DNA from: Magnetospira sp. QH-2
Lineage (GTDB): Bacteria > Pseudomonadota > Alphaproteobacteria > Rhodospirillales > Magnetospiraceae
Reading direction: 5' to 3'
DNA: 64,000 nt
Assembly: GCF_000968135.1 (NCBI RefSeq)
Contig: NZ_FO538765.1
Coordinates: forward strand, 1,751,819-1,815,818
Every line of letters begins with the position of its first letter. Within the stretch, counting starts at the first letter, position 1. The translations under genes and the position numbers were made by a program. Under the pieces are notes generated by a model. That model was not told the DNA's origin. It saw nothing but the letters and a program-made list of their open reading frames with translations, and searched no databases. Below are positions 1 to 64,000 of this stretch, piece by piece.

Positions 1-2
1 TC

Positions 3-131
3 CATGTGGTTCGGGTCGAGGTGCCCGCGGAGCGCATTGCCAAGGAATATTTCTATATTCCGGCAGCTATCGTGCTGATATTGCTTGTTGTTCTGCAACG
101 CCGCCGTCAACGTACCGAAGCCCCGGTCTAG
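3..131 (+). CDS. C-terminal end of an unidentified membrane protein (cut by left edge)
   Basis: Only the last 42 residues are inside the window, in an open frame that runs in from the left edge to a TAG stop. They hold a clear membrane segment (YIPAAIVLILLVVL) followed at once by a positively charged tail (QRRRQR), so the protein ends with a C-terminal anchor whose tail is probably cytoplasmic. The family cannot be told from this fragment. It lies 13 bases upstream of the universal stress protein gene, whose ribosome-binding site overlaps its stop codon, so the two are probably cotranscribed. Confidence 0.6.
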   Translation, partial: HVVRVEVPAERIAKEYFYIPAAIVLILLVVLQRRRQRTEAPV

Positions 132-144
132 GAGGGACCCCGCC

Positions 145-570
145 ATGTATAACGATGTTCTTTTGGCCATTGACTTGGACGACGATTCCTCCTGGTCCAA
201 AGCCCTTCCTGTCGCTCTCGAGTTTGTCCGCAATTCCGACGGAATGTTGCACGTTATGACGGTCGTGCCGAATTTCGGCATGTCTATCGTCGGCCAGTTC
301 TTCCCGAAGGGTTACGAAGAGGAACTGGGCACCAAGATTCTGCAAACCTTGAAAGATTTTGTGGCCAATCATGTTCCCAAGGACGTCAAAGTCCAGCATA
401 TCGTCGGGGAAGGGACGGTATACGAAGTGATTCTTAAAATTGCTGGGAAGATCAATGCCGATATGATTGTCGTGGCCTCGGGCCGGGATGACCTCAAGGA
501 CTTCCTCCTCGGCCCCAATGCCGCGCGGGTGGTGCGCCATGCCAAGTGTTCGGTCACGGTGGTGCGTTAA
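145..570 (+). CDS. universal stress protein, UspA family
   Basis: The product has 141 residues, the usual length of a single-domain Usp protein. It begins MYNDVLLAIDLDDDS, the typical first beta strand with the nucleotide-contacting acidic residue, and ends with the characteristic C-terminal strand (CSVTVVR). The ATP-loop region reads VVASGRDDLKDFLLGPNAAR; it keeps the GRDDLKDFLLG shape but has PN where ATP-binding members have a small Gly-Ser, so nucleotide binding is uncertain. A longer upstream start exists, but AGGAGG seven bases before the ATG at 145 decides the start. Usp proteins are cytoplasmic stress-survival factors and are often cotranscribed with a transporter; the gene upstream encodes a membrane protein. 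A strong terminator follows. Confidence 0.9.
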   Translation: MYNDVLLAIDLDDDSSWSKALPVALEFVRNSDGMLHVMTVVPNFGMSIVGQFFPKGYEEELGTKILQTLKDFVANHVPKDVKVQHIVGEGTVYEVILKIAGKINADMIVVASGRDDLKDFLLGPNAARVVRHAKCSVTVVR

Positions 571-596
571 ACAGCCCAACGCCATTTCGCAAAACC

Positions 597-632
597 AAAG
601 GCTTAGAGGAGGGATCCTCTAAGCCTTTGTTT
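597..632 (+). terminator. Rho-independent terminator after the usp gene
   Basis: A perfect 14-bp stem (597-610 with 615-628) with a GGGA loop is followed by a short T-rich stretch. It sits 27 bases past the usp stop codon. Because the stem is symmetrical it may also insulate the tRNA-Pro gene that ends nearby on the other strand. Confidence 0.85.
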
Positions 633-645
633 CGTGTGCCGTAAA

Positions 646-722
646 TGGTCGGAGTGAGAGGATTCGAACCTCCGGCCCCCGCCTCCCGAAGACGGTGCTC
701 TACCAGGCTGAGCTACACTCCG
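646..722 (-). tRNA. tRNA-Pro (anticodon CGG)
   Basis: On the minus strand the sequence folds into a full cloverleaf. The acceptor stem is CGGAGTG/CACTCCG, the D-arm contains AGCTCAGCCTGGTAGAGC, and the anticodon loop TTCGGGA gives anticodon CGG. The T-loop is GTTCGAATC. The discriminator base is A and the CCA end is encoded (positions 646-648 on the plus strand read TGG). One G-U pair lies in the anticodon stem. Confidence 0.97.
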
Positions 723-769
723 GCATGGGTGAGGGCGCCTTATAGCCTCGATTTCGGCGCCCTGCAAGA

Positions 770-1786
770 TCAATGGGCGCGTTCGATGCAGAAATCGACG
801 ATATCGATCAAGGCCTGACGTTCCGGGTTGTCGGGAAAGATCCCCAGGGCATCGCGGGCGATGGCCCCATAATGGCGGGCGCGGGCCACCGTATCCACCA
901 GGGCCTCGCGTTTTTCCATCAACTCGATGGCACGTTCCAGGTCGCCTTCGTCCTGATTAAGGTTCTCCAGGGTGCGGCGCCAGAACTCGCGCTCTTCCTC
1001 GGTGCCGCGTCGGAAGGCCAGGATGATCGGCAAAGTAATTTTGCCCTCGCGGAAATCATCGCCGACGGTCTTGCCCAATTCCGCCTGCTTGGCCGAATAG
1101 TCAAGCATGTCGTCGATGAGTTGGAACACGATGCCTAGGTTCATGCCGTAGCTATCGAGGGCTTCTTCTTCCACGTCCGGGCGGTCGGCCACCACCGCGC
1201 CAACCCGGCAGGCGGCGGCGAACAGGGCGGCGGTCTTGCCCTTGATGACATCCAAATAGGCTGCTTCGCCGGTATCGGTGTCATTGGTGGTGATCAACTG
1301 ATGCACCTCGCCCTCGGCGATGGTGGAGGAAGCGCCGGAGAGAATCGCCAGCACCTTGAGCGAGCCATTTTCGACCATCAGCTCGAAAGCCCGGCTGAAC
1401 AAAAAATCACCAACCAGCACCGATGGCTTGTTTCCCCACAGGGCATTGGCCGAGGATTCGCCGCGCCGCAGGTCGCTTTCATCGACCACGTCGTCGTGCA
1501 ACAGAGTGGCGGTATGGATGAATTCGACGCATGTGGCGAGGCCAACATGGCGTTGTTCCTGGTGTCCGCACATGCGGGCCGAGGCGAGAGTCAGCATGGG
1601 GCGCAGTCGCTTTCCACCGGCTGCCACGATATGCCCGGCCAGCTGTGGAATCAGCGCCACCGGGCTATCCATGCGTTCGACGATCAGGCGATTGACGCCC
1701 TTCATATCGTCGGCCACCAGGGCCGTCAGAGTTTCCAGAGCCTTTTTGCGGCCCCGTTCTTCTTCTAAATTGACGACAACACCCAC
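770..1786 (-). CDS. ispB: all-trans polyprenyl diphosphate synthase (ubiquinone side chain)
   Basis: This 338-residue protein is a trans-isoprenyl diphosphate synthase. It extends farnesyl or geranylgeranyl diphosphate with isopentenyl diphosphate to give the long side chain of ubiquinone. The substrate-binding stretch GGKRLRPML, the first aspartate-rich motif (LLHDDVVDES) and the second (LIDDMLDY) are all present and correctly spaced. The chain length of the product cannot be read with certainty; octaprenyl or decaprenyl is expected in this group. The GTG at 1786 is chosen as start because a GGAGG precedes it; the longer frame upstream has an atypical, Arg/Pro-rich N-terminus. It is divergent from the DUF2007 gene. 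Confidence 0.92.
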   Translation of the reverse strand: MGVVVNLEEERGRKKALETLTALVADDMKGVNRLIVERMDSPVALIPQLAGHIVAAGGKRLRPMLTLASARMCGHQEQRHVGLATCVEFIHTATLLHDDVVDESDLRRGESSANALWGNKPSVLVGDFLFSRAFELMVENGSLKVLAILSGASSTIAEGEVHQLITTNDTDTGEAAYLDVIKGKTAALFAAACRVGAVVADRPDVEEEALDSYGMNLGIVFQLIDDMLDYSAKQAELGKTVGDDFREGKITLPIILAFRRGTEEEREFWRRTLENLNQDEGDLERAIELMEKREALVDTVARARHYGAIARDALGIFPDNPERQALIDIVDFCIERAH

Positions 1787-1898
1787 GTTCCGTGGCCTCC
1801 GAAGTTCCCCCAAACTGCATCGTCGCCCTTGACGGGGCGGGATACAGGGCGGAGCATATGGAGCCCACCCCGTCCGGTCAAGCAACACATCTATACCA

Positions 1899-2126
1899 AT
1901 GGCTGATACCATGAAGGAATTGCTGCGCACCGATAACCCCGTTTTGCTGTCCTGGCTGACCGCCCGGCTTGAAGGCGAGGGGATCGAGGCCCTGGTCTTC
2001 GATGCCCATACTAGTTCCGCCTATGGCTCTGGATTGTTGGCGTTGCGCCGTCGGGTCATGGTCGATGATGACGATCTTCCCCGGGCCAAGCGGCTGCTGG
2101 ACGAGGTCCCCGCCGATGATCTGTGA
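1899..2126 (+). CDS. small DUF2007-type protein
   Basis: A 75-residue soluble protein resembling the DUF2007 family (putative signal-transducing, alpha/beta ferredoxin-like fold). Recognisable features are the start KELLRTDNPVLLSWLTARLE, in which the chain alternates a strand with a long helix, and the central segment RRVMVDDDDLPRAKRLL. Members are commonly found directly upstream of a TrmN6-type methyltransferase in alphaproteobacteria, as here; the next gene overlaps it by 11 bases, so translation is probably coupled. The biochemical role is unknown. An internal ATG at 1911 is an alternative start. Confidence 0.8.
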   Translation: MADTMKELLRTDNPVLLSWLTARLEGEGIEALVFDAHTSSAYGSGLLALRRRVMVDDDDLPRAKRLLDEVPADDL

Positions 2127-2856
2127 GCCATCGGAAGATTCCCTTCTCGATGGCCGCGTGCGCCTGTTTCAGCCGGAAAACGGCTATCGGGCGGCGGTTG
2201 ATCCGGTGTTGCTTGCGGCATCGGTTGGCGCCGTTGCCGGAGACCGGGTGCTGGATCTGGGGTGTGGGACCGGGGCGGCCGGGCTTTGTTTGTTGGCCCG
2301 GGTCGCAGGCCTGGAGGTCACCGGGTTGGAGATTCAGTCAGACATGGCCGATTTGGCAAGAAAGGGGCGGGGGAATGGTCATGCTTTGAGGGTGATCACC
2401 GGCGATGTGGCCGATCCCCCCGACAGTCTCAACGGCGCGATCTTCGACCATATCATCGCCAACCCGCCTTATGTGCTGGAAGGACGTGGCAATTGTCCGC
2501 CCGACCCGGGCCGGGCTGTGGCCCATGTGGAGACCGAAGGTGCTCTGGGGGACTGGGTGGCGGCGGCCTTGCGCTGGTGTCGTCCCAAAGGGAGCATTAC
2601 CTTTATTCATCGGGCCGATCGGCTTGTGGATCTGTTGGCGCTGATGCGAGACCGGGTCGGTGCCTTGGTGATTTTCCCCCTATGGCCCATTCAGGGTAAA
2701 GAGGCCAAACGGGTCTTGGTGCAGGCCCGCAAGGGCCGCCGCACGCCGCCGCGATTGGCGGCCGGGCTGGTTTTGCATGATGCCGACGGGCGCTATACCG
2801 ATGAGGCCGAACAAATCCTGCGCCACGGTGCGCCGTTGGACGGCTTGGCCAATTGA
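2116..2856 (+). CDS. TrmN6-like tRNA/rRNA adenine-N6 methyltransferase
   Basis: The 246-residue protein is a class I SAM-dependent methyltransferase. It has the SAM-binding motif VLDLGCGTGAAGL around residue 40-50, an acidic residue ending strand 2 (GLEI), and the catalytic NPPY motif (IIANPPYV) typical of enzymes that methylate an exocyclic adenine nitrogen. The overall plan matches tRNA1(Val) A37 N6-methyltransferases of the TrmN6/YfiC group, with the early signature FQPENGYRAAVDPVLLAA. The substrate is inferred from family only. The ATG at 2116 overlaps the preceding gene; longer starts would run through that gene in another frame. Confidence 0.82.
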   Translation: MICEPSEDSLLDGRVRLFQPENGYRAAVDPVLLAASVGAVAGDRVLDLGCGTGAAGLCLLARVAGLEVTGLEIQSDMADLARKGRGNGHALRVITGDVADPPDSLNGAIFDHIIANPPYVLEGRGNCPPDPGRAVAHVETEGALGDWVAAALRWCRPKGSITFIHRADRLVDLLALMRDRVGALVIFPLWPIQGKEAKRVLVQARKGRRTPPRLAAGLVLHDADGRYTDEAEQILRHGAPLDGLAN

Positions 2857-2919
2857 TGCTATCCAGCTACGGCGTATGGCGTTGGGTCTAGATTAAGATG
2901 AATCCGTAGGAACTTGTTT

Positions 2920-3171
2920 ATGTTTGGGTTTAGTTTTCCGAAATTGTTGTTTACCGCGTTGGCGATCGCTGCTGTTTGGTACGGATTCAAGTATATTACC
3001 CGGCTTCAGGAGCGGCGCGATCAGGCGCCGAAAGTACGTCGGGGCAAGCAAACCGGTCCGGCCCGCGAGGCGTCTGTGGAAGATATGATTCAGTGTGAAA
3101 TATGCGGCGATTTCCTCTCTGGAGCCCGGCCCAGGTCCTGTGGGCGAAAAGACTGTCCTTATCCTGGTTGA
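2920..3171 (+). CDS. small membrane-anchored zinc-ribbon protein (PP0621-like)
   Basis: An 83-residue protein with an N-terminal membrane segment (LLFTALAIAAVWYGF), a short basic linker (residues about 30-50) and a C-terminal cysteine cluster CEICGDFL...SCGRKDC that could bind one zinc ion. This layout of anchor, basic/proline linker and treble-clef-like cysteines matches small proteins of the PP0621 type, whose function is unknown. The start is the ATG at 2920 with GTAGGA ahead of it; a TTG two codons upstream is also possible. Confidence 0.65.
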   Translation: MFGFSFPKLLFTALAIAAVWYGFKYITRLQERRDQAPKVRRGKQTGPAREASVEDMIQCEICGDFLSGARPRSCGRKDCPYPG

Positions 3172-3178
3172 ATCAGCG

Positions 3179-3207
3179 TTGACCGCAGCGGCTCCGGGGC
3201 GTACCTT
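3179..3207 (+). promoter_or_regulatory. candidate sigma70 promoter for glyQS
   Basis: TTGACC at 3179-3184 and TACCTT at 3202-3207 are separated by 17 bases and lie about 45 bases upstream of glyQ. The -35 element is close to consensus and the -10 element fits the TANNNT pattern. No experimental evidence is available. Confidence 0.4.
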
Positions 3208-3253
3208 GCGCCTCGCATTTCCCGGAACCCCCCATATCTAAAAAGCCAGACTC

Positions 3254-4135
3254 ATGGCCAGTACAGACTTCCAATCGCTGATCCTCACGCTGCAATCCTT
3301 TTGGGCGGAGCGGGGATGCGTATTGTTACAACCCTATGACATGGAAATGGGCGCGGGGACGTTTCACCCGGCGACCACCTTGCGGGCCTTGGGCCCGGAA
3401 CCCTGGAAGACCGCCTATGTGCAGCCGTCCCGACGGCCGACAGATGGGCGCTATGGCAACAATCCAAACCGTTTGCAGCACTATTATCAGTTCCAGGTGA
3501 TCCTCAAACCCTCGCCGGACAATGTGCAAGAGCTCTACCTCGACTCGCTCCGGCATTTGGGAATCGACCCGGACCTGCACGACATCCGCTTTGTCGAGGA
3601 TGATTGGGAAAGCCCGACTTTGGGTGCCTGGGGCCTGGGCTGGGAAGTCTGGTGCGATGGCATGGAAGTCACGCAGTTCACCTATTTCCAACAGGTGGGC
3701 GGGTTTGACTGCGATCCGGTATCGGCGGAGCTGACCTATGGCCTGGAACGGTTGGCCATGTACATCCAGGGGGTCGAGAATGTCTATGATCTGGCTTGGA
3801 ATGCCGATGGGGTAACCTATGGCGATGTCTATTTGCAAAACGAACAGGAACAGTCGGCCTTCAATTTCGAACATGCCAACACCGATATCCTGTTCCGCCA
3901 CTTCACCGATGCGGAAATCCAGTGCGCCGAACTGCTCGCCTTGAACAAGCCCCTGGCGCTGCCCGCCTATGAGCAATGCCTCAAGGCCAGCCATACATTC
4001 AACCTGCTGGATGCACGCGGGGTGATTTCAGTCACCGAGCGGCAGGCCTATATCGGGCGGGTCCGGGCATTGGCCAAAGGCTGCGCCGAGGCTTGGCTGA
4101 AATCCCGTGGCCATCTGACCGACGGGGAGGGCTAG
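3254..4135 (+). CDS. glyQ: glycyl-tRNA synthetase alpha subunit
   Basis: The 293-residue protein is the catalytic alpha chain of the alpha2beta2 bacterial glycyl-tRNA synthetase, which charges tRNA-Gly with glycine using ATP. The hallmark N-terminal sequence is present ([24 protein letters not shown]), as is [22 protein letters not shown] with the class II motif 2 region ([15 protein letters not shown]). [11 protein letters not shown] is the motif 3 region. Length is normal for the family. glyS begins four bases after the stop, so both subunits come from one transcript. Confidence 0.98.
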
Positions 4136-4138
4136 GCC

Positions 4139-6205
4139 ATGGCGGATCTGCTGCTCGAACTTTTCTCAGAGGAAATTCCCGCCCGCATGCAGGCCAAGGC
4201 CGTTGCTGATCTGTCGCGCCTGGTCATGGATGGCTTGAAGAAGTCTGGATTAGACTCTGATAAGACACAAACTTATGTGACCCCGCGTCGCCTGGTCTTG
4301 GCCGTCGAGGGACTGCCTGCGCAAGCGCCGGATATTACCGGAGAACGCAAGGGGCCAAAGATCGATGCCCCGGAACAGGCCATCGCCGGGTTCAAGCGGT
4401 CGATCCCCGACGGGGCAAAGATCGAGGAACGGGAGACCAAGAAGGGCACGCTCTATTTCGCCACCTGGGAAGAGAAGGGCCGGGCCACCGCCGAGATCCT
4501 CGCCGAGGTGTTGCCCGAAGCCCTGAATGCGCTGCCTTGGCCCAAATCCATGCGTTGGGGCTCCAATGCCAGAAAATGGGTGCGACCGCTGCATTCGATC
4601 ATCGCGCTGTTCGAAGGCGTGGTGGTGCCGTTCAGCTTCGGGCCGGTAAACAGCGGGAATACCACCCGCGGCCACCGGTTCATGGCCCCGGAAGAGATCA
4701 CCGTCAGCGGCATCGCCGACTATGTGAAACAGATGCGCGGCGCCAAAGTGATGTTGGACCGTGAGGAGCGCAAGGCGCTGATTCTCGAAGAGGCCCTGCG
4801 TCTTTCCGACGAAGAATCCCTCGTGCTCAAGCGCGACCAGGGCCTTTTGGAAGAGGTGGCTGGCCTGGTGGAATGGCCGGTGCTCTATATGGGGCAGATC
4901 GACAAGGCCTTCATGGAAGTGCCCAAGGAAGTCCTGATCACGTCCATGCGGGCGCACCAGAAATATTTCTCCTGTCTGACCCTGGATGGGCTGTTGGCCC
5001 CGCGATTCATTGTTGCCGCCAATCGTGAAACCCCCGATCATGGCAAACAGATCATCGCCGGTAACGAGCGGGTGCTGCGCGCTCGGCTGTCCGATGCCCG
5101 ATTCTTCTGGGATCAGGACCACAAGTCGACCCTGGAAGATCGCATTCCGGCCCTGGATGACATGGTGTTCCACGCCAAGCTGGGCACGGTGAAGGACAAG
5201 AGCGAGCGTATTGCCGAGATCGCCACGGCGCTGTGCAAGTATGTTCCCGGCGCCGACCCCGATAAGGCCCACCGGGCCGGACGCCTTTGCAAGGCGGATC
5301 TGGTTTCGGAAATGGTCTACGAGTTTCCGGAGGTGCAGGGGATCATGGGCCGCTATCTGGCCCGTGACGAAGGCGAGGACATGGCCGTCGCCGAAGCCAT
5401 TGCCGAGCACTATGCCCCGCAGGGTCCGGGCGATGACTGTCCTTCGGCGCCCGAATCCGTTGCCGTTTCCTTGGCCGACAAGATTGATACGCTGGTGGGA
5501 TTCTGGGCCATTGGCGAGACACCGACAGGCTCCAAGGATCCCTTTGCCTTGCGCCGCGCGGCCCTGGGCGTGATCCGCTTGATCGTCGAGAACAAGTTGC
5601 GGGTGCCGCTGTATGGGGCTTTCAATGTTGCCGGGGGCTGGCTGACACACCAGGGCGCCGTCGCCGAAGCCAGGAATCTGCCGGAACTATTGGACTTCTT
5701 CGCCGACCGACTGAAGGTCCACCTGAAGGAACAGGGCGTGCGGCATGACTTGATCTCCGCCGTGTTTGCTTTGGGCAACGAGGACGATCTGGTGCGCCTT
5801 TTGGCCAGAGTCGAGGCTTTGGGCCAATTCCTGGACAGCGACGACGGCGCCAATTTGTTGGTTGCCTACCGACGGGCCACCAATATCGTCCGCATCGAAG
5901 AAAAGAAGGATGGCCTGACCTATGGGGATCCAGTGGATCCGGCGGTCTTGGTACAGGACGAAGAAAAGGCCCTGGTGGCGACGCTCGAAGAAGTGGAGCC
6001 GATGGTGGCCCAGGCTCTGATAGATGAGAATTTCGAGGCGGCCATGACCAATCTTGCCCAACTGCGCGGGCCGGTGGACGCCTTTTTCGACCAGGTGACG
6101 GTGAATAGTGACGACCCGGCCCAACGGGTCAATCGATTGAGACTATTGGCGCGGATTGGACATGTCATGGGCGGCGTGGCCGACTTTTCCAACGTGGAGG
6201 GATAG
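4139..6205 (+). CDS. glyS: glycyl-tRNA synthetase beta subunit
   Basis: The 688-residue beta chain recognises tRNA-Gly and completes the tetrameric glycyl-tRNA synthetase. The N-terminus [18 protein letters not shown] is diagnostic. An HD-like central region is present, and the C-terminal part contains the DALR-type anticodon-binding domain (from about residue 575, near [14 protein letters not shown]). Length is normal. The gene follows glyQ with a three-base gap and is followed after three bases by ppdK, so the three genes form one tight operon. Confidence 0.98.
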
Positions 6206-6208
6206 ACT

Positions 6209-8887
6209 ATGACGAAGTGGGTATACGGGTTTGGCGACGGCAATGCCGAGGGGCGTGCCGATATGAAGAACTTGCTTGGTGGCAAGGGCGCCAACCTGGC
6301 CGAGATGGCGAGCCTGGGTATTCCGGTTCCGGCGGGCTTTACCATCACCACCGAGCTTTGCACCTACTTCTATGAAAATGATCAGACCTATCCCGCCGAC
6401 CTGAAGGAACAGGGCGCGAAGGCGCTGTCCGACGTGGAAAAGATCATGGGCGCCAAATTCGGCGATTCCGACAACCCGCTCTTGGTCTCGGTGCGTTCCG
6501 GCGCCCGGGCTTCCATGCCTGGCATGATGGACACCGTGCTCAACCTGGGTCTCAACGATGACACCGTCAAAGGCCTTATCGCCCAGTCCGGTGACGAGCG
6601 GTTTGCCTATGACAGCTATCGCCGTTTCGTGCAGATGTATTCCGACGTGGTGCTCGGCGTCGAGCATCATCACTTCGAGGAAATCCTGCAAGACCACAAG
6701 GATAGCAAGGGGTACGTGCTCGATACGGATATGACCGCCGATGACTGGAAACTGATTGTCGCATCCTTCCGTACCAAGGTTGAACAGCAACTGGGCCGTC
6801 CGTTCCCCATGGATCCGCAAGAACAGCTCTGGGGAGCCATCGGCGCGGTGTTCGGATCCTGGATGAACCAGCGGGCCATCACCTACCGCAAGCTCAACGA
6901 CATCCCCGCCGAATGGGGGACCGCCGTCAACGTGCAGGCCATGGTTTATGGCAACATGGGCGAAGATTCCGCCACCGGCGTTTGCTTCAGCCGAGATCCC
7001 TCCACCGGCATGAACCGGTTTTACGGCGAGTTCTTGATCAATGCCCAGGGAGAAGACGTGGTGGCGGGCATTCGCACGCCGCAGCCGCTGAACCTGGTCG
7101 AAAAGGAAACCTCCCATTCGGAGCTTCCGTCCATGGAAGAGGAAATGCCGGCGCTCTACAAAGAGCTGAACGGCTACCGGGATCGTTTGGAACAGCATTA
7201 TCGCGATATGCAGGATATGGAGTTCACCGTTCAGCGCGGCAAGCTCTGGATGCTGCAAACCCGCAACGGCAAGCGGACCGCCCAGGCGGCGCTGACCATT
7301 GCCGTTGAAATGTGCGAAGACGGGCTGATCGACAAGGAAGAAGCCATTCGCCGCATGGATCCGGCGATGCTCGATTCCCTGTTGCATCCGATGCTCGACC
7401 CCAGCGCCGACCGGACCGTCTTGGCCAAGGGCCTTCCGGCATCGCCGGGTGCCGCGTCGGGACAGGTGGTGTTCAGCGCCGATGAGGCCGAGAAATGGGC
7501 CGGGGCGGGCAAGAAAGTCATGCTGGTACGTATCGAAACCTCGCCCGAGGATATCGGCGGCATGCATGTGGCCCAGGGCATCCTGACCACCCGTGGCGGC
7601 ATGACCAGCCACGCGGCGGTTGTTGCGCGCGGCATGGGGACCCCTTGTGTTTCCGGTACCGGTGAGATCAAGGTGGATTACGCCTCCAAGTCCTTCTCCG
7701 TTGGCGGGACCACGGTGAACGAAGGGGATGTCATCACCATCGACGGCGCCTCTGGCGAGGTAATGCTCGGCGAAGTGCCGACCATGCAACCGGAATTGAC
7801 CGGCGATTTCGCCAAGCTGATGGCCTGGGTGGACAAGATTCGCACCTTGACGGTACGGACAAATGCCGAAACCCCGACCGATGCCCAGACCGCTCGCAAG
7901 TTCGGCGCCGAGGGCATTGGCCTGTGCCGCACCGAACATATGTTCTTTGACCCGGCACGGATCATCCATATGCGCGAGATGATCGTGGCCGAGGACGAGG
8001 AGACCCGCCGGGCCGCGCTGGCCAAGCTGCTGCCGTATCAGCGCCAGGATTTCTCGGAGCTGTTCGAAATCATGGCCGGGCTGCCGGTGACCATCCGTCT
8101 GCTCGATCCGCCACTGCACGAGTTCCTGCCGCATTCGGAGGCCGACATGGCCGATGTGGCTTCCGCCGCCGGAACCACGGTGGACAAGATCAAGGCGGCT
8201 TCCGCCCAGTTGCAGGAATCCAACCCCATGCTCGGTCATCGCGGCTGTCGTTTGGCGATCACCTATCCGGAGATCTGCGAGATGCAGGCCCGGGCCATTT
8301 TCGAGGCCGCCTGCGAGGTGACCAAGAAGGGCGGGGCGCCGGTGGTGCCGGAAGTGATGGTGCCGCTGGTGGGTCTGTTCAACGAATTCGATACCTTGAA
8401 AAAGGTGATCGAGGGCGTTGCCAAGACCGTCATGGCTGAACAAGGTATCGAACTAGAGTATCTGATCGGCACCATGATCGAATTGCCGCGCGCCGCCTTG
8501 CGGGCTGGTCACATCGCCGAGCAGGCCGAATTCTTCAGCTTCGGCACCAACGATCTTACTCAGACGGCCTTCGGTTTGTCTCGCGATGACGCGGGCAACT
8601 TCCTGAAGATCTATATCGACAAGGGCATCATCGAAGTGGATCCCTTCGTCTCCATTGATCAAGATGGTGTCGGCGAGTTGATCAAGCTGGCTGCCGAACG
8701 CGGCAAGGCCACCCGCCCGGACATCAAGCTGGGCATCTGTGGCGAACATGGCGGTGACCCGGCCTCGGTGGTGTTCTGCCATCACGCCGGTCTTAACTAT
8801 GTTTCCTGCTCTCCTTACCGGGTGCCGATTGCGCGCTTGGCGGCGGCGCAGGCCGTGTTGGGCGCCGGAAGCTACTCGACCAAGTAG
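6209..8887 (+). CDS. ppdK: pyruvate, phosphate dikinase
   Basis: The 892-residue enzyme interconverts pyruvate, ATP and phosphate with phosphoenolpyruvate, AMP and pyrophosphate. Domains are in the expected order: ATP-grasp nucleotide-binding domain (GKGANLAEMASLGIPVPAGF near residue 25), swivelling phosphohistidine domain (GGMTSHAAVVARGMGTPCVSG, catalytic His about residue 468), and a TIM-barrel PEP/pyruvate domain (GLCRTEHMFF, FSFGTNDLTQTAFGLSRDD, GICGEHGGDP). All motifs look intact. Its place directly behind glyS is common in Rhodospirillales-type genomes. With the 2-oxoacid oxidoreductase operon nearby, it could convert newly made pyruvate to PEP in carbon assimilation, but that link is inference. 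Confidence 0.97.
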   Translation: MTKWVYGFGDGNAEGRADMKNLLGGKGANLAEMASLGIPVPAGFTITTELCTYFYENDQTYPADLKEQGAKALSDVEKIMGAKFGDSDNPLLVSVRSGARASMPGMMDTVLNLGLNDDTVKGLIAQSGDERFAYDSYRRFVQMYSDVVLGVEHHHFEEILQDHKDSKGYVLDTDMTADDWKLIVASFRTKVEQQLGRPFPMDPQEQLWGAIGAVFGSWMNQRAITYRKLNDIPAEWGTAVNVQAMVYGNMGEDSATGVCFSRDPSTGMNRFYGEFLINAQGEDVVAGIRTPQPLNLVEKETSHSELPSMEEEMPALYKELNGYRDRLEQHYRDMQDMEFTVQRGKLWMLQTRNGKRTAQAALTIAVEMCEDGLIDKEEAIRRMDPAMLDSLLHPMLDPSADRTVLAKGLPASPGAASGQVVFSADEAEKWAGAGKKVMLVRIETSPEDIGGMHVAQGILTTRGGMTSHAAVVARGMGTPCVSGTGEIKVDYASKSFSVGGTTVNEGDVITIDGASGEVMLGEVPTMQPELTGDFAKLMAWVDKIRTLTVRTNAETPTDAQTARKFGAEGIGLCRTEHMFFDPARIIHMREMIVAEDEETRRAALAKLLPYQRQDFSELFEIMAGLPVTIRLLDPPLHEFLPHSEADMADVASAAGTTVDKIKAASAQLQESNPMLGHRGCRLAITYPEICEMQARAIFEAACEVTKKGGAPVVPEVMVPLVGLFNEFDTLKKVIEGVAKTVMAEQGIELEYLIGTMIELPRAALRAGHIAEQAEFFSFGTNDLTQTAFGLSRDDAGNFLKIYIDKGIIEVDPFVSIDQDGVGELIKLAAERGKATRPDIKLGICGEHGGDPASVVFCHHAGLNYVSCSPYRVPIARLAAAQAVLGAGSYSTK

Positions 8888-8960
8888 GACCGAGCGCCTG
8901 TTGGGTCGGTCCAATCGGACCCAATCAAACACGACGTGATCTGGACATCATTTGAGGAAC

Positions 8961-8989
8961 AACGGCGGGGCTTGGGTCCCGCCGTTTTT
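8961..8989 (+). terminator. Rho-independent terminator after ppdK
   Basis: A 9-bp GC-rich stem (8961-8969 with 8978-8986) and an 8-base loop are followed by TTTTT. It lies 73 bases past the ppdK stop and closes the glyQ-glyS-ppdK operon. Confidence 0.85.
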
Positions 8990-9073
8990 CATGGTCTTTC
9001 GATTTCAGGGCATACAATGGGTGGGGACCAAGGCGGCAGGAGGCGACGCAGGCTGCCTTGGTTTCCCTGTTTT

Positions 9074-9301
9074 CTATGAACCGGTCCGGGCCTTGCTGCC
9101 CCTGAGCGGGCAGCCAAACAACGGACCGACCAGGCAGATGTTGAACAGACCGGTGAGCATGGGACCGGTACCGAGGGCGGCGATGATCATGCCGTCGGTT
9201 CCGCCGATACCCCAAATGCCCCAAGTCACCAATGCGCCCCCGGCGAAGATGCGGATCAGCCGACCGGCAGGGGATGCCATAAAGGATGTAAATGCGTTCA
9301 T
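9074..9301 (-). CDS. DUF2892 (YgaP-type) small membrane protein
   Basis: A 75-residue protein with two hydrophobic helices separated by a glycine-rich turn (IFAGGALVTWGIWGIGG and MIIAALGTGPMLTGLFNICLVGPLFGCPL). The pattern, including GTGPMLTGLFNICLVGPLFG, is that of the DUF2892 membrane domain found alone or fused to rhodanese in YgaP. Stand-alone members are often linked to sulfur metabolism, but their activity is not established. AGGAAC precedes the ATG. It is transcribed toward the ppdK terminator, convergent with ppdK. Confidence 0.8.
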   Translation of the reverse strand: MNAFTSFMASPAGRLIRIFAGGALVTWGIWGIGGTDGMIIAALGTGPMLTGLFNICLVGPLFGCPLRGSKARTGS

Positions 9302-9396
9302 GATGGGTTCCTGTTGTCTTGATTGACGATGCAGGAATCCTAACGGGCGGAACCCGTTGGTTCTGTAACCTGGGCTACACAGAGGGCTACACAGAG

Positions 9397-10062
9397 TCAG
9401 CTAAATAGCGGGAGGTTCAGTCCTTCGGCAATGCTGTCGGCGAAGCGGACCTCGTAGTTCTCGCGGGCCTCCGCCTGGACCGCTTCCAGTTCGCCATCGT
9501 CGGAGCCATGTCCGGTCTTGACGTGCAAGCCACCGGCCAAACCCGCCAGCCGTCCGGCCCCGATGTCGCTGGCCCGATCGCCGATCACCCAGGACTGTGG
9601 CATGACGATCCGGAGATGATCCGCCGCCCGTTCCAGCATGCCGGGATTGGGTTTGCGGGCCGGATGATCCTTGTGAGCGTAAAGCTTCTTGGTGCCTTTT
9701 TCGTGGTGGGGACAGGCGTAGACGGCGTTCAGGTAAGCCCCCTCGGCCTCCAGCAGGTGTATGAGCCGTTCTTGAGTGGCCGCGAATTCGGACCAGCCAT
9801 ACAGTCCTCGGGCAATACCCGCCTGGTTGGTGATCAGCACCACGGGGATCTCCAGTTGATTGGCCCGGGTGATGACTTGCGCGGCGCCAGGAATCAGCTC
9901 TGCCTTGTACGGCTCGTGCAGATAGTTGACCTCCACCACCACGACGCCGTCGCGGTCGAGGAAGAGCGCCGGACGGTCAGCGGGGCCCTTGTCGAGAATT
10001 TGGTTCCAGACATGCTCACCGTCGATCATCAAGCCTTTGGGCAAATCAAGTTTCTGTTTCAT
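9397..10062 (-). CDS. HAD-IIIA phosphatase, GmhB-like (heptose bisphosphate or histidinol phosphate type)
   Basis: The 221-residue protein has HAD phosphatase motifs in order: FLDRDGVVVVEVNYLH (nucleophile and acid/base Asp pair), VVLITNQAGIARG, and ARKPNPGML then VIGDRASDIGAG. This is the D,D-heptose 1,7-bisphosphate phosphatase / histidinol-phosphatase layout. GmhB-type enzymes have a zinc loop CxH...CxC; here only the first pair is kept (ACPHH), while the second reads DHPARKP, so the site is altered or lost. The true substrate is therefore open. It overlaps the end of the preceding minus-strand gene by four bases (ATGA), indicating coupled translation. Confidence 0.75.
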   Translation of the reverse strand: MKQKLDLPKGLMIDGEHVWNQILDKGPADRPALFLDRDGVVVVEVNYLHEPYKAELIPGAAQVITRANQLEIPVVLITNQAGIARGLYGWSEFAATQERLIHLLEAEGAYLNAVYACPHHEKGTKKLYAHKDHPARKPNPGMLERAADHLRIVMPQSWVIGDRASDIGAGRLAGLAGGLHVKTGHGSDDGELEAVQAEARENYEVRFADSIAEGLNLPLFS

Positions 10063-10661
10063 GGGGCGGGCCTCGGATTGATGGGGATGAGCGTGCCGGA
10101 GCGGATGGCAAGAGAGGCGGGTGTGAGCAGGTTCATCAGCAGGGCAACCGTATCGGCGATGGGAACATCGGGCGAAATTACCAACGACAGGCGATGAACA
10201 CCGAGTGGCAGGGAACTGTTTAAAACCCGCCCCCCCGCGTCGTCATCCACCAGGGCAACGATGCGTCCATCGGTTTCTTCCATATCCTCGGCTAAGGCAC
10301 GGGCCAATCCGGCCAAGCTGCTCAGGTGGCGGCGCCAGACTTCGGCGGCTTCGTCGTCGTCGGGCAGGGGGCCCAATTCACTGCCATCTAAAACCAGGAT
10401 GTCCACGTTTTCGAGTTCCAAGGCAAGCACGTCTCGGGTTACCGAGTGGGATAGGTCACCTGGTAGCGATTGCACCGTTGCATTGTTTTCACCGTTCAAT
10501 TCATCGGCGATGACCTGCATCTCCGTTTCGCGCCCTCCGGCCAGGACCAAGAGGCCAGGTTCGGCGGAAAGTTTCGCCGCCAATCGATGCCCCATTTGCC
10601 CAAATGGACCAGCCAGAAGCAGGGTCGATGGGGGCGGGTCTTGGTCGCTGGTTTGAGTCAT
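10059..10661 (-). CDS. Rossmann-fold (SDR/epimerase-like) protein of unknown function
   Basis: A 200-residue protein that starts with a Rossmann-type strand and glycine turn (TLLLAGPFGQMGHRLAAKL), followed by alternating strands and helices (LLVLAGG, VDILVLDGSELG, GRIVALVDDD, HRLSLVISPDVPIADTVALLMNLL). This resembles short-chain dehydrogenase / NAD-dependent epimerase proteins but is shorter, and no YxxxK catalytic pair is visible. The first gene of a two-gene unit with the GmhB-like phosphatase, it might act in surface-sugar or nucleotide-sugar metabolism. That is guesswork from context. Confidence 0.5.
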   Translation of the reverse strand: MTQTSDQDPPPSTLLLAGPFGQMGHRLAAKLSAEPGLLVLAGGRETEMQVIADELNGENNATVQSLPGDLSHSVTRDVLALELENVDILVLDGSELGPLPDDDEAAEVWRRHLSSLAGLARALAEDMEETDGRIVALVDDDAGGRVLNSSLPLGVHRLSLVISPDVPIADTVALLMNLLTPASLAIRSGTLIPINPRPAP

Positions 10662-10863
10662 GAGAATGTCATTCCACGGAGTCGCGCTGAAGGGATCCTA
10701 TCGTCGGCGTCCAAAGGTCGCAATCGATCCTATTTAATATATTGAAATTAAAAGATATTTGTGGGGTGGTTGATCCTGCGACCGTCATTTGAAAGGATGA
10801 GGCTCCTCAGAAGAACGACCGTGGTCAACACGGCGTCTCACGCTTGGAAGGAATAGCCAAAAA

Positions 10864-11439
10864 ATGATGGAAATCCGCATCCATGGTCGGGGCGGGCAAG
10901 GCAATGTGGTCGCGGCCTATGTCCTGGCCACCGCAGCCTTCGAGGACGGGCGCTTTTGCCAGGCCTTTCCGGCCTTCGGCGCCGAGCGCCGGGGCGCCCC
11001 CGTCGTCGCCTTTGTCCGTGTCTCCCATTCCCAGATCCTGCAACGGGACGAAGTCAAGACACCTTCGTTTCTGATTATTCAGGACGAAACCCTGTTGCAC
11101 GAGGCGGGCCTTACCAAAGGCCTGAAAAAGGGTGGAGGCATCTTGATCAATTCGACCCTGGACGTGAAAGAGCTGAAAAAGCGCTACAAGGAAGACATGA
11201 TCCCCATTCCGGCCACTCAAATGGCCATCGAGAATGTCGGGCGTCCGGTGCCGAACGTGGCGCTGTTGTCGGCCTTTCTGGAAATGACCGGCATGCTGCC
11301 ACAATCAGCACTTAAAAAAGCTTTGAGCCAACGCTTCAAGGCGCATGTGTTGGAAAACAATCTGCGCCTCGCCCATCAGGCGGCAAAGGCAGTGGACAAA
11401 GGAATGTGGAAGGAGATCGCGGATGCGGCAAGCGCTTGA
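10864..11439 (+). CDS. 2-oxoacid:acceptor oxidoreductase, gamma subunit
   Basis: The 191-residue protein is the gamma domain of the pyruvate/2-oxoacid:ferredoxin oxidoreductase family. It shows the signature MMEIRIHGRGGQGNVVAAYVLA and the segment FPAFGAERRGAPVVAFVR, both involved in subunit and CoA contacts. It is the first gene of a four-gene operon (gamma, alpha, beta, flavoprotein-ferredoxin) and overlaps the alpha gene by 17 bases. Together the proteins decarboxylate a 2-oxoacid, make an acyl-CoA and pass electrons on. The substrate (pyruvate, 2-oxoglutarate or an aryl 2-oxoacid) cannot be decided from sequence reading alone. Confidence 0.88.
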   Translation: MMEIRIHGRGGQGNVVAAYVLATAAFEDGRFCQAFPAFGAERRGAPVVAFVRVSHSQILQRDEVKTPSFLIIQDETLLHEAGLTKGLKKGGGILINSTLDVKELKKRYKEDMIPIPATQMAIENVGRPVPNVALLSAFLEMTGMLPQSALKKALSQRFKAHVLENNLRLAHQAAKAVDKGMWKEIADAASA

Positions 11440-12595
11440 AGGTTCGCAGGCCATCGCAAAAGCGGTGGCTCTGTGTCGTCCGGGCGTGGTGGCGGCCTAT
11501 CCCATCACCCCGCAGACCCACATCGTGGAAAACATTTCCAAGCTGGTTGCCGATGGCGACATGAAGACTCAGTTGGTCAGTGTGGAGAGCGAATTCTCCG
11601 CCGCCTCCGTGGCCTTGGGCGCCGCCGCTGCCGGGTCGCGGGCTTATACGGCCAGTTCGTCGCAGGGCATCATGTTGATGGCCGAGGTGCTGTTCAATAT
11701 CGCCGGGCTGCGCATTCCCATGGTGCTGACCTGCGCCAACCGGGCCGTCGGTGCGCCATTGAACATCTGGAACGATCAGTCGGACAGCATGGCTGTGCGG
11801 GACTCAGGCTGGATCCAGCTCTATTGCGCCGACAACCAGGAGGCCGTGGATACCATGATCCAGGCCTATCGCATCACCGAAAAGACCGAACTGCCGGTGA
11901 TGGTCTGCATGGACGGGTTCATTCTGACCCATACCCTGGAAGTGATCGATATTCCGGACTCCGCCAAGGTCGATAAATATCTGCCCGAGTATAAGTTCAA
12001 GCGGGTTTTGGATCCTTCGGACCCGATCAGTGTCGGGACCTTGGTATCGCCCGAGTTTTTCTCCGAGGTACGCCATTCCCATCATGCCGCCATGCAAAAG
12101 GCTCTGCCGGAAATCGTTTCGGCGGACAAGGCATTCGGGCGCGCCTTCAAGCGCAGTTATGGCGGCCTGCTCAGCGAGCATGGCGACGAAAACGCCACGG
12201 TGGCAATCCTGACCCTTGGGTCCGTGTCCGGTACCTTGCGGGCGGGTATGGAACGCTATCCACCGCGCCGCAAGACCAAGATCATCAACATGCGCTGCTT
12301 CCGGCCATTCCCCGAGGATGCCATCCGCGAGGCCTGTGCTGGGATCAAGGACCTGATCGTCATGGAGCGCGCCTTCTCGGCGGGCATGGGCGGTATCGTT
12401 GGGACGGAGATCCGCGCCGCCCTATCAAGCATGAAAAACCCGCCGAAGGTCCACAACGTGGCCGTTGGTCTGGGTGGACGCGACATTCCCATCGAAATGT
12501 TTCCGCGCCTGATGGAGGCCCTCAAAGAGGACTCCATCTCCGAGTTCTCGGTATTCGATGTAGAGCTGGACAAGCTCCCCAAGGAGGACCGCTGA
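11423..12595 (+). CDS. 2-oxoacid:acceptor oxidoreductase, alpha subunit
   Basis: The 390-residue alpha chain carries the N-terminal pyrimidine-binding region of the thiamine enzyme (LEGSQAIAKAVALCRPGVVAAYPITPQTHIVE) and the conserved acidic stretch VSVESEFSAASVALGAAAAG. The region around GRAFKRSYGGL and the C-terminal transketolase-like domain (ILTLGSVSGTLRAGM ... KTKIINMRCFRPFP) complete the family layout. The start at ATG 11423 lies inside the end of the gamma gene. Fusion of domains as in single-chain NifJ is absent; this is the archaeal-type split enzyme. Confidence 0.9.
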   Translation: MRQALEGSQAIAKAVALCRPGVVAAYPITPQTHIVENISKLVADGDMKTQLVSVESEFSAASVALGAAAAGSRAYTASSSQGIMLMAEVLFNIAGLRIPMVLTCANRAVGAPLNIWNDQSDSMAVRDSGWIQLYCADNQEAVDTMIQAYRITEKTELPVMVCMDGFILTHTLEVIDIPDSAKVDKYLPEYKFKRVLDPSDPISVGTLVSPEFFSEVRHSHHAAMQKALPEIVSADKAFGRAFKRSYGGLLSEHGDENATVAILTLGSVSGTLRAGMERYPPRRKTKIINMRCFRPFPEDAIREACAGIKDLIVMERAFSAGMGGIVGTEIRAALSSMKNPPKVHNVAVGLGGRDIPIEMFPRLMEALKEDSISEFSVFDVELDKLPKEDR

Positions 12596-12596
12596 C

Positions 12597-13664
12597 ATGG
12601 CCGCGAAAAAGAAAGTCGATCAGGAACGTTTGCGCGAACTGCGCAACAAGCATGGTCGCAAGGACGGGGAAGCCCCCAAAAAGGGGGAAGCCAAGCAAAA
12701 AGACGCCCGTCAGCTTCAGCCCCGTTTCAGGGGATTGGAAGCCGGACACCGGGCCTGTCAGGGCTGCGGGGAGGCTTTGGCCGCGCGGTTGGTCACCGAG
12801 GCCGCCGGGCCTGATGTGATGATCGCCAATGCCACCGGGTGTCTGGAAGTCTTCACCACCCCCTGGCCGCAATCGGCTTGGCGGGTGCCTTGGATCCATT
12901 CATTGTTCGAGAACGCCGCCGCTGTGGCCTCGGGCATGGAAGCCGCCATGCTGGACCAAGGCAAGTCGACCAAGGTTTTGGCCTTCGGCGGCGATGGCGG
13001 CACCTTCGATATCGGTTTCCAGGCTCTGTCTGGCATGCTCGAGCGCGAACATAACGTGCTTTACGTCTGCTACGACAACGAAGCCTACATGAACACCGGC
13101 ATCCAGCGGTCCGGTTCGACGCCCCATTCGGCGCGCACCACCACCTCGCCACCAGGCAAGGCGAGCATGGGCAAGCGGCACCTGAAAAAGGACCTGCTAT
13201 CGATCATTTCGTCGCATCATATTCCTTATGCCGCCAGTACCTCGGTGGCCTATCCCGCCGACATCCGGCGCAAGGTGCGTCGGGCCATGGAAATCACCGG
13301 CCCGACCTTCTTGTTGGTGCACAGCCCCTGTCCGCTTGGTTGGGGGCATGATGGCGCCAAGACCATCGAGGTGGCGCGCCTGGCGGTTCAATCAGGCCTG
13401 TTCCCGTTGGTTGAGATGGAGCGGGGCGATGTCACCGATGTGATGCCCATCCGCAAGCCACGACCGGTGGCCGATTATCTCAAGCAACAGGTGCGCTTCC
13501 GTCATCTGTTCGTGCCGGACGACCCCCGGGCTTTGGAGGAGCAAGAGCACCTGCAGGCTTTGGCCGACTACAATATCGAACGCTATGGGCTTTACGGAGA
13601 GGATGACGATCCGTTGGATACCGATGGCGCCGACGCGGTCCGCCGCGGCGGTTTGGCGAATTAA
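12597..13664 (+). CDS. 2-oxoacid:acceptor oxidoreductase, beta subunit (thiamine diphosphate binding)
   Basis: The 355-residue beta chain binds thiamine diphosphate through FGGDGGTFDIGFQALSG and the following YVCYDNEAYMNTGIQRSG. CQGCGEAL near residue 55 and two further cysteines (ATGCLEVF and HSPCPLGW) supply the ligands for the proximal 4Fe-4S cluster usual in PorB proteins. An N-terminal basic, charged extension of about 45 residues (AAKKKVDQERLRELRNKHGR) precedes the domain and is unusual for the family. The gene starts one base after the alpha stop. Confidence 0.9.
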   Translation: MAAKKKVDQERLRELRNKHGRKDGEAPKKGEAKQKDARQLQPRFRGLEAGHRACQGCGEALAARLVTEAAGPDVMIANATGCLEVFTTPWPQSAWRVPWIHSLFENAAAVASGMEAAMLDQGKSTKVLAFGGDGGTFDIGFQALSGMLEREHNVLYVCYDNEAYMNTGIQRSGSTPHSARTTTSPPGKASMGKRHLKKDLLSIISSHHIPYAASTSVAYPADIRRKVRRAMEITGPTFLLVHSPCPLGWGHDGAKTIEVARLAVQSGLFPLVEMERGDVTDVMPIRKPRPVADYLKQQVRFRHLFVPDDPRALEEQEHLQALADYNIERYGLYGEDDDPLDTDGADAVRRGGLAN

Positions 13665-13679
13665 GGGGAGAGACAGAAC

Positions 13680-15371
13680 ATGGCTGTGTTAACACGCGGG
13701 GCCTATGCCCTTCCCGGGACGTCACTGGACTTCAAGACCGGTACCTGGCGGGTGGATATTCCCTATCACCAGCACTGGTCGGCGCCCTGCCATACCGCCT
13801 GTCCGGCGGGAGAGGATCAACAAGCCTGGCTGGCCAAAATTCAGGAAAACAAGCTGCACGAGGCTTGGGAAGTCCTGGTGGCCGCCAATCCCATGCCGGC
13901 GATCACCGGGCGGGTCTGCCCGCATCCTTGCGAGTCCGCTTGCAATCGGGCCCAATACGACGAACCCATTGCCATTCACAATGTGGAACGGTTTCTCGGC
14001 GACGAGGCCATCCGTCTGGGCTGGAAATATCCGATCCTGAAGAAGGTGACCAAAGAATCGCCGAGCGTGGCCGTGGTCGGTGCGGGGCCAGCCGGGCTTT
14101 CCGCCGCCTATCATCTGGTCCGACGGGGATTTAAGGTCAATCTGTTCGATGCTCTGCCAGAAGCCGGGGGACTTTTACGCTCGGCCATTCCCATGACCCG
14201 GCTGCCGCGCAAGGTTCTGGATGCGGAAATCGAGCGCATTTTCGCTCTCAATGGGTTGAAGTTCCATCCGCGTCATCGCTTGGGACGGGATATCTCCTTG
14301 GGTGAGTTGCAAAATGATCATTCGGCCGTCTTCATGGGCCCGGGAGCCGAGCGTTCCAAGAACTGGGACGTGGATGGGGCCGTGCCCGCCGATTTGCATC
14401 AAGGATTGCACCTGATCAAGGAATGGGTGGATCACGGCGAAATCCCGACGCCGAAGAGTGTTGCCATTCATGGCGGCGGCAATACGGCGGTGGACCTGGC
14501 CCGCATCATGAAGCGGCGGGGGGTGGAAGAAGTCTATGTGATTACGGCATCGGGTCTGCCCGGTCCCGACACGGCGCCCGACGACATTCTCAATGTGGTG
14601 CCGCGCGAGTTGGAAGAAGCCATCGAGGAGGGGGTGATCTTTTATCCCCACCGGACCATTCAGCGGCTGATCATGCGCGGGTCAAAGCTGATCGGCGTGG
14701 AGATGGTTCACCTGAAAAAGCTGCCCGGCAAGGGGGGGCGGAAAAGCCGTATCTCGTTCCAGGGTACCGAGCGGGTGCTCAACGTGGATATGGTCATTCC
14801 GTCCATTGGCGAAGCTGTGGATGCAGGTGGTTTCGAAAAACTGGTCGGCAACGCCAACTACTTTAAAACCGATGACTGGGGCAACGTGTCAGATCATCCC
14901 GGCGTGTTCGTCGGCGGTGACGCCCGCGGCGACCGGGGCACGGTTAGTGCCGCCGTTGGCGATGGGCGCAAGGCGGCGGAAGCCGTCGAGGCCTTTATCA
15001 AAAGCAAGGAGCCGGTGGACGACGTTCGCGAGACCCTTGATTACGATAAACTGAACGTCAACTACTACGAGCCGGCGCCCCGATCCTTTGTCGGCAAGCT
15101 GCCAGTCATCGATCGCACCGACTTTGCGGAAATCGAGCAGAGTTTGGAATACGCCCAGGTGATCGACGAAGGCGCCCGCTGCTTTAGCTGCGGCAATTGC
15201 CTGGCTTGCGACAACTGCTGGACCTACTGCCCGGACAATGCGGTGGTAAAAACCCGCGACACCTGTTCGGACGGCTCACACTATCTGTTTGACTACGAGT
15301 TCTGTAAGGGCTGCGGCATGTGCGCCGCGGAATGCCCGTGCGGCTATATTCTCATGAAGCACGAGGATTAA
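13680..15371 (+). CDS. GltD-like NAD(P)/FAD oxidoreductase fused to a 2x[4Fe-4S] ferredoxin domain
   Basis: The 563-residue protein joins three parts. Residues about 30-105 form the cysteine-rich Fer4_20 domain of glutamate synthase small subunits (CHTACPAGEDQQAWL, RVCPHPCESACNR). Next comes an FAD site (VAVVGAGPAGLSAAYHLVRRG) and an NAD(P) site (VAIHGGGNTAVDLARIMKRRG). The last 60 residues form a two-cluster ferredoxin (CFSCGNCLACDNCWTYCPD and CKGCGMCAAECPCGYI) equal to the delta subunit of 2-oxoacid oxidoreductases. It therefore probably links the oxidoreductase to NAD(P)H rather than to free ferredoxin. The closest parallel I know is the flavoprotein subunit of phenylglyoxylate:NAD oxidoreductase (PadH). 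Confidence 0.88.
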   Translation: MAVLTRGAYALPGTSLDFKTGTWRVDIPYHQHWSAPCHTACPAGEDQQAWLAKIQENKLHEAWEVLVAANPMPAITGRVCPHPCESACNRAQYDEPIAIHNVERFLGDEAIRLGWKYPILKKVTKESPSVAVVGAGPAGLSAAYHLVRRGFKVNLFDALPEAGGLLRSAIPMTRLPRKVLDAEIERIFALNGLKFHPRHRLGRDISLGELQNDHSAVFMGPGAERSKNWDVDGAVPADLHQGLHLIKEWVDHGEIPTPKSVAIHGGGNTAVDLARIMKRRGVEEVYVITASGLPGPDTAPDDILNVVPRELEEAIEEGVIFYPHRTIQRLIMRGSKLIGVEMVHLKKLPGKGGRKSRISFQGTERVLNVDMVIPSIGEAVDAGGFEKLVGNANYFKTDDWGNVSDHPGVFVGGDARGDRGTVSAAVGDGRKAAEAVEAFIKSKEPVDDVRETLDYDKLNVNYYEPAPRSFVGKLPVIDRTDFAEIEQSLEYAQVIDEGARCFSCGNCLACDNCWTYCPDNAVVKTRDTCSDGSHYLFDYEFCKGCGMCAAECPCGYILMKHED

Positions 15372-15375
15372 TAAG

Positions 15376-16584
15376 TCAGCGTACGGCAGCTTGCGCCAGG
15401 GTATAGACCGTCATCCGGCGGTCGACCCCGCGCAATGCCTGCTCACCCAACGATATACAGCGATCCGCCGTGATTTTTGCGAACTGATCGGAGAGTAACA
15501 AAGGCTGGTCGAGGGTCTTGCAGAAGCCCTCAAGGCGCGCGGCTTCGTTGGCTGCCGGGCCAATGACGGTGAATTCCAAGCGTTCGGGAGTGCCGATATT
15601 GCCATAAGTCACATCCCCCATATGCAGGGCGATTCCATAGCCCAGCGGTTCTTCTCCGGCGGCTGTGCGTTCACGGTTCAGGTCATCCATGCGGCCCATG
15701 GCGTCGGTGGCGGCGGCTAGGGCATCAATACAGGCTTGCCGATGAATAGGGCATTTCTCCGGATTGGGAACGGGGGGGGCATCAATGGGGAAGATCGCCA
15801 GTACGGCATCGCCCACATAGCGCAATACTTCGCCACCGTGACCCAACACCGCCCCAGCCATGCATTCAAAGAATTCATTGAGCAGATTAAGATACTCCGG
15901 GCGCGGTAGAATATCGGCCATTGGGGTCGAGCCGCGCAGATCACAAAACCAGATCACCGAGTGAATATCATCGCCGTCGCCACGACGCACTTGGCCATCC
16001 AGCACCTTGGCGCCTGTTTTTCCGCCCAGATAGGTTTCCAGAACCGTCCGCGCGGTATAGCGCAGGGCGTGAACCTCCAGAGCGCGGGACAGGGGGATGG
16101 TCATGGCGGTAAGTCGTTCGATCTGTTCGTCGTCAAATCCTTCCGGTCCATCGCTGGCCAGGGTGAGCGCATGCAAGCTACCGTCTCCGAACACAATTGG
16201 CAGGGCCAAATAGTCCGTATAGCCCTCGTCCACCAAGTCGGGGAGGATGTTGTAGTCCAACTGAATGTCTGGTCCGATTAGGCGCCGCCGGATGGTCGAG
16301 CCATCTTCGAATATCTTGGCATAGGGACTCTTAAGATACCTGTCCGTCTCGATGATCTCATGGGGAGCCCGGACTTCAGCTACTTCTTCTTGCCCAAAAA
16401 CCCAGGTGTAGCTGGTGCCGATGGCCTGAGGATGGAGAGTCCGCAGGGTCACCCGTGCGCGCCCCACGGGAATGTCAAAAGCTCTCAGCTGCTGGCTCAG
16501 TCCGGTTAGAAGTTCCGGAACGGACGACGCGCTCCAGCCGTAGCGGTAGAGCCAGTCATCAATGGGATCATCGGAGGGTTTCAT
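15376..16584 (-). CDS. class III adenylate/guanylate cyclase with N-terminal sensory region
   Basis: A 402-residue cytoplasmic protein. The first 190 residues have no membrane segment and look like a degenerate GAF-type or LuxR-type sensory region (YTWVFGQEEVAEVRAPHEI, GYTDYLALPIVFGDGS). Residues about 200-400 are a class III cyclase domain. Metal ligands sit in VIWFCDLRGSTPMAD and YVGDAVLAIF, and the transition-state Asn/Arg in PAANEAARLEGFC. The usual adenine-selecting Asp before the VIG motif is Thr (EFTVIG), as in class IIIb enzymes. It is convergent with the oxidoreductase operon, ending four bases from it. The product should be cAMP, but this is not proven. Confidence 0.85.
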   Translation of the reverse strand: MKPSDDPIDDWLYRYGWSASSVPELLTGLSQQLRAFDIPVGRARVTLRTLHPQAIGTSYTWVFGQEEVAEVRAPHEIIETDRYLKSPYAKIFEDGSTIRRRLIGPDIQLDYNILPDLVDEGYTDYLALPIVFGDGSLHALTLASDGPEGFDDEQIERLTAMTIPLSRALEVHALRYTARTVLETYLGGKTGAKVLDGQVRRGDGDDIHSVIWFCDLRGSTPMADILPRPEYLNLLNEFFECMAGAVLGHGGEVLRYVGDAVLAIFPIDAPPVPNPEKCPIHRQACIDALAAATDAMGRMDDLNRERTAAGEEPLGYGIALHMGDVTYGNIGTPERLEFTVIGPAANEAARLEGFCKTLDQPLLLSDQFAKITADRCISLGEQALRGVDRRMTVYTLAQAAVR

Positions 16585-16653
16585 AGCTTTTCATATGGCT
16601 CGAATTCCGCTTCCGGCAAGGGAGTAAACAGGATGGAACGCCTTGCCGTGGAT

Positions 16654-16719
16654 AAAAAAACCGGGCAGCTGGAAAGCCGCCCGGTTCAAGTATAGCGCAT
16701 GTTCGGGAGGAACACGCAG
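16654..16719 (-). ncRNA. predicted trans-acting small RNA with anti-Shine-Dalgarno hairpin loop
   Basis: Reading the minus strand, an 8-bp hairpin (16717-16710 with 16704-16697) presents the loop CTCCC, giving CCTCCC across the loop edge, complementary to a ribosome-binding site. About ten unpaired bases follow, then a strong Rho-independent terminator: a 12-bp stem with one G-U pair (16686-16675 region with 16670-16659) ending in seven Ts (16660-16654). No gene on the minus strand upstream would need this terminator, and the cyclase gene begins only 70 bases downstream. This two-hairpin plan is that of alphaproteobacterial CUCCUCCC-loop sRNAs (suhB/mmgR-like, alpha-r families). The 5' end is not certain and may lie as far as about 16790. 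Confidence 0.55.
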
Positions 16720-16821
16720 AGAGAAGTTATAAGGATTACTCTCGCCAGCTATATTTGGCAAAAGGATGGTCAATCCTCATAAGATCTCCGCGTAAGCTAG
16801 GTCTAGAGATCCCCGCTATCA

Positions 16822-16835
16822 TTGATCCATATCAA
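16822..16835. promoter_or_regulatory. perfect FNR/Anr-type operator
   Basis: TTGAT-CCAT-ATCAA matches the FNR consensus TTGATN4ATCAA exactly. It lies between the predicted sRNA (minus strand, about 105 bases away) and the PAS kinase (plus strand, 172 bases away). A second imperfectly spaced repeat, CATTGAT-N8-ATCAATG, follows at 16843-16864. A -10-like TAGCTT (16799-16794, minus) would place the site near -41 of a minus-strand start around 16787. Oxygen-responsive control of the sRNA, the kinase or both is inferred. Confidence 0.6.
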
Positions 16836-17006
16836 TTTTGAACATTGATTTTCTCCCATCAATGATCGGGTTGTATTCATTCTAAAGAAGAGGATAGCGA
16901 TAAAGTTATGCATGGTTACCTTTTTTTGATCGCGTGCCATGGTCATCGCAGGTGAATCGAGCTACGCTTCCTGCAGAAAAAGGACGGACACAGAATTGGG
17001 GCGGGC

Positions 17007-19520
17007 GTGCTTGCCGGGCTGACAAACATATCCAACGAGACCATTGCGGCTCTGGTCGAACAGGTGCCTACCCCGATTCTAGTGGCCGAAGGGGAAGCGC
17101 AATCCGTCCTTTATACCAATCGCGCCTTCAGGGAGATGATCGGCTATTCCATCGCTGAGATCCCCGACGTGGCCCATTGGTGGCCGCTTGCCTATCCGGA
17201 TCCCGACTATCGACAGCAGGTGATGGAAAAATGGAGCCAGTTGGTGGCCGAGGCTCGCGGGGCGGGGGGCGCCATTGCGAATATGCTTGAAGTCATTCGC
17301 TGCAAGGACGGCAAGTCGCGCTGGTTCGAGGCGGGAGGGTCCATCAGTGGGGACAAACTGTTGGTCTTCTTTACCGATGTCACCGAGCGGGAACAAGCCG
17401 CACAGCGATATCGGGAACTGTTTGATCATATGAGCAGCGGGGCCGCGGTCTATCGGGCCGTGGATGACGGCTCGGATTTCGTCTTTTTGGATTTCAACAA
17501 GGCCGGACAGGTTATCGAGAAAATCGATTTGGGGGACGTCGCCGGGCAGCGAGTCTCGGAGATATTCCCTGGGGTCGAGTCATTCGGTTTTTTAGATGTG
17601 CTCAGGCGCGTCTGGGAAACGGGTGTTCCCGAGCATATGCCCATTTCCTTCTATCAGGATGAACGGATCACCGGCTGGCGAGAAAACTATGTCTATCGAC
17701 TGCCGGGCGGAGAAGTGGTGGCCATCTACGACGATATCACCGACTTCAAGGAAACCGAGCGCAAGCTCCTGGCGAGCGAGGACAAGTACCGCCATATGGT
17801 CGAAGGCGCAAAAGCCGTGGCCTGGCGCCTGGACCTGGAAACCCGTCTATTTACGTATGTTTCTCCCCAAGCAGAGCATTTGCTAGGTGTTCCAGCGGAA
17901 AAATGGACAGATTTCGAATTCTGGGCCGATCACATTCACCCGGACGACCGGGAGCAGGCGGTTTCATTTTGCAATGCAGAAACCGCCAGGGGAATTGATC
18001 ACGAGTTCGAATACCGAATGTTGCGGGATGATGGCAGCCTGGTCTGGGTCCGCGATCTGGTGGTCGTCGATCACGACAACCTGGGGCGGCCGGTCGAGCT
18101 TTCCGGCATTTTGGTTAATATTGATGAGCAGAAAAAAGCTGAAATCGAGCGCGACAACTTCTTTGATTTGTCTATCGACCTGCTTTGCGTGGCAGGGACC
18201 GATGGCTATTTCCGACGATTGAATAAGGCGTGGGAGACCACCCTGGGATGGTCCAAAGAGGAACTGCTTTCGAAGCCGTTTATGGAGTTCATCCATCCCG
18301 ATGATGTGGCCCCGACCATCGCCGAGGTCGAGCGGCAGATGGGCGGCGAGAGAGTCATTCATTTTGAAAATCGCTATCTATGTAAGGATGGCAGTTGGAA
18401 GTGGTTGGACTGGAGTAGCGAGCCAGAGCCGGACGGCACCATCTATGCCGTGGCCAGAGATGTTACCCAACGCCGCCGAACGGTTGAGGTCCTGCGCTCC
18501 GAGCGGCAACGGGTCTATGCGGTCTTGGATGGTCTGCCCGCCGTCGTGTCGCTGCAGACCGCCGACGGACGAATCCAGTTTGCCAACCGCCGTTTTCGAG
18601 AGATTTTCGGCATGGTCGATCAGCCTCCCTATCGTGATGCCGAAGGGGGATCGCCGAGCCTGAACGTCATCCAAAGCCGGGCGCCCACCGAATGGGAGTG
18701 GGATTCCGAAGACGGCCATGTCTACCAACTGAGCGCCTATCCGTTCGAAGACGCGGATGGGACTGAAATGGTGCTGGAGACCGGATTGGATATTACCAGT
18801 CTCAAGCAGACACTCGATGAACTGGTTCGGTCAAACGCGGAACTGGAGCGTTTTGCGTTCATCGCGTCCCACGACCTTCAAGAACCGGTGCGGTCGGTGG
18901 TCAGTTTCGCCCAGTTGCTGGAAAAAAGGCTGGAAGGACTGTTGGACGAGGATACCCAGGAATTTCTGGACTTTGTCATCGTGGCCGCGCAGCGGATGGG
19001 CGAACTGGTCAACGGATTGCTATCCTATTCCCGTTTTGGCGCCACGGCCCGGCGGTTTGAGACCGTGGACTGCAATCACTTGGTGGAACAGGTGGTCTCG
19101 GGCCTGAGAGCCATGGAGTTGAACGCCGAGGCCCAAATTGATTGGACCGACCTGCCCACGGTGATGGGCGATCCGCTGCAACTGAGTGAACTTTTCCAAA
19201 ACCTCATAGCCAACGGCATTAAGTTTTCCCGCGAAGGGGCCGCGGTTCGGATTGATATTTCCGCGGTACCGGGTGACGGCCTTTATGAGTTTACCGTGAG
19301 CGATAACGGAATCGGCATCGCCTCGCGCTACCAAGAGGAGATTTTTGAGGTGTTCAGGCGTCTGCACTATGCCGACGAAATTCCGGGCACCGGCCTGGGA
19401 CTGGCCATCTGTAAACGGGTGGTGGAGCGCCATGGCGGACGGATCTGGCTGGAGTCCGAAGAAGGCGAGGGGAGCCGCTTCAGGTTTACCCTCCCGGCTC
19501 CGTCCAACATCCCGGAATAG
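17007..19520 (+). CDS. multi-PAS sensor histidine kinase (soluble)
   Basis: An 837-residue kinase with no membrane segment. It carries about five PAS/PAC units in tandem (roughly residues 10-120, 130-250, 255-380, 385-490, 500-600), then HisKA with phospho-acceptor His622 in IASHDLQEPVRSVVSFAQ, and an HATPase domain (N box LIANGIKFSR, G1 SDNGIGI, G2 GTGLGLAICKRVVERHGG). SHDLQEP is the phytochrome-like HisKA subtype. The start is a GTG at 17007 with only a weak GGGGCGGG ahead; the next ATG would remove part of the first PAS. A receiver-only protein follows after 151 bases and is a possible partner. Confidence 0.88.
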   Translation: MLAGLTNISNETIAALVEQVPTPILVAEGEAQSVLYTNRAFREMIGYSIAEIPDVAHWWPLAYPDPDYRQQVMEKWSQLVAEARGAGGAIANMLEVIRCKDGKSRWFEAGGSISGDKLLVFFTDVTEREQAAQRYRELFDHMSSGAAVYRAVDDGSDFVFLDFNKAGQVIEKIDLGDVAGQRVSEIFPGVESFGFLDVLRRVWETGVPEHMPISFYQDERITGWRENYVYRLPGGEVVAIYDDITDFKETERKLLASEDKYRHMVEGAKAVAWRLDLETRLFTYVSPQAEHLLGVPAEKWTDFEFWADHIHPDDREQAVSFCNAETARGIDHEFEYRMLRDDGSLVWVRDLVVVDHDNLGRPVELSGILVNIDEQKKAEIERDNFFDLSIDLLCVAGTDGYFRRLNKAWETTLGWSKEELLSKPFMEFIHPDDVAPTIAEVERQMGGERVIHFENRYLCKDGSWKWLDWSSEPEPDGTIYAVARDVTQRRRTVEVLRSERQRVYAVLDGLPAVVSLQTADGRIQFANRRFREIFGMVDQPPYRDAEGGSPSLNVIQSRAPTEWEWDSEDGHVYQLSAYPFEDADGTEMVLETGLDITSLKQTLDELVRSNAELERFAFIASHDLQEPVRSVVSFAQLLEKRLEGLLDEDTQEFLDFVIVAAQRMGELVNGLLSYSRFGATARRFETVDCNHLVEQVVSGLRAMELNAEAQIDWTDLPTVMGDPLQLSELFQNLIANGIKFSREGAAVRIDISAVPGDGLYEFTVSDNGIGIASRYQEEIFEVFRRLHYADEIPGTGLGLAICKRVVERHGGRIWLESEEGEGSRFRFTLPAPSNIPE

Positions 19521-19583
19521 CCCCGTTGCAGCATTGGCCTGACAGCATTGCCGGGTTCCGCGATAGAAACAGGCCAACAGCTT

Positions 19584-19613
19584 TTGCCGTTAAACTTTAA
19601 GTGATCCTATAGT
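19584..19613 (+). promoter_or_regulatory. possible promoter for the stand-alone receiver gene
   Basis: TTGCCG (19584-19589) and TATAGT (19608-19613) are 18 bases apart, about 60 bases ahead of the receiver gene. The -10 element is good and the -35 is only half consensus. Confidence 0.3.
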
Positions 19614-19671
19614 AGGCTGTTTACCCGTGACGGGATGTCGGGTGAAGCGGTTATTGGCCCAAGGGAATGCT

Positions 19672-20037
19672 GTGTCTGAAGAGCTTTTTATTGTGGTGGT
19701 TGATGATGATGAGGTCGTTGCCGATGCCCTTGGCACGATCCTCGAGTGCTGGGGGCATCGGGTGGCTGTTTCCAATGGCGACACCGATTTTGACCCCTTG
19801 ATAGAACAAGACTCTGCAAAGCCGGACTTGATCATTGCGGACTATAACCTCGGGAATGGTCGAACAGGGGTGGATTTGATCACTCGGCTTCGGCAGCACC
19901 ATGGAAACCCAATTGCCGCCACCTTGTTAACCGGTGACACCGCTTCCCTTCCGCCCGTTGACCCGACCATCCTTATCCTTCTCAAACCAGTTGAACCGGC
20001 GACGTTAAAAGAGGTCCTTGGCAGTTTACGGCCCTGA
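19672..20037 (+). CDS. single-domain response regulator (receiver only)
   Basis: A 121-residue CheY-like protein with the acidic pocket VVVDDDEVV, phospho-acceptor Asp in LIIADYNLGNGRTG, Thr in LLTGDT and the conserved Lys in ILLKPVEP. No output domain is present, so it should work as a phosphorelay intermediate or by protein contact. GTG at 19672 is preferred because AAGGGA lies five bases before it; a GTG 45 bases further upstream is possible. Its receiver resembles the one at the end of the neighbouring hybrid kinase (both share PDxIIADYxL, a TG and TGDT), hinting at common ancestry or shared phosphodonors. Confidence 0.85.
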   Translation: MSEELFIVVVDDDEVVADALGTILECWGHRVAVSNGDTDFDPLIEQDSAKPDLIIADYNLGNGRTGVDLITRLRQHHGNPIAATLLTGDTASLPPVDPTILILLKPVEPATLKEVLGSLRP

Positions 20038-20091
20038 CCGCCTCGCCTTTGGTCCAAGGTGAAAAAACGGGATTGGTATCAACAGGCTTGC

Positions 20092-22383
20092 TCAGCGAAG
20101 CAAATCGGCGATGGTTCGGTGCAGCTGGTCGGGATTGATCGGTTTGTGCAGCAGCGGCAAACTGGATAGGGCCGCTTCTTGAAGGCGTGAAGGATTGGTG
20201 TCCCCGGTGATCAGCATGGCCGGGATCTGAGTATCAAAGTGAGCCCTAATGCGCGAGACCGCCCAGGCGCCGGTTTGTTCGAACGGGAGCCGGTAGTCAG
20301 CGATGATGAAATCCGGCTTTCTGGCACGCTCATCAAGAATATAGGGGTAATTGCAGTCATTATTGTTAATGCAGCTTGAGATAAAAACCTCGCAACCCCA
20401 GTGTTCCAGAAAAGTGGCGGTGGCTTCGGCGACTGCCATGTCATCCTCAATCAGGAGCACGCGCTTACCGTTAAGGTGTTCCGCCTTGTCGGGGGGCGAA
20501 AGAGGCGGCGTGAGAGGCTCCTCCCCACCGGTGAGAAGGACAATGGAAAACATGGTTCCGCGATCCGGATGCGAGCGGAACTGGATCGGGTGGTTGAGCA
20601 ACAACGCCATGCGCTTGACAATGGAGAGTCCCAGGCCGAGCCCTTTGTTGCGATCCCGTTCTTCGTTGCCGATTTGATAGAATTCCTCGAACACACTGTC
20701 GGTTTTGTCTTCTGGGATGCCGATACCCGTGTCCCAAACTTGAATCTCCAGACTGTCGGGCCGCCGTCTGGCTCCCAGTAGAATACGACCTTCCTCGGTA
20801 AACTTGACGGCATTGGATAAGAGGTTGCGTAAGAGAGTATCGAGTAATGCCTCATCGGTCTGGACCGTGACCGAAGAAGGGATAAACCGGAAATCAAGAT
20901 TTTTGGACGCGCTCAAGGCAGTGAATTCTTCGGCCAGACGGCGCATCAATGGCGCAATGGGAGTGGCCCGCATCTGTGGGCTGATGAGTCCGGCCTCCAA
21001 CTTCGACATGTCGAGGACCCGGTCTAGGATGCCGCGCAGGCTGTCTACCGAGAGGCGGGTTTTTTCAATCAGCTTTGGCTGTTGGGCCGGGGTGGCGCCT
21101 TCGCTGAGCACGGATAAGAACAAGGTGATGGCCTGCAAAGGCTGTCGAAGGTCATGGCTTGCCGCCGCCAGGAATCGGGATTTGGCCGCGCTGCTCTGCT
21201 CGGCGGCTTCCCGGGCCAGGCGCTCCCGTTCCTCGGCTTTGTTGCGGGCGACGACAAACCCGTGAAGGGCCTCGGCCATGTGGCTGATTTCGTCGCTTCC
21301 GCTGATATCAATATCGAGCGGCCCTCCTTTGGCGGCCCGGTCCATGGCGGCCTTCAGAGTATCTAGTCTGCGAGAAACATTGAACAAAACCAAGAGACTG
21401 AAAACCAGAGCAACGAGAAAGGTGATGCCCGAGACCCCTGCTAGGATCCAACTGCGGTTTTCCATTTGCTCGATGCTGGTCTCAAAGGCTGACTCGATTT
21501 CGGTGCGTGCGGCGCGAACCAGGCTGCCGACGGCAAAGACCTGTCGACGGGCTGTTTGATCATAGGCAAGTCGGAGTCCCTCTGTCCGTCGGATGGCATC
21601 TTGAACTTCCCACGCACTGGAAAAGATATCGCGTTCCTGTTTGCCGAATGCTTCCAAGGAATCAATGGTGGCCAAAAGAATCGCTTGGTCGTCGGGGGCC
21701 AAATCCACGGTTTCCTGGCGGGCCTGGGTCAAGTGCATCAAGTACAAAGACCGCATGTCCTTTGCTCCATGTGCCAATCGAGGCAACGGATTGCCAAACA
21801 CAACGAGTTCGGCCTTTCGCAGATGGAGTTCGATGCTCCTGCGCGCCCAATTGATGGCTTTGGAGCGGTGACCTGAGGCCATGGGAAGAATGCTGGCCAA
21901 AGTGCGCTTTAGATCCTTTTTCAGGCCATCAAAATCTCGTCGGGCCTCAATCCGACGGGCGACCATGGCCTCAAGGGCTTCAAGCCGGTAGCGAAGCTGG
22001 ATCATGTCCGTTTCCACCTGCTCGAGAAGAGCCGCAAGGTGGTCTTGGCCGATCACTTTTAATGAGCCGACAAGCCGTTCCATGCGTTCGAACTGATCGT
22101 GGATTCGAAACAGGATGGTTTTGCGCTGACTTTCAACACGGGCCGCGGCAAGACCGGGAGCGCTTGCCAAGACCGCTTCGCTTTCGTGGGCCAATTCATA
22201 GGCGCTGGATATGATTGGGACGCCCGTACGGGACACGGTTTGTTGTGTCTGGTTCAAGATGACCAGGGAGGACAGCGCCAAAAACAAGGCCGTGGCGATA
22301 AAGGCCAAAACGACCAGGAAATTGAACTCGAGCAGCAGTTTGATCGATAGGCCAGATATAAACCTGGAAAAACCCGACAGCAT
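20092..22383 (-). CDS. membrane hybrid histidine kinase with C-terminal receiver
   Basis: A 763-residue protein. Two membrane helices (about residues 15-40, and SWILAGVSGITFLVALVFSLLVLF near 325) flank a helical periplasmic sensor domain of about 280 residues. HAMP, HisKA (His410 in AAASHDLRQPLQAITLFLSVL), HATPase (NLLSNAVKF, WDTGIGIPEDK, GLGLGLSIVKRM) and a receiver (LLIEDDMAV, FIIADYRLP, LITGDT, LHKPINP) follow. ATG 22383 was chosen because upstream sequence is Arg/Ser/Thr-rich and overlaps the opposite-strand gene. It is divergent from a periplasmic solute-binding protein gene, which could deliver its ligand signal, as in LuxQ- or TorS-type pairs. That pairing is inference. Confidence 0.87.
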   Translation of the reverse strand: MLSGFSRFISGLSIKLLLEFNFLVVLAFIATALFLALSSLVILNQTQQTVSRTGVPIISSAYELAHESEAVLASAPGLAAARVESQRKTILFRIHDQFERMERLVGSLKVIGQDHLAALLEQVETDMIQLRYRLEALEAMVARRIEARRDFDGLKKDLKRTLASILPMASGHRSKAINWARRSIELHLRKAELVVFGNPLPRLAHGAKDMRSLYLMHLTQARQETVDLAPDDQAILLATIDSLEAFGKQERDIFSSAWEVQDAIRRTEGLRLAYDQTARRQVFAVGSLVRAARTEIESAFETSIEQMENRSWILAGVSGITFLVALVFSLLVLFNVSRRLDTLKAAMDRAAKGGPLDIDISGSDEISHMAEALHGFVVARNKAEERERLAREAAEQSSAAKSRFLAAASHDLRQPLQAITLFLSVLSEGATPAQQPKLIEKTRLSVDSLRGILDRVLDMSKLEAGLISPQMRATPIAPLMRRLAEEFTALSASKNLDFRFIPSSVTVQTDEALLDTLLRNLLSNAVKFTEEGRILLGARRRPDSLEIQVWDTGIGIPEDKTDSVFEEFYQIGNEERDRNKGLGLGLSIVKRMALLLNHPIQFRSHPDRGTMFSIVLLTGGEEPLTPPLSPPDKAEHLNGKRVLLIEDDMAVAEATATFLEHWGCEVFISSCINNNDCNYPYILDERARKPDFIIADYRLPFEQTGAWAVSRIRAHFDTQIPAMLITGDTNPSRLQEAALSSLPLLHKPINPDQLHRTIADLLR

Positions 22384-22537
22384 GGATACCGGTCTGAAAT
22401 CAATGGAAACAACGGACGCCACTTCGTTTGGTGGCGTTGCTTGGACGACGTTGACAATGCTACCATTCCAAGAGAGCCTCGGAAACCTTGTTGCTCTCGC
22501 TAAATAATAGATCCGGGGCCTATGGGGAGGCGGAATC

Positions 22538-23548
22538 ATGATGCTGCGGATCCTTGTTGTGGTCCTCGTGTCCTTTGGGATGCAGACCGCAGTGGCGGGA
22601 ACACTGGATGATGTTCGCGAGCGTGGTGTGCTGCGATGTGGAGCCAACCACGACTATGCCGGTTTTTCGGCGGTTGATAAAAAAGGGCGTTGGTGGGGGC
22701 TCGATGTGGATCTGTGTCGTGCCGTTGCCGCAGCGGTGCTGGGAAGTGCCGATGCGGTTGAGTTCCTGCGCCTGAGTGATGAATTTCGATTCGAGGCCTT
22801 GTCCAGAGGGGACGTGGATCTTTTGTTTCGCAATACCACCGAAACTCTGAGCCGCGATACCGCATTGGGGTTCAATTTCACCCGGTCCTATTTCTATGAC
22901 GGCCAGGGATTTATGGTCTGGGCTGATCTGGGGGCCCGCAAACTCGCGGACCTGAAGACCGCGCGGGTTTGTGTCGAGACCGGAACGACTACCCTCAAGA
23001 CCTTGCGCGATTTCACGCGGCGGGAAAAAGTGACTTTCGATATTCGCCTTTATCATTCCCTGGACGAGATGAAGGTGGCGTTTTTCTCACGCGAGTGCGA
23101 CACGTTTTCCTCCGATGCTTCAGCCTTGGCTTCAATTTTGTCAACCGACGCTCCGAAGGGAAACGACTTCCTTATTCTGCCAGAAAGAGTTTCCAAAGAA
23201 CCACTGGCAGGAGTGGTGAGGGAAGGAGACGAGGATTGGTTTGATGTGGTGAAATGGACTCTTCACGGTGTGATCGAGGCAGAGGAAAAAGGTCTGACCT
23301 CTGGCAACCTGGAGCAAATGCAAGCGGTTAAAGACCCTTATATCCAGCGGCTGCTCGGCGTGGCACCGGGGATTGGCCAGACACTGGGGTTGGATGATCA
23401 ATGGCTGCGGCGCATCATTGCCCAGGTCGGGAACTATGGTGAAATCTACGAGCGGAACCTCGGCGCCGCGGCGCCCGTTACCTTGGATAGGGGCTTGAAC
23501 AATCTGTGGACAAAAGGGGGCTTGCTGTATTCCCCGCCTTTCCTTTGA
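22538..23548 (+). CDS. periplasmic amino-acid-type solute-binding protein (AapJ-like), orphan
   Basis: A 336-residue exported protein with a signal peptide (ILVVVLVSFGMQTAVAG, cleavage near residue 21). The SBP family 3 opening (LDDVRERGVLRCGANHDYAGFSAVDKKG, then GLDVDLCRAVAAAVLG) closely follows the AapJ/BztA general amino-acid binding protein layout. GGGGAGG precedes the ATG. No permease or ATPase genes lie nearby, and the divergent neighbour is a hybrid kinase with a large periplasmic domain, so the protein may serve sensing rather than transport. The ligand is not predictable here. Confidence 0.82.
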   Translation: MMLRILVVVLVSFGMQTAVAGTLDDVRERGVLRCGANHDYAGFSAVDKKGRWWGLDVDLCRAVAAAVLGSADAVEFLRLSDEFRFEALSRGDVDLLFRNTTETLSRDTALGFNFTRSYFYDGQGFMVWADLGARKLADLKTARVCVETGTTTLKTLRDFTRREKVTFDIRLYHSLDEMKVAFFSRECDTFSSDASALASILSTDAPKGNDFLILPERVSKEPLAGVVREGDEDWFDVVKWTLHGVIEAEEKGLTSGNLEQMQAVKDPYIQRLLGVAPGIGQTLGLDDQWLRRIIAQVGNYGEIYERNLGAAAPVTLDRGLNNLWTKGGLLYSPPFL

Positions 23549-23658
23549 GGGACTGAGGCGCGCGCGAAATATCACCCCCCCCAGATTTTCACCTTTTCAC
23601 GGTGTCTATCCCAAAGTATGATTTTTGCCGTTCGTTGCCTGGGGCAAGAGGGGGAGAA

Positions 23659-24669
23659 GTGGCTTTCGACGTTCGTCATTGGCTGAGTCCGACCGCATTC
23701 CTTAAAGGATTGATGGTGTTGGCGCTATTGTCGCCGTTGGGATCCTGCGGCGATGGAGATGAAGCGGAAAAAGCAATCAAAATCGGCCTTGTCACCAATA
23801 ATCCCAATGGCTTGCGGAATATTCAAGGATTCCGCGACGGCATGGCCCACCTCGGTTTTCAAGAAGACGGGCAAGTGGCCTATCTTTTCGATGGACACCC
23901 GGTAACCGGACAGGATCTTAAGACCACATTGGAGCATTTCGTCGCCGCCGAGGTCGATTTGATCTTCACGGCGGGCACGCCAACCGGAGTGTTGGCCCAC
24001 GAAATGACCAAAGACAGCGGCATACCGGTCATATTCGGCGTGATGGCCGATCCCGTGCAAGCGGGCGTTCTTGGCGATATTTCTCACCCGGGCGGCAACA
24101 TGACCGGCGTAAAACTGGGCAAAAACCAAGCCCGCCGCCTGGAGTTGTTCAAGGAAGTGGTGCCGGGTATCCAGAAATTGGTCTTGCTCAGCAATCTCGG
24201 CGATCCGGCATCGGCGGCATCGGTCGAGCAGATCCGAAGCAGTAATCTGGCCAAAACCCTTGATCTGGTGATCATGGATTGCCGGGACGATGAGGCGGTG
24301 ACCCGCGCCTTGGCGGACTTGCCGGACGATACGGACGCGCTGTTCCTGGTTCCCAATAGTACGGTCAACAAGCGCATCAAGGATATCGCCCGCGTGTCCC
24401 TGGAGCGGAAGATTCCCATTTCCGGGCCAAGTACGGCACAGATCGAACAGGGCGCATTGATGACATATGGTTTTGTGCACGAGGAAGTGGGGGCTCAGGC
24501 CGCTCGCCTGGCGCTGCTGGTTCTGAATGGCGCGAACCCGGGGGATTTGCCGGTGGAGAACGCGGAATCTTATTTGGGGTTGAATTTGGAAATCGCCAAG
24601 CGGATCGGCCTGGAGATCGACCCGCTCTATATTCGGTCAGCGGATATTTTGATCCGCCCGGTTCCTTGA
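23659..24669 (+). CDS. ABC-type substrate-binding lipoprotein (ABC_sub_bind family)
   Basis: A 336-residue protein with a lipoprotein signal (LMVLALLSPLGSC, lipobox LGSC) followed by a two-lobed periplasmic binding fold of the ABC_sub_bind/DUF534 family. Typical segments are IKIGLVTNNPNGLRNIQGFRDGM, VDLIFTAGTPTGVLAHEMT, IPVIFGVMADPVQAG and SHPGGNMTGV. The GTG at 23659 follows GGGGGAGAA and brings the signal peptide to the N-terminus. Transport partners are absent; the next gene is a membrane sensor kinase in the same direction, so this is a second binding-protein/kinase pair. Confidence 0.82.
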   Translation: MAFDVRHWLSPTAFLKGLMVLALLSPLGSCGDGDEAEKAIKIGLVTNNPNGLRNIQGFRDGMAHLGFQEDGQVAYLFDGHPVTGQDLKTTLEHFVAAEVDLIFTAGTPTGVLAHEMTKDSGIPVIFGVMADPVQAGVLGDISHPGGNMTGVKLGKNQARRLELFKEVVPGIQKLVLLSNLGDPASAASVEQIRSSNLAKTLDLVIMDCRDDEAVTRALADLPDDTDALFLVPNSTVNKRIKDIARVSLERKIPISGPSTAQIEQGALMTYGFVHEEVGAQAARLALLVLNGANPGDLPVENAESYLGLNLEIAKRIGLEIDPLYIRSADILIRPVP

Positions 24670-24681
24670 AACCGCGAGACA

Positions 24682-24705
24682 TTTTGCGTTGGCGAACTGT
24701 ATAAT
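24682..24705 (+). promoter_or_regulatory. promoter-like -10 element before the dCache kinase
   Basis: A consensus TATAAT (24700-24705) lies 36 bases ahead of the kinase GTG; the -35 region upstream is weak. The kinase could thus be made independently of the lipoprotein gene before it. Confidence 0.35.
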
Positions 24706-24740
24706 AGAGGCACTGACTTCCGCTCAACAGGAAGGACGTC

Positions 24741-26579
24741 GTGTTTCGAAGTCTAAAGTTTCGCTTTTTTCTTGCGTTTGTGGGACTGGCCGTGGGGCCG
24801 TTGCTCTTGGCCGCCTTGTTGGTTGGCAACGCCATCAAAGACGAAGAAACTTGGCATAGCCGCGTAATTCTACAAGCAACAGCCGAGCGGGTTCGCGATG
24901 GTGTTCGCAGCCTGTTCGAAGCGTCGCGGCGGGATGTGCAGGTCATCGATAACATGATCGGTATCGGCTTGCGGGCTGATACACGGAGATATCAGGTTTT
25001 ACAGGCGCTGCTGTTGCGCAACAAAACATTCCAGACACTCCGGATTATCGATCTGGAGGGGGGGACGGCGGATGTTGTTTCCAGAAGCAATATGCAGCCG
25101 GGTCTGCATTCCCGCTTGTTCCGAGATCGCAAGGGTATGGCTTCGGCGATTGAAACGGGTCAGCCACTCTTTGGAGGGGTGCGCATGGATGAGAGCCTGA
25201 ATGAGCCTCTGATTACCATGCTGATCCCCTTGCAGATGCCGATAACCGGTCAAGTGGAATGTGTCATGGTCGCGGACCTTCGCTTCAAAGCCGTATGGGA
25301 TTTGTTGGCTCACCTGACTTTGGGCCCCGGGACCCAAGCTTACATCGTGGACGAAGAAGGGGTTGTTGTCGCCCACCGCAATCCTACCCATGCTTTGCAG
25401 CGAAAAGAGGCACCCGTCGGCGAGATTGGCCTTGCGGGTGCGCCGGTGCTCAGAGTCCGAATGCCGCTGGGATTGGCCGGAGCCGGATTGCTTGTTGTTG
25501 TGGAGCAAGACCTAGCGGATGCGGAAGTCACGATCCGCCGGATCCTAAATGTTTCCACCATCACCGCTGTGTTCTTTATCCTGGTTGCCCTGTTGTTTTT
25601 CACTTACTTCGTCCTGCGCATGGTTTTCCCCTTGGAACGACTGGTGGCTGCCAGCAAGCAAGTGGGAAGAGGCCAGACACCGGAGACGATCTCCGTCGCG
25701 GCAACGGGAGAAGTCCGCGAGCTCATCGTTGCCTTTAATCAGATGGCCACCGATATTGCCAAAGCCAGGGATCTGGCGTCGCTCCATGCGATGGAACTGG
25801 CAAACAAGAACCTGAAGCTGGATGCGGATAACTTGGCGTTGGAGCGGGCCGAGGCGTCATTGCGCCAGGCTCTGGACAAGGTAACCCTGTCCAACGAGGA
25901 GTTGGAGCAATTTGCCTATGTGGCCTCCCATGACCTGAAAGAACCGCTGCGCATGGTTGGCAGCTACTTACAGCTTCTCAAAATGCGCTACGCCGATCAG
26001 CTGGATGATACAGCAAGCGAATACATTGGGTTTGCGGTGGACGGCGCCCTTCGCATGAATCATCTGATCACCGATCTTTTGGAATACTCCCGAGTCGAGA
26101 CTAAAGGGGGAGAGCTGATTCCGCTTCCCATGGAAAATATCCTCCAGGTGGCCATGCAGGATTTGTCCGTGACCATTGACGAGAAAGGGGCGACCGTAAA
26201 GGTGGAGGGCCAATGGCCCGTCTGCGAGGTGGATGGATCACAGATCGTTCGACTATTCGAAAACCTCATCGGCAATGCGCTTAAATATGCCGACGAGGAC
26301 CGGGCTCCGGAAGTTGTCGTGAGCGGCGCCTTGCAAGGCGACCAATGGGTATTTTCCGTTGCCGACAATGGAATCGGGATCGCCGAAGAGTTTCATGCTC
26401 GGATCTTTGCCATCTTCCAACGCCTCCATAATCACGATGCATACGGCGGCACGGGGATTGGTCTGGCGGTCGCCAAAAAAATCGTCGAGCGCCATGGTGG
26501 GAGAATCTGGGTCGAATCGTGTTTGGGTAAGGGAACAACCTTCTATTTTTCCCTTCCACAAGCCGCCGCCCCCGAATAG
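24741..26579 (+). CDS. membrane sensor histidine kinase, Cache-type periplasmic domain, HAMP
   Basis: A 612-residue kinase. The first membrane helix (FFLAFVGLAVGPLLLAALLVG) starts at residue 9. A periplasmic Cache-like domain (about 30-270, with IVDEEGVVVAHRNP typical of dCache) ends at a second helix (ITAVFFILVALLFFTYFVL). HAMP and a coiled coil follow, then HisKA (His397 in VASHDLKEPLRMVGSYLQLL) and HATPase (NLIGNALKYAD, VADNGIGIAEE, GGTGIGLAVAKKIVERHGG). AGGAAGG precedes the GTG start. It lies 71 bases behind the substrate-binding lipoprotein. No receiver is attached. Confidence 0.88.
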   Translation: MFRSLKFRFFLAFVGLAVGPLLLAALLVGNAIKDEETWHSRVILQATAERVRDGVRSLFEASRRDVQVIDNMIGIGLRADTRRYQVLQALLLRNKTFQTLRIIDLEGGTADVVSRSNMQPGLHSRLFRDRKGMASAIETGQPLFGGVRMDESLNEPLITMLIPLQMPITGQVECVMVADLRFKAVWDLLAHLTLGPGTQAYIVDEEGVVVAHRNPTHALQRKEAPVGEIGLAGAPVLRVRMPLGLAGAGLLVVVEQDLADAEVTIRRILNVSTITAVFFILVALLFFTYFVLRMVFPLERLVAASKQVGRGQTPETISVAATGEVRELIVAFNQMATDIAKARDLASLHAMELANKNLKLDADNLALERAEASLRQALDKVTLSNEELEQFAYVASHDLKEPLRMVGSYLQLLKMRYADQLDDTASEYIGFAVDGALRMNHLITDLLEYSRVETKGGELIPLPMENILQVAMQDLSVTIDEKGATVKVEGQWPVCEVDGSQIVRLFENLIGNALKYADEDRAPEVVVSGALQGDQWVFSVADNGIGIAEEFHARIFAIFQRLHNHDAYGGTGIGLAVAKKIVERHGGRIWVESCLGKGTTFYFSLPQAAAPE

Positions 26580-26765
26580 GCCGTCGCCGCTGGAGCGAGA
26601 ATCCCCCCTTAGAGGCGCGCCGGGGTATAAAAATGGTCAAAATTCCACGCAGCCCCCTTTACATTCTTGCTGGTGCGGTTAGGGTTTTAGCTGACTTGTG
26701 CATGCAAGAAGCCTGTTGGGCGAGAAGCGGGGGCAAGTCGAAGTCAACACTCAAGGAGTTTTCTA

Positions 26766-26975
26766 ATGCCTACAGGCACGGTTAAGTGGTTCAATCCGGA
26801 AAAAGGCTATGGGTTCATTCAACCCGATGCGGGCGGAGACGATGCCTTTGTGCATATCACCGCAGTCCAACAGGCCGGACTGGCAACTCTGAATGAGGGC
26901 CAGAAGGTTTCCTATGAGCTGGCTCAAGGCCGCAATGGCAAATATGCCGCTCAGGACCTTCAGGTAACCGAGTAA
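26766..26975 (+). CDS. cold-shock domain protein
   Basis: A 69-residue single cold-shock domain with both RNA-binding motifs (GTVKWFNPEKGYGFIQPD and DAFVHI). Such proteins bind single-stranded RNA/DNA and act as RNA chaperones. CAAGGAG precedes the ATG. The gene has a 186-base upstream region with no other gene, consistent with the long leader often seen for csp genes; which member (cold-induced or constitutive) cannot be told. A hairpin follows the gene. Confidence 0.95.
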   Translation: MPTGTVKWFNPEKGYGFIQPDAGGDDAFVHITAVQQAGLATLNEGQKVSYELAQGRNGKYAAQDLQVTE

Positions 26976-26988
26976 AAGATCCAGGTAT

Positions 26989-27025
26989 CTCCCGATTCCG
27001 GGTCCGCTGGGATCGGGAGTTCCTT
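26989..27025 (+). terminator. probable terminator after the cold-shock gene
   Basis: An 8-bp stem CTCCCGAT/ATCGGGAG (26989-26996 with 27012-27019) with a partly paired loop is followed by a short T-containing stretch (TTCCTT). The T-run is poor, so efficiency may be modest. Confidence 0.5.
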
Positions 27026-27147
27026 ACCGTAAAGCCGCCCATAGAAGCGGCTGCGATAAAGGGGTGGGAAGTGACGTTTGGGAGATTCGTCACGCGTTAG
27101 CGCGTGTGCCTATCGAACCCACAATGTTCCGTTCCCAACAGACTTCT

Positions 27148-29262
27148 TCAATCATCCACCAAGGATTTGGGCGGTTCCATATAATGGGACCAGCCAGTAC
27201 GCCCCCCTCGGTTATCAAGGAAATTGCCCAGGGCCGAGACCGGTCGGCGGTCGTAGGTGACATCCACACCTTCGCGTAGGATTGCCGCTGCCTTGTCGAA
27301 GGGGATGGCGTCTCGATAGGCCCGGGGGCTGACCATGCCGACAAAGGCATTGGAAGCCGCGATGATGCGGGCGCCCAGGTGGATTTCTTCACCACGTTTG
27401 CCTTCCGGATAGCCCGAGCCATCCCATTTCTCCTGTAGATCGCGGACCACGGCGGCCACCGGCACATCGAACTCGAGCCCCTCCAACAGGTCGGCGCTAT
27501 TGAGCATAGACTCGCGGATTTTGCTCACTTCGTCGTCGGATAGCTTGCCGGTTTTGGTTAGCAGTTCAGGCGGCACCAGCACCTTGCCCAGGTTCATGAG
27601 GTTGCCCGCAAGGTCAACGGTGCGCACCATCTCCTCCGGTTCCCCCATTTCCTCGGCGATGGCCTGGGCCACTTCGGCGACACGGGCCGATTGGTGGGCG
27701 GAGTAGGGGTCTCGCCGGTCCACCAGGGATACCAAGGTGGTGACCAGCTTGCGCATGGTGCGTTCGCGCTTTTCCCGTTCTTCCACGACATCGGTCACGT
27801 CTTGCAGCATTTGCAGGACCGCGGGGGGGTAATCCCGGTCGCCACGCAGGGGCAGGAAGTGGCCGCGATAGATATGCCGCTGCCCTCCTTCTTCCTCGAA
27901 GCTCAAGGTCTTGCTCATGGGTTCAAAGGATTTAAAGACTTCCTGATTGACCCGTTCAAGCTCGCGCGCCTTCACTGGGCCGACCACAGAGGCCATGGTC
28001 TTGCCCAAAATGTCATCCTTGGGAATTCCGGCGGTCTCGGCCAGCCAGCGGTTGGCAAAGGTGAACTTGGTGTCCTCGGAAACAGCGGCGATCATTGCCG
28101 GATGGCCGTCGGTGACCACGGTGAGGAACTTGGAGAAGTTCTGGAAGCGCTCCAGGGCAACGGTCATCTCGCCCATGGCCTTGGCGGTGCGAACCGAGGT
28201 GCCGTGGCGCCAGACCGCAATGATGGTGATACCGAGACCGACAATCAGGGCAATGAATACGATCAGCATGGTTCCCAGACGGCTGTCGGTGGCGGCCAGG
28301 GCCTCGGCGCTGGCTATCTTGCGCAGAACCACCCAAGGGGTTCCGGCAATGCCGCGACCGGTGACCAGAACCGGCGCTTGGGCGTAATCCACATACTCGC
28401 CAAACCCACCCGGCGATTGCTCGGCAAAGGCGGCGGCCAGGTCTGGTGTATTGGCCGCCAGGCGGCGCTTGAGCGGCGCGGTGCCGTCGGCCAATGGCGA
28501 TAGATACTCGATCATCGCGCCCACCCGCCGGACCAGCAGGGTCTCGGCGGTTTCCGACGTATCGCCGGGTTGGTTCAGATTGTCGAATAGATCGCGATCG
28601 ATCTTCTTGAAACCGACCACGAAGCCCAAGGCCGTCGAAGAGCCGGCGTCGTCCTGGATCCCGTAAACCGGCAGCACGAACCCGGTGCTTGGTCCCGCCG
28701 CACCTTCGTGGATATCCACCAAGGCCGGTTGGCCTCTAGCGGCCTCATCCATGGCAGCGCGCAGGCGCGGAGTCATGGGCGGCATGTCGGGGGTGGCGGC
28801 CAAAAGATTGCCCTGGGCATCGGTGAGGGCGATCCCGGCCTGTCCGGCGGCTGCCACATTGGCCCGCACTTCCAGCGCCGGGGCGTCGGCTCGAAAACCG
28901 CCTTGATGGGCGGTGACGGTCAACAGGCTTTCCAGGTATTCCCCTTCGACCCCGTCGCCATCGCCCAGGCTCAACTCCGACATATAGACCTGTAGCGAGG
29001 CATTCTCGGCCAGTCCGCGCATGACTCCGAACTGATTATCCAGCCACTGCTGTACCGCCGCGGCGCGGCTATCGGCGATGATGCCCAATCGGACCTGCCA
29101 GCCTTGCATGTCGCGGTCGCGCTCTCGTTCGATGAAGAGGTTTACGGCAATAATTCCGCCGATCAGTGCCACGGCCAAAAGCCCCATGGCGCCGAAGACC
29201 ATCAGGCGGGCACGGGAGCCGCCGGTACCGGAGGGAGCCGGGGAAGGGGCGCTGTCAGTCAT
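27148..29262 (-). CDS. membrane protein with PAS and a degenerate HD-GYP domain
   Basis: A 704-residue protein: cytoplasmic tip, membrane helix (LMVFGAMGLLAVALIGGIIAV), a large periplasmic sensor region (about 45-325), second helix (LIVFIALIVGLGITIIAV), a PAS domain (about 385-490) and a C-terminal HD-GYP-like domain. The HD-GYP fold is recognisable (YSAHQSARVAEVAQAIAEEMG, WDGSGYPEGKRGEEI). However, the metal-binding HD pair is MN (NLMNLGK where LLHDIGK is expected), the two histidines before WDGSGYP are missing, and the later DAxTSxRPYR Asp is absent (SNAFVGMVSPRAYR). It is therefore unlikely to hydrolyse c-di-GMP and may be a binding or scaffold version. Start ATG 29262 has AAGGAAA ahead. 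Confidence 0.78.
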   Translation of the reverse strand: MTDSAPSPAPSGTGGSRARLMVFGAMGLLAVALIGGIIAVNLFIERERDRDMQGWQVRLGIIADSRAAAVQQWLDNQFGVMRGLAENASLQVYMSELSLGDGDGVEGEYLESLLTVTAHQGGFRADAPALEVRANVAAAGQAGIALTDAQGNLLAATPDMPPMTPRLRAAMDEAARGQPALVDIHEGAAGPSTGFVLPVYGIQDDAGSSTALGFVVGFKKIDRDLFDNLNQPGDTSETAETLLVRRVGAMIEYLSPLADGTAPLKRRLAANTPDLAAAFAEQSPGGFGEYVDYAQAPVLVTGRGIAGTPWVVLRKIASAEALAATDSRLGTMLIVFIALIVGLGITIIAVWRHGTSVRTAKAMGEMTVALERFQNFSKFLTVVTDGHPAMIAAVSEDTKFTFANRWLAETAGIPKDDILGKTMASVVGPVKARELERVNQEVFKSFEPMSKTLSFEEEGGQRHIYRGHFLPLRGDRDYPPAVLQMLQDVTDVVEEREKRERTMRKLVTTLVSLVDRRDPYSAHQSARVAEVAQAIAEEMGEPEEMVRTVDLAGNLMNLGKVLVPPELLTKTGKLSDDEVSKIRESMLNSADLLEGLEFDVPVAAVVRDLQEKWDGSGYPEGKRGEEIHLGARIIAASNAFVGMVSPRAYRDAIPFDKAAAILREGVDVTYDRRPVSALGNFLDNRGGRTGWSHYMEPPKSLVDD

Positions 29263-29472
29263 CGATGAATTTCCTTTGGGCGGCGGGGTGACGTGGGTGT
29301 CATTCTCCCGGTCTATGGCCGTGAATTCAAGCTGAGTTTCGTTGCGAGGGCTTGGGAGTTTCTCAAAGTGACCCGCTTTCACGGCACTAAAAATTACTAT
29401 AAAACAATAAAATGAAAAGATAATATAATGTCATAGGTTAGGTATGTGGTGGTTGGGGGATGGCAATCCGTG

Positions 29473-29504
29473 TAAAAAAAACGGGACCCTAGGGGCCCCG
29501 TTTT
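29473..29504 (-). terminator. Rho-independent terminator after phaC
   Basis: On the minus strand an AAAACGGG/CCCGTTTT stem is followed by eight Ts (plus-strand A-run 29474-29481). It lies about 30 bases beyond the phaC stop. The symmetrical A/T flanks could let it work in both directions. Confidence 0.8.
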
Positions 29505-29532
29505 CTTGATGTCTTGGCCGGTCTCGAACCGA

Positions 29533-31332
29533 CTATTCCAGGCGCTCTTTCACAAAGGATCCCGGTGCTTCTTCAATCACCTTCAGATTGCCATCGCCGG
29601 GAACCCGGGCCGGAACCTTGCCAGCACCGTATTTGGTCACCCACTTGAGCCAATCGGGCCACCAGGAACCCTCGACACGCTTGGCGCCTTCCAGCCATTT
29701 ATCGGGGTCCTTGGGCGCTTTGCCGGGTTTGGTGAAGTGGAAATACTTTCCGGCCGCCGGAGGATTGATCACCCCGGCGATATGCCCCGAACCGGCAAGC
29801 ACGAACTTGACCGGGCCGGAATAGGTTTGGGTCGCCACGTAATTGGATTTCCACGGCGAGATGTGGTCTTCCTGCGCCGACAGGACATAGGACGGCGTTT
29901 TGACGGTTCGCAGGTCGATGGGGACACCGCCGAATTCCAAACCGCCCGGCTCGATGAACTTGTTTTCCAGGTACATGTTGCGCAGGTAGAAGCTGTGCAT
30001 GGTGGCGGGAAGTCGGGTGGAATCCGAATTCCAGTACAACAGGTCGAAGGGGAAGGGGTCCTTGCCCAACAGGTAGTTGTTGACCACGAACGACCAGATC
30101 AGGTCGTTGGAGCGCAGCAGATTGAAGGTCTGCGCCATTTCGGCCCCGTCCAGATAGCCCTTTTCGGCCATGGCCTTGTCCAGCCCGGCGAGGAGTTCCT
30201 CGTCGATGAACACACCCAGGTCGCCCGGCTCGGCGAAATCGATCATGGTGGTGAAATAGGTGCAGGACTTGATGCGCTTGTCACCCTTGGCTTCCATATA
30301 GGCCAAGGTGCCGGCCATCAGGGTTCCGCCGATACAATAGCCGATGGCGTTGACCTGTTCCTCGCCGGTGGCTTCCTTGATCGCGTCGAGAGCCGTGATC
30401 GGGCCTTCGAGCATATAGTCGGTGAAATCCCGGGTCGCGTGGCGCTCATCGGGGTTGACCCAGGAGATGACAAAGACGGTCAGTCCTTGATCCACGAACC
30501 ACTTGATCATCGAGTTCTTGGCCCGCAGGTCCATGATGTAGAACTTGTTGATCCAAGGCGGCACGATCAGCAGCGGGGTTTTCTGGACGTCTTCCGTGGA
30601 CGGACTGTATTGCAACAGCTGCATCATGTCGTTTTGGAAGACGACCTTGCCCGGCGTGTTGGCGACGTTGTCGCCGACCGTAAAGGCTTCGTAGTCGGTC
30701 ATGGAGATACGCAGCTGACCTTTGCCGCGCTCCAGGTCCTCCAGCATGTTTTGCAGGCCCTTGAGCAGGTTTTCGCCGCCGCTTTCCGCCGTGGCGCGCA
30801 GCACTTCGGGGTTGGTGGCGACAAAATTGGTCGGCGACAGAGCATCGGTGAACAGCTTGGTATAGAAATCCACTTTGTGCTTGGTCTTGTCGTCCAGGCC
30901 TTCCACGTCGCCAACGACCGTTTGCATCCAACGTGAAGTCAGAAGGTAGGACTGCTTGATATAGTCAAAGACCTCGTTTTCGTTCCAGGCATCGTCGCGG
31001 AACCGGCGATCATCACGCGCCGGGGTGACCACGTCCTCGGTTTCCTGGCCCATCATGCGTCGGGTCGTGTTTTGCCACAGGGCCATGTAGTCCTGCCACA
31101 GAGTCATTTGCGCCTGCATGAGCTTCGCAGGGTCGGCCATCATCTTGGCGGTCATATCCATGAACGCCTGGCCGATATTCAGCGGGTCCATGGGGCCGGT
31201 AGAACCGTCACCCGTCTGCTTACTCAAAAAATCGGCCACCAGCCTTTGGCTGCGTTCGGCGATATCGCTCATGATCGTACTGACTTCGCCCGGATCGGGC
31301 ATGGTCGGTTCAGCTGATTGCTTGTCGGACAT
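29533..31332 (-). CDS. phaC: class I poly(3-hydroxyalkanoate) synthase
   Basis: A 599-residue class I PHA synthase that polymerises 3-hydroxyacyl-CoA (mainly 3-hydroxybutyryl-CoA) on storage granules. The N-terminal domain holds the typical FVATNPEVLRATAESGGENLLKGL stretch. The catalytic lipase-like box is GYCIGGTL with nucleophile about Cys333, the Asp is in VLSAQEDHISPW and the His in LAGSGHIAGVINPP. Length is typical. AAGGGAG lies before the ATG at 31332, so a longer upstream frame is not used. No phaA, phaB or phasin gene is nearby. Confidence 0.95.
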   Translation of the reverse strand: MSDKQSAEPTMPDPGEVSTIMSDIAERSQRLVADFLSKQTGDGSTGPMDPLNIGQAFMDMTAKMMADPAKLMQAQMTLWQDYMALWQNTTRRMMGQETEDVVTPARDDRRFRDDAWNENEVFDYIKQSYLLTSRWMQTVVGDVEGLDDKTKHKVDFYTKLFTDALSPTNFVATNPEVLRATAESGGENLLKGLQNMLEDLERGKGQLRISMTDYEAFTVGDNVANTPGKVVFQNDMMQLLQYSPSTEDVQKTPLLIVPPWINKFYIMDLRAKNSMIKWFVDQGLTVFVISWVNPDERHATRDFTDYMLEGPITALDAIKEATGEEQVNAIGYCIGGTLMAGTLAYMEAKGDKRIKSCTYFTTMIDFAEPGDLGVFIDEELLAGLDKAMAEKGYLDGAEMAQTFNLLRSNDLIWSFVVNNYLLGKDPFPFDLLYWNSDSTRLPATMHSFYLRNMYLENKFIEPGGLEFGGVPIDLRTVKTPSYVLSAQEDHISPWKSNYVATQTYSGPVKFVLAGSGHIAGVINPPAAGKYFHFTKPGKAPKDPDKWLEGAKRVEGSWWPDWLKWVTKYGAGKVPARVPGDGNLKVIEEAPGSFVKERLE

Positions 31333-31361
31333 GGAGCTCCCTTTTCCCAATAAGTTCGCGC

Positions 31362-31386
31362 CCATACGCATTCTTATGGCGTATGG
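31362..31386. promoter_or_regulatory. perfect inverted repeat upstream of phaC (candidate operator)
   Basis: CCATACGC and GCGTATGG form an 8-bp perfect dyad with a 9-base spacer, centred 42 bases before the phaC start and in the divergent region shared with the OmpA lipoprotein gene. No T-run follows, so it is not a terminator. The binding protein is unknown. Confidence 0.4.
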
Positions 31387-31559
31387 TGCTGACTCCCCGC
31401 TGGAACCGGATTTGCCCGGTTCTTTCTCCACCGTTTATTTTTCGGCGTCGTTTGTATAGTTTTAACGGAATTTCTTCAGGCTGGAAAATGGAATCGGATA
31501 TTTTTTTGCAATGCGGCATTCGGTTCGGATTTGACAGTTGGTATGGCAAGGGCAAGGGA

Positions 31560-32660
31560 ATGATGGATAAACTTATGAAGTCGACTGCCGTTTTGGCGAT
31601 GATGGTGCCGTTGGCCCTGGGGGGCTGCTCCACTGCCTGGATGGACGACTACACCCCCGATTGGTTCGATGACGAGCCAACAGCCGAAGGCGATGTCGAA
31701 GTGGTCGATGCGCCGGGCGGGGATCGGGACTATCCTTCCGTCGCCGATACGCCGGAAGCGCTGCAAGCCAGTGCGGAAGCAGAACGGGCTCAGGTCGCCG
31801 AGGGGCTGCGTGCGGATAACATCCGTAATCGCTATGCGGCAGATACCATTTCGCGTCAAAATGACATGACCGACGATATCCCCATCGCCCGGGCCCCGAC
31901 ATCAGCCAATGCGCCCATGGCAGCACCGCCCATGCCGACGGTGTCCGCGCCGATGGTGGCCGGGGCGCCGGTGCCCATGGCTCCGGTTCCCACGGCGCCT
32001 TCGGTGCCGGGCGCGCCGCAAACCGCTTCGGCGCAACCGGCCGGTCCGGCCCAGCCCGTGCCGCCCATGCCCTGGCTTGGCCCGCGTCCGCAGCCCTTGC
32101 AGGTGGTGACCTCTGAATCCCAGGCTGGCGCCTTGTTACCCTCGCGCCCCGGGTCCGCTGCTTTTGCCACGGGGATCTATGATCCAACCGCCGCTGGTCC
32201 GGTGGTGATTTCCGGATCGGGTTTGCAGATGCCCGTCACCGCCCTGCCCATGGACCGTCGGGGGACTCTGACCGGTGCCGACAGACGCAACATCATGCCC
32301 GGCAATGCCTTGCGCGTGGCGACCATTCAGTTCCAGGACGGCTCGTCGCAACTGAGTGCCCATGACCGCACCATTCTGCGTCAAGTGGTGGCCTTGCATC
32401 GTGAGCGAGGCGGCGTCGTTCGCGTCGTTGGTCATGCCAGCAGCCGCACACGCGACATGGATCCGGTGAAGCACAAGATGGTCAACCTGAGCATGTCCAC
32501 GGCCCGCGCGGAGCGGGTGGCCAAGGCGTTGGTCTCTTACGGCGCCCCGTCCTCTCAGGTTCAGACTGCCGGGGTTTCGGATCACGAGCCGCGCTTCTAC
32601 GAAGTCATGCCGGCGGGCGAGGCAGGCAATCGTCGTACGGAAATCTATTTCCTGCGCTAA
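31560..32660 (+). CDS. OmpA-family outer-membrane lipoprotein
   Basis: A 366-residue protein with a lipoprotein signal (MKSTAVLAMMVPLALGGCS, lipobox ALGGC). A low-complexity linker rich in Pro, Ala, Met and Val (about residues 110-190) comes next, then a C-terminal OmpA-like peptidoglycan-binding domain (about 250-366: IQFQDGSSQLSAHDRTILR, VVRVVGHASSR, NLSMSTARAERVAKAL, RRTEIYF). It should be anchored in the outer membrane and grip peptidoglycan. ATG 31560, with AAGGGA nearby, places the signal peptide at the N-terminus. It is divergent from phaC. Confidence 0.85.
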   Translation: MMDKLMKSTAVLAMMVPLALGGCSTAWMDDYTPDWFDDEPTAEGDVEVVDAPGGDRDYPSVADTPEALQASAEAERAQVAEGLRADNIRNRYAADTISRQNDMTDDIPIARAPTSANAPMAAPPMPTVSAPMVAGAPVPMAPVPTAPSVPGAPQTASAQPAGPAQPVPPMPWLGPRPQPLQVVTSESQAGALLPSRPGSAAFATGIYDPTAAGPVVISGSGLQMPVTALPMDRRGTLTGADRRNIMPGNALRVATIQFQDGSSQLSAHDRTILRQVVALHRERGGVVRVVGHASSRTRDMDPVKHKMVNLSMSTARAERVAKALVSYGAPSSQVQTAGVSDHEPRFYEVMPAGEAGNRRTEIYFLR

Positions 32661-32693
32661 AGGACCGGGTCTCGGGGCCTTGTCGTTTTTTTC
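32658..32693 (+). terminator. possible terminator after the OmpA lipoprotein gene
   Basis: An imperfect hairpin AAGGACC...GGGCCTT just past the stop is followed by GTCGTTTTTT. One mismatch in the stem lowers confidence. Confidence 0.45.
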
Positions 32694-32799
32694 CGGGTAT
32701 CGCTTCGTCCCGCTTGACGCGGGGCGGGCCAACCCTTAACCACCCCATCCACGGTCGCTTTACCGCCCGGGCCGGGGCTTAGACAATCGAGCAAATCAG

Positions 32800-34026
32800 A
32801 TGATGGACCAGGAGTTTCACCGCATCAGGCGCCTTCCCCCTTATGTCTTCGCCGAAGTCAACGCGATGAAGGCAAAGGCCCGCGCTGCTGGCGAGGACAT
32901 CATCGATTTCGGCATGGGCAACCCGGACCAGCCGACGCCCAAGCATATCGTCGATAAAATGATCGAGACGGTGCAGGACGGCCGCACCCACCGCTATTCT
33001 AATTCGCGCGGTATTCCAGGCCTGCGCAAGGCTCTGTCAGCCTATTACGCGCGCCGGTGGAACGTGGATATCGATCCGGAAACCGAGGCCATTGTCACCC
33101 TGGGTTCGAAAGAGGGACTGGCCAATCTGGCCTCGGCCATCACCAGTCCCGGCGACGTGATTTTGGTACCCAATCCCAGCTACCCGATCCATCAGTTCGG
33201 CTTCATCATCGCCGGCGCCGCGGTGCGCAATATCCCGGTCAAGGCCAACGAAGAATTCTTCGAGGCTCTGGAACGGGCCGTGATCCACAGCGTTCCCAAG
33301 CCGACGGCGGTGGTTTTGAACTACCCCAATAATCCCACGGCGGAATTGGTCGATCTGGACTTCTATGCCCGGGTGGTGGATTTCTGCCGCCATCACGGGA
33401 TCTGGATCCTGTCGGATCTGGCCTATTCAGAGATCTATTTCGATACCACGCCGCCGCCCTCGATCCTCGAGGTGCCGGGCGCCCGCGATATCGCCGTCGA
33501 GTTCACTTCCATGAGCAAGACCTACAACATGCCCGGCTGGCGCATCGGTTTCGCGGCGGGCAATAAGAAACTGATTTCCGCTTTGACACGGATCAAGTCC
33601 TATTTGGACTACGGAGCCTTTACCCCCATTCAGGTGGCGTCGGCGGCGGCGTTGAACGGCCCACAGGACTGCGTGGACGAAATCCGCGCGCTTTACAAGG
33701 AGCGCCGCGACGTGCTGATCGAGGGGCTGGCCCAAGCCGGGTGGGAGGTGCCGTCCCCGGCGGCGACCATGTTTGCCTGGGCGCCGATTCCGCCTGCCTT
33801 TGCGCATCTGGGCTCCATGGAGTTCTCCAAGATGCTGCTGAGCGAGGCCCAAGTGGCGGTGGCGCCGGGGCTCGGGTTCGGCGAGCATGGCGACGGATTC
33901 GTGCGCATCGGTCTGGTGGAAAACAAGCATCGCACCCGTCAGGCGGTTCGTAGTATCAAGACGTTCCTGGGTTCCTATGACAAAGCCCTGGAAGAAGCCG
34001 AGAAACGCCGCGCCCAGGCAGGTTAA
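32800..34026 (+). CDS. alaC: class I PLP-dependent aminotransferase (AlaC / LL-DAP aminotransferase-like)
   Basis: A 408-residue fold-type I aminotransferase. PLP-binding Lys is about residue 240 in SMSKTYNMPGWRIGFAAG. Further family residues are seen in IDFGMGNPDQPTPKHIV, VLNYPNNPTAE and the C-terminal Arg in GDGFVRIGLVENKHR. It resembles AlaC-type glutamate-pyruvate aminotransferases, which in alphaproteobacteria usually precede homoserine dehydrogenase as here (47-base gap). Alternative substrates, including LL-diaminopimelate precursors or methionine, cannot be excluded. Confidence 0.87.
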   Translation: MMDQEFHRIRRLPPYVFAEVNAMKAKARAAGEDIIDFGMGNPDQPTPKHIVDKMIETVQDGRTHRYSNSRGIPGLRKALSAYYARRWNVDIDPETEAIVTLGSKEGLANLASAITSPGDVILVPNPSYPIHQFGFIIAGAAVRNIPVKANEEFFEALERAVIHSVPKPTAVVLNYPNNPTAELVDLDFYARVVDFCRHHGIWILSDLAYSEIYFDTTPPPSILEVPGARDIAVEFTSMSKTYNMPGWRIGFAAGNKKLISALTRIKSYLDYGAFTPIQVASAAALNGPQDCVDEIRALYKERRDVLIEGLAQAGWEVPSPAATMFAWAPIPPAFAHLGSMEFSKMLLSEAQVAVAPGLGFGEHGDGFVRIGLVENKHRTRQAVRSIKTFLGSYDKALEEAEKRRAQAG

Positions 34027-34072
34027 AGCCGGGGCGGCCATCAACAAAACCTAAGAAGCGGGGAGTTGTTCC

Positions 34073-35365
34073 ATGAGTGAACCATTGCGCGTCGGGGTCG
34101 CCGGTCTGGGGACCGTCGGAGGCGGGACGGTCAAACTGTTGCTGGCGAATGCCGATCTGTTGGCCGCCCGTTGCGGGCGCCCGATTGTGGTCAGCGCGGT
34201 GGCCGAGCGGGAAAAGAGTCGGGATCTGGGCATTTCCCTGGACGGCATTACCTGGCACGACGATGCCATGACCATGGCCTCGTCCAATGACGTGGATGTG
34301 GTGGTTGAATTGATCGGCGGATCTGCCGGGATCGCCAAAAAGCTCTGCGAAGCGGCGTTGGAGAACGGCAAGCATGTGGTCACCGCCAACAAGGCCCTGA
34401 TTGCCCATCATGGCGGCAAGCTGGCCGGGATTGCGGAATCCAAGGGTGTTCAGCTGGCCTACGAGGCGGCCGTGGCGGGAGGGATTCCGATCATCAAGGC
34501 CCTGCGCGAAGGTATGGTGGCCAACAATTATTCCCGCGTCTACGGGATCATGAACGGGACCTGCAATTACATCCTGACCGCCATGCGCGAGAGCGGGCGG
34601 GAGTTCAGCGACGTGTTGGATGAAGCACAGGAGTTGGGCTACGCCGAGGCGGACCCGAGCTTCGACGTGGATGGGATCGATACAGCGCACAAGCTGTCGA
34701 TTCTGACGGCGGTTGCTTTCGGCTGCGAGCTCAATTTCCATGCGGTGCATGTGGAAGGTATCCGTCACGTTTCCGCACTGGATATTCATTTCGCCACGGA
34801 ACTGGGCTATCGCATCAAGTTGCTGGGGGTGGCCAGCCGCACCGAGAATGGCGTGGAGCAACGTGTGCATCCCTGCATGGTGCCTCTGGATGCTCCCATC
34901 GCAGCGGTCGAGGACGTGTTTAACGCCGTGGTGGCCCATGGTGATTATGTGGGTACCACCATGCATGTGGGGCGGGGTGCGGGAGAAAAACCAACAGCCT
35001 CTGCCGTGGTGTCCGACATCGCCGATATCGCCCGCGGCTTGAGCCTGCCCACATTCGGGCTACCGGTGAAGCGCCTTGAGAAGTTGCCGACTCGGCCCAT
35101 GGGTGAGCATTCGGGCGCCTATTACGTTCGCTTTACCGTTTTGGATAAGCCGGGCGTGATGGCTGATATCTCGGCGGCCCTGCGCGACAATGATGTATCC
35201 ATGGAATCGGTGTTGCAGCATGGCCGGGCGCCCTATGAGCCGGTGCCGCTGGTAATGACGGTTCATGAAGCTCGGGAGTCGGCCATGGTCGGGGCCCTGG
35301 CGGCCATCGAGAGTCTGGATGCCGTGGTGGAACCGCCCCGGATGATCCGTATCGAGGCATTCTGA
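34073..35365 (+). CDS. hom: homoserine dehydrogenase
   Basis: A 430-residue NAD(P)-dependent homoserine dehydrogenase, converting aspartate semialdehyde to homoserine for threonine and methionine synthesis. It has the nucleotide-binding GVAGLGTVGGGTVKLL, VVTANKALIAHHG, and the substrate region GIMNGTCNYILTAMRESG with EAQELGYAEADPSFDVDGIDTAHKL. A C-terminal ACT domain (from about residue 345, YYVRFTVLDKPGVMADIS) suggests feedback control, probably by threonine. It lies in the aminotransferase-hom-glpX-recJ block. Confidence 0.97.
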   Translation: MSEPLRVGVAGLGTVGGGTVKLLLANADLLAARCGRPIVVSAVAEREKSRDLGISLDGITWHDDAMTMASSNDVDVVVELIGGSAGIAKKLCEAALENGKHVVTANKALIAHHGGKLAGIAESKGVQLAYEAAVAGGIPIIKALREGMVANNYSRVYGIMNGTCNYILTAMRESGREFSDVLDEAQELGYAEADPSFDVDGIDTAHKLSILTAVAFGCELNFHAVHVEGIRHVSALDIHFATELGYRIKLLGVASRTENGVEQRVHPCMVPLDAPIAAVEDVFNAVVAHGDYVGTTMHVGRGAGEKPTASAVVSDIADIARGLSLPTFGLPVKRLEKLPTRPMGEHSGAYYVRFTVLDKPGVMADISAALRDNDVSMESVLQHGRAPYEPVPLVMTVHEARESAMVGALAAIESLDAVVEPPRMIRIEAF

Positions 35366-35382
35366 ACACCGAAGGAGACTCG

Positions 35383-36378
35383 ATGATGGAAACCGATCGC
35401 CCCTTGAGCAGCCACCTCAATCTGGCCATGGATACGGTCCAGGTCACCGAGATTGCCGCGCTGGCTGCCGGTGCCTGGATGGGCCGGGGCGATGAGATGG
35501 CGGCCGATGGTGCCGCCGCCGCCGCCATGGGCGCCGCCATTGCCCGGTTGGAGTTGGACGGCAAAGTGGTGATCGGCGAATTCGGTGACGGCGCTTCCAG
35601 CAGTTTTTGTCCTGGTGAACGGGTCGGCGGGGGCGTCGGCCCTCGGGTCGATATTGCCCTGACTCCTCTGGAGGGCATTACGGCCTGTGCCCGGGGCACG
35701 GCCAACGCCCTGTCCGTGATGGCCCTGACCGATGCGGGCGGGCTGCTGCCGGTGCCTGAAGTCTATATGGATAAGATTGCCGTGGGCCCGGGCCTGCCCG
35801 AAGGCATCATTGATCTGGAGGCCGAGCCGGAAGACAACCTGAAACGGGTGGCCGAAGCGCGGGGGATTGCGGTTCCAGACTTGGTGGTCTGTATTCTTGA
35901 TCGCCCCCGGCACGAAGAACTGATCTGGCGGGTACGCGAGGCCGGGGCCCGCATCATGCTTTTCGCCGATGGCGATGTGAGTGGCATCATGGCCACCTTG
36001 GAGCCGGAAAGCGGGGTGGATATGTACATGGGGATCGGCGGAGCCCCGCAAGGGGTTCTGGCGGCCGCCGCTCTGCGCTGCGTGGGCGGGCAAATGCAGG
36101 GAAAGCTGCTGCTGCGAACCAATGAGGATCATACCAAGGCCCGAGAGATGGGATTGAGCGATCCGAGCCGGATTTTCTCCGCGGCCGATATGGCCTCGGG
36201 GGATATCATGTTGGCTGCCACCGGCGTGACCAGAAGCGTTTTGTTGCGTGGTGTCCGCCGATCCGGGGACAGCGCGGTCACCCATTCCCTGGTGATGCGA
36301 AGCGCGACAGGGACCTTGCGATACCTTCAGTCACGCCACAGCCTGGACGCGGCGGGCGATCCGCTAACCGGTGCTTGA
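35383..36378 (+). CDS. glpX: divergent GlpX-type fructose-1,6-bisphosphatase, key residues missing
   Basis: The 331-residue protein aligns by eye along its length with class II fructose-1,6-bisphosphatase (VTEIAALAAGAWMGRGDE, YMDKIAVGPG, IGGAPQGVLAAAALR, GVTRSVLLRGVRR). Metal ligands equivalent to E. coli D33, E57 and E88 are present (D42, E65, E97). However, the normally invariant GEGxxDEAPML reads GEFGDGASSSF, so the catalytic D61 equivalent is Gly69, and the DPLEGT Asp is Thr94 (ALTPLEGIT). The loop between LLRTN and AREMG is also about a dozen residues shorter than in E. coli GlpX. Position between hom and recJ is standard. Activity is doubtful; it may have a new role. recJ overlaps its end by eight bases. 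Confidence 0.78.
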   Translation: MMETDRPLSSHLNLAMDTVQVTEIAALAAGAWMGRGDEMAADGAAAAAMGAAIARLELDGKVVIGEFGDGASSSFCPGERVGGGVGPRVDIALTPLEGITACARGTANALSVMALTDAGGLLPVPEVYMDKIAVGPGLPEGIIDLEAEPEDNLKRVAEARGIAVPDLVVCILDRPRHEELIWRVREAGARIMLFADGDVSGIMATLEPESGVDMYMGIGGAPQGVLAAAALRCVGGQMQGKLLLRTNEDHTKAREMGLSDPSRIFSAADMASGDIMLAATGVTRSVLLRGVRRSGDSAVTHSLVMRSATGTLRYLQSRHSLDAAGDPLTGA

Positions 36379-38191
36379 GGTGAATGACGACACGACTTCG
36401 CCGGCTTATCTAGGCGTTGAACGCTCCTTGCGGGGCAAAGCCTGGCGACAAAGGCCGGGTGATGATCGTCTGGCCATGACCCTCGCCCAAAGATTTCATA
36501 TTCCGGAATTGGCCGGGCGGGTTCTGGCCGCCCGAGGCGTGGACCTGGAGACCGCTTCCAGCTATCTCAATCCGACCCTGCGCGACCTGATGCCCGACCC
36601 GGATGGGTTCAAAGACATGGCCACCGGGACCACCCGTCTTGCCGATGCCCTGGCCAATGGCGAAACCATTGCCCTGTTCGGGGACTATGACGTGGATGGG
36701 GCGACCTCGGCGGCCCTGCTGGGACGCTTCCTGCGGGCCGTTGGTGGGTCACCCTTGCTTTATGTGCCAGACCGTCTCAGCGAGGGCTATGGCCCCAACG
36801 GACCGGCCCTGCGCCGCCTGAGAGAGCAAGGGACCACCGTGGCGGTCACCGTGGATTGCGGCTCCACGGCCTTCGAGGCCTTGGATGTCGCGGCGGAGGT
36901 TGGGTTGGACGTGGTGGTCATCGATCATCATGCCGTGGAACCCAAGCTGCCAAAGGCTCATGCCTTCATCAATCCCAACCGGTTGGACGAGCCGCCGGGG
37001 CAGGGGCATCTGGCCGCTGTCGGGGTGACGTTTCTGTTCGCCGTCGCCCTGAACCGGCGGCTGCGGGAAAGGGATTGGTACCATGACCAACGCCCGGAAC
37101 CGGACCTGATGGGGCTGCTCGACCTGGTGGCCCTGGGCACAGTCTGCGACGTGGTGCCATTGGTGGGACTCAATAGGGCTTATGTGACCCAGGGGCTGAA
37201 GGTCATGGCCAAGCGGCGCAATGGCGGCCTGACCGCTCTGGCTGATGTGGCCGGGGTCAATGAGGCGCCGGGCACTTATCACGCCGGGTTCCTCTTGGGT
37301 CCGCGGGTCAATGCCGGCGGCCGCGTGGGTCAGTCGGACCTGGGGGCAACCCTATTGGGGAGCGACGATCCATCCGTCACCCGCGAGATCGCTCAGCGTC
37401 TGGATGCCTTGAACAAGGAGCGCCGGGATATTGAGGCGATGGTATTGGAACAGGCTCTGAGCCAAGTGGAAGGGGAGCCGGAAGAGCACCTGTTTCCATC
37501 TTTGGTGATGGCCGTGGGCGAAGGATGGCATCCCGGCGTGGTCGGCATCGTGGCCAGCCGCCTGTGTGAGCGTTTCAACCGTCCTGCCTGTGTCCTGGCC
37601 GTGGAGGGGGAAAAGGCCACCGGCTCCGGACGCTCCTTGCCGGGCATGGACCTGGGGGCGGCCGTCATCGCCGCCCGTCAGTCGGAAATCCTGCTCAAAG
37701 GCGGCGGTCATGCCATGGCCGCCGGGTTTACGGTTGACGCGCGGCGGGTCGACGAATTCGCGCGTTTCATCGCCGAGCGTTTGGATCGGGGCATGGGGGA
37801 TGGGGGGCCTGTTCCCGAACTCAATTGTGACACGGTTTTGAGCGTCGGGGCGGCCCATGGGGGCACCATTGCCGCCATCGAGCGGGCGGCACCCTTCGGC
37901 GCGGGGAATTCCGAGCCGCGGTTCGTGCTGGCGGATGTGCTGATTACCCATGCCAAAATTGTCGGCGAGAATCATGTGCGTTGCACGCTGAGTGGGGCCG
38001 CCGAAGGCGGGCGGGTCAATGCCATGGCCTTTCGTTCCGTGGACAGCGAATTGGGCCAGGCCCTGTTGCGTCATCAAGGCGCGGCCTTCCATCTGGCCGG
38101 GCATCTGCGGCGTGATACCTGGCGTGGCGGCAATGCCGTGCAGTTTCTGATCGATGACGGCGTCCGGGTCGCGGAAACAAGACCACGTTAA
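36371..38191 (+). CDS. recJ: single-stranded-DNA-specific 5'-3' exonuclease RecJ
   Basis: A 606-residue DHH-family nuclease used in recombination and mismatch/base repair. Motifs DYDVDGATSAALL (motif I), VTVDCGST, VVVIDHHAVE (DHH) and LVALGTVCDVVPLVGLNR are intact. The DHHA1 segment contains GSGRSLPGMDLGAAV and KGGGHAMAAGF. An OB-fold completes the C-terminus. Start is GTG 36371, overlapping glpX; a GTG at 36380 is the alternative. It ends the operon before tRNA-Glu. Confidence 0.95.
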   Translation: MLEVNDDTTSPAYLGVERSLRGKAWRQRPGDDRLAMTLAQRFHIPELAGRVLAARGVDLETASSYLNPTLRDLMPDPDGFKDMATGTTRLADALANGETIALFGDYDVDGATSAALLGRFLRAVGGSPLLYVPDRLSEGYGPNGPALRRLREQGTTVAVTVDCGSTAFEALDVAAEVGLDVVVIDHHAVEPKLPKAHAFINPNRLDEPPGQGHLAAVGVTFLFAVALNRRLRERDWYHDQRPEPDLMGLLDLVALGTVCDVVPLVGLNRAYVTQGLKVMAKRRNGGLTALADVAGVNEAPGTYHAGFLLGPRVNAGGRVGQSDLGATLLGSDDPSVTREIAQRLDALNKERRDIEAMVLEQALSQVEGEPEEHLFPSLVMAVGEGWHPGVVGIVASRLCERFNRPACVLAVEGEKATGSGRSLPGMDLGAAVIAARQSEILLKGGGHAMAAGFTVDARRVDEFARFIAERLDRGMGDGGPVPELNCDTVLSVGAAHGGTIAAIERAAPFGAGNSEPRFVLADVLITHAKIVGENHVRCTLSGAAEGGRVNAMAFRSVDSELGQALLRHQGAAFHLAGHLRRDTWRGGNAVQFLIDDGVRVAETRPR

Positions 38192-38238
38192 GGGCTTGAT
38201 TTCATCTTCCGGGGCCGCTATGAAGAGCACCCCTCGCT

Positions 38239-38314
38239 GACCCCATCGTCTAGAGGCCTAGGACACCGGCCTTTCACGCCGGCAACACGGGTTCGAATCC
38301 CGTTGGGGTCGCCA
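38239..38314 (+). tRNA. tRNA-Glu (anticodon TTC)
   Basis: A complete cloverleaf with acceptor stem GACCCCA/TGGGGTC, anticodon loop CTTTCAC (anticodon TTC), T-loop GTTCGAATC, discriminator G and encoded CCA (38312-38314). It starts 47 bases after recJ. Its 3' end is adjacent to an integrase remnant, so it probably served once as an attachment site. Confidence 0.97.
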
Positions 38315-38411
38315 TCCGGTTGTAAACCGGAAATCGCTCAAACACTTAGCAAATCAAGCACTTGCAAGAATGCTCCCTGGTACGGTCGTCCCATCCGGTA
38401 AGGAGGTTTTT

Positions 38412-38535
38412 GTGAGCACGAACTTGATCCGCCGCGAGCAGGTCTATTTCGCCCGAATTCCTGTCCCCGCCCAATGGCCGTCCTACATGGGCCGCGAGGA
38501 GATTCGCAATAGCCTTTGGGGCAAGCCGTCCGGAG
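38412..38535 (+). pseudogene. N-terminal remnant of a tyrosine-recombinase (phage-type integrase) gene
   Basis: A GTG with a perfect AGGAGG five bases upstream opens a frame reading STNLIRREQVYFARIPVP then AQWPSYMGREEIRNSLWG. This resembles the N-terminal SAM-like/DUF6538 segment of site-specific integrases (a VYYxRRRxPxxLxxxxGRxEIxxSL pattern). Past about residue 40 the frame becomes low-complexity and overlaps the end of dppF, and no catalytic R-H-R-Y part exists. It lies about 100 bases from the 3' end of tRNA-Glu. I read it as the stump of an island integrase whose remainder was deleted. Confidence 0.5.
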
Positions 38536-38558
38536 GCGAAAAAGCGTCTCCTTGGCCC

Positions 38559-39542
38559 TCAATGGGCCAAGTGGCAGGCTACTCTCCTATCGTCCGGGCC
38601 TCTAAGAGGCCTGGGGGATTCAAGGGAGCAGGCGGCCACCGATTTCGGGCAACGGGGATGGAAATGGCACCCAGGGGGCGGGGCGAGGGGCGAAGGAATT
38701 TCCCCCCGGATCGGTTCGAATGCCCTTTTTCCCGCGCTGATGGCCGGAGAGGATTCCTTTAAGGCCTGGGTATAGGGATGGCCGGGATTGTCCAATACCT
38801 TGTCCACCGGCCCTTCTTCAACGATCCGGCCCAGGTACATGACTGCCACCCGGTCGCATAGATGCCGGATGACGCTCAAATCATGGCTGATGAACAGGTA
38901 GGCGATTTTCTGATGTTCCCGCAGGGTAGCGAACAGGTTGATGATTTGTGCCTGGATCGACACATCAAGGGCCGCGACCGGTTCGTCGCAGACCATCAAG
39001 TCCGGCTGCATGGCCAAGGCACGGGCAATGCCGAACCGCTGCCGCTGGCCACCGGAAAACTGGTGTGGATAGCGCTTTGTCAGACCGGGCTGAATACCGC
39101 ATTGGTCAAAGATGCCTTCCAGGTAGGATTGACGTTCCGATGCCGGAACAATGCCGTGAACGCCAATGGCTTCTTCGATCTGTTGCGAGATGCGCATGCG
39201 CGGATTGAGCGAGGAATAGGGGTCCTGAAAGACCATCTGGATCTTCAGCAGTTGCTTTTCCGGAATCGTCTCCAAAGAATTTCCCCGATAAGCAATGGCG
39301 CCGGACGAAGGAGTCAGGAGCTTCATGACCATCCGCGCGATGGTTGATTTGCCGCAGCCGGATTCACCGACCAAGCCCAGGGCCTCGCCCGGTCGCAAGT
39401 CGAAGGTCACGTCATCCACCGCACGGACTGTTTCGGGGAGGCGCTCGGCCCCCAATAGATTGGCGATCCGATCGGTCATCCCAAGCGGCTTGGTGAAGGT
39501 TTTGCTGAGGCCGGAAATGGCCAGGAGGGGATGGTCATTCAT
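38559..39542 (-). CDS. dppF: peptide ABC transporter ATP-binding protein (DppF type)
   Basis: The 327-residue ATPase has Walker A (GLVGESGCGKSTIA), Q-loop (QMVFQDPYSSLNPRM), signature (FSGGQRQRFGIARAL), Walker B (LMVCDEPVAALDVS) and H-loop (ISHDL). It also has the oligopeptide-transporter C-terminal extension with its cysteines (PPPGCHFHPRCPKS). ATG 39542 overlaps the dppD stop by four bases. It is the last gene of the operon. Its 3' end is close to the integrase remnant, but the length is normal. Confidence 0.92.
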   Translation of the reverse strand: MNDHPLLAISGLSKTFTKPLGMTDRIANLLGAERLPETVRAVDDVTFDLRPGEALGLVGESGCGKSTIARMVMKLLTPSSGAIAYRGNSLETIPEKQLLKIQMVFQDPYSSLNPRMRISQQIEEAIGVHGIVPASERQSYLEGIFDQCGIQPGLTKRYPHQFSGGQRQRFGIARALAMQPDLMVCDEPVAALDVSIQAQIINLFATLREHQKIAYLFISHDLSVIRHLCDRVAVMYLGRIVEEGPVDKVLDNPGHPYTQALKESSPAISAGKRAFEPIRGEIPSPLAPPPGCHFHPRCPKSVAACSLESPRPLRGPDDRRVACHLAH

Positions 39543-40519
39543 TGCGCCGCTCCTTTGCCCAAGGGATGGTGGCACCGGATCTGGCGATCGCCGTCGGTGG
39601 AGCGATAGGGCGCTTGGCGCTGACACAGGGCATCGGCATGCGAACAGCGGGGCGCGAAGGCGCAGCCTGGCGGCAGATTTCCGGGGCTAGGCATCAAGCC
39701 CGGGATCTGGGCCAATGGCTGGCCGTGACCTGATTCCGTGGGCACGGAATCGATCAGGCCGCGGGTGTAGGGATGCCTAGGGTCCGTGACAATCTCGCTT
39801 GTGGCGCCATACTCGACGATCTGCCCGGCATACATCACCGCGATCCGATCGGCGATTCCGGATACCACGGCCAGGTCATGGGTGACCCAGATCAGGGCGG
39901 TTCCGGACTCTTCGCACAGCTTGCGCACCTCATAGAGAATTTGCGCCTGAATGGTCACGTCCAGCGCCGTGGTCGCTTCGTCGGCCAGGATCAAATCGGG
40001 CTTGTTGAGCAGCGCCGTGGCAATGGCGATCCTTTGGCGCATACCGCCCGAAAGCTGATGGGGATAGGACCTTAGGCGTTCCTCTGGTGAAGGAATGCCC
40101 ACCTGTTTGAGGGCGTCGAGGCAGCGCGCCCGAGCCTCGCCGCGTGGCACCCGGTCATGGGCCTGAATGGCCTCGATCATCTGTTCGTCGATGCGGATAA
40201 CCGGATTCAGGGTTGCCATGGGGTCCTGGAAAATCATGGCGATGCGATCGCCACGCAGGGCCCGCAGGCTCTCGCCGTCCATTTCGGAGATATCCTGGTT
40301 GCGGAACAAGATGGTGCCGCCGCTGACGCGCCCGGGCGGTGGCAGGATGCGCATCAGGGCCTTGGCGAAGACCGATTTGCCCGATCCGGACTCGCCGACC
40401 AGTCCGACGATTTCGCCGGGATCCATGGATAGATGGATACCACGCAAGGCGGCTATCGTCCCATTGCGCATGGGGAACTCGACTTCCAGGTTTTCCACGC
40501 GGAGAAGGGGTTCGATCAT
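39539..40519 (-). CDS. dppD: peptide ABC transporter ATP-binding protein (DppD type)
   Basis: The 326-residue partner ATPase. Walker A is GLVGESGSGKSVFAKAL, the signature is LSGGMRQRIAIATAL and Walker B is LILADEATTALDVT. The C-terminal extension has LPPGCAFAPRCSHA. The start ATG 40519 overlaps the dppC stop (ATGA). Longer frames upstream are out-of-frame reads through dppC. Together with DppF it powers import of peptides or related small substrates. Confidence 0.92.
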   Translation of the reverse strand: MIEPLLRVENLEVEFPMRNGTIAALRGIHLSMDPGEIVGLVGESGSGKSVFAKALMRILPPPGRVSGGTILFRNQDISEMDGESLRALRGDRIAMIFQDPMATLNPVIRIDEQMIEAIQAHDRVPRGEARARCLDALKQVGIPSPEERLRSYPHQLSGGMRQRIAIATALLNKPDLILADEATTALDVTIQAQILYEVRKLCEESGTALIWVTHDLAVVSGIADRIAVMYAGQIVEYGATSEIVTDPRHPYTRGLIDSVPTESGHGQPLAQIPGLMPSPGNLPPGCAFAPRCSHADALCQRQAPYRSTDGDRQIRCHHPLGKGAAQ

Positions 40520-41433
40520 TGGGCACGCGTCCTCGGGTTCAAAATGTCCCTTAAGTGATCGCCGACCAAATTGATCGAAACGATGGTGAACAACAGGGCC
40601 AAGCCCGGAAAGAAGGAGAGCCAATAGCGACCACTCTGCATGTAGTGGAAGCCATTGGATATGAGCAGCCCCAAGGAGGGCTCGGTGATCGGGACGCCGA
40701 TGCCGAGAAACGACAGGGTGGCCTCCAAAGCGATGGCATGGGCGACCTGCATGGTCACGATGACGATCAGCGGTGGCATGCAATTGGGTAGCAAGTGGCC
40801 GAAAATGATCCGCGTCTGCGAGTATCGCAGGCATCGGGCGGCGTCGATGTACTCGCGGTTCTTTTCTACCAAGGCCAGGCCGCGAATGGTGCGGGCGTAG
40901 TAGGCCCATTGCACCAACACCAAGGCGATGATGATCTTTTCCACGCCCTGGCCCAAAATAGCGAGCAGTACCAAGGCTATGAGCACTGCGGGAAAGCTCA
41001 TCTGCACTTCGACCAGACGCATGATCACGGTATCCGTGCGGCCGCCGAACCAGGCCGAAACAAGGCCGATGGCCGCGCCGATGGATAGGGCGATGAAGGC
41101 GCTGGCAGCTCCGATGGCCAAGCTGGTGCGCAGGCCGTACATGATCCCCGACAGGATATCCCGGCCTTGGTCATCGGACCCAAGCAGGAAACTGAAACCG
41201 GCGGCGGCCTGGGCCCCCGGTTCCATGTTGCCGTCCATGAAATCCAGTTGCGCCAGATCATAAGGATCCTGTGGCGCGATCCAGGGAGCGAAGATGGCTA
41301 TGAAAGCCACGAGCAGGAAACCGGCCAGGCCGATGACCGCCACGGGATTGGAAAAGAAATCCTGTAGAAACCGGCCCAGGGGCGTGTCGCGAAAGGGCTC
41401 ACGTTCGGGCATTTCGTCGGGAATGGGCGTCAT
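40516..41433 (-). CDS. dppC: peptide ABC transporter permease (DppC type)
   Basis: A 305-residue inner-membrane permease. An N-terminal cytoplasmic segment leads into the first helix (VAVIGLAGFLLVAFIAIFAPWIAP), followed by the periplasmic loop with FLLGSDDQGRDILSGIMYGLR that is diagnostic of the DppC family. The binding-protein-dependent transport domain includes the EAA-like loop (EYIDAARCLRYSQTRIIFGHLLPN). It overlaps both neighbours by four bases. Confidence 0.92.
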   Translation of the reverse strand: MTPIPDEMPEREPFRDTPLGRFLQDFFSNPVAVIGLAGFLLVAFIAIFAPWIAPQDPYDLAQLDFMDGNMEPGAQAAAGFSFLLGSDDQGRDILSGIMYGLRTSLAIGAASAFIALSIGAAIGLVSAWFGGRTDTVIMRLVEVQMSFPAVLIALVLLAILGQGVEKIIIALVLVQWAYYARTIRGLALVEKNREYIDAARCLRYSQTRIIFGHLLPNCMPPLIVIVTMQVAHAIALEATLSFLGIGVPITEPSLGLLISNGFHYMQSGRYWLSFFPGLALLFTIVSINLVGDHLRDILNPRTRAQ

Positions 41434-42404
41434 GATTTGATGTCCTCCAGCCGAATGCGCGGATCGAGGGCCGAATAGAGAAGATCGACAACGAGATTAA
41501 TGACAATGAACATGGTCACGGTTACCAGCAGGTAGGCGACGATGATCGGTCGATCGAGCACGGCGATGGAATCGATGAGCAGTTTGCCCATGCCGGGCCA
41601 GGCAAAAATGCTTTCGGTCACCACTGCGAAGGCAATGACGTTGCCTAGTTCGAGGCCGAGCACGGTCACCACGGGAATGAGAATATTGCGCAGCACATGA
41701 ACGCTGACGATGCGTCTCTCGTTGACACCCTTGGCCCGCGCGAACGCAACATAGTCCGCGAGCATGTTTTCGCGCACCCCGGCGCGGATCAATCGCATGA
41801 CCAGAGCCAGCTTGAACATGGCTAGATTGATGGCGGGCAGTGCCAGGTGGGATAACCCATCGAAACTGAGAAAGCTGACCGGAACGCCGAATAGGTCCAC
41901 CGTTTCTCCCCGACCGCCGGATGGGAGGATGTCCAAGTAGACCGAGAATCCCATGATCAACATCAAGCCGACCCAGAAGGTGGGCAGTGAGAAAAACAGG
42001 ATGGAACTGGACATGATGGCCCGCTCGATCCAAGTCCCCGGTTTCAACCCGGCGAGCAGGCCCAGCGGAATGCCGCATGCGATGGCGATGACCATGGCGG
42101 TGAGTGCCAACTCGATCGTCGCGGGCATTTTCGATAGGATCAGGTCGAGGGCCGGTTCGTTGTAGACGAAGCTGTTCCCAAGACTGCCATCAAGCACATT
42201 ACCGAGAAAGATGAAGTATTGCTCGTACCAGGGCTTGTCCAGACCAAGGGCCCGAACCGCTGCCTCGTATTCCGCGGCCGTTGCCTCGGGATCAATGAGC
42301 ACGTCTACCGGGCTGCCAATGGCAAAGACCCCGACGAAGACGATGAACGACATCAGCAGGAGGACAGCCAGGCTTTGCAGTAGTCTGCGAAGGAGAAAAT
42401 TCAC
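41430..42404 (-). CDS. dppB: peptide ABC transporter permease (DppB type)
   Basis: A 324-residue permease starting FLLRRLLQSLAVLLLMSFIVF, the typical DppB first helix. It has the periplasmic GSLGNSFVYNEPALDLI stretch and the cytoplasmic EAA-like loop (DYVAFARAKGVNERRIVSVHVLRNILIPV). The ORF can begin at TTG 42407 or GTG 42404; GTG is preferred though no strong ribosome-binding site is seen. The gap to the binding-protein gene is 81 bases and may hold a transcript-attenuating structure, as often seen after dppA. Confidence 0.9.
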   Translation of the reverse strand: MNFLLRRLLQSLAVLLLMSFIVFVGVFAIGSPVDVLIDPEATAAEYEAAVRALGLDKPWYEQYFIFLGNVLDGSLGNSFVYNEPALDLILSKMPATIELALTAMVIAIACGIPLGLLAGLKPGTWIERAIMSSSILFFSLPTFWVGLMLIMGFSVYLDILPSGGRGETVDLFGVPVSFLSFDGLSHLALPAINLAMFKLALVMRLIRAGVRENMLADYVAFARAKGVNERRIVSVHVLRNILIPVVTVLGLELGNVIAFAVVTESIFAWPGMGKLLIDSIAVLDRPIIVAYLLVTVTMFIVINLVVDLLYSALDPRIRLEDIKS

Positions 42405-42485
42405 CAAGGTCCAAGGCCCCTCCCGGGCTGGCTGGGATTGACCGCCGCATCCATTGTGGACGCGGCGGTCGGCTGGTGGAGCATC

Positions 42486-44102
42486 TTAGCGAGTCATTTC
42501 CGAGATGACGGTGTAATTGTCGGCGCGCGGTGCATAGATGACGCCCTTGCGAGCAGCCCAGAAGTTCATCTGGTAATGCACCGGAATGACACCGTAAAGC
42601 TCGCCGATGGCCCGTTCGGCGACCATGGCTATTTTTTCCGAACGGGAGGCTTCATCCACGTCGGCCATGGCGTCTTCGAGCATTGAGTCCACTTTGGCAT
42701 CGGAAAACCGACCGCGATTCGATGTTCCTTGTCCGGCCTCCTTTTTATAGGTGTGCAGCAAGGACATCAGGGTCGATCCCTGCTCGCCGGTGGAGGACCC
42801 CCACCCGAGCAGCATGAACGAATACTTCAGTGCCGAGGCGTTCTTGAAATAGGTTGCCTTGGGTTCGGTCTGCACGGACATCTCGATGCCGATGCGGGCC
42901 AGCAACTGAGCGATGGCCTGGGCAATTTGTTCATCATTCACATAGCGGTCGTTGGGCGCATTGATGATCATCTTGAAACCATCGCCATATCCGGCCTCGG
43001 CCAGCAGCTTTTTGGCTCCCTTGACGTCATAGGCGACAGGGCTGAGCTTACCGGAAACACCGGAGAAACCCTTGGGCAGCATCTGCGAGGCCGGGGCCGC
43101 CGCCTCGTCCATGATGCGTGCGACGATACCTTCGCGGTTGAGGGCCATGGATATGGCCTTGCGCACACGGACGTCGAGCAACGGATTTTTGATTTTGCCA
43201 CCATCCTTGGCGGTAATGTGCGGACTATCCGAACGGTTGGAATCCATATGCAGGTAGATGGCCAGATTGGATGGCTGTTTGAACAAGGTGTACTTGCTGT
43301 CGGCTTGCATGTTCTTCAAGTCCGCCGTGGGAACGCCGTCGATGATATCCACGTCGCCTGATTGCAGCGCCGCCAGACGCGCGGCATCGTTTTTCAACGG
43401 GCGCATCTCGACGATTTTGTAGTCCGGCACGCCGCCCCAATATGATTCATTGGCCTGCAGCTTCATGGCCTCGCCGGGTTTCCAGGATGTCAGCTTGTAG
43501 GGTCCAGTTCCGACGGCCAGTTTGCCCGAGTTGAAATGGGAGCTGTCAATGGACAGGACATCCTTGGCAATCGACGAGTTGGCGGCATAGTAGGCCTCCA
43601 CCGTCTCCTTGGAGACAATGGACACCTGAGCCAAATTGTTCGGAGTCAGCGGCTGGCGGCCCTTGGTCTTGATCCGCAGGGTATAATCATCCACGGCTTC
43701 CACCGAGACAAAGGTCTTGGAGAATTTGGTGAAGGCAGAGGGACTGTTGGGCACATGTGGGATCCGGTCAAAGGTGAAGACCACATCGGCGGCGGTCAAG
43801 GGGGTGCCGTCGTGGAAGCTTACGCCCTGGCGTAGTTTGACTTCCCAGGTCGTATCGTCCGTGGCTTTCCACGAGACAGCGAGCGCAGGCTTCAACTGCA
43901 TCTTGGCATCCATGTGGATCAGCCGGTCGTAGACGTTGCGGGCCGCCGAATTGTTGGGGCCCAGGTTGTGATAGTGAGGGTCGATCGAACTGGGTTCCGA
44001 GGCGATCCCGACCACCAGATCCGCCGCTAAAACCGGCGCGGAAACGATCAGGGCTCCCGTGGTGAAAACCATTGACCGGAGCATTGTGCGTAGGCTCATC
44101 AT
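42486..44102 (-). CDS. dppA: peptide-type ABC transporter substrate-binding protein (DppA/SBP_bac_5)
   Basis: A 538-residue periplasmic protein with signal peptide (SMVFTTGALIVSAPVLAADL, cleavage after LAA). The SBP family 5 hallmarks are present: IASEPSSIDPHYHN, WEVKLRQGVSFHDGTPLTAADVVFTFDR, GTGPYKLTSWKPGEAMKL and RVRKAISMALNREGIV. Substrates of this family include di/oligopeptides, nickel, opines and glutathione; the exact one is unknown. Two adjacent ATGs (44102, 44099) can serve; the ribosome-binding site is within the last codons of the hydrolase gene, with only two bases between the genes. Confidence 0.9.
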   Translation of the reverse strand: MMSLRTMLRSMVFTTGALIVSAPVLAADLVVGIASEPSSIDPHYHNLGPNNSAARNVYDRLIHMDAKMQLKPALAVSWKATDDTTWEVKLRQGVSFHDGTPLTAADVVFTFDRIPHVPNSPSAFTKFSKTFVSVEAVDDYTLRIKTKGRQPLTPNNLAQVSIVSKETVEAYYAANSSIAKDVLSIDSSHFNSGKLAVGTGPYKLTSWKPGEAMKLQANESYWGGVPDYKIVEMRPLKNDAARLAALQSGDVDIIDGVPTADLKNMQADSKYTLFKQPSNLAIYLHMDSNRSDSPHITAKDGGKIKNPLLDVRVRKAISMALNREGIVARIMDEAAAPASQMLPKGFSGVSGKLSPVAYDVKGAKKLLAEAGYGDGFKMIINAPNDRYVNDEQIAQAIAQLLARIGIEMSVQTEPKATYFKNASALKYSFMLLGWGSSTGEQGSTLMSLLHTYKKEAGQGTSNRGRFSDAKVDSMLEDAMADVDEASRSEKIAMVAERAIGELYGVIPVHYQMNFWAARKGVIYAPRADNYTVISEMTR

Positions 44103-44104
44103 TC

Positions 44105-44905
44105 CTATTCTCCCATATTTATTGAAGCGTGATTCTGGTTTCTGGAGCCCGCTTCGGTTTCCAGAAAATGATCCCGCCAGTAGTCCAAAAAGCATGCGAT
44201 ATCGTATCTGGCTTCCGCATGGTCGAGCACCCGATGGCCGACACCGGGGTAGAGGATCACTTTGGCCCGTTGGAAGCCGCGAAGCGTTTGCGCCCCATGT
44301 CCGGCGACGCTCCCAGTTTGATTAAATCGGGAATGCGGCCCGAAGAATTCATCCTCGTAGCCGTTTAGATTGAGAAAAGGGGTCTTGCTGCTGTTTCCGG
44401 CAATGTGGACCGATGGCACGAAGTATCCCGGCTCGCAGTTCCAGGCAATGGCAATGCGGGCGGCAATGCCGCTGCCATCCCAGGTCGCCGCGGCCACGGC
44501 TCCTTCCGACAGTCCCGCCAAAACCACGAAACGGTGGTCGATGAACGACCAGGATTGAAGGTTTTCCATGACTTCCGTCACCTCGTCCCGGCGCATACGG
44601 TGAACCTGCTCATAAACTTCCGGGTCGGCGGGCGATTCATAGGTTGGCCGGTCTAGCCTCGCATGGGTGTTGGGGGCGATCAGGGCGAACCCTCTTTCCT
44701 CGACCAGAAAATCGGCCATCAGTTCTTCTTGTTTGCGGGCATTGGATCCGGGCAGAAAGACAATCAGCGGAACCCGCTTATCGGTATTCGAGATCTCTTG
44801 TATCTGATCTTCCAAGGTGTGCAGTGTCCCGCGAAGTTTCCGCCCTCCATAGAGTTTGGAAGGGAAGGCAACAAAGGCCTGTTGATAGGCGATAGCGGCT
44901 GACAT
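44105..44905 (-). CDS. alpha/beta hydrolase (dienelactone-hydrolase-like)
   Basis: A 266-residue cytoplasmic protein with an alpha/beta-hydrolase layout. Strand VPLIVFLPGSNARK is followed by the nucleophile elbow VVLAGLSEGAVAAATW (G-x-S-x-G, Ser nucleophile), a probable acid in NLNGYEDEFFG and the catalytic His in LYPGVGHRVLDH. No signal peptide is seen once ATG 44905 is used. It is the first gene of the dpp operon, tightly joined to dppA, so it may cleave the imported substrate (an ester, amide or peptide conjugate). That role is inferred from position. Confidence 0.75.
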   Translation of the reverse strand: MSAAIAYQQAFVAFPSKLYGGRKLRGTLHTLEDQIQEISNTDKRVPLIVFLPGSNARKQEELMADFLVEERGFALIAPNTHARLDRPTYESPADPEVYEQVHRMRRDEVTEVMENLQSWSFIDHRFVVLAGLSEGAVAAATWDGSGIAARIAIAWNCEPGYFVPSVHIAGNSSKTPFLNLNGYEDEFFGPHSRFNQTGSVAGHGAQTLRGFQRAKVILYPGVGHRVLDHAEARYDIACFLDYWRDHFLETEAGSRNQNHASINMGE

Positions 44906-45011
44906 GATCGGCGGTCTCTCCCATTGGCGAGGGGTTTCTCCAACCCGCGGAAGGCCCCCTTTCTTGCTTTGACGTCGATCATGCATTACATTTCATGATC
45001 GATGGGAAAAA

Positions 45012-45027
45012 TATTCATGCGTATTTG
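45012..45027. promoter_or_regulatory. possible LysR-type operator between regulator and hydrolase-dpp operon
   Basis: An imperfect dyad AATA-N8-TATT lies in the 145-base divergent spacer, about 25 bases before the LysR gene and about 110 before the hydrolase. LysR proteins usually bind such AT-ended dyads (T-N11-A type) to control the divergent operon and themselves. The assignment is by position only. Confidence 0.3.
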
Positions 45028-45050
45028 GTATGTATAGAGTCGGGTGATGC

Positions 45051-46010
45051 ATGCGGCCAATTGGAAAGCTGGACTGGAGTCTCAAGGAAATGCGGGCGCT
45101 GCATCATGTGGTGACCTTGGGAACCGTTACGGCTGCGGCGACCCGCATGGGTCTCTCTCAGCCTGCGGTCAGCCGCTTGCTTGCAAGCCTGGAATCAAAG
45201 CTGTCCCAGCCGCTGTTCGAGCGTCAGGGCAGGGGGCTCGTTCCGACGCGTTCGGCGCTGGATTTTTGTACCGCCTCTGCCCGGGTCTTCGATGCCATCG
45301 AAGGGATGCAACAAAATCTCGCGGTTTCCAATCAGGTCGAAACGCTCCGAGTGGCCGCGCCTCCGACCTTTGCCAGGGGGTTTTTGCAACAGGCCGTGGC
45401 CTTGTTCCTGGAAGCCAATATCAATGCCACGATCCAGGTGGATGTCCGATCGTCGCCTTCGATTATCGGCATGGTTTCCGAGGGCGCCGTCGACGTGGGT
45501 ATCACCGATACGGCATTGACCCACGAAGCCGTGCGAGATCAACCGTTCCGCAAAGCCGCAATGGCCTGTTTTCTGCGCCGTGATCATCCCTTGACGGCGA
45601 ACCGCGAAATCAATGTTGCCGAGGCGGGAGATTTGGAGTTGATCGGCCTGACGCATCGGCATGCCACGCGGGCCTATATCGACAACCTGTTGAGATCGTC
45701 CGGCCATGGGTGGCGCATGATCGTGGAAACCTCGACCGCCGCATCGGCGGTGTCGTTTGTCCGCGAAACCGGCGCGGTGTCGTTCCTGAGTCCTTTTCCG
45801 GTCGCAGGCGATTTGCCTCCCGAAGTGACGTTCCGGCCATTGCACGGTGGTCTGACCCATATTTCTCGTTTCATCTATCCGGCCCGCATTGGGTTGCGTC
45901 CGCTGACCCGGCGGTTCATGCGCGCGGTCACGGCCGTGTCGGAGCATCATGACGGCTGGTCCGAAGCCCTTGGGCCGTTCTCAGGTGGAAAGCGAGAGGG
46001 GGACATCTGA
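45051..46010 (+). CDS. LysR-family transcriptional regulator
   Basis: A 319-residue regulator. The N-terminal winged helix-turn-helix (LHHVVTLGTVTAAATRMGLSQ then PAVSRLLASLE, LFERQGRGLVPT) is followed by a two-lobed effector domain (LRVAAPPTFARGFLQQAVALFLE onward). It is divergent from the hydrolase-dppABCDF operon and is the obvious candidate to control it in response to the imported compound. Confidence 0.9.
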   Translation: MRPIGKLDWSLKEMRALHHVVTLGTVTAAATRMGLSQPAVSRLLASLESKLSQPLFERQGRGLVPTRSALDFCTASARVFDAIEGMQQNLAVSNQVETLRVAAPPTFARGFLQQAVALFLEANINATIQVDVRSSPSIIGMVSEGAVDVGITDTALTHEAVRDQPFRKAAMACFLRRDHPLTANREINVAEAGDLELIGLTHRHATRAYIDNLLRSSGHGWRMIVETSTAASAVSFVRETGAVSFLSPFPVAGDLPPEVTFRPLHGGLTHISRFIYPARIGLRPLTRRFMRAVTAVSEHHDGWSEALGPFSGGKREGDI

Positions 46011-46023
46011 CTCTCATTTTCAC

Positions 46024-46051
46024 TTGTTTTTGCGGTCCTATTTTGTAAAAT
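46024..46051 (+). promoter_or_regulatory. candidate promoter for the sulfur-globule-like gene
   Basis: TTGTTT (46024-46029) and TAAAAT (46046-46051) are 16 bases apart in an AT-rich stretch about 85 bases ahead of the gene. Confidence 0.4.
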
Positions 46052-46083
46052 TTTAGGTCTCTATCAATGGGAGTATGGGAAAG

Positions 46084-46127
46084 CCTCTTTCCTTGCTTTC
46101 AAACAGGAAGGAAATAGTCAGAGGAGG
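46084..46127 (+). promoter_or_regulatory. 5' leader hairpin that could mask the ribosome-binding site
   Basis: TTTCCTT (46088-46094) pairs with AAGGAAA (46108-46114). CCTC (46084-46087) can also pair with GAGG (46121-46124), the first half of the GAGGAGG ribosome-binding site at 46121-46127. Folding would hide the start region of the downstream gene, so translation may be conditional. Confidence 0.35.
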
Positions 46128-46134
46128 ATTAAGT

Positions 46135-46533
46135 ATGCATATTCGTAATCTTACCAAGGTCTTGGCGGTTGCCGGGCTCGTTGCCGCCGGTTCCTTTGCT
46201 GCCCAAGACGCATCGGCCTGGTGGGGACCCGGCTGGGGCAACAATGGTTGGGGTCCCGGTTGGGGCGGAAACCGCTGGGGTAACAACGGTTGGGGTGACG
46301 GCTGGGGCGACGGCGGAGGAGATTTCTCCTTCGGCTTTAGCGGTAACACTCGGGCCAATACGGGGTTGGGCTATAACGGCTATAACGGCTGGAATGGCTA
46401 CAACGGCTACGGCCCGTACGGTTGGGGTGGCTATCCCGGTTGGGGATATGGCTATCCGGGAGCTTGGGGCGCCCCTTATGGCGTGGCACCGGTCGCACCG
46501 GCGGCCCCCGCGGCACCCGCGGAAGCAAAATAA
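46135..46533 (+). CDS. sulfur-globule-like Gly/Trp/Tyr/Asn-rich exported protein
   Basis: A 132-residue protein with a clear signal peptide (LAVAGLVAAGSFAAQDASA, cleavage before WW). The mature part is almost wholly low complexity: WGPGWGNNGWGPGWGG repeats, an acidic patch DGWGDGGGDFSFGFSGN, then YNGYNGWNGYNGYG and GYPGWGYGYPGAWGAPYG, ending with a Pro/Ala-rich tail. This order of WG repeats, D/F patch, GY/PY repeats and VAPxAPAAP tail is that of the structural envelope proteins of periplasmic sulfur globules (SgpA/SgpB of purple sulfur bacteria). A GAGGAGG ribosome-binding site decides the start. Function is inferred from composition. Confidence 0.6.
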   Translation: MHIRNLTKVLAVAGLVAAGSFAAQDASAWWGPGWGNNGWGPGWGGNRWGNNGWGDGWGDGGGDFSFGFSGNTRANTGLGYNGYNGWNGYNGYGPYGWGGYPGWGYGYPGAWGAPYGVAPVAPAAPAAPAEAK

Positions 46534-46560
46534 TCCTCGGATCAAGATCTGATTGAATGC

Positions 46561-46592
46561 GAAACGGCGGCTCTGGGAGTCGCCGTTTCTTT
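46561..46592 (+). terminator. Rho-independent terminator after the sulfur-globule-like gene
   Basis: A perfect 9-bp stem (46561-46569 with 46581-46589) with an 11-base loop is followed by a T-rich tract. It lies 28 bases past the stop codon. Confidence 0.85.
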
Positions 46593-46691
46593 GTTTCGGC
46601 CTTTGGGGGCGGCGCGGACAAGTCCGGCTTGTTGTTTCCGGGGTGATCCGCTAGCTTTGGCATTCCCCGGACTATTCCAGAGAGGCCCGCC

Positions 46692-46880
46692 ATGCGCTGT
46701 CCCAAATGCCCCTCCGACATGACACTGGAACAAGTGGGCGGCAAGAAACACTGGGTCTGTGACGATTGTGGCTATGCCCGTCCTCAGGGCGGCGTGGGGG
46801 CCTTCTTGCGATCGGGACCGGTACTGGTCGGCCTGGTGATCGGGGCCGCCGTGGCGGTGCTGGCATTGACCGGGGCGTAG
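46692..46880 (+). CDS. small zinc-ribbon membrane protein
   Basis: A 62-residue protein with two CxxC pairs (MRCPKCPSDM and WVCDDCGYARPQ) able to bind zinc, followed by one membrane helix (VLVGLVIGAAVAVLALTG). Function unknown. AGAGAGG lies upstream of the ATG. It precedes the CheB-CheR fusion gene by 88 bases. Confidence 0.6.
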   Translation: MRCPKCPSDMTLEQVGGKKHWVCDDCGYARPQGGVGAFLRSGPVLVGLVIGAAVAVLALTGA

Positions 46881-46968
46881 AGATTACCCGAAGCCTCTCG
46901 ACCCCATTGGGCGAACCCGTTAGACTCGATTTCCTGAAACGCCTTGCGTTAAAAGGGAACCAACCGCC

Positions 46969-49923
46969 ATGCCAGCCCGAAAAAACGGCGCACCACGCAA
47001 GCCCGGCAAGACAGTGACCAAATCCCCACGGAAAGAGCCAACGCCGTCCGCGACGAACAGTGATCTGTCGCCTGCCAATCCGATGGCTTTTCCCGTCGTC
47101 GGGATCGGTGCGTCGGCAGGCGGGCTGGAAGCGGCACAGGCTTTTTTCAAAGGCGTGGCGGCGGATTCAGGGGCGGCTTATATCTTCGTCCAGCATTTGG
47201 ATCCGAAGCGGCCCACCGATCTGCCGGAATTGCTGGCGCGCATGACCCCGATGCCGGTCCAGGCCGTGACCGACCATATGCTGGTGGAACCCAATCAGGT
47301 CTATGTGATCCCGTCCAATCATGAACTGATGATCGCCAAGGGTCACCTGGAGCTGTTCGAGTTATCAGAAGAGCCCGGCCTGCGGCATCCCATCGACGTG
47401 TTTTTCCGTTCCTTGGCCATGGAGCGGGGGGAACAGGCCGTGGCCATCATTCTATCCGGCACCGCCAGCGATGGCACGTCGGGCCTGCGCGATGTCAAGG
47501 CCGAGGGTGGAATAGTCCTGGTCCAAGATCCTTTGACCGCCAAATTTGACGGCATGCCCCGGTCGGCCATCGAAACCAAACTGGCGGATCTGATTCTCGA
47601 TCCTTTGGACATGGGCGACAAGCTCGTGGATATCTGGGCATTCCAGCGCCCCGGAACCGCGGCTTCGATCATGACCGACGAGGCGGGAATAGATGAGGAG
47701 ACCCTGGCCAAGATTACCACCTTGGTGCGCAACCACACCGGCCACGATTTTTCCGATTACAAACCCCGAACCTTGCTGCGGCGCATCCGGCGCCGGATGT
47801 CGGTCCAGCAGATTGAACAGCCATCCGACTATGTCCGCCATTTGCAGCATAATGCGGCCGAACGGACTATTTTGTTCAAGGAACTCCTCATTGGCGTGAC
47901 CCGTTTCTTCCGTGATCCGGAAGCCTTTGCGGTGCTGATCGACAAGGTTATTCCCGCTCTTTTTGACAAACGCGCCAACGATGATGAACTGCGGGTCTGG
48001 GTCGTGGGCTGTTCCACCGGCGAGGAAGCCTATTCCATCGCCATCCTTCTGCAAGAAGAACAAAGGCGGCGGGATGCCAATGTCAGTATTCAGGTGTTTG
48101 GTACCGATATTGACGGCAAAGCCATCGAGACCGCTCGTGGCGGCCTGTTTTCTCCGAGCATTGCCAAAGACGTCCCCGCCGATCTGCTCCGGCGCTATTT
48201 TACTTCCGAGAATGCCGGATATCGGGTCAAGGGCGCGATTCGGGACATGTTGGTGTTTGCCGAGCAAAATGTGGTCAAGGATCCGCCATTTTCACGCTTG
48301 GACCTAGTCTGCTGTCGTAACTTGTTGATCTATATGGGGGCAGCCCTGCAACGGCGGGTCATCCCCATGTATCACTATGCCCTCAAGCCCGAGGGGTACT
48401 TGTTTCTCGGCAATTCGGAAACCATCGGCGAGTTTACCACCCATTTCCAGACCGTTGATCGCAAAGCCAAGATCTACCGCAGCACCAGCGCCGGCACCAA
48501 ACAGCCGAGATTGCTGAATATCTCACCGCCCGCCTTGGCCGATTTGGTGCCGGTTGTCGCCGCGGAGAAACCGCCGAAAGCACCGGTCAACGTGCGAACC
48601 TGGGTGGAAAGCACGCTGCTCTCGGAGCTGTCTCCGGCCTGCGTGGTCATCGACCGTCATTCCCAGATCGTCTTTATTCATGGCCATACGGGCAGGTATC
48701 TGGAACCGGCCCCGGGCGAAGCGACAACAAACATTCTGGCCATGGCCCGCCCGGGCCTGTCGGTGGAATTGGCCACCGCCGTGCGCAAGGCGATCAACCA
48801 TGGCCAAGAGGTCCTGTACGAAGGACTGAGGGTCCGCACAAACGGGGATGAGCAACCCATCGATCTGCTGGTTCGTCCAATCACCGAACCCGAAGCCCTG
48901 GCCGGATTGATTCTGGTGGTGTTCAAGGAAGTATCGCCGCTTCCCTCCATGGACCCGGAGCAAACCGTGCCCGAGTCCCAACAGGTGGTTGATGAACTAA
49001 AGCGGGAACTGCGCAATACCCGGGAATACCTGCAAACCAGCATCGAAGAAATGGAGACCTCCAACGAGGAGCTGAAATCCACCAACGAGGAACTTCAGTC
49101 CTCCAACGAGGAACTGCAAAGCATCAACGAAGAGCATGTGACTTCGAAAGAAGAGCTTCAGTCGGTGAACGAAGAACTGGCCACGGTCAATGCCGAGTTG
49201 GAAAGCAAGGTCAGCGAACTGACCCGGTCCAACAACGACATGAACAACCTGCTCGCCGCCACGAAGGTTGGCACCGTGTTTTTGGATTTGCACCTCTGTA
49301 TCACCCGGTTCACGCCGTCATCGGCCGATGTCATTCACTTGATCGATGGCGATGTGGGGCGTCCGCTGGCCCATACGGTCTCAAACCTGGAATACGATGA
49401 ATTGGTCAACGATGCGCGGACGGTGCTGGACAACCTGGTGCCCATGGATCGGGAAGTCCGCTCCAAGGACGGCAAGTGGTATTTGATCCGTATCCTGCCT
49501 TATCGGACCTTGGACAACGTGATTGAGGGTGTGGTTCTGACCTTTGTGGACATTACCCGAGTGCGCCTGCTCGAAGCGGAATCCCGATTGGCCGTGGTGG
49601 TTCAACAGGCCTCCGACGCAATTGTCTTGCAGGATCTGAGCGGCAAGATCCTGGCCTGGAATAATGGGGCGGAAAAGCTCTATGGCTGCTCGGAGGTCCT
49701 GGCCCTTGAAGCGGATTTCCGGCTTTTTGTTCCACCAGACGGGCGCGCGGACCACGACAAGCTGCTCAGCCAACTGGCCAAGGGCAAGAAACCCGCACCC
49801 TTCGAGGCCCAGCGACTGACCCAGGAAGGCCAAGTCCTGCGTGTTTCCGTGAGCGCATCTTTGTTGTTTGATGAGAGCAACAAACCCTGGGCCGTGGCCA
49901 CCACCGAACGCGAAAGGCTCTAA
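46969..49923 (+). CDS. CheB-CheR-PAS fusion protein, C-terminus set by a repeat element
   Basis: A 984-residue protein. After a basic N-terminal tail comes a CheB methylesterase domain (about 40-225: VVGIGASAGGLEAAQAFF with catalytic Ser, ILSGTASDGTSGL). A CheR methyltransferase domain follows (about 245-515: LLIGVTRFFRDPEAF, VWVVGCSTGEEAYSIA, LVCCRNLLIYM). Next is a long Glu-rich coiled coil (repeats of NEELxSxNEE, about 680-760) and two PAS domains (about 760-870 and 880-984). It lacks a receiver. Relatives usually continue after the last PAS into more PAS or kinase domains; here the frame ends at ATTERERL with a TAA that is itself the first bases of the repeat element at 49921. The gene is probably truncated by that insertion. 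Confidence 0.85.
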   Translation: MPARKNGAPRKPGKTVTKSPRKEPTPSATNSDLSPANPMAFPVVGIGASAGGLEAAQAFFKGVAADSGAAYIFVQHLDPKRPTDLPELLARMTPMPVQAVTDHMLVEPNQVYVIPSNHELMIAKGHLELFELSEEPGLRHPIDVFFRSLAMERGEQAVAIILSGTASDGTSGLRDVKAEGGIVLVQDPLTAKFDGMPRSAIETKLADLILDPLDMGDKLVDIWAFQRPGTAASIMTDEAGIDEETLAKITTLVRNHTGHDFSDYKPRTLLRRIRRRMSVQQIEQPSDYVRHLQHNAAERTILFKELLIGVTRFFRDPEAFAVLIDKVIPALFDKRANDDELRVWVVGCSTGEEAYSIAILLQEEQRRRDANVSIQVFGTDIDGKAIETARGGLFSPSIAKDVPADLLRRYFTSENAGYRVKGAIRDMLVFAEQNVVKDPPFSRLDLVCCRNLLIYMGAALQRRVIPMYHYALKPEGYLFLGNSETIGEFTTHFQTVDRKAKIYRSTSAGTKQPRLLNISPPALADLVPVVAAEKPPKAPVNVRTWVESTLLSELSPACVVIDRHSQIVFIHGHTGRYLEPAPGEATTNILAMARPGLSVELATAVRKAINHGQEVLYEGLRVRTNGDEQPIDLLVRPITEPEALAGLILVVFKEVSPLPSMDPEQTVPESQQVVDELKRELRNTREYLQTSIEEMETSNEELKSTNEELQSSNEELQSINEEHVTSKEELQSVNEELATVNAELESKVSELTRSNNDMNNLLAATKVGTVFLDLHLCITRFTPSSADVIHLIDGDVGRPLAHTVSNLEYDELVNDARTVLDNLVPMDREVRSKDGKWYLIRILPYRTLDNVIEGVVLTFVDITRVRLLEAESRLAVVVQQASDAIVLQDLSGKILAWNNGAEKLYGCSEVLALEADFRLFVPPDGRADHDKLLSQLAKGKKPAPFEAQRLTQEGQVLRVSVSASLLFDESNKPWAVATTERERL

Positions 49924-50220
49924 CAGGCTGCTGAACAAGTGTTGTTCGACGGCCTGCCTCGCCCTTCGACAAGCTCAGGGTGAGGCGAACAAGTTGAAAG
50001 TTCAAAGGCCCTCATGCTGAGCTTGTCGAAGCATCTGTCGCCACAGGCTCGAAATCGGACTTTAGCAGGCTGCTGAACAAGTGTTGTTCGACGGCCCGCC
50101 TCGCCCTTCGACAAGCTCAGGGTGAGGCGAACAAGTTGAAAGTTCAAAAACCCTCATGCTGAGCTTGTCGAAGCATCTGTCGCCACAGGCTCGAAATAGG
50201 ACTTTTTCGGCAGCCTGTTA
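49921..50220. repeat. MITE/REP-like element: two tandem 142-bp units with terminal inverted repeats
   Basis: Two nearly identical units start at 49924 and 50066 (period 142, only about five differences). The whole block is bounded by a 15-bp inverted repeat with one mismatch (TAACAGGCTGCTGAA at 49921-49935, TTCGGCAGCCTGTTA at 50206-50220). Each unit contains the palindromic CTTCGACAAGCTCAGGGTGAG and its partner CTGAGCTTGTCGAAG, a motif I know as a dispersed repeat in many proteobacterial genomes. No transposase is encoded, so mobility would be in trans. It supplies the stop codon of the CheB-CheR gene. Confidence 0.8.
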
Positions 50221-50341
50221 GCGCCGCATAGTATTCATGGTCTCCGGACTCAATTGTTATTTTATATATACGTTTCGTGTGCCTTTAGCCTGCGAAGGTG
50301 TTATCATCATTCTAAAGAATAGTTTTGAAGGGTCCCAGTGG

Positions 50342-51961
50342 ATGACCGAGTCAACGGCCCAGGCACGCCTACTGCGCGAACGGGCAGAGGATGCCCTCAG
50401 TCGGCATATTGTTGACCGTGACCTGAACCTCATGTCCCGGGAGCAGGTTCAGGACTTGGTGCATGAACTTGTGGTGCATCAGGTCGAGTTGGAAATGCAG
50501 GGGGAGGAACTGCGCCGGACCCAGGCAGACCTTGAGAGAATCAGAGATCAATATACCGACTTGTATGATTTCGCCCCGGTGGGCTACCTGACCCTCAACG
50601 AGACAGGGCAAATCGTGACCGCCAATCTGACCATTGCGGGCTGGTTGGAAAAGGATCGCATCGACCTGATCGGCTCTTCCTATCCCCGCATCGTCGCCGA
50701 ATCCGATCGCGATACGATCTACCTCCATTTAAAGAGCGTGAAAGGAAGCGCTTTCCCCAGCTCCTGCGAGGTGACCCTTGCCCATCCGCAAGATACCCCG
50801 CGCCTGGTGCAGATGGATAGCCGATGGGTTGGAACTGATGATGCTTCCGCACAGATATTCTGTACCCTCACCGACGTCACCGAGTCCCGTCGGACCGCAA
50901 GACGCCTGCAATTGTTGGGCAACGTGATCCAGCATAGTAGCGAAGCGGTGATGATCACCGATCCCAACGAGGTCATTGTCTTCGTCAACCAGGCCTTTAC
51001 CGACATCACCCATTACTCGGAAAGTGATGCCCTGGGCCTGACCCCGCGCATTTTATCATCGGGGCGCCACGACCGGGCTTTCTATGTGGACATGTGGGAA
51101 CAGCTCCAAAAGACCGGCATGTGGCAAGGCGAGATCTGGAATCAACGCAAGGACGACGGCGCTTATCCCGAGTTCCTGACCATCAACGCCGTCAAAGGTG
51201 AAAATGGTCGTTTGCTCAACTATGTCTGTGTCTTTTCCAATATTTCCCGCCTGCGCGATCGCGAGGAAGCCCTGCGCATCAGTAACGAGGAACTCAATCA
51301 GTTCGCCCAGGTGACTTCTCATGATCTGCGCGAACCCCTGCGAACCATCACCAGCTTCATCGAGCTCATTGAACGAAAACTGACCGGGATCGACGATCCA
51401 GAGATTACCGAGTATTTCCATTTCGTCACCGAGGGTGCCACCCGCATGGACCGCTTGATTCAAGGGATCCTGCACTATTCCCAGATCGGCAAAAAAGCCG
51501 AGGAGTCCGCTTCGGTTGATATGAATAAGGTCGTCGAAGGCGCGATCCACAATTTGGAGACCGCCATAAAAGAATCTCAAGGCTCGATCACTGCCGGAGA
51601 TTTGCCGACCGTCCAGGCCGTGGAGATCGAAATGGACCGCTTGATGGACAATCTTCTTGGCAACGCCCTGAAATATCGAAGCGCCGATAGGCCGCTGAGT
51701 GTTGAGGTGACGGCCGCGGAACGTCGGGGGATGGCCCAGTTCACTGTTCGAGACAATGGCATCGGGATCGACCCGGCGTATTCGGACAAGGTTTTCCGTA
51801 TGTTCCAACGGCTTCACGCCAAGGAGGCCTATGGCGGCGGGTCTGGCGTTGGCCTCAGTATTTGCAAAAAGATCATCGAAACCGACGGAGGCCGGATCTG
51901 GATTGATGCCAATCCCGACGGCGGCTCGAGCTTCCACTTCACCTTGCCGTTGGCCGCGTGA
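50342..51961 (+). CDS. PAS sensor histidine kinase (soluble)
   Basis: A 539-residue kinase without membrane helices. An N-terminal helical segment (about 1-65, LMSREQVQDLVHELVVHQVELEMQ) is followed by two PAS domains (about 70-185 and 195-305). HisKA (His327 in TSHDLREPLRTITSFIELIE) and HATPase (NLLGNALKYRS, RDNGIGIDPAY, GGGSGVGLSICKKIIE) complete it. The ATG at 50342 is chosen since upstream codons are AT-rich and include no good site. The N-terminal helical region with LVHELxVHQxELEMQ is typical of PAS kinases that pair with CheB-CheR-PAS proteins, its neighbour here. Confidence 0.87.
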   Translation: MTESTAQARLLRERAEDALSRHIVDRDLNLMSREQVQDLVHELVVHQVELEMQGEELRRTQADLERIRDQYTDLYDFAPVGYLTLNETGQIVTANLTIAGWLEKDRIDLIGSSYPRIVAESDRDTIYLHLKSVKGSAFPSSCEVTLAHPQDTPRLVQMDSRWVGTDDASAQIFCTLTDVTESRRTARRLQLLGNVIQHSSEAVMITDPNEVIVFVNQAFTDITHYSESDALGLTPRILSSGRHDRAFYVDMWEQLQKTGMWQGEIWNQRKDDGAYPEFLTINAVKGENGRLLNYVCVFSNISRLRDREEALRISNEELNQFAQVTSHDLREPLRTITSFIELIERKLTGIDDPEITEYFHFVTEGATRMDRLIQGILHYSQIGKKAEESASVDMNKVVEGAIHNLETAIKESQGSITAGDLPTVQAVEIEMDRLMDNLLGNALKYRSADRPLSVEVTAAERRGMAQFTVRDNGIGIDPAYSDKVFRMFQRLHAKEAYGGGSGVGLSICKKIIETDGGRIWIDANPDGGSSFHFTLPLAA

Positions 51962-51996
51962 ATCGCCGGGGCGCGCGAAAGAGTCTTTCCGGCCGG

Positions 51997-53322
51997 TTAG
52001 TCTTTGCCGCTTCCGCGTAAATCACGCACCCTTACCGCCTTTCCTTCCGAGCGCGGCACCGCGCCGGGCTCCTTCACCATGGCCCGGCAGGATACGCCGA
52101 TCATCGTCTTGATATGGTTTTCGACTTTCTTGGCGATCTTGGGGTAGTCATCGGCGGAAACATCGGGGCGGGCCTCCGCCTCGATGGTGAGATTGTCCAT
52201 GGTGCCATCGCGGCGGACAACCAACTGGTAGTGGGGGGCCAAGTCCTCCATGCCCACCAACAGGGCTTCCACTTGAGTGGGGAACATGTTGACGCCACGA
52301 ATAATCAGCATGTCGTCATTGCGTCCGGTGACGCGGCGGATGCGGAGATGGGTTCGGCCACAGGCACAAGGCTCGTCGGTCAGGCTGGTGATATCCCGGG
52401 TGCGATAGCGGATCATCGGCAGGGCCTGTTTGGTCAACGTGGTGATGACCAGTTCGCCGGTTTCGCCCACGGGCAACGGTTCGCCGCTTTCGGGATCGAT
52501 GATTTCGAATAAAAAGGCGTCTTCCCAACCGTGCGCGCCATCCCGGGCGTCACGGCACTCCATGGCCACTCCGGGCCCGATGATCTCGGATAGTCCGTAA
52601 GAATCAACGCTTTGTAGGCCAAGCATCTCGTCCAGTTGACGGCGCAGGGAATCCGTCCAAGGCTCGCCACCGAGGGGGGCGGCGTGCAAGGGACCATCGG
52701 CCAGGGGCTCCCCTTGGAGGGCCGCCGCTTCGGCCAAATGCAGGGCGTAGGAGGGGGTGGCGATCAACACCTGGGCGCCGAAATCCCGCAGCAGCTTGAT
52801 CTGGCGCTCGGTGCCACCGCCGGAAATGGGGGTGACCGTGCATCCCAGGCGCTCGGCGCCACCATGGAATCCCAAGCCACCGGTAAACAGGCCGTATCCC
52901 AGGGCATTGTGTACCACATCCCCTGGACGTGCCCCGGCACAAGCCAGCGAGCGCGCCATCAGATCAGCCCACATGTCCAGGTCGTCCCGGGTATAGCCAA
53001 CCACGGTCGGTGTGCCGGTGGTGCCCGAAGAGGCATGCAGGCGGATCACTTTTTCACGGGGCACGGCGAAAAGGCCGAAGGGGTAGTGGGTTCGCAGATC
53101 GTTTTTGACCGTGAACGGCAGGTGGCGGATATCCGCCAGGCATTTGATGTGGTTGGGCGTGACCCCCCTGGCGTCCATGCTTTTGCGCGTATGGGAGACA
53201 TTCTCATAGGCGTGGCCGACGGTCCAGCGCAGCCGCTCGGTTTGCAATTGGGTCAGGGCGGGCCTGTCCATGCATTCCAGTTCCGGTTGATACTTCAGAG
53301 TTGGGCCGTAGGGGGGGATCAT
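51997..53322 (-). CDS. paaK: phenylacetate-CoA ligase family protein
   Basis: A 441-residue adenylate-forming enzyme that activates phenylacetate or another aryl acid with ATP and CoA. The ATP/AMP motif is LHASSGTTGTPTVVGYT. GLFTGGLGFHGGAE, DSYGLSEIIGPGVAMEC and the C-terminal AMP-binding C domain (RGVNMFPTQVEALL) match PaaK. CACG in EPCACGRTH is a family trait. No paa or pad catabolic genes adjoin it. In organisms with 2-oxoacid oxidoreductases such ligases also work with aryl-acid CoA products; a link to the operon at 10.9-15.4 kb is conceivable but untested. Confidence 0.9.
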   Translation of the reverse strand: MIPPYGPTLKYQPELECMDRPALTQLQTERLRWTVGHAYENVSHTRKSMDARGVTPNHIKCLADIRHLPFTVKNDLRTHYPFGLFAVPREKVIRLHASSGTTGTPTVVGYTRDDLDMWADLMARSLACAGARPGDVVHNALGYGLFTGGLGFHGGAERLGCTVTPISGGGTERQIKLLRDFGAQVLIATPSYALHLAEAAALQGEPLADGPLHAAPLGGEPWTDSLRRQLDEMLGLQSVDSYGLSEIIGPGVAMECRDARDGAHGWEDAFLFEIIDPESGEPLPVGETGELVITTLTKQALPMIRYRTRDITSLTDEPCACGRTHLRIRRVTGRNDDMLIIRGVNMFPTQVEALLVGMEDLAPHYQLVVRRDGTMDNLTIEAEARPDVSADDYPKIAKKVENHIKTMIGVSCRAMVKEPGAVPRSEGKAVRVRDLRGSGKD

Positions 53323-53497
53323 GAAAGCCTCTCGGTGGATTTGGGAACGCCGACTCGGTTCCCGCCGAGGGGATTATTTCAGGACCTGGTTTAGGTTTCC
53401 AGATATGGCAAAAGATGGAGGGTGGGACGACGCGGGGTTTCCGTCCGCTTCCGCATGCACTACAGTCGTTTTTGAAGTGATATCAGGAAGCCGCCCT

Positions 53498-55762
53498 GTG
53501 GAAAAAATACCAAGCAAAGCCTTGCGCGGATCCCGTCTGACCGCCGTTCTCGGGGCCGTATTGACCCTGGGGGGTGGCGCCATGGTCTACCGGGATTCGG
53601 AGGACGTGGGGCATGCCTTGTCCATTGCGACGGTTGCGGGGCTGTTGACCATCATTTCCACGATCTATCTTCGCCATCAGGAAAAGCGCCTCGCCATCGA
53701 GCGGAATTTGTCGCGGCATCGCGAGCAGTTATTGGCCGATCAAAGATTGGTGCTGGAGAATACGGATGTGGGTATTCTTCATGTGACCCATGGCAAAGTT
53801 CGCTGGATGAACGAGACCATGGCCCAATGGATGGGATTCTCGGTCGAGGAACTGGTCGGCCAGGATGTGCGAGCCCTTTATGTTGATGATGAGGAATACG
53901 CCCGCGTTCGCCGCCAGTCGTCGCGGGAGCTTCGAGATAGGGGATTCTCCGAGGGGGATTCCCACATTCGAGGCAAGAATGGCGAGTCCTTTCATGTGCG
54001 CTATCGGGGCAAACGGGTGAATCCTGGCGATCCGAGCAAGGGCGCCATTTGGGTCGTGGAAGACATTTCCCGGCAACGGCAAGCGGTCCAGGCGATCAAT
54101 TTGTCGGAAACCGTGTTCCACAACGCAGCCGAAGGTATTTTGCTTTGTGATATCGAGTTCAGGGTTATTGCCGTCAATCCCGCCTATTCCGCGATCACTG
54201 GATACGAGAGCGAAGAGATGATGGGGCAGGGCATCGACCGTTTCGGCGCCCGCCGGGAAAGTGATGTGTTTTTGTTTCGAATGTGGGAGGTAGTGCGGCA
54301 AGAGGGGCGGTGGGAAGGCGAGACTTGGGGCTGCCGGAAGAATGGTGAGGTCTATCCCGAACAGAGGACCATTCTGGCGATCCACGATGACGACGGTCGG
54401 CTGGCCCACTACCTGATTATGGTGCGTGATGCGACCCGGCAGAAAGAAGACGAAGAGAAGATCCGCTTCCAGGCCTATTACGATACCCTGACCGGCCTGC
54501 CCAACAGAGTTTTGTTTCAAGAGCGATTGCGAGAAGCTCTGGTGACTGCGACCCGCCATGATTCGCAAGTCGCCATGATGTATATGGATCTGGACCAGTT
54601 CAAGGTCATCAACGACAGCATGGGCCATGCCTCGGGCGATGCTTTGCTGGTCCGGGTCAGCCGAGCCATTCTGGATCACCTGCCGGACAAAGCCACATTG
54701 GCCCGTCCTGGTGGCGACGAGTTTTTGGTCTTGTTGCCCTCCACGGATCTGGACGAGGCCGCCGAGACCGCCCGGGCCATTCAGGCCGCCGTTTGCCGTC
54801 CGATTGATCTTGAGGGCTCCGATCACGAGGTGGTCGTGACCTCCAGCATCGGTATCGCGATGTTTCCCCGCGACGGTTTGACCGCCGCGGACCTGATCCG
54901 CAGCGCTGACACCGCAGCCTTTCATGCCAAGACTCAAGGTCGCAATAGTTTCCAATACTTCTTGGATGAAATGAATGTTGTGGCTCAAGAGAGGCTGATC
55001 CTTGAGAACCGTCTCCGGCGGGCCTTGAGCGAGGAAAACTTTGTCACGTACTACCAGCCAAAGATCGACTTGAGGTCTGGTCGGATCACGGGTGCGGAGG
55101 CCCTGATCCGCTGGTTCGGTCCTGGCGGGATGATTACGCCGGATAAGTTCATTCCCGTGGCCGAGGAAACAGGCATGATCGTCGATCTCGGCCGATGGGT
55201 CTTGAGGAGCACCTGTTTCCAAGTGCGCAGTTGGCAAAAAGAGGGGCTGCCATACTTCAAGGTGGCGGTGAATCTTTCGCCGTTGCAATTGCACGAAGGC
55301 GACTTCGTGGAAACGGTCAAGAAGGCATTGGAGGATTCAGGCCTGGATCCCCGTGATCTCGAACTGGAAATTACCGAGCGGGTGATCATGGAGCAAATGG
55401 ACGAAGTGGTCCGTATCTTCAGCGCGTTGCGGGATATGGGTATCCGCGTGACGATCGATGATTTCGGGACCGGCTATTCTTCTCTGAGCTATCTTCAATC
55501 CCTGCCCTTGGATGGTCTGAAGATCGACCGCTCCTTTATTGCCGATATTGGAGAGGATGGGCAGGGGAGTTCCTTGGCGGGGGCTGTGGTGGCCATTGGC
55601 CAAAGTCTTGGGTTGAAGGTCACGGCGGAAGGGGTTGAGACTGAAGATCAACTGGGATTTCTGCGCCAACAATGGTGTGACGAAATGCAAGGATTCTATT
55701 TCAGTCGCCCCCTGCCGCCGGATGAATTTGCCTCTCTTCTGAAATCAGATAAACGACTCTAA
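53498..55762 (+). CDS. PAS-GGDEF-EAL protein (c-di-GMP turnover)
   Basis: A 754-residue protein. Two short hydrophobic helices at the N-terminus (LTAVLGAVLTLGGGAMVY, ALSIATVAGLLTIISTIYL) are followed by two PAS domains (about 80-315), a GGDEF domain (about 320-480, intact GGDEF in LARPGGDEFLVLLPS) and an EAL domain (about 495-745: TGAEALIRWF, ITERVIM, TIDDFGTGYSSLSYLQ, LKIDRSFI, AEGVETEDQ). Both catalytic domains look intact, so it could make or break c-di-GMP. GTG 53498 with AGGAAG seven bases before is preferred over a long, atypical upstream extension. The next gene is a diguanylate cyclase. Confidence 0.87.
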   Translation: MEKIPSKALRGSRLTAVLGAVLTLGGGAMVYRDSEDVGHALSIATVAGLLTIISTIYLRHQEKRLAIERNLSRHREQLLADQRLVLENTDVGILHVTHGKVRWMNETMAQWMGFSVEELVGQDVRALYVDDEEYARVRRQSSRELRDRGFSEGDSHIRGKNGESFHVRYRGKRVNPGDPSKGAIWVVEDISRQRQAVQAINLSETVFHNAAEGILLCDIEFRVIAVNPAYSAITGYESEEMMGQGIDRFGARRESDVFLFRMWEVVRQEGRWEGETWGCRKNGEVYPEQRTILAIHDDDGRLAHYLIMVRDATRQKEDEEKIRFQAYYDTLTGLPNRVLFQERLREALVTATRHDSQVAMMYMDLDQFKVINDSMGHASGDALLVRVSRAILDHLPDKATLARPGGDEFLVLLPSTDLDEAAETARAIQAAVCRPIDLEGSDHEVVVTSSIGIAMFPRDGLTAADLIRSADTAAFHAKTQGRNSFQYFLDEMNVVAQERLILENRLRRALSEENFVTYYQPKIDLRSGRITGAEALIRWFGPGGMITPDKFIPVAEETGMIVDLGRWVLRSTCFQVRSWQKEGLPYFKVAVNLSPLQLHEGDFVETVKKALEDSGLDPRDLELEITERVIMEQMDEVVRIFSALRDMGIRVTIDDFGTGYSSLSYLQSLPLDGLKIDRSFIADIGEDGQGSSLAGAVVAIGQSLGLKVTAEGVETEDQLGFLRQQWCDEMQGFYFSRPLPPDEFASLLKSDKRL

Positions 55763-55774
55763 TCGGGAAAATCC

Positions 55775-56971
55775 ATGGATCCGGAAATCAATAAAATCAA
55801 TAATATAGATGGAAATGAACCCCAATCGCTGAAAGATCATTTGTTGTCCAGCATCCGCATGAGCCGGGAGCAGATGATGGACCTTGTTTCGCGCCGGTAC
55901 CATTCAACTCATGTGAACCGCCACCGAGGTCAATTGGTCATCGGGCGGGTGCAGCTGGTTTCCGCCATATTTGCCGTCCTGACGCCCCTTTGGATCTCGA
56001 TCGATGCCTGGGCCTATCCCTGGCCCACCTGGGGCATTCTCGCTGTCTTGCGGTTGGCGAGTTGTTTGGCCTTCGTTGCTTTGGCCTGGCCGCGCGCACC
56101 CTCTTTGGACCCCTGCCGAACCGGGCGACGGATGCTGTTGATCATGCTGTCCATGCCCATCGTGTTTTATGTGGCCAGTTTGATACTTCTCGACAGCAAG
56201 GAGTTCGGAGCCCTCGGGAATGCCGTCACCCTGGGCTATGGCCTGCTGCCTTTTATCGTCGTGGCTGGCTTAAGCGTCTTTCCCCTGACCGCCGTCGAGG
56301 TGCTGATCGTTGGATTGCCCATGATGGCTGCCATTGCGGGGGGAACCCTACATTTGAGTGGCGGTGATGCCTATGGATTGATCGCGCCCCTCTGGCTGAT
56401 GTTCCTGGTGCTGGGGGTTTCGGCGGTCTCGGGAATGAGCCAGCTTCACTATATGATCGCCCTGGTCAACCGGGCCATCCATGATCCTTTGACCGAGGCT
56501 TTCACCCGTCGCAGCGGTGCCGAAACGCTGGATCTGCAGTTTCGCGTATCGGTCATGCAGGAGCAGCCGTTGGGGGTTGCTTTCCTGGACGTGGACAACT
56601 TCAAGAGCGTCAACGATCAATTTGGACACGAAGCCGGGGATGCCGTGTTGCGCAATACCGCTGAACACCTGAAACAAAACCTGCGGCGCGGAGATACTTT
56701 GGTGCGCTGGGGCGGAGAGGAATTCTTGGTCGTGCTCCCCAATACCGATGCCGCTGGGGCCAAATTGGTGGCCCAAAGAATCAGGGAAAGCGGCCTGGGA
56801 GAGCGTCCTGACGGCGCACCCGTGACCGCCAGTATGGGCATGGCGGAACGTGTCGCAGACAATCAGGAGGACTGGCCGAAATTGGTCGATCTGGCCGACC
56901 GGCGCATGTATCAAGCAAAGAACAGCGGCAAGGACCGCTGTATTTCCTGCGCTGAGGAAGTGATCATCTAA
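55775..56971 (+). CDS. membrane diguanylate cyclase (GGDEF)
   Basis: A 398-residue protein with a cytoplasmic N-terminus, about six membrane helices (residues about 58-228) and a C-terminal GGDEF domain (about 235-395). Active-site GGEEF is intact (VRWGGEEFLVVLP), with DPLTEAFTRRSG and FLDVDNFKSVNDQFGHEAGD. The usual inhibitory RxxD site four residues before GGEEF is not obvious (LRRGDTLVRWGGEEF has RRGD further upstream). It starts 12 bases after the PAS-GGDEF-EAL gene, so the two form an operon that sets c-di-GMP levels. Confidence 0.9.
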   Translation: MDPEINKINNIDGNEPQSLKDHLLSSIRMSREQMMDLVSRRYHSTHVNRHRGQLVIGRVQLVSAIFAVLTPLWISIDAWAYPWPTWGILAVLRLASCLAFVALAWPRAPSLDPCRTGRRMLLIMLSMPIVFYVASLILLDSKEFGALGNAVTLGYGLLPFIVVAGLSVFPLTAVEVLIVGLPMMAAIAGGTLHLSGGDAYGLIAPLWLMFLVLGVSAVSGMSQLHYMIALVNRAIHDPLTEAFTRRSGAETLDLQFRVSVMQEQPLGVAFLDVDNFKSVNDQFGHEAGDAVLRNTAEHLKQNLRRGDTLVRWGGEEFLVVLPNTDAAGAKLVAQRIRESGLGERPDGAPVTASMGMAERVADNQEDWPKLVDLADRRMYQAKNSGKDRCISCAEEVII

Positions 56972-56978
56972 AGTCTTA

Positions 56979-57069
56979 GGGCCTTTTAATTTTCAATAGG
57001 TTAGCCTCACCCTGAGCTTGTCGAAGGGCGAGGCGGGCCGTAGGACAACACTGTTTCAGCAGCCTGTTA
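56979..57069 (-). repeat. partial third copy of the MITE/REP-like element, inverted
   Basis: The reverse complement of this stretch matches the left half of a 49.9-kb unit. It starts at the TAACAGGCTGCTGAAAC end (57069), passes CTTCGACAAGCTCAGGGTGAG and ends at the AAAGGCCC-like point, with more mismatches than the tandem pair. It lies between the convergent ends of the GGDEF gene and the CoA-binding gene. Confidence 0.75.
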
Positions 57070-57102
57070 GTGCCTGAGTTTTGCCAATAGGCTTGAAATG
57101 GG

Positions 57103-57525
57103 TCAGCCAACCAGTCGCGGGTACTCGATCTTGGGGCAGCGGTCCATGACCACCGAGAGGCCCGCCGCTTCGGCCCGTGCCGCCGCTTCGTCGTGACGGA
57201 TGTTGAGTTGCATCCAGACCGCCTTAAAGCCTTTCTCTGCCGCGAGACGCACCGCTTCGTCACTGACCATGCCCGCGGCTTCGGGTGCGCGGAAGATATC
57301 CACCATGTCGCAAGGGGCAGGGACCTCGGCCAGCGAGCCGACAACGGTTTCGCCATTGAGGATCTGACCGGCCAGCCCCGGGTTTACCGGGATCACCCGA
57401 TACCCCTTGTTTTGTAGAAACTGCATCACTTGAAAACTGGGGCGCTCCGCCTTGGGTGAGGCACCGACCAGGGCGATAACCTTGATTTCTTTCAAAAGAT
57501 CGCGGATTCCGTTGTCGTCGAGCAT
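57103..57525 (-). CDS. CoA-binding domain protein (YccU type)
   Basis: A 140-residue single Rossmann-like CoA-binding domain. Characteristic segments are VIALVGASPKAERPSFQVMQFLQNKGY, RVIPVNPGLAGQ, VDIFRAPEAA, AVWMQLNIRHDEAA and the end VVMDRCPKIEYPRL. Its precise role is unknown; it may bind CoA or an acyl-CoA, or a nucleotide. ATG 57525 lies four bases after the stop of the enoyl-CoA hydratase gene, so they are cotranscribed. Confidence 0.9.
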   Translation of the reverse strand: MLDDNGIRDLLKEIKVIALVGASPKAERPSFQVMQFLQNKGYRVIPVNPGLAGQILNGETVVGSLAEVPAPCDMVDIFRAPEAAGMVSDEAVRLAAEKGFKAVWMQLNIRHDEAAARAEAAGLSVVMDRCPKIEYPRLVG

Positions 57526-57529
57526 GAGG

Positions 57530-58312
57530 TCAGCGTCCTTTCCATTCGGGCATGGGCCGTTTGCCCACGAAGGCATCGATTCCAGCCTGGGTATCTTCGG
57601 TCATGACCGTATCGGCCATGGCTTCGGCAGCAATGGCATAGGCTTCTTGCAGCGTCGATTCCGATTGGCGATAAAAGGCCTGTTTGCCAAGCGCGATGGC
57701 GCGGGCCGGTTTGGCGATGATCTTATCGGCCAGTTCCTGAACCGCATCGTCCAGTTCCTCAGTCGGCACCACGCGATTGAGCAGGCCCAGCTCCAATGCG
57801 GCCTCGGCGTCGATGAAATCACCGGTCAGCAGCATTTCAAGCGCTGGTTTGCGCGGCATGTTGCGCACCACGGCGACCCCCGGGGCGGAACAGAACAGGC
57901 CTACGGAAACCCCCGACGTGGCAAAGCGGGTATCTTGGGCGGCTACCGCTAGATCGCACTGAGCCACCAACTGGCAGCCTGCCGCGGTGGTCAGGCCATG
58001 GACCCGGGCAATGACGGGCTGGGGCATGCGGGTCATGGCCACCATCACCTCGCCGAACCGCCGGAACAACTCGTGGCAGAAGTCCCGATCCTTTTGGGCG
58101 TTGATCTCCTTCAGGTCATGGCCGGCGCAAAAGGCCCGCCCGTCGGCGGCCAGCACGACGACACGAACAGACTCATCCGCGGCGGTTTCGCTCACCGCTT
58201 CGAAAAGGGCCTGAACCATGTCCATGGAAAGGGCATTGAAGGCATTGGGGCGGTTGAGGGTGAGGGTGCGAACCGAGTCTCGGTCTTCGCGCAGTATGAG
58301 TGGCGCGTCCAT
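57530..58312 (-). CDS. enoyl-CoA hydratase/isomerase family protein (ECHDC3-like)
   Basis: A 260-residue crotonase-fold protein. The CoA-binding and oxyanion-hole segments are present (ALSMDMVQALFEAV, AFCAGHDLKEI, RVHGLTTAAGCQLVAQCDLAVA). The second catalytic position usually occupied by Glu appears changed (FATSGVSVGLFCSAPG has no Glu at the expected site), so it may be a hydratase-like protein of altered activity, as in the ECHDC3 group. ATG 58312 with GGGAG ahead is preferred over an upstream TTG. Confidence 0.85.
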   Translation of the reverse strand: MDAPLILREDRDSVRTLTLNRPNAFNALSMDMVQALFEAVSETAADESVRVVVLAADGRAFCAGHDLKEINAQKDRDFCHELFRRFGEVMVAMTRMPQPVIARVHGLTTAAGCQLVAQCDLAVAAQDTRFATSGVSVGLFCSAPGVAVVRNMPRKPALEMLLTGDFIDAEAALELGLLNRVVPTEELDDAVQELADKIIAKPARAIALGKQAFYRQSESTLQEAYAIAAEAMADTVMTEDTQAGIDAFVGKRPMPEWKGR

Positions 58313-58337
58313 GGGCAATCTCCCTTAAAGGAGGGGG

Positions 58338-58820
58338 TCAGTCCGCCTCGACGAACAGGACGTCCTCATGGGAATCCTTGTTGACGAAGTCTTCATTGGC
58401 CTGCAAGACCGCATCCCGCCGTGCCGCCATGTAAGGTTCGTAGGCCTTGTCTTCATCTAGAAGGTGATCAAGGAAGGCCTTGGACAGGAAGGCGAACAGG
58501 GAAGCATAGTCGTAGCTATCTCCCGTGGCGCTGATGTCAGCGGCATGCTGAGCCAGATCCCGACGGATGGCCGCATGAGCTTTCAAGTGCTCGTCCAGTT
58601 CGGGATACCGGCAGGCGGCCATCAGGGCTTCTTCGCGGGAGAAATGGTAATCCGTGTAATCTTGAATGGCGTTGAGGATACTGGTCACGTTGTCCAACCG
58701 CTCATTGGAATCGGACGCCGCTTCCTGCAACTGCCCGATCAGGCCGATCAACAGGTCATGGTCCGTATCCAGGCTATGGATACCAACGCTGTATTCCTCG
58801 CTCCATGCAAACTGAGCCAT
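58338..58820 (-). CDS. bacteriohemerythrin
   Basis: A 160-residue protein with the hemerythrin di-iron ligands: His in GIHSLDTDHD, HFSREEALM (HxxxE), HLKAHAAI (HxxxH) and FLDHLLDEDKAY (HxxxxD). It binds oxygen in the cytoplasm and is typical of motile microaerophiles, where it may store, deliver or sense oxygen. No sensory domain is fused. It is transcribed alone, with the hydratase gene 25 bases downstream in the same direction. Confidence 0.92.
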   Translation of the reverse strand: MAQFAWSEEYSVGIHSLDTDHDLLIGLIGQLQEAASDSNERLDNVTSILNAIQDYTDYHFSREEALMAACRYPELDEHLKAHAAIRRDLAQHAADISATGDSYDYASLFAFLSKAFLDHLLDEDKAYEPYMAARRDAVLQANEDFVNKDSHEDVLFVEAD

Positions 58821-59183
58821 TTGGTGGCTATTCCCGATGTATCGTGCGGTAGGTAAGGGTTACATAATGCACATGTTGGCCCCCATTCAACACCCAAGAA
58901 GGTTAGAAAGCGATGAATTTTGGCGCACGGCCCGAGGAATATGCCAACCTTGCCCCAAAAATACAGTGTGCGAATACCGTCTAACGCTATGTTTCTAAAG
59001 GGTTATTGCAAAGGTATCGTGGTACCAATGCTGCAAGTATTTGAAATTAAATGAAATAAAGTCGTTGACACCCAATCCATAATCGCCATACTGCGCGGCC
59101 ACGAGAGCTGTCGGATTTCGGCGGCCCGTTTTTGTTTCCAGCCCCCGGTCGAAGGGATCGGGTGCATAGCCGATAGGACCGAG
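58821..59183. other. gene-free region between bacteriohemerythrin and rplM
   Basis: This 363-base stretch holds the divergent promoters of the bacteriohemerythrin gene and the rplM-rpsI operon. Apart from the rplM promoter listed separately I see an AT-rich tract (59035-59062) and a small palindrome around GGTATCGTGGTACC (59011-59024). The rplM leader of about 80 bases is GC-rich and could fold as an L13-binding leader, but I cannot match it to a known structure. Confidence 0.4.
59065..59092 (+). promoter_or_regulatory. sigma70 promoter of the rplM-rpsI operon
   Basis: A consensus TTGACA (59065-59070) and CATACT (59087-59092) are separated by 16 bases and lie about 90 bases before rplM, leaving a leader of roughly 85 bases. 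Confidence 0.6.
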
Positions 59184-59648
59184 ATGAAGACCTATTCCGC
59201 CAAACCTGCCGATGTGGACGCCAAGTGGGTCCTTATCGACGCCGAGGATGTGGTGTTGGGGCGCCTGGCCGCCCTGGTCGCCACCCGTCTGCGGGGCAAG
59301 CACAAGCCCCTTTATACGCCGCATATCGATTGCGGTGATCATATCGTTGTCATCAATGCCGAGAAGGTGAAGCTCACCGGTCGCAAGCGGACCGAGAAGG
59401 TCTTTTATTGGCATACCGGCCACCCGGGCGGCCTGAAGTCCCGCACCATGGACAAGATCCTGGACGGCAATCATCCGGAACGGGTGGTCTCCAAGGCCGT
59501 GGAGCGCATGGTCAGTCGCAATCCGCTGGGCCGCAAGCAGCTGAAAAAGCTGCATGTCTATGCTGGTCCCGAGCATCCCCACGAGGCACAGCAGCCCGAG
59601 CTGCTTGATGTTGCCGCGCTGAACCCGAAGAACAAGAGGAGTGCCTAA
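59184..59648 (+). CDS. rplM: 50S ribosomal protein L13
   Basis: A 154-residue L13. The signature [39 protein letters not shown] and [10 protein letters not shown]-type segment ([18 protein letters not shown]) are complete, as is [27 protein letters not shown]. It binds 23S rRNA early in 50S assembly. rpsI follows after three bases. Confidence 0.99.
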
Positions 59649-59651
59649 GGC

Positions 59652-60143
59652 ATGTCCGAGGAAACCAAAACCCTTGATGACCTGAAGGACCTCGGCGGGG
59701 CCGCAGTCACCACCGAGTCCGTTGCCCAGCCGACCGCCGAACGCAAGGTCGATGCCCAGGGCCGTTCCTATGCCACCGGCAAGCGCAAGAACGCCATTGC
59801 CCGTGTGTGGGTCAAGCCCGGTTCCGGTCGTATCATCGTCAACGGTCGCGAGTTGGAAGTCTATTTCGCCCGTCCGGTGCTGCGCATGATCATCAACCAG
59901 CCTTTCGAAGTGGCAGGTCGCAAGGATCAGTTCGACGTGGTCGCTACCGTGACCGGCGGTGGCCTGTCCGGCCAGGCCGGTGCCGTGCGCCACGGCATAT
60001 CCAAGGCCATGACCCTGTTTGAGCCGGAGCTTCGCCCGGTGCTCAAGAAGGGCGGCTTCCTGACCCGCGACAGCCGCGTGGTCGAGAGGAAGAAGTACGG
60101 TCGTGCCAAGGCCCGCCGGAGCTTCCAGTTCTCCAAGCGCTAA
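59652..60143 (+). CDS. rpsI: 30S ribosomal protein S9
   Basis: A 163-residue S9 with an alphaproteobacterial-type N-terminal extension of about 35 acidic/polar residues. The conserved core runs [38 protein letters not shown] and the invariant C-terminal tail [16 protein letters not shown], which reaches the P-site tRNA. ATG 59652 has AGGAG (59637-59641) ahead. Confidence 0.99.
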
Positions 60144-60169
60144 GTCTCCTGCCACGTCACAGGTTAATC

Positions 60170-60202
60170 AGGGCGCTGCCGATCATGGCGGCGCCCTTTT
60201 TC
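60170..60202 (+). terminator. Rho-independent terminator after rpsI
   Basis: An 11-bp stem with one G-U pair (60170-60180 with 60187-60197) and a six-base loop is followed by TTTTT. It is 27 bases past the rpsI stop. Confidence 0.85.
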
Positions 60203-60282
60203 GTGCGCTTGCGCCGTCCCCATCGGGCGCCTAATCTGTCGCAATCTTTTTCCAACCATAGCGATGAGCGAGGGTGCGGGCC

Positions 60283-61620
60283 ATGGACGCTTTTAACGAT
60301 ATTCTCGGGGCCGTCGGCGGCGTTGTCTGGGGACCGGTGATGCTGGTGCTGCTGCTGGGCACCGGACTGTTTCTGACGATCGGCTTGAAGTTCATGACCA
60401 TCCGACGGCTGGGCTATGCCTTTGTCCAGATGTGGAAGGGGCGGGCGGGCGAGGGCGATGGACAGATCTCACCGTTCAACGCCCTGATGACCGCCATGGC
60501 GGCCACGGTGGGCACCGGCAATATCGCCGGTGTGGCCACGGCCATCTTTCTTGGCGGACCGGGCGCGGTGTTTTGGATGTGGATGACGGCATTGCTGGGC
60601 ATGGCCACCAAGTATGGCGAGGCCGTGTTGGCCGTGAAATACCGGGAAGTGGATGAACTGGGCAACTATGTGGGCGGGCCCATGTACTACATCCGCAACG
60701 GCCTGGGCGAGAAATGGAAGTGGTTGGCGTTCCTGTTCGCCCTGTTCGGTACCATCGCCGCCTTCGGCATTGGCAATACCATTCAGGCCAACTCGGTGGC
60801 ACAAGCCGCCAAGGCGAATTTCGGTGTGCCGGAAGTGGCAACGGGGGTCGTGCTCGCCGCCCTGACGTTCCTGGTTATATTTGGTGGCGTCAAAGTCCTG
60901 GCCGAAGTGGCGGGCAAGCTGGTGCCGTTCATGGCCGTGGTTTATTTCGTCGGCGCCTTTGCCATCATCATTACCAATATAGAGATGTTGCCCGCCGCCC
61001 TGGCGACGATCGTCAGCGATGCCTTTACCGGCACCGCGGCAACGGGCGGTTTTGCCGGATCCACCATCTGGCTGGCTATTCGTTTTGGCGTGGCGCGCGG
61101 CGTCTTCTCCAACGAAGCCGGCCTGGGCACCGCGCCCATCGCTCATGCGGCGGCCAAGACAAACGATCCGGTGCGCCAAGGCACCATCGGGATGTTGGGC
61201 ACCTTCATCGATACCATCATTATTTGCTCCATGACCGCTTTGGTGATCGTCATGACCGGGGCTTGGGATTCCGGCAAGACCGGGGCCGAGCTTTCCACCC
61301 ATGCCTTCGAACTGGGCCTGCCCGGTTTTGGCAGCTATGTGGTGACTTTCGGGCTGATCGTATTTGCCTTTACCACCATTCTTGGCTGGTCGCTTTATGG
61401 TGAGCGCTGCGCGGAGTATTTGTTCGGCACCAAGATTATCTGGCCCTATCGGGTGCTTTGGGTGATCGCGGTTCCCATCGGCGCCATGGCCAGTCTGACC
61501 ACGTTGTGGAATTTGGCGGATGTGCTCAATGGTCTGATGGCGCTGCCCAATCTGATCGCCTTGCTGCTGCTCAGCCCGGTCATCTTTAAGATCACCAAGG
61601 ACTACTTCGCCAATAAATAA
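60283..61620 (+). CDS. sodium:alanine/glycine symporter family protein (AGCS)
   Basis: A 445-residue inner-membrane transporter with about ten to eleven helices. AGCS signatures include GPVMLVLLLGTGLFLTIGLKF, AMAATVGTGNIAGVATAIFLGGPGAVFWMW, YVGGPMYYIRNGLG and RFGVARGVFSNEAGLGTAPIAHA. Members import alanine, glycine or related amino acids with Na+ or H+. ATG 60283 is preferred to GTG 60274. The gene stands alone between two terminators. Confidence 0.93.
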   Translation: MDAFNDILGAVGGVVWGPVMLVLLLGTGLFLTIGLKFMTIRRLGYAFVQMWKGRAGEGDGQISPFNALMTAMAATVGTGNIAGVATAIFLGGPGAVFWMWMTALLGMATKYGEAVLAVKYREVDELGNYVGGPMYYIRNGLGEKWKWLAFLFALFGTIAAFGIGNTIQANSVAQAAKANFGVPEVATGVVLAALTFLVIFGGVKVLAEVAGKLVPFMAVVYFVGAFAIIITNIEMLPAALATIVSDAFTGTAATGGFAGSTIWLAIRFGVARGVFSNEAGLGTAPIAHAAAKTNDPVRQGTIGMLGTFIDTIIICSMTALVIVMTGAWDSGKTGAELSTHAFELGLPGFGSYVVTFGLIVFAFTTILGWSLYGERCAEYLFGTKIIWPYRVLWVIAVPIGAMASLTTLWNLADVLNGLMALPNLIALLLLSPVIFKITKDYFANK

Positions 61621-61628
61621 CACCGCAT

Positions 61629-61670
61629 GGGCGCTCTGCTCCGTTGGGAGGAGAGCGCCCCAGCGTTTTC
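61629..61670 (+). terminator. terminator after the AGCS symporter gene
   Basis: A stem of at least 9 bp (61629-61637 with 61652-61660), extended inward by CTCC/GGAG, is followed by a short T-run (GTTTTCT). It lies nine bases after the stop codon. Confidence 0.75.
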
Positions 61671-61763
61671 TAATATGAACCATGCCCTGTCACTCTCTCT
61701 TGCGGAGAGCGCATCCCCCTGGTACCTGTCATTGTGCAGATGCAAAAAAACTGGGAGATGATC

Positions 61764-62168
61764 ATGATCGGCAAGCTGAACCATGTGGCCATCGCGGTAC
61801 CGGATCTGGACGCCGCCACGGCAACCTATCGGGATATCCTTGGCGCCAAAGTTTCCGAGCCGCAATCGGAACCGGATCACGGCGTGACGGTGGTCTTTGT
61901 CGAGTTACCCAACACCAAGGTCGAATTGTTGCTGCCCATGGGGCCGGACTCACCCATCGCCAAGTTTTTGGAAAAGAACGCCACCGGCGGAATCCATCAT
62001 ATCTGTTACGAGGTCGAGGACATTCTCGCCGCTCGTGATCAGTTGGTGGAGAAGGGAGCCCGCGTGCTGGGTAACGGCGAACCGAAGATCGGCGCCCACG
62101 GAAATCCGGTGCTGTTCCTGCATCCCAAGGACTTCAACGGGGCCCTGGTGGAGCTTGAACAGGCGTGA
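61764..62168 (+). CDS. mce: methylmalonyl-CoA epimerase
   Basis: A 134-residue VOC-fold protein. The start IGKLNHVAIAVPDLDAATATYRDILGA, metal/catalytic residues in LNHVAIAV (His), TKVELLLP (Glu), GGIHHICYEV (His) and GALVELEQ (Glu), and the length fit Mce, which interconverts R- and S-methylmalonyl-CoA in propionate metabolism. ATG 61764 has GGGAG six bases before it. The next gene begins on the stop codon. Confidence 0.92.
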   Translation: MIGKLNHVAIAVPDLDAATATYRDILGAKVSEPQSEPDHGVTVVFVELPNTKVELLLPMGPDSPIAKFLEKNATGGIHHICYEVEDILAARDQLVEKGARVLGNGEPKIGAHGNPVLFLHPKDFNGALVELEQA

Positions 62169-62722
62169 CCTGGTATTGCGATGTGGCACCGGGCCATCCG
62201 GTGCATCAGGACTACCATGACAAGGAATATGGCTTTCCCAAGACGGACGAGAGGGCTTTGTTCGAGCTCTTGTGCCTGGAGATCTTTCAAGCCGGGCTGA
62301 ATTGGGAACTGGTATTGAAAAAGCGTGCGGGCATGGTCGAGGCCTTCGAAGGCTTCGCGGTAGATCGCGTGGCCGACTACACGGAAGCGGACCGGGCGCG
62401 CTTGCTGTCCGATGCCCGAATCATCCGCAATGCCCTCAAGGTCAATGCCATGATCCATAATGCCGGAGTCATCCGGACCATGCGGGATAGCCACGGTGGG
62501 TTCGCCGCCTGGCTGGCGGCCCACCATCCGCTTAACAAGGCCGATTGGGTCAAGCTGTTCAAGCAGACCTTCAAGTTTACCGGTGGCGAGATCACCAATG
62601 AATTCCTGATGTGCATCGGCTATCTGCCCGGCGCCCATCGGGAAAGCTGTCCGGTGTTTGCCGAGACCAAAGCGGCGGATGCGCCTTGGATGGCCGTGGA
62701 CCCCTTGGTTTATAAGGACTAA
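62165..62722 (+). CDS. tag: DNA-3-methyladenine glycosylase I
   Basis: A 185-residue TAG enzyme that removes 3-methyladenine from alkylated DNA. The zinc ligands are in WYCDVAPG, PVHQDYHDKEYG and HRESCPVF. The segment LFELLCLEIFQAGLNWELVLKKR, with the catalytic/base-recognition Glu and Trp, is typical. It starts at GTG 62165, overlapping mce by four bases (GTGA), so the pair is translationally coupled, though the functions are unrelated. Confidence 0.94.
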   Translation: MTWYCDVAPGHPVHQDYHDKEYGFPKTDERALFELLCLEIFQAGLNWELVLKKRAGMVEAFEGFAVDRVADYTEADRARLLSDARIIRNALKVNAMIHNAGVIRTMRDSHGGFAAWLAAHHPLNKADWVKLFKQTFKFTGGEITNEFLMCIGYLPGAHRESCPVFAETKAADAPWMAVDPLVYKD

Positions 62723-64000
62723 TCAGGCACGTCCATATCCAGAACCTCGGTTACCGGCAAGGTTCCGATATCCTGAAACTTCTCGTTCTTGGGGTTGTTC
62801 AAGTCCACCAGATTGGCAATGCGGGAGAAGGTGGAATCCACCAGGATCTCCTTGCCGTCCTCGCTACGCCGCCGGATACCGAAATGCAGCCGTTGGCGGT
62901 GCTTGTAGGTGAGCTTGCTGACCGCTACCTTGCTGACCCAGATGGACCCCTTGCGGGCGAAATCGCTCAGCCGGGCGGCCTGATTGATGGTATCGCCCAG
63001 GACGGTGAATTCCAGGTGGGTGGGGGTCTGATAGGTCCCGAACCATTCCTCGCCTTCATGAATGCCGATATTGAGCCGCAACTCATTGAGCCAGTTCTTT
63101 TTTGAGCGCCATTTGCGGGAAATCTCACGCATGGTTTTGCGCATCTCGGCGGCACAATGCAGGGCATTTTCGATGTAGCAGGAATCCGGCTGCGGCAGGA
63201 AGTAATAGACCATGCCATCGCCCACATGCTTGCCGTGGGTGGCCTGGAAGCGGCGCAGGTTGGGCTCCACGGCGCTCCAGATGGAATTGATCAGCTCGAA
63301 GTATTCTTCCGGCGGCAGTTCGGCGCATATTTTGGTGGAGCTTTGCAGGTCGGCCACCAGAACGGCAAGAGGCGTCAGATAGGGGCGCCGGTTGCGCATC
63401 AACTCGCGAATGACCACGTCGCGTCGGGACAGGAAGGTGCTGAGATTATCCTCATGTTCCTCGAAGGGCTCATAGACAAAGAAGATCCCCTCGCGGAAGA
63501 ACGAGGCATAGACATGGAACCAGTTGCCAGGCTGGCCCCGCAGACCCAGGTTGACCTCGGTGCGGATCATGGCCCGGGTGACCAGGGGGGGCGTATGGTC
63601 ATAGGCATGCAAAAGATTGTCTACGTAGTTGGGATCATCCTCGACTTCCACGTCCAGGGCCAGGATCGCCTTGCGCGCCATTCGCTTTTTGGCGATACAT
63701 AGGTGCAGATCGCGCAGCACGTCCCAGCTTTCCGCCTCACGAATCCCCTGGGTGGCGCCGAACAGCTTGAAGATATTGCGGTCGCCGATCTCCATGGTCT
63801 TGTCGAGGCGCTCGGGAAAGAGCAGCTCCGTGGCTTCCGTATTCCACCATTCCAACTCGAAATTATTATTCACCATGTAGGCCGGGCTGGAGATCTGGTC
63901 GAGGCTGAGCCGCATGCCATCGCCGGGCAGGTTGCTCTTGATGATCTCGATGCCCGGTGGCAGGTCGGCCTTGGCGGTCTCCGGCTCTTCGGTGGCAGGG
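62719..64000 (-). CDS. class III adenylate cyclase with N-terminal PAS region (5' end outside window)
   Basis: The frame is open to the right edge, so the start is missing; at least 426 residues are visible. A PAS-like region (SSPAYMVNNNFELEWWNTEATELLF) leads to a middle segment, then a cyclase domain (from about VLVADLQSSTKICAEL). Metal ligands are the Asp in VADLQSST and in HVGDGMVYYF. The C-terminal LEFTVLGDTINQAARLSDF holds the Asn/Arg pair, with Thr at the adenine-selecting place, as in the cyclase at 15.4 kb. No membrane segment is visible. It overlaps the end of tag by four bases, convergent. Confidence 0.83.
   Translation of the reverse strand, partial: PATEEPETAKADLPPGIEIIKSNLPGDGMRLSLDQISSPAYMVNNNFELEWWNTEATELLFPERLDKTMEIGDRNIFKLFGATQGIREAESWDVLRDLHLCIAKKRMARKAILALDVEVEDDPNYVDNLLHAYDHTPPLVTRAMIRTEVNLGLRGQPGNWFHVYASFFREGIFFVYEPFEEHEDNLSTFLSRRDVVIRELMRNRRPYLTPLAVLVADLQSSTKICAELPPEEYFELINSIWSAVEPNLRRFQATHGKHVGDGMVYYFLPQPDSCYIENALHCAAEMRKTMREISRKWRSKKNWLNELRLNIGIHEGEEWFGTYQTPTHLEFTVLGDTINQAARLSDFARKGSIWVSKVAVSKLTYKHRQRLHFGIRRRSEDGKEILVDSTFSRIANLVDLNNPKNEKFQDIGTLPVTEVLDMDVPD

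Follow-up and report, generated by a model that had tools for sequence, protein, structure and literature searches.

Between a cyclase-like gene (16584-15376, minus strand) and a PAS-histidine kinase gene (17007-19520, plus strand) of Magnetospira sp. QH-2 lies a gap of 422 bases that harbors the elements of a predicted small RNA gene together with a presumed activator site (Table 1). All positions refer to the window, that is, the whole stretch of 64,000 nucleotides that was analyzed. The protein encoded by the cyclase-like gene gave no match in a Pfam scan at E 1e-5; at E 10, Guanylate_cyc was found with 24.2 bits, just above the cut-off of 21.9. A weak GAF-like match precedes the Guanylate_cyc match in this protein.

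Table 1. Coordinates of the features found or predicted in the gap between the two divergent genes.
Feature	Position	Strand	Remarks
Predicted small RNA, about 134-136 nt	16654..16789	minus	5' end 16787-16789, 3' end 16654; three-hairpin fold
Hairpin 1, long, interrupted	16720..16789	minus	Full pairing from 16789
Predicted 14-codon frame MRIDHPFAKYSWRE	16736..16780	minus	In hairpin 1; 3' half of a 28-codon ORF
Hairpin 2, 9 bp	16696..16718	minus	Loop CUCCC at 16709-16705 = anti-Shine-Dalgarno
ACUUG directly 5' of the terminator	16687..16691	minus	Feature shared with the order's suhB-type RNAs
Hairpin 3, intrinsic terminator, 13 pairs, T7	16654..16687	minus	Paired part 16687-16658
Presumed -10 element TAGCTT	16794..16799	minus	Class II position for a box centred at -41.5
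FNR-type palindrome without mismatch, TTGATCCATATCAA (presumed activator site)	16822..16835		Sole exact match in the window

A sequence-only reading of this region had placed a small RNA of two hairpins at 16654-16719 of the minus strand, one exposing CTCCC/CCTCCC in its loop and the other being a strong terminator with seven Ts that no protein gene would need. Most of this was confirmed. The CUCCC hairpin (hairpin 2, 16718-16696) has a 9-bp stem and a 5-nt loop; the CUCCC of the loop is preceded by a C to give CCUCCC, and each of its bases has an unpaired probability of 1.00 in the ensemble. The terminator consists of 13 pairs and a run of seven Ts at 16660-16654, and no protein gene runs into it, the upstream neighbour (17007-19520) being divergent. 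The extent of the RNA had to be corrected, since the proposed interval represents its 3' half and is preceded by a third, long hairpin (16789-16720).

The minus-strand fold from 16787 to 16654 comprises these three hairpins and has a minimum free energy of -59 kcal/mol (z = -8.9; 200 shuffles with a mean of -29.1 and sd of 3.4). Taken separately, hairpin 1 (16722-16789), the CUCCC hairpin and the terminator hairpin gave z-scores of -4.9, -5.3 and -5.6, and each of them beat 500 of 500 shuffles. The raw folding energy of the locus is not extreme in the window, where stronger folds occur in GC-rich stretches elsewhere. A hairpin with a CTCC loop located at most 60 nt upstream of a terminator has a single occurrence in the window, where just four terminators were found on both strands, and a hairpin of this kind with a terminator was found in none of 20 first-order Markov controls, the pattern having been defined after the candidate was seen. 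In a partly redundant set of 180 loci (585,235 bases, 89 terminators) the arrangement occurs in seven distinct forms, the candidate included, and four of the six other forms sit in loci retrieved as suhB matches.

Upstream of hairpin 1 lies the perfect FNR-type palindrome. Exact TTGATN4ATCAA is present at seven places in the 4.05-Mb genome, one of them in the window, versus none for the reversed-pattern control. Three of the seven boxes appear intergenic, as judged by frames of at least 150 codons: that of the candidate and two others, which precede multihaem-cytochrome-like and pyridoxal-enzyme-like genes (named by eye); a fourth, in locus L040, is uncertain. With the box at the class II position (-41.5), transcription is predicted to start at 16787 and the -10 element falls at 16799-16794, where TAGCTT matches TATAAT at three of six positions, with T1, A2 and T6 all present. 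The chance of such a T1/A2/T6 match within one base on either side is about 0.04-0.06 in the intergenic gap, and class II -10 spacing is absent at both other intergenic-looking perfect boxes. When 16 candidate 5' ends were tried, the energy per base was best at 16788-16790, at most three bases from the start predicted by the box. At the level of sequence, the locus has what would be expected of an FNR-controlled small RNA, a -10 element and an FNR box at the class II distance. A generic promoter scan of 16400-17100 gave no sigma-70 site, which is expected if an activator replaces the -35 element and lends no support to the promoter either. A second inverted repeat, CATTGAT-N8-ATCAATG at 16843-16864, adjoins the FNR box and has FNR-like half-sites with a different spacing.

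A palindromic box in a region common to divergent genes could instead serve the PAS-histidine kinase gene (17007-19520), the hairpins then acting to stop antisense or stray transcription. At class II spacing, at which the plus strand was checked, its counterpart has one of the three key -10 positions, whereas the minus strand has three of three; moreover, stray transcripts could be stopped without a three-hairpin RNA that exposes a loop. We consider this explanation rather unlikely. Bidirectional use of the box is possible, for the kinase gene alongside the small RNA.

As to the protein that might bind the box, the host genome contains eight PF13545 matches above the cut-off and ten in total. 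One protein (L119) is Fnr-like, scoring 139.5 bits against the Fnr model of NCBIfam (under the cut-off of 228), and an ESLSR recognition motif was read by eye in this protein and in two others (L121 and L124). Also by eye, L119 shows just two N-terminal cysteines, so that oxygen sensing is uncertain and the regulator could instead be a relative that responds to NO.

Hairpin 1 includes the 14-codon frame, and translation of MRIDHPFAKYSWRE would make the transcript a small coding or dual-function RNA with the peptide as its main or second product. The frame is complete and ends within the hairpin, and GGAG (16789-16786) lies five bases before the ATG, a good spacing for a ribosome site (16789-16778). 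Precedent for a coding RNA is provided by the FnrL-bound RSs0019 of R. sphaeroides, which was renamed Pos19 and is termed a small coding RNA in the part of the source available (PMC5036791). However, the start codon and the ribosome site both lie in paired parts of hairpin 1, a transcript starting at 16787 would have its GGAG cut, and frames as short as this one easily arise by chance. We therefore give a coding function a small but appreciable probability.

The cyclase ATG is situated about 70 bases past the terminator on the same strand, and the MRIDHPFAKYSWRE frame could serve as a leader peptide; the whole structure might accordingly represent an attenuator or riboswitch in the cyclase 5' leader, controlling read-through from the FNR promoter into 16584-15376. 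Folding revealed no antiterminator, however: forcing the 3' arm to stay unpaired costs the best alternative fold 21 kcal/mol, the 5' arm has no strong partner, and hairpin 3 stays in place when the 5' end is shortened as by a ribosome. In addition, no riboswitch family reaches its Rfam cut-off at the locus, and the MRIDHPFAKYSWRE peptide does not contain a run of a single amino acid. On these grounds, an attenuator in front of the cyclase gene appears quite unlikely.

The distribution of the candidate was studied at the level of the family (two genomes besides the host) and of the order (316 besides the host), the genus being represented by the host alone. BLAST gave no match to the candidate in the two other family genomes and, with no more than two candidates scored in each genome, no convincing homologue elsewhere in the order; the matches outside the host were snippets of 17-36 bases, mostly of the terminator or the FNR box. 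Two single-sequence covariance models were used as well, one of the whole RNA (R1; 317 genomes, host included, with strict filters and few candidates per genome scored) and one of two hairpins (R2; 31 genomes, host included). Over the 316 other genomes of the order R1 revealed nothing convincing: 13 of them had matches at E <= 0.05, and an unpaired CTCC was predicted in two of the 13 (L105 and L116). R2 gave 21 other matches at E <= 1, with an unpaired CTCC predicted in one (L142). The remaining matches were mainly due to the terminator, as seen in the alignments inspected (10 of 13 for R1, 8 of 21 for R2), and the weak R2 match in a member of the family (G001, 26.8 bits) is without any CTCC. 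As few candidates were scored per genome, a diverged copy could escape these searches. In L105, a hairpin with a CCUCCC loop and a terminator are located at 1501-1584 on the minus strand, immediately after a frame of 506 codons whose product ends in LGFF; this element is possibly a 3'-UTR-derived anti-Shine-Dalgarno (anti-SD) RNA.

Cyclase relatives in the order reach at most 58% identity among those listed, and a scan of 29 loci of such relatives revealed no perfect FNR box and five boxes with one mismatch. No other genome of the order has a match to the PAS-histidine kinase at E <= 1e-120 (three candidates per genome scored), and the search of the order gave a clear orthologue for neither of the two flanking genes. 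The candidate locus may be specific to the Magnetospira sp. QH-2 lineage. That the searches gave no conservation of the candidate would also fit a chance arrangement, in which an intergenic inverted repeat and a terminator stand together without regulatory role. Against this speak the z-score of -8.9, the three separate hairpins with z about -5, the box and the -10 element at the expected distance, and the absence of the pattern from all 20 Markov controls, and we regard mere chance as very unlikely.

In an Rfam scan of the locus no family reached its cut-off. The nearest ones were Burkholderia ncS025 (22.3 of 46 bits) and suhB (RF00519; 18.8 bits, E 0.18, cut-off 41), and the only other alphaproteobacterial small RNAs among the matches up to E 10 on the candidate strand were SorY (12.9 of 111 bits) and SorX (12.2 of 46.6 bits), both far below cut-off. 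Rfam contains a cuckoo-type family and an AbcR family; among the matches up to E 10 at the locus there was neither an alpha-r14/cuckoo/CcsR nor an AbcR family, nor were FnrS, RSs0019 and RSs2461. The idea of a small RNA gene with an exposed anti-SD loop and its own terminator stands as far as the sequence goes, and a promoter signal absent from the sequence-only reading adds to it; the proposed membership in suhB/MmgR fails by Rfam score. The signature UUCCUCCC ... ACUUG-terminator is suggestive of a divergent suhB member, and so is the first rank of the candidate in the window for an order-level suhB-type model, though at a low score (see below).

In the candidate, UUCCUCCC is followed by 13 nt, ACUUG and the terminator. 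Matches to suhB at E <= 0.001 were detected in 26 of 31 genomes (host included) and lie above the cut-off in 11 of the 31; the host has a standard suhB at C1:1285551 (53.2 bits) and one weak match (31.0 bits). Among the 30 suhB matches listed, 14 have CCUCCC and then ACUU after 3-10 nt, and seven more have ACUC after CCUCCC (by-eye reading). A comparison of terminators, which is circular on the suhB side because the model that retrieved the suhB loci rewards these motifs but is not circular on the background side, revealed ACTTG near the stem at 12 of 28 terminators of suhB loci versus one of 102 others (candidate excluded), the looser ACT(T/C) at 21 of 28 versus 7 of 102, the strict pair UUCCUCCC ... 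ACUUG at 8 of 28 versus 0 of 102, and CCUCCC followed by ACU(U/C) at 18 of 28 versus one of 102 other distinct terminators. This one, in L142, is itself suhB-like, with 32.6 bits to an order-level suhB-type covariance model built from 23 suhB matches (R3). On the background side, some true suhB terminators escape the terminator finder: L107, missing from the count, contains at 1409-1484 a likely suhB-type RNA (35.2 bits to R3), near a terminator matched by R1 in genome G171. A 50-bp tandem array of terminator-like GC-rich units (L049, 1260-1539; 5.6 copies, 90% matches) adjoins the standard suhB of the host and overlaps its 3' end.

On the 64-kb window, R3 found the candidate as the top of two matches (14.4 bits, E 0.019). 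Over 35 loci retrieved by R1 and R2 it was tenth of 25 matches with the same 14.4 bits, and the terminator alone is enough to bring loci that lack a suhB core to 16-23 bits. The R3 alignment contains a 10-nt insertion, GAACAUGCGC, directly after the CCUCCC of the candidate, and this insertion corresponds to the 3' arm of the CUCCC hairpin and one further base. A simple history would therefore be that an insertion caught a single-stranded anti-SD in a hairpin; the R3 score does not prove that the candidate arose in this way from a suhB-type RNA. With suhB/MmgR/alpha-r8 (RF00519) the candidate shares the U tail, the anti-SD UUCCUCCC and an ACUU(G) that immediately precedes the terminator. It differs from suhB in its CCUCCC-ACUU spacer of 13 nt (3-10 in suhB relatives), in having CUCCC in the loop of a 9-bp hairpin with no CUUGGAC-type stretch before it, and in its extra 5' hairpin and FNR box. 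A box with at most one mismatch was found within 150 nt upstream of none of 23 suhB loci, so that FNR control is not a family trait.

Presentation of an anti-SD in a hairpin loop, on stems that are free in sequence, is described for the alpha-r14/cuckoo RNAs (NfeR1, SmelA075) and the CcsR RNAs in the available parts of the sources (PMC3927594, PMC10746234), and the candidate resembles them in this respect. According to the available part of one of them, NfeR1 has three loops with CCUCCUCCC and alpha-r14/cuckoo RNAs have three hairpins each with CCUCCUCCC (PMC10746234); compared by description, the candidate differs from NfeR1 and from this family pattern in its one loop, CUCCC. The same part reports that the anti-SD loops of NfeR1 silence ntrB by occluding its ribosome site (PMC10746234), and by analogy the CUCCC loop should cover GGGAG sites. 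AbcR1/2 (alpha-r15) is, in the portion available, a three-stem RNA with two CU-rich anti-SD motifs (PMC7143759); set side by side by description, the candidate likewise has a CU-rich anti-SD in a three-stem RNA, unlike AbcR1/2 with its two motifs. FNR-family promoter sites are described, as far as the available parts go, for FnrS of E. coli and for the FnrL-bound RSs0019 and RSs2461 of R. sphaeroides (PMC4263372, PMC8139620), with FnrL binding at the putative RSs0019 promoter (PMC4263372), and the candidate can be likened to them by description as a predicted small RNA whose presumed promoter carries an FNR-family site. Further literature was available in part (PMC9549626, PMC10253847, PMC6532209, PMC12724286). 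In the literature covered, no FNR-controlled anti-SD RNA was found in alphaproteobacteria, which is not proof of absence, and nothing matching was found on small RNAs of Magnetospira.

Ribosome-binding sites complementary to the loop region CCUCCCG were sought with the pattern CGGGAGG-N3-9-ATG, which gave 84 matches in the genome versus 14 for the reversed pattern. In the first 30 CGGGAGG sites by coordinate, 20 of the 30 ATGs open a frame of at least 80 codons; by eye, we take some of these 20 frames to encode a thiolase, a tricarboxylate-type binding protein and a DUF1127-like protein. Such complementary sites demonstrate a capacity for pairing rather than targets, and pairing through one anti-SD loop of 5-6 nt would be short and unspecific. 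Within the list of CGGGAGG sites, CGGGAGGTTGTCAATG occurs six times and CGGGAGGCGGCAAATG four times, perhaps as parts of repeated mobile elements.

We favor, with moderate confidence, the interpretation of the candidate as a trans-acting, FNR-activated small RNA of about 134 nt that masks ribosome-binding sites and has a probably suhB-derived core. At low oxygen, an FNR-family activator, or a DNR/NnrR-type relative if NO is present, would bind 16822-16835; transcription of the minus strand would then start near 16787 and would stop at 16654, at the terminator belonging to the RNA itself. In hairpin 2, the CUCCC loop could pair with the GGGAG-type Shine-Dalgarno sequences of several mRNAs and thereby block ribosome entry, and Hfq is a probable binding partner of the U-rich tail. 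A suhB-type RNA is the probable ancestor of the core, about ten inserted bases having put a formerly single-stranded CCUCCC into a hairpin loop. What the analysis shows is the sequence elements, the predicted fold, the spacing and the signature in common with suhB; transcription, binding of FNR and of Hfq, pairing with targets and descent are inferred. A bolder proposal, to which we attach a low probability, is that of a dual-function counterpart of FnrS: lineage-specific and oxygen-responsive, derived from suhB by insertion, provided with an FNR promoter, and coding for a 14-residue peptide in its 5' domain.

Magnetosome formation likewise depends on low oxygen, and the host is probably magnetotactic. 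If real, the candidate would be an anti-SD RNA that couples FNR, the oxygen switch, directly to the control of translation, and it would mean that suhB-type RNAs can change their topology and acquire a new input.
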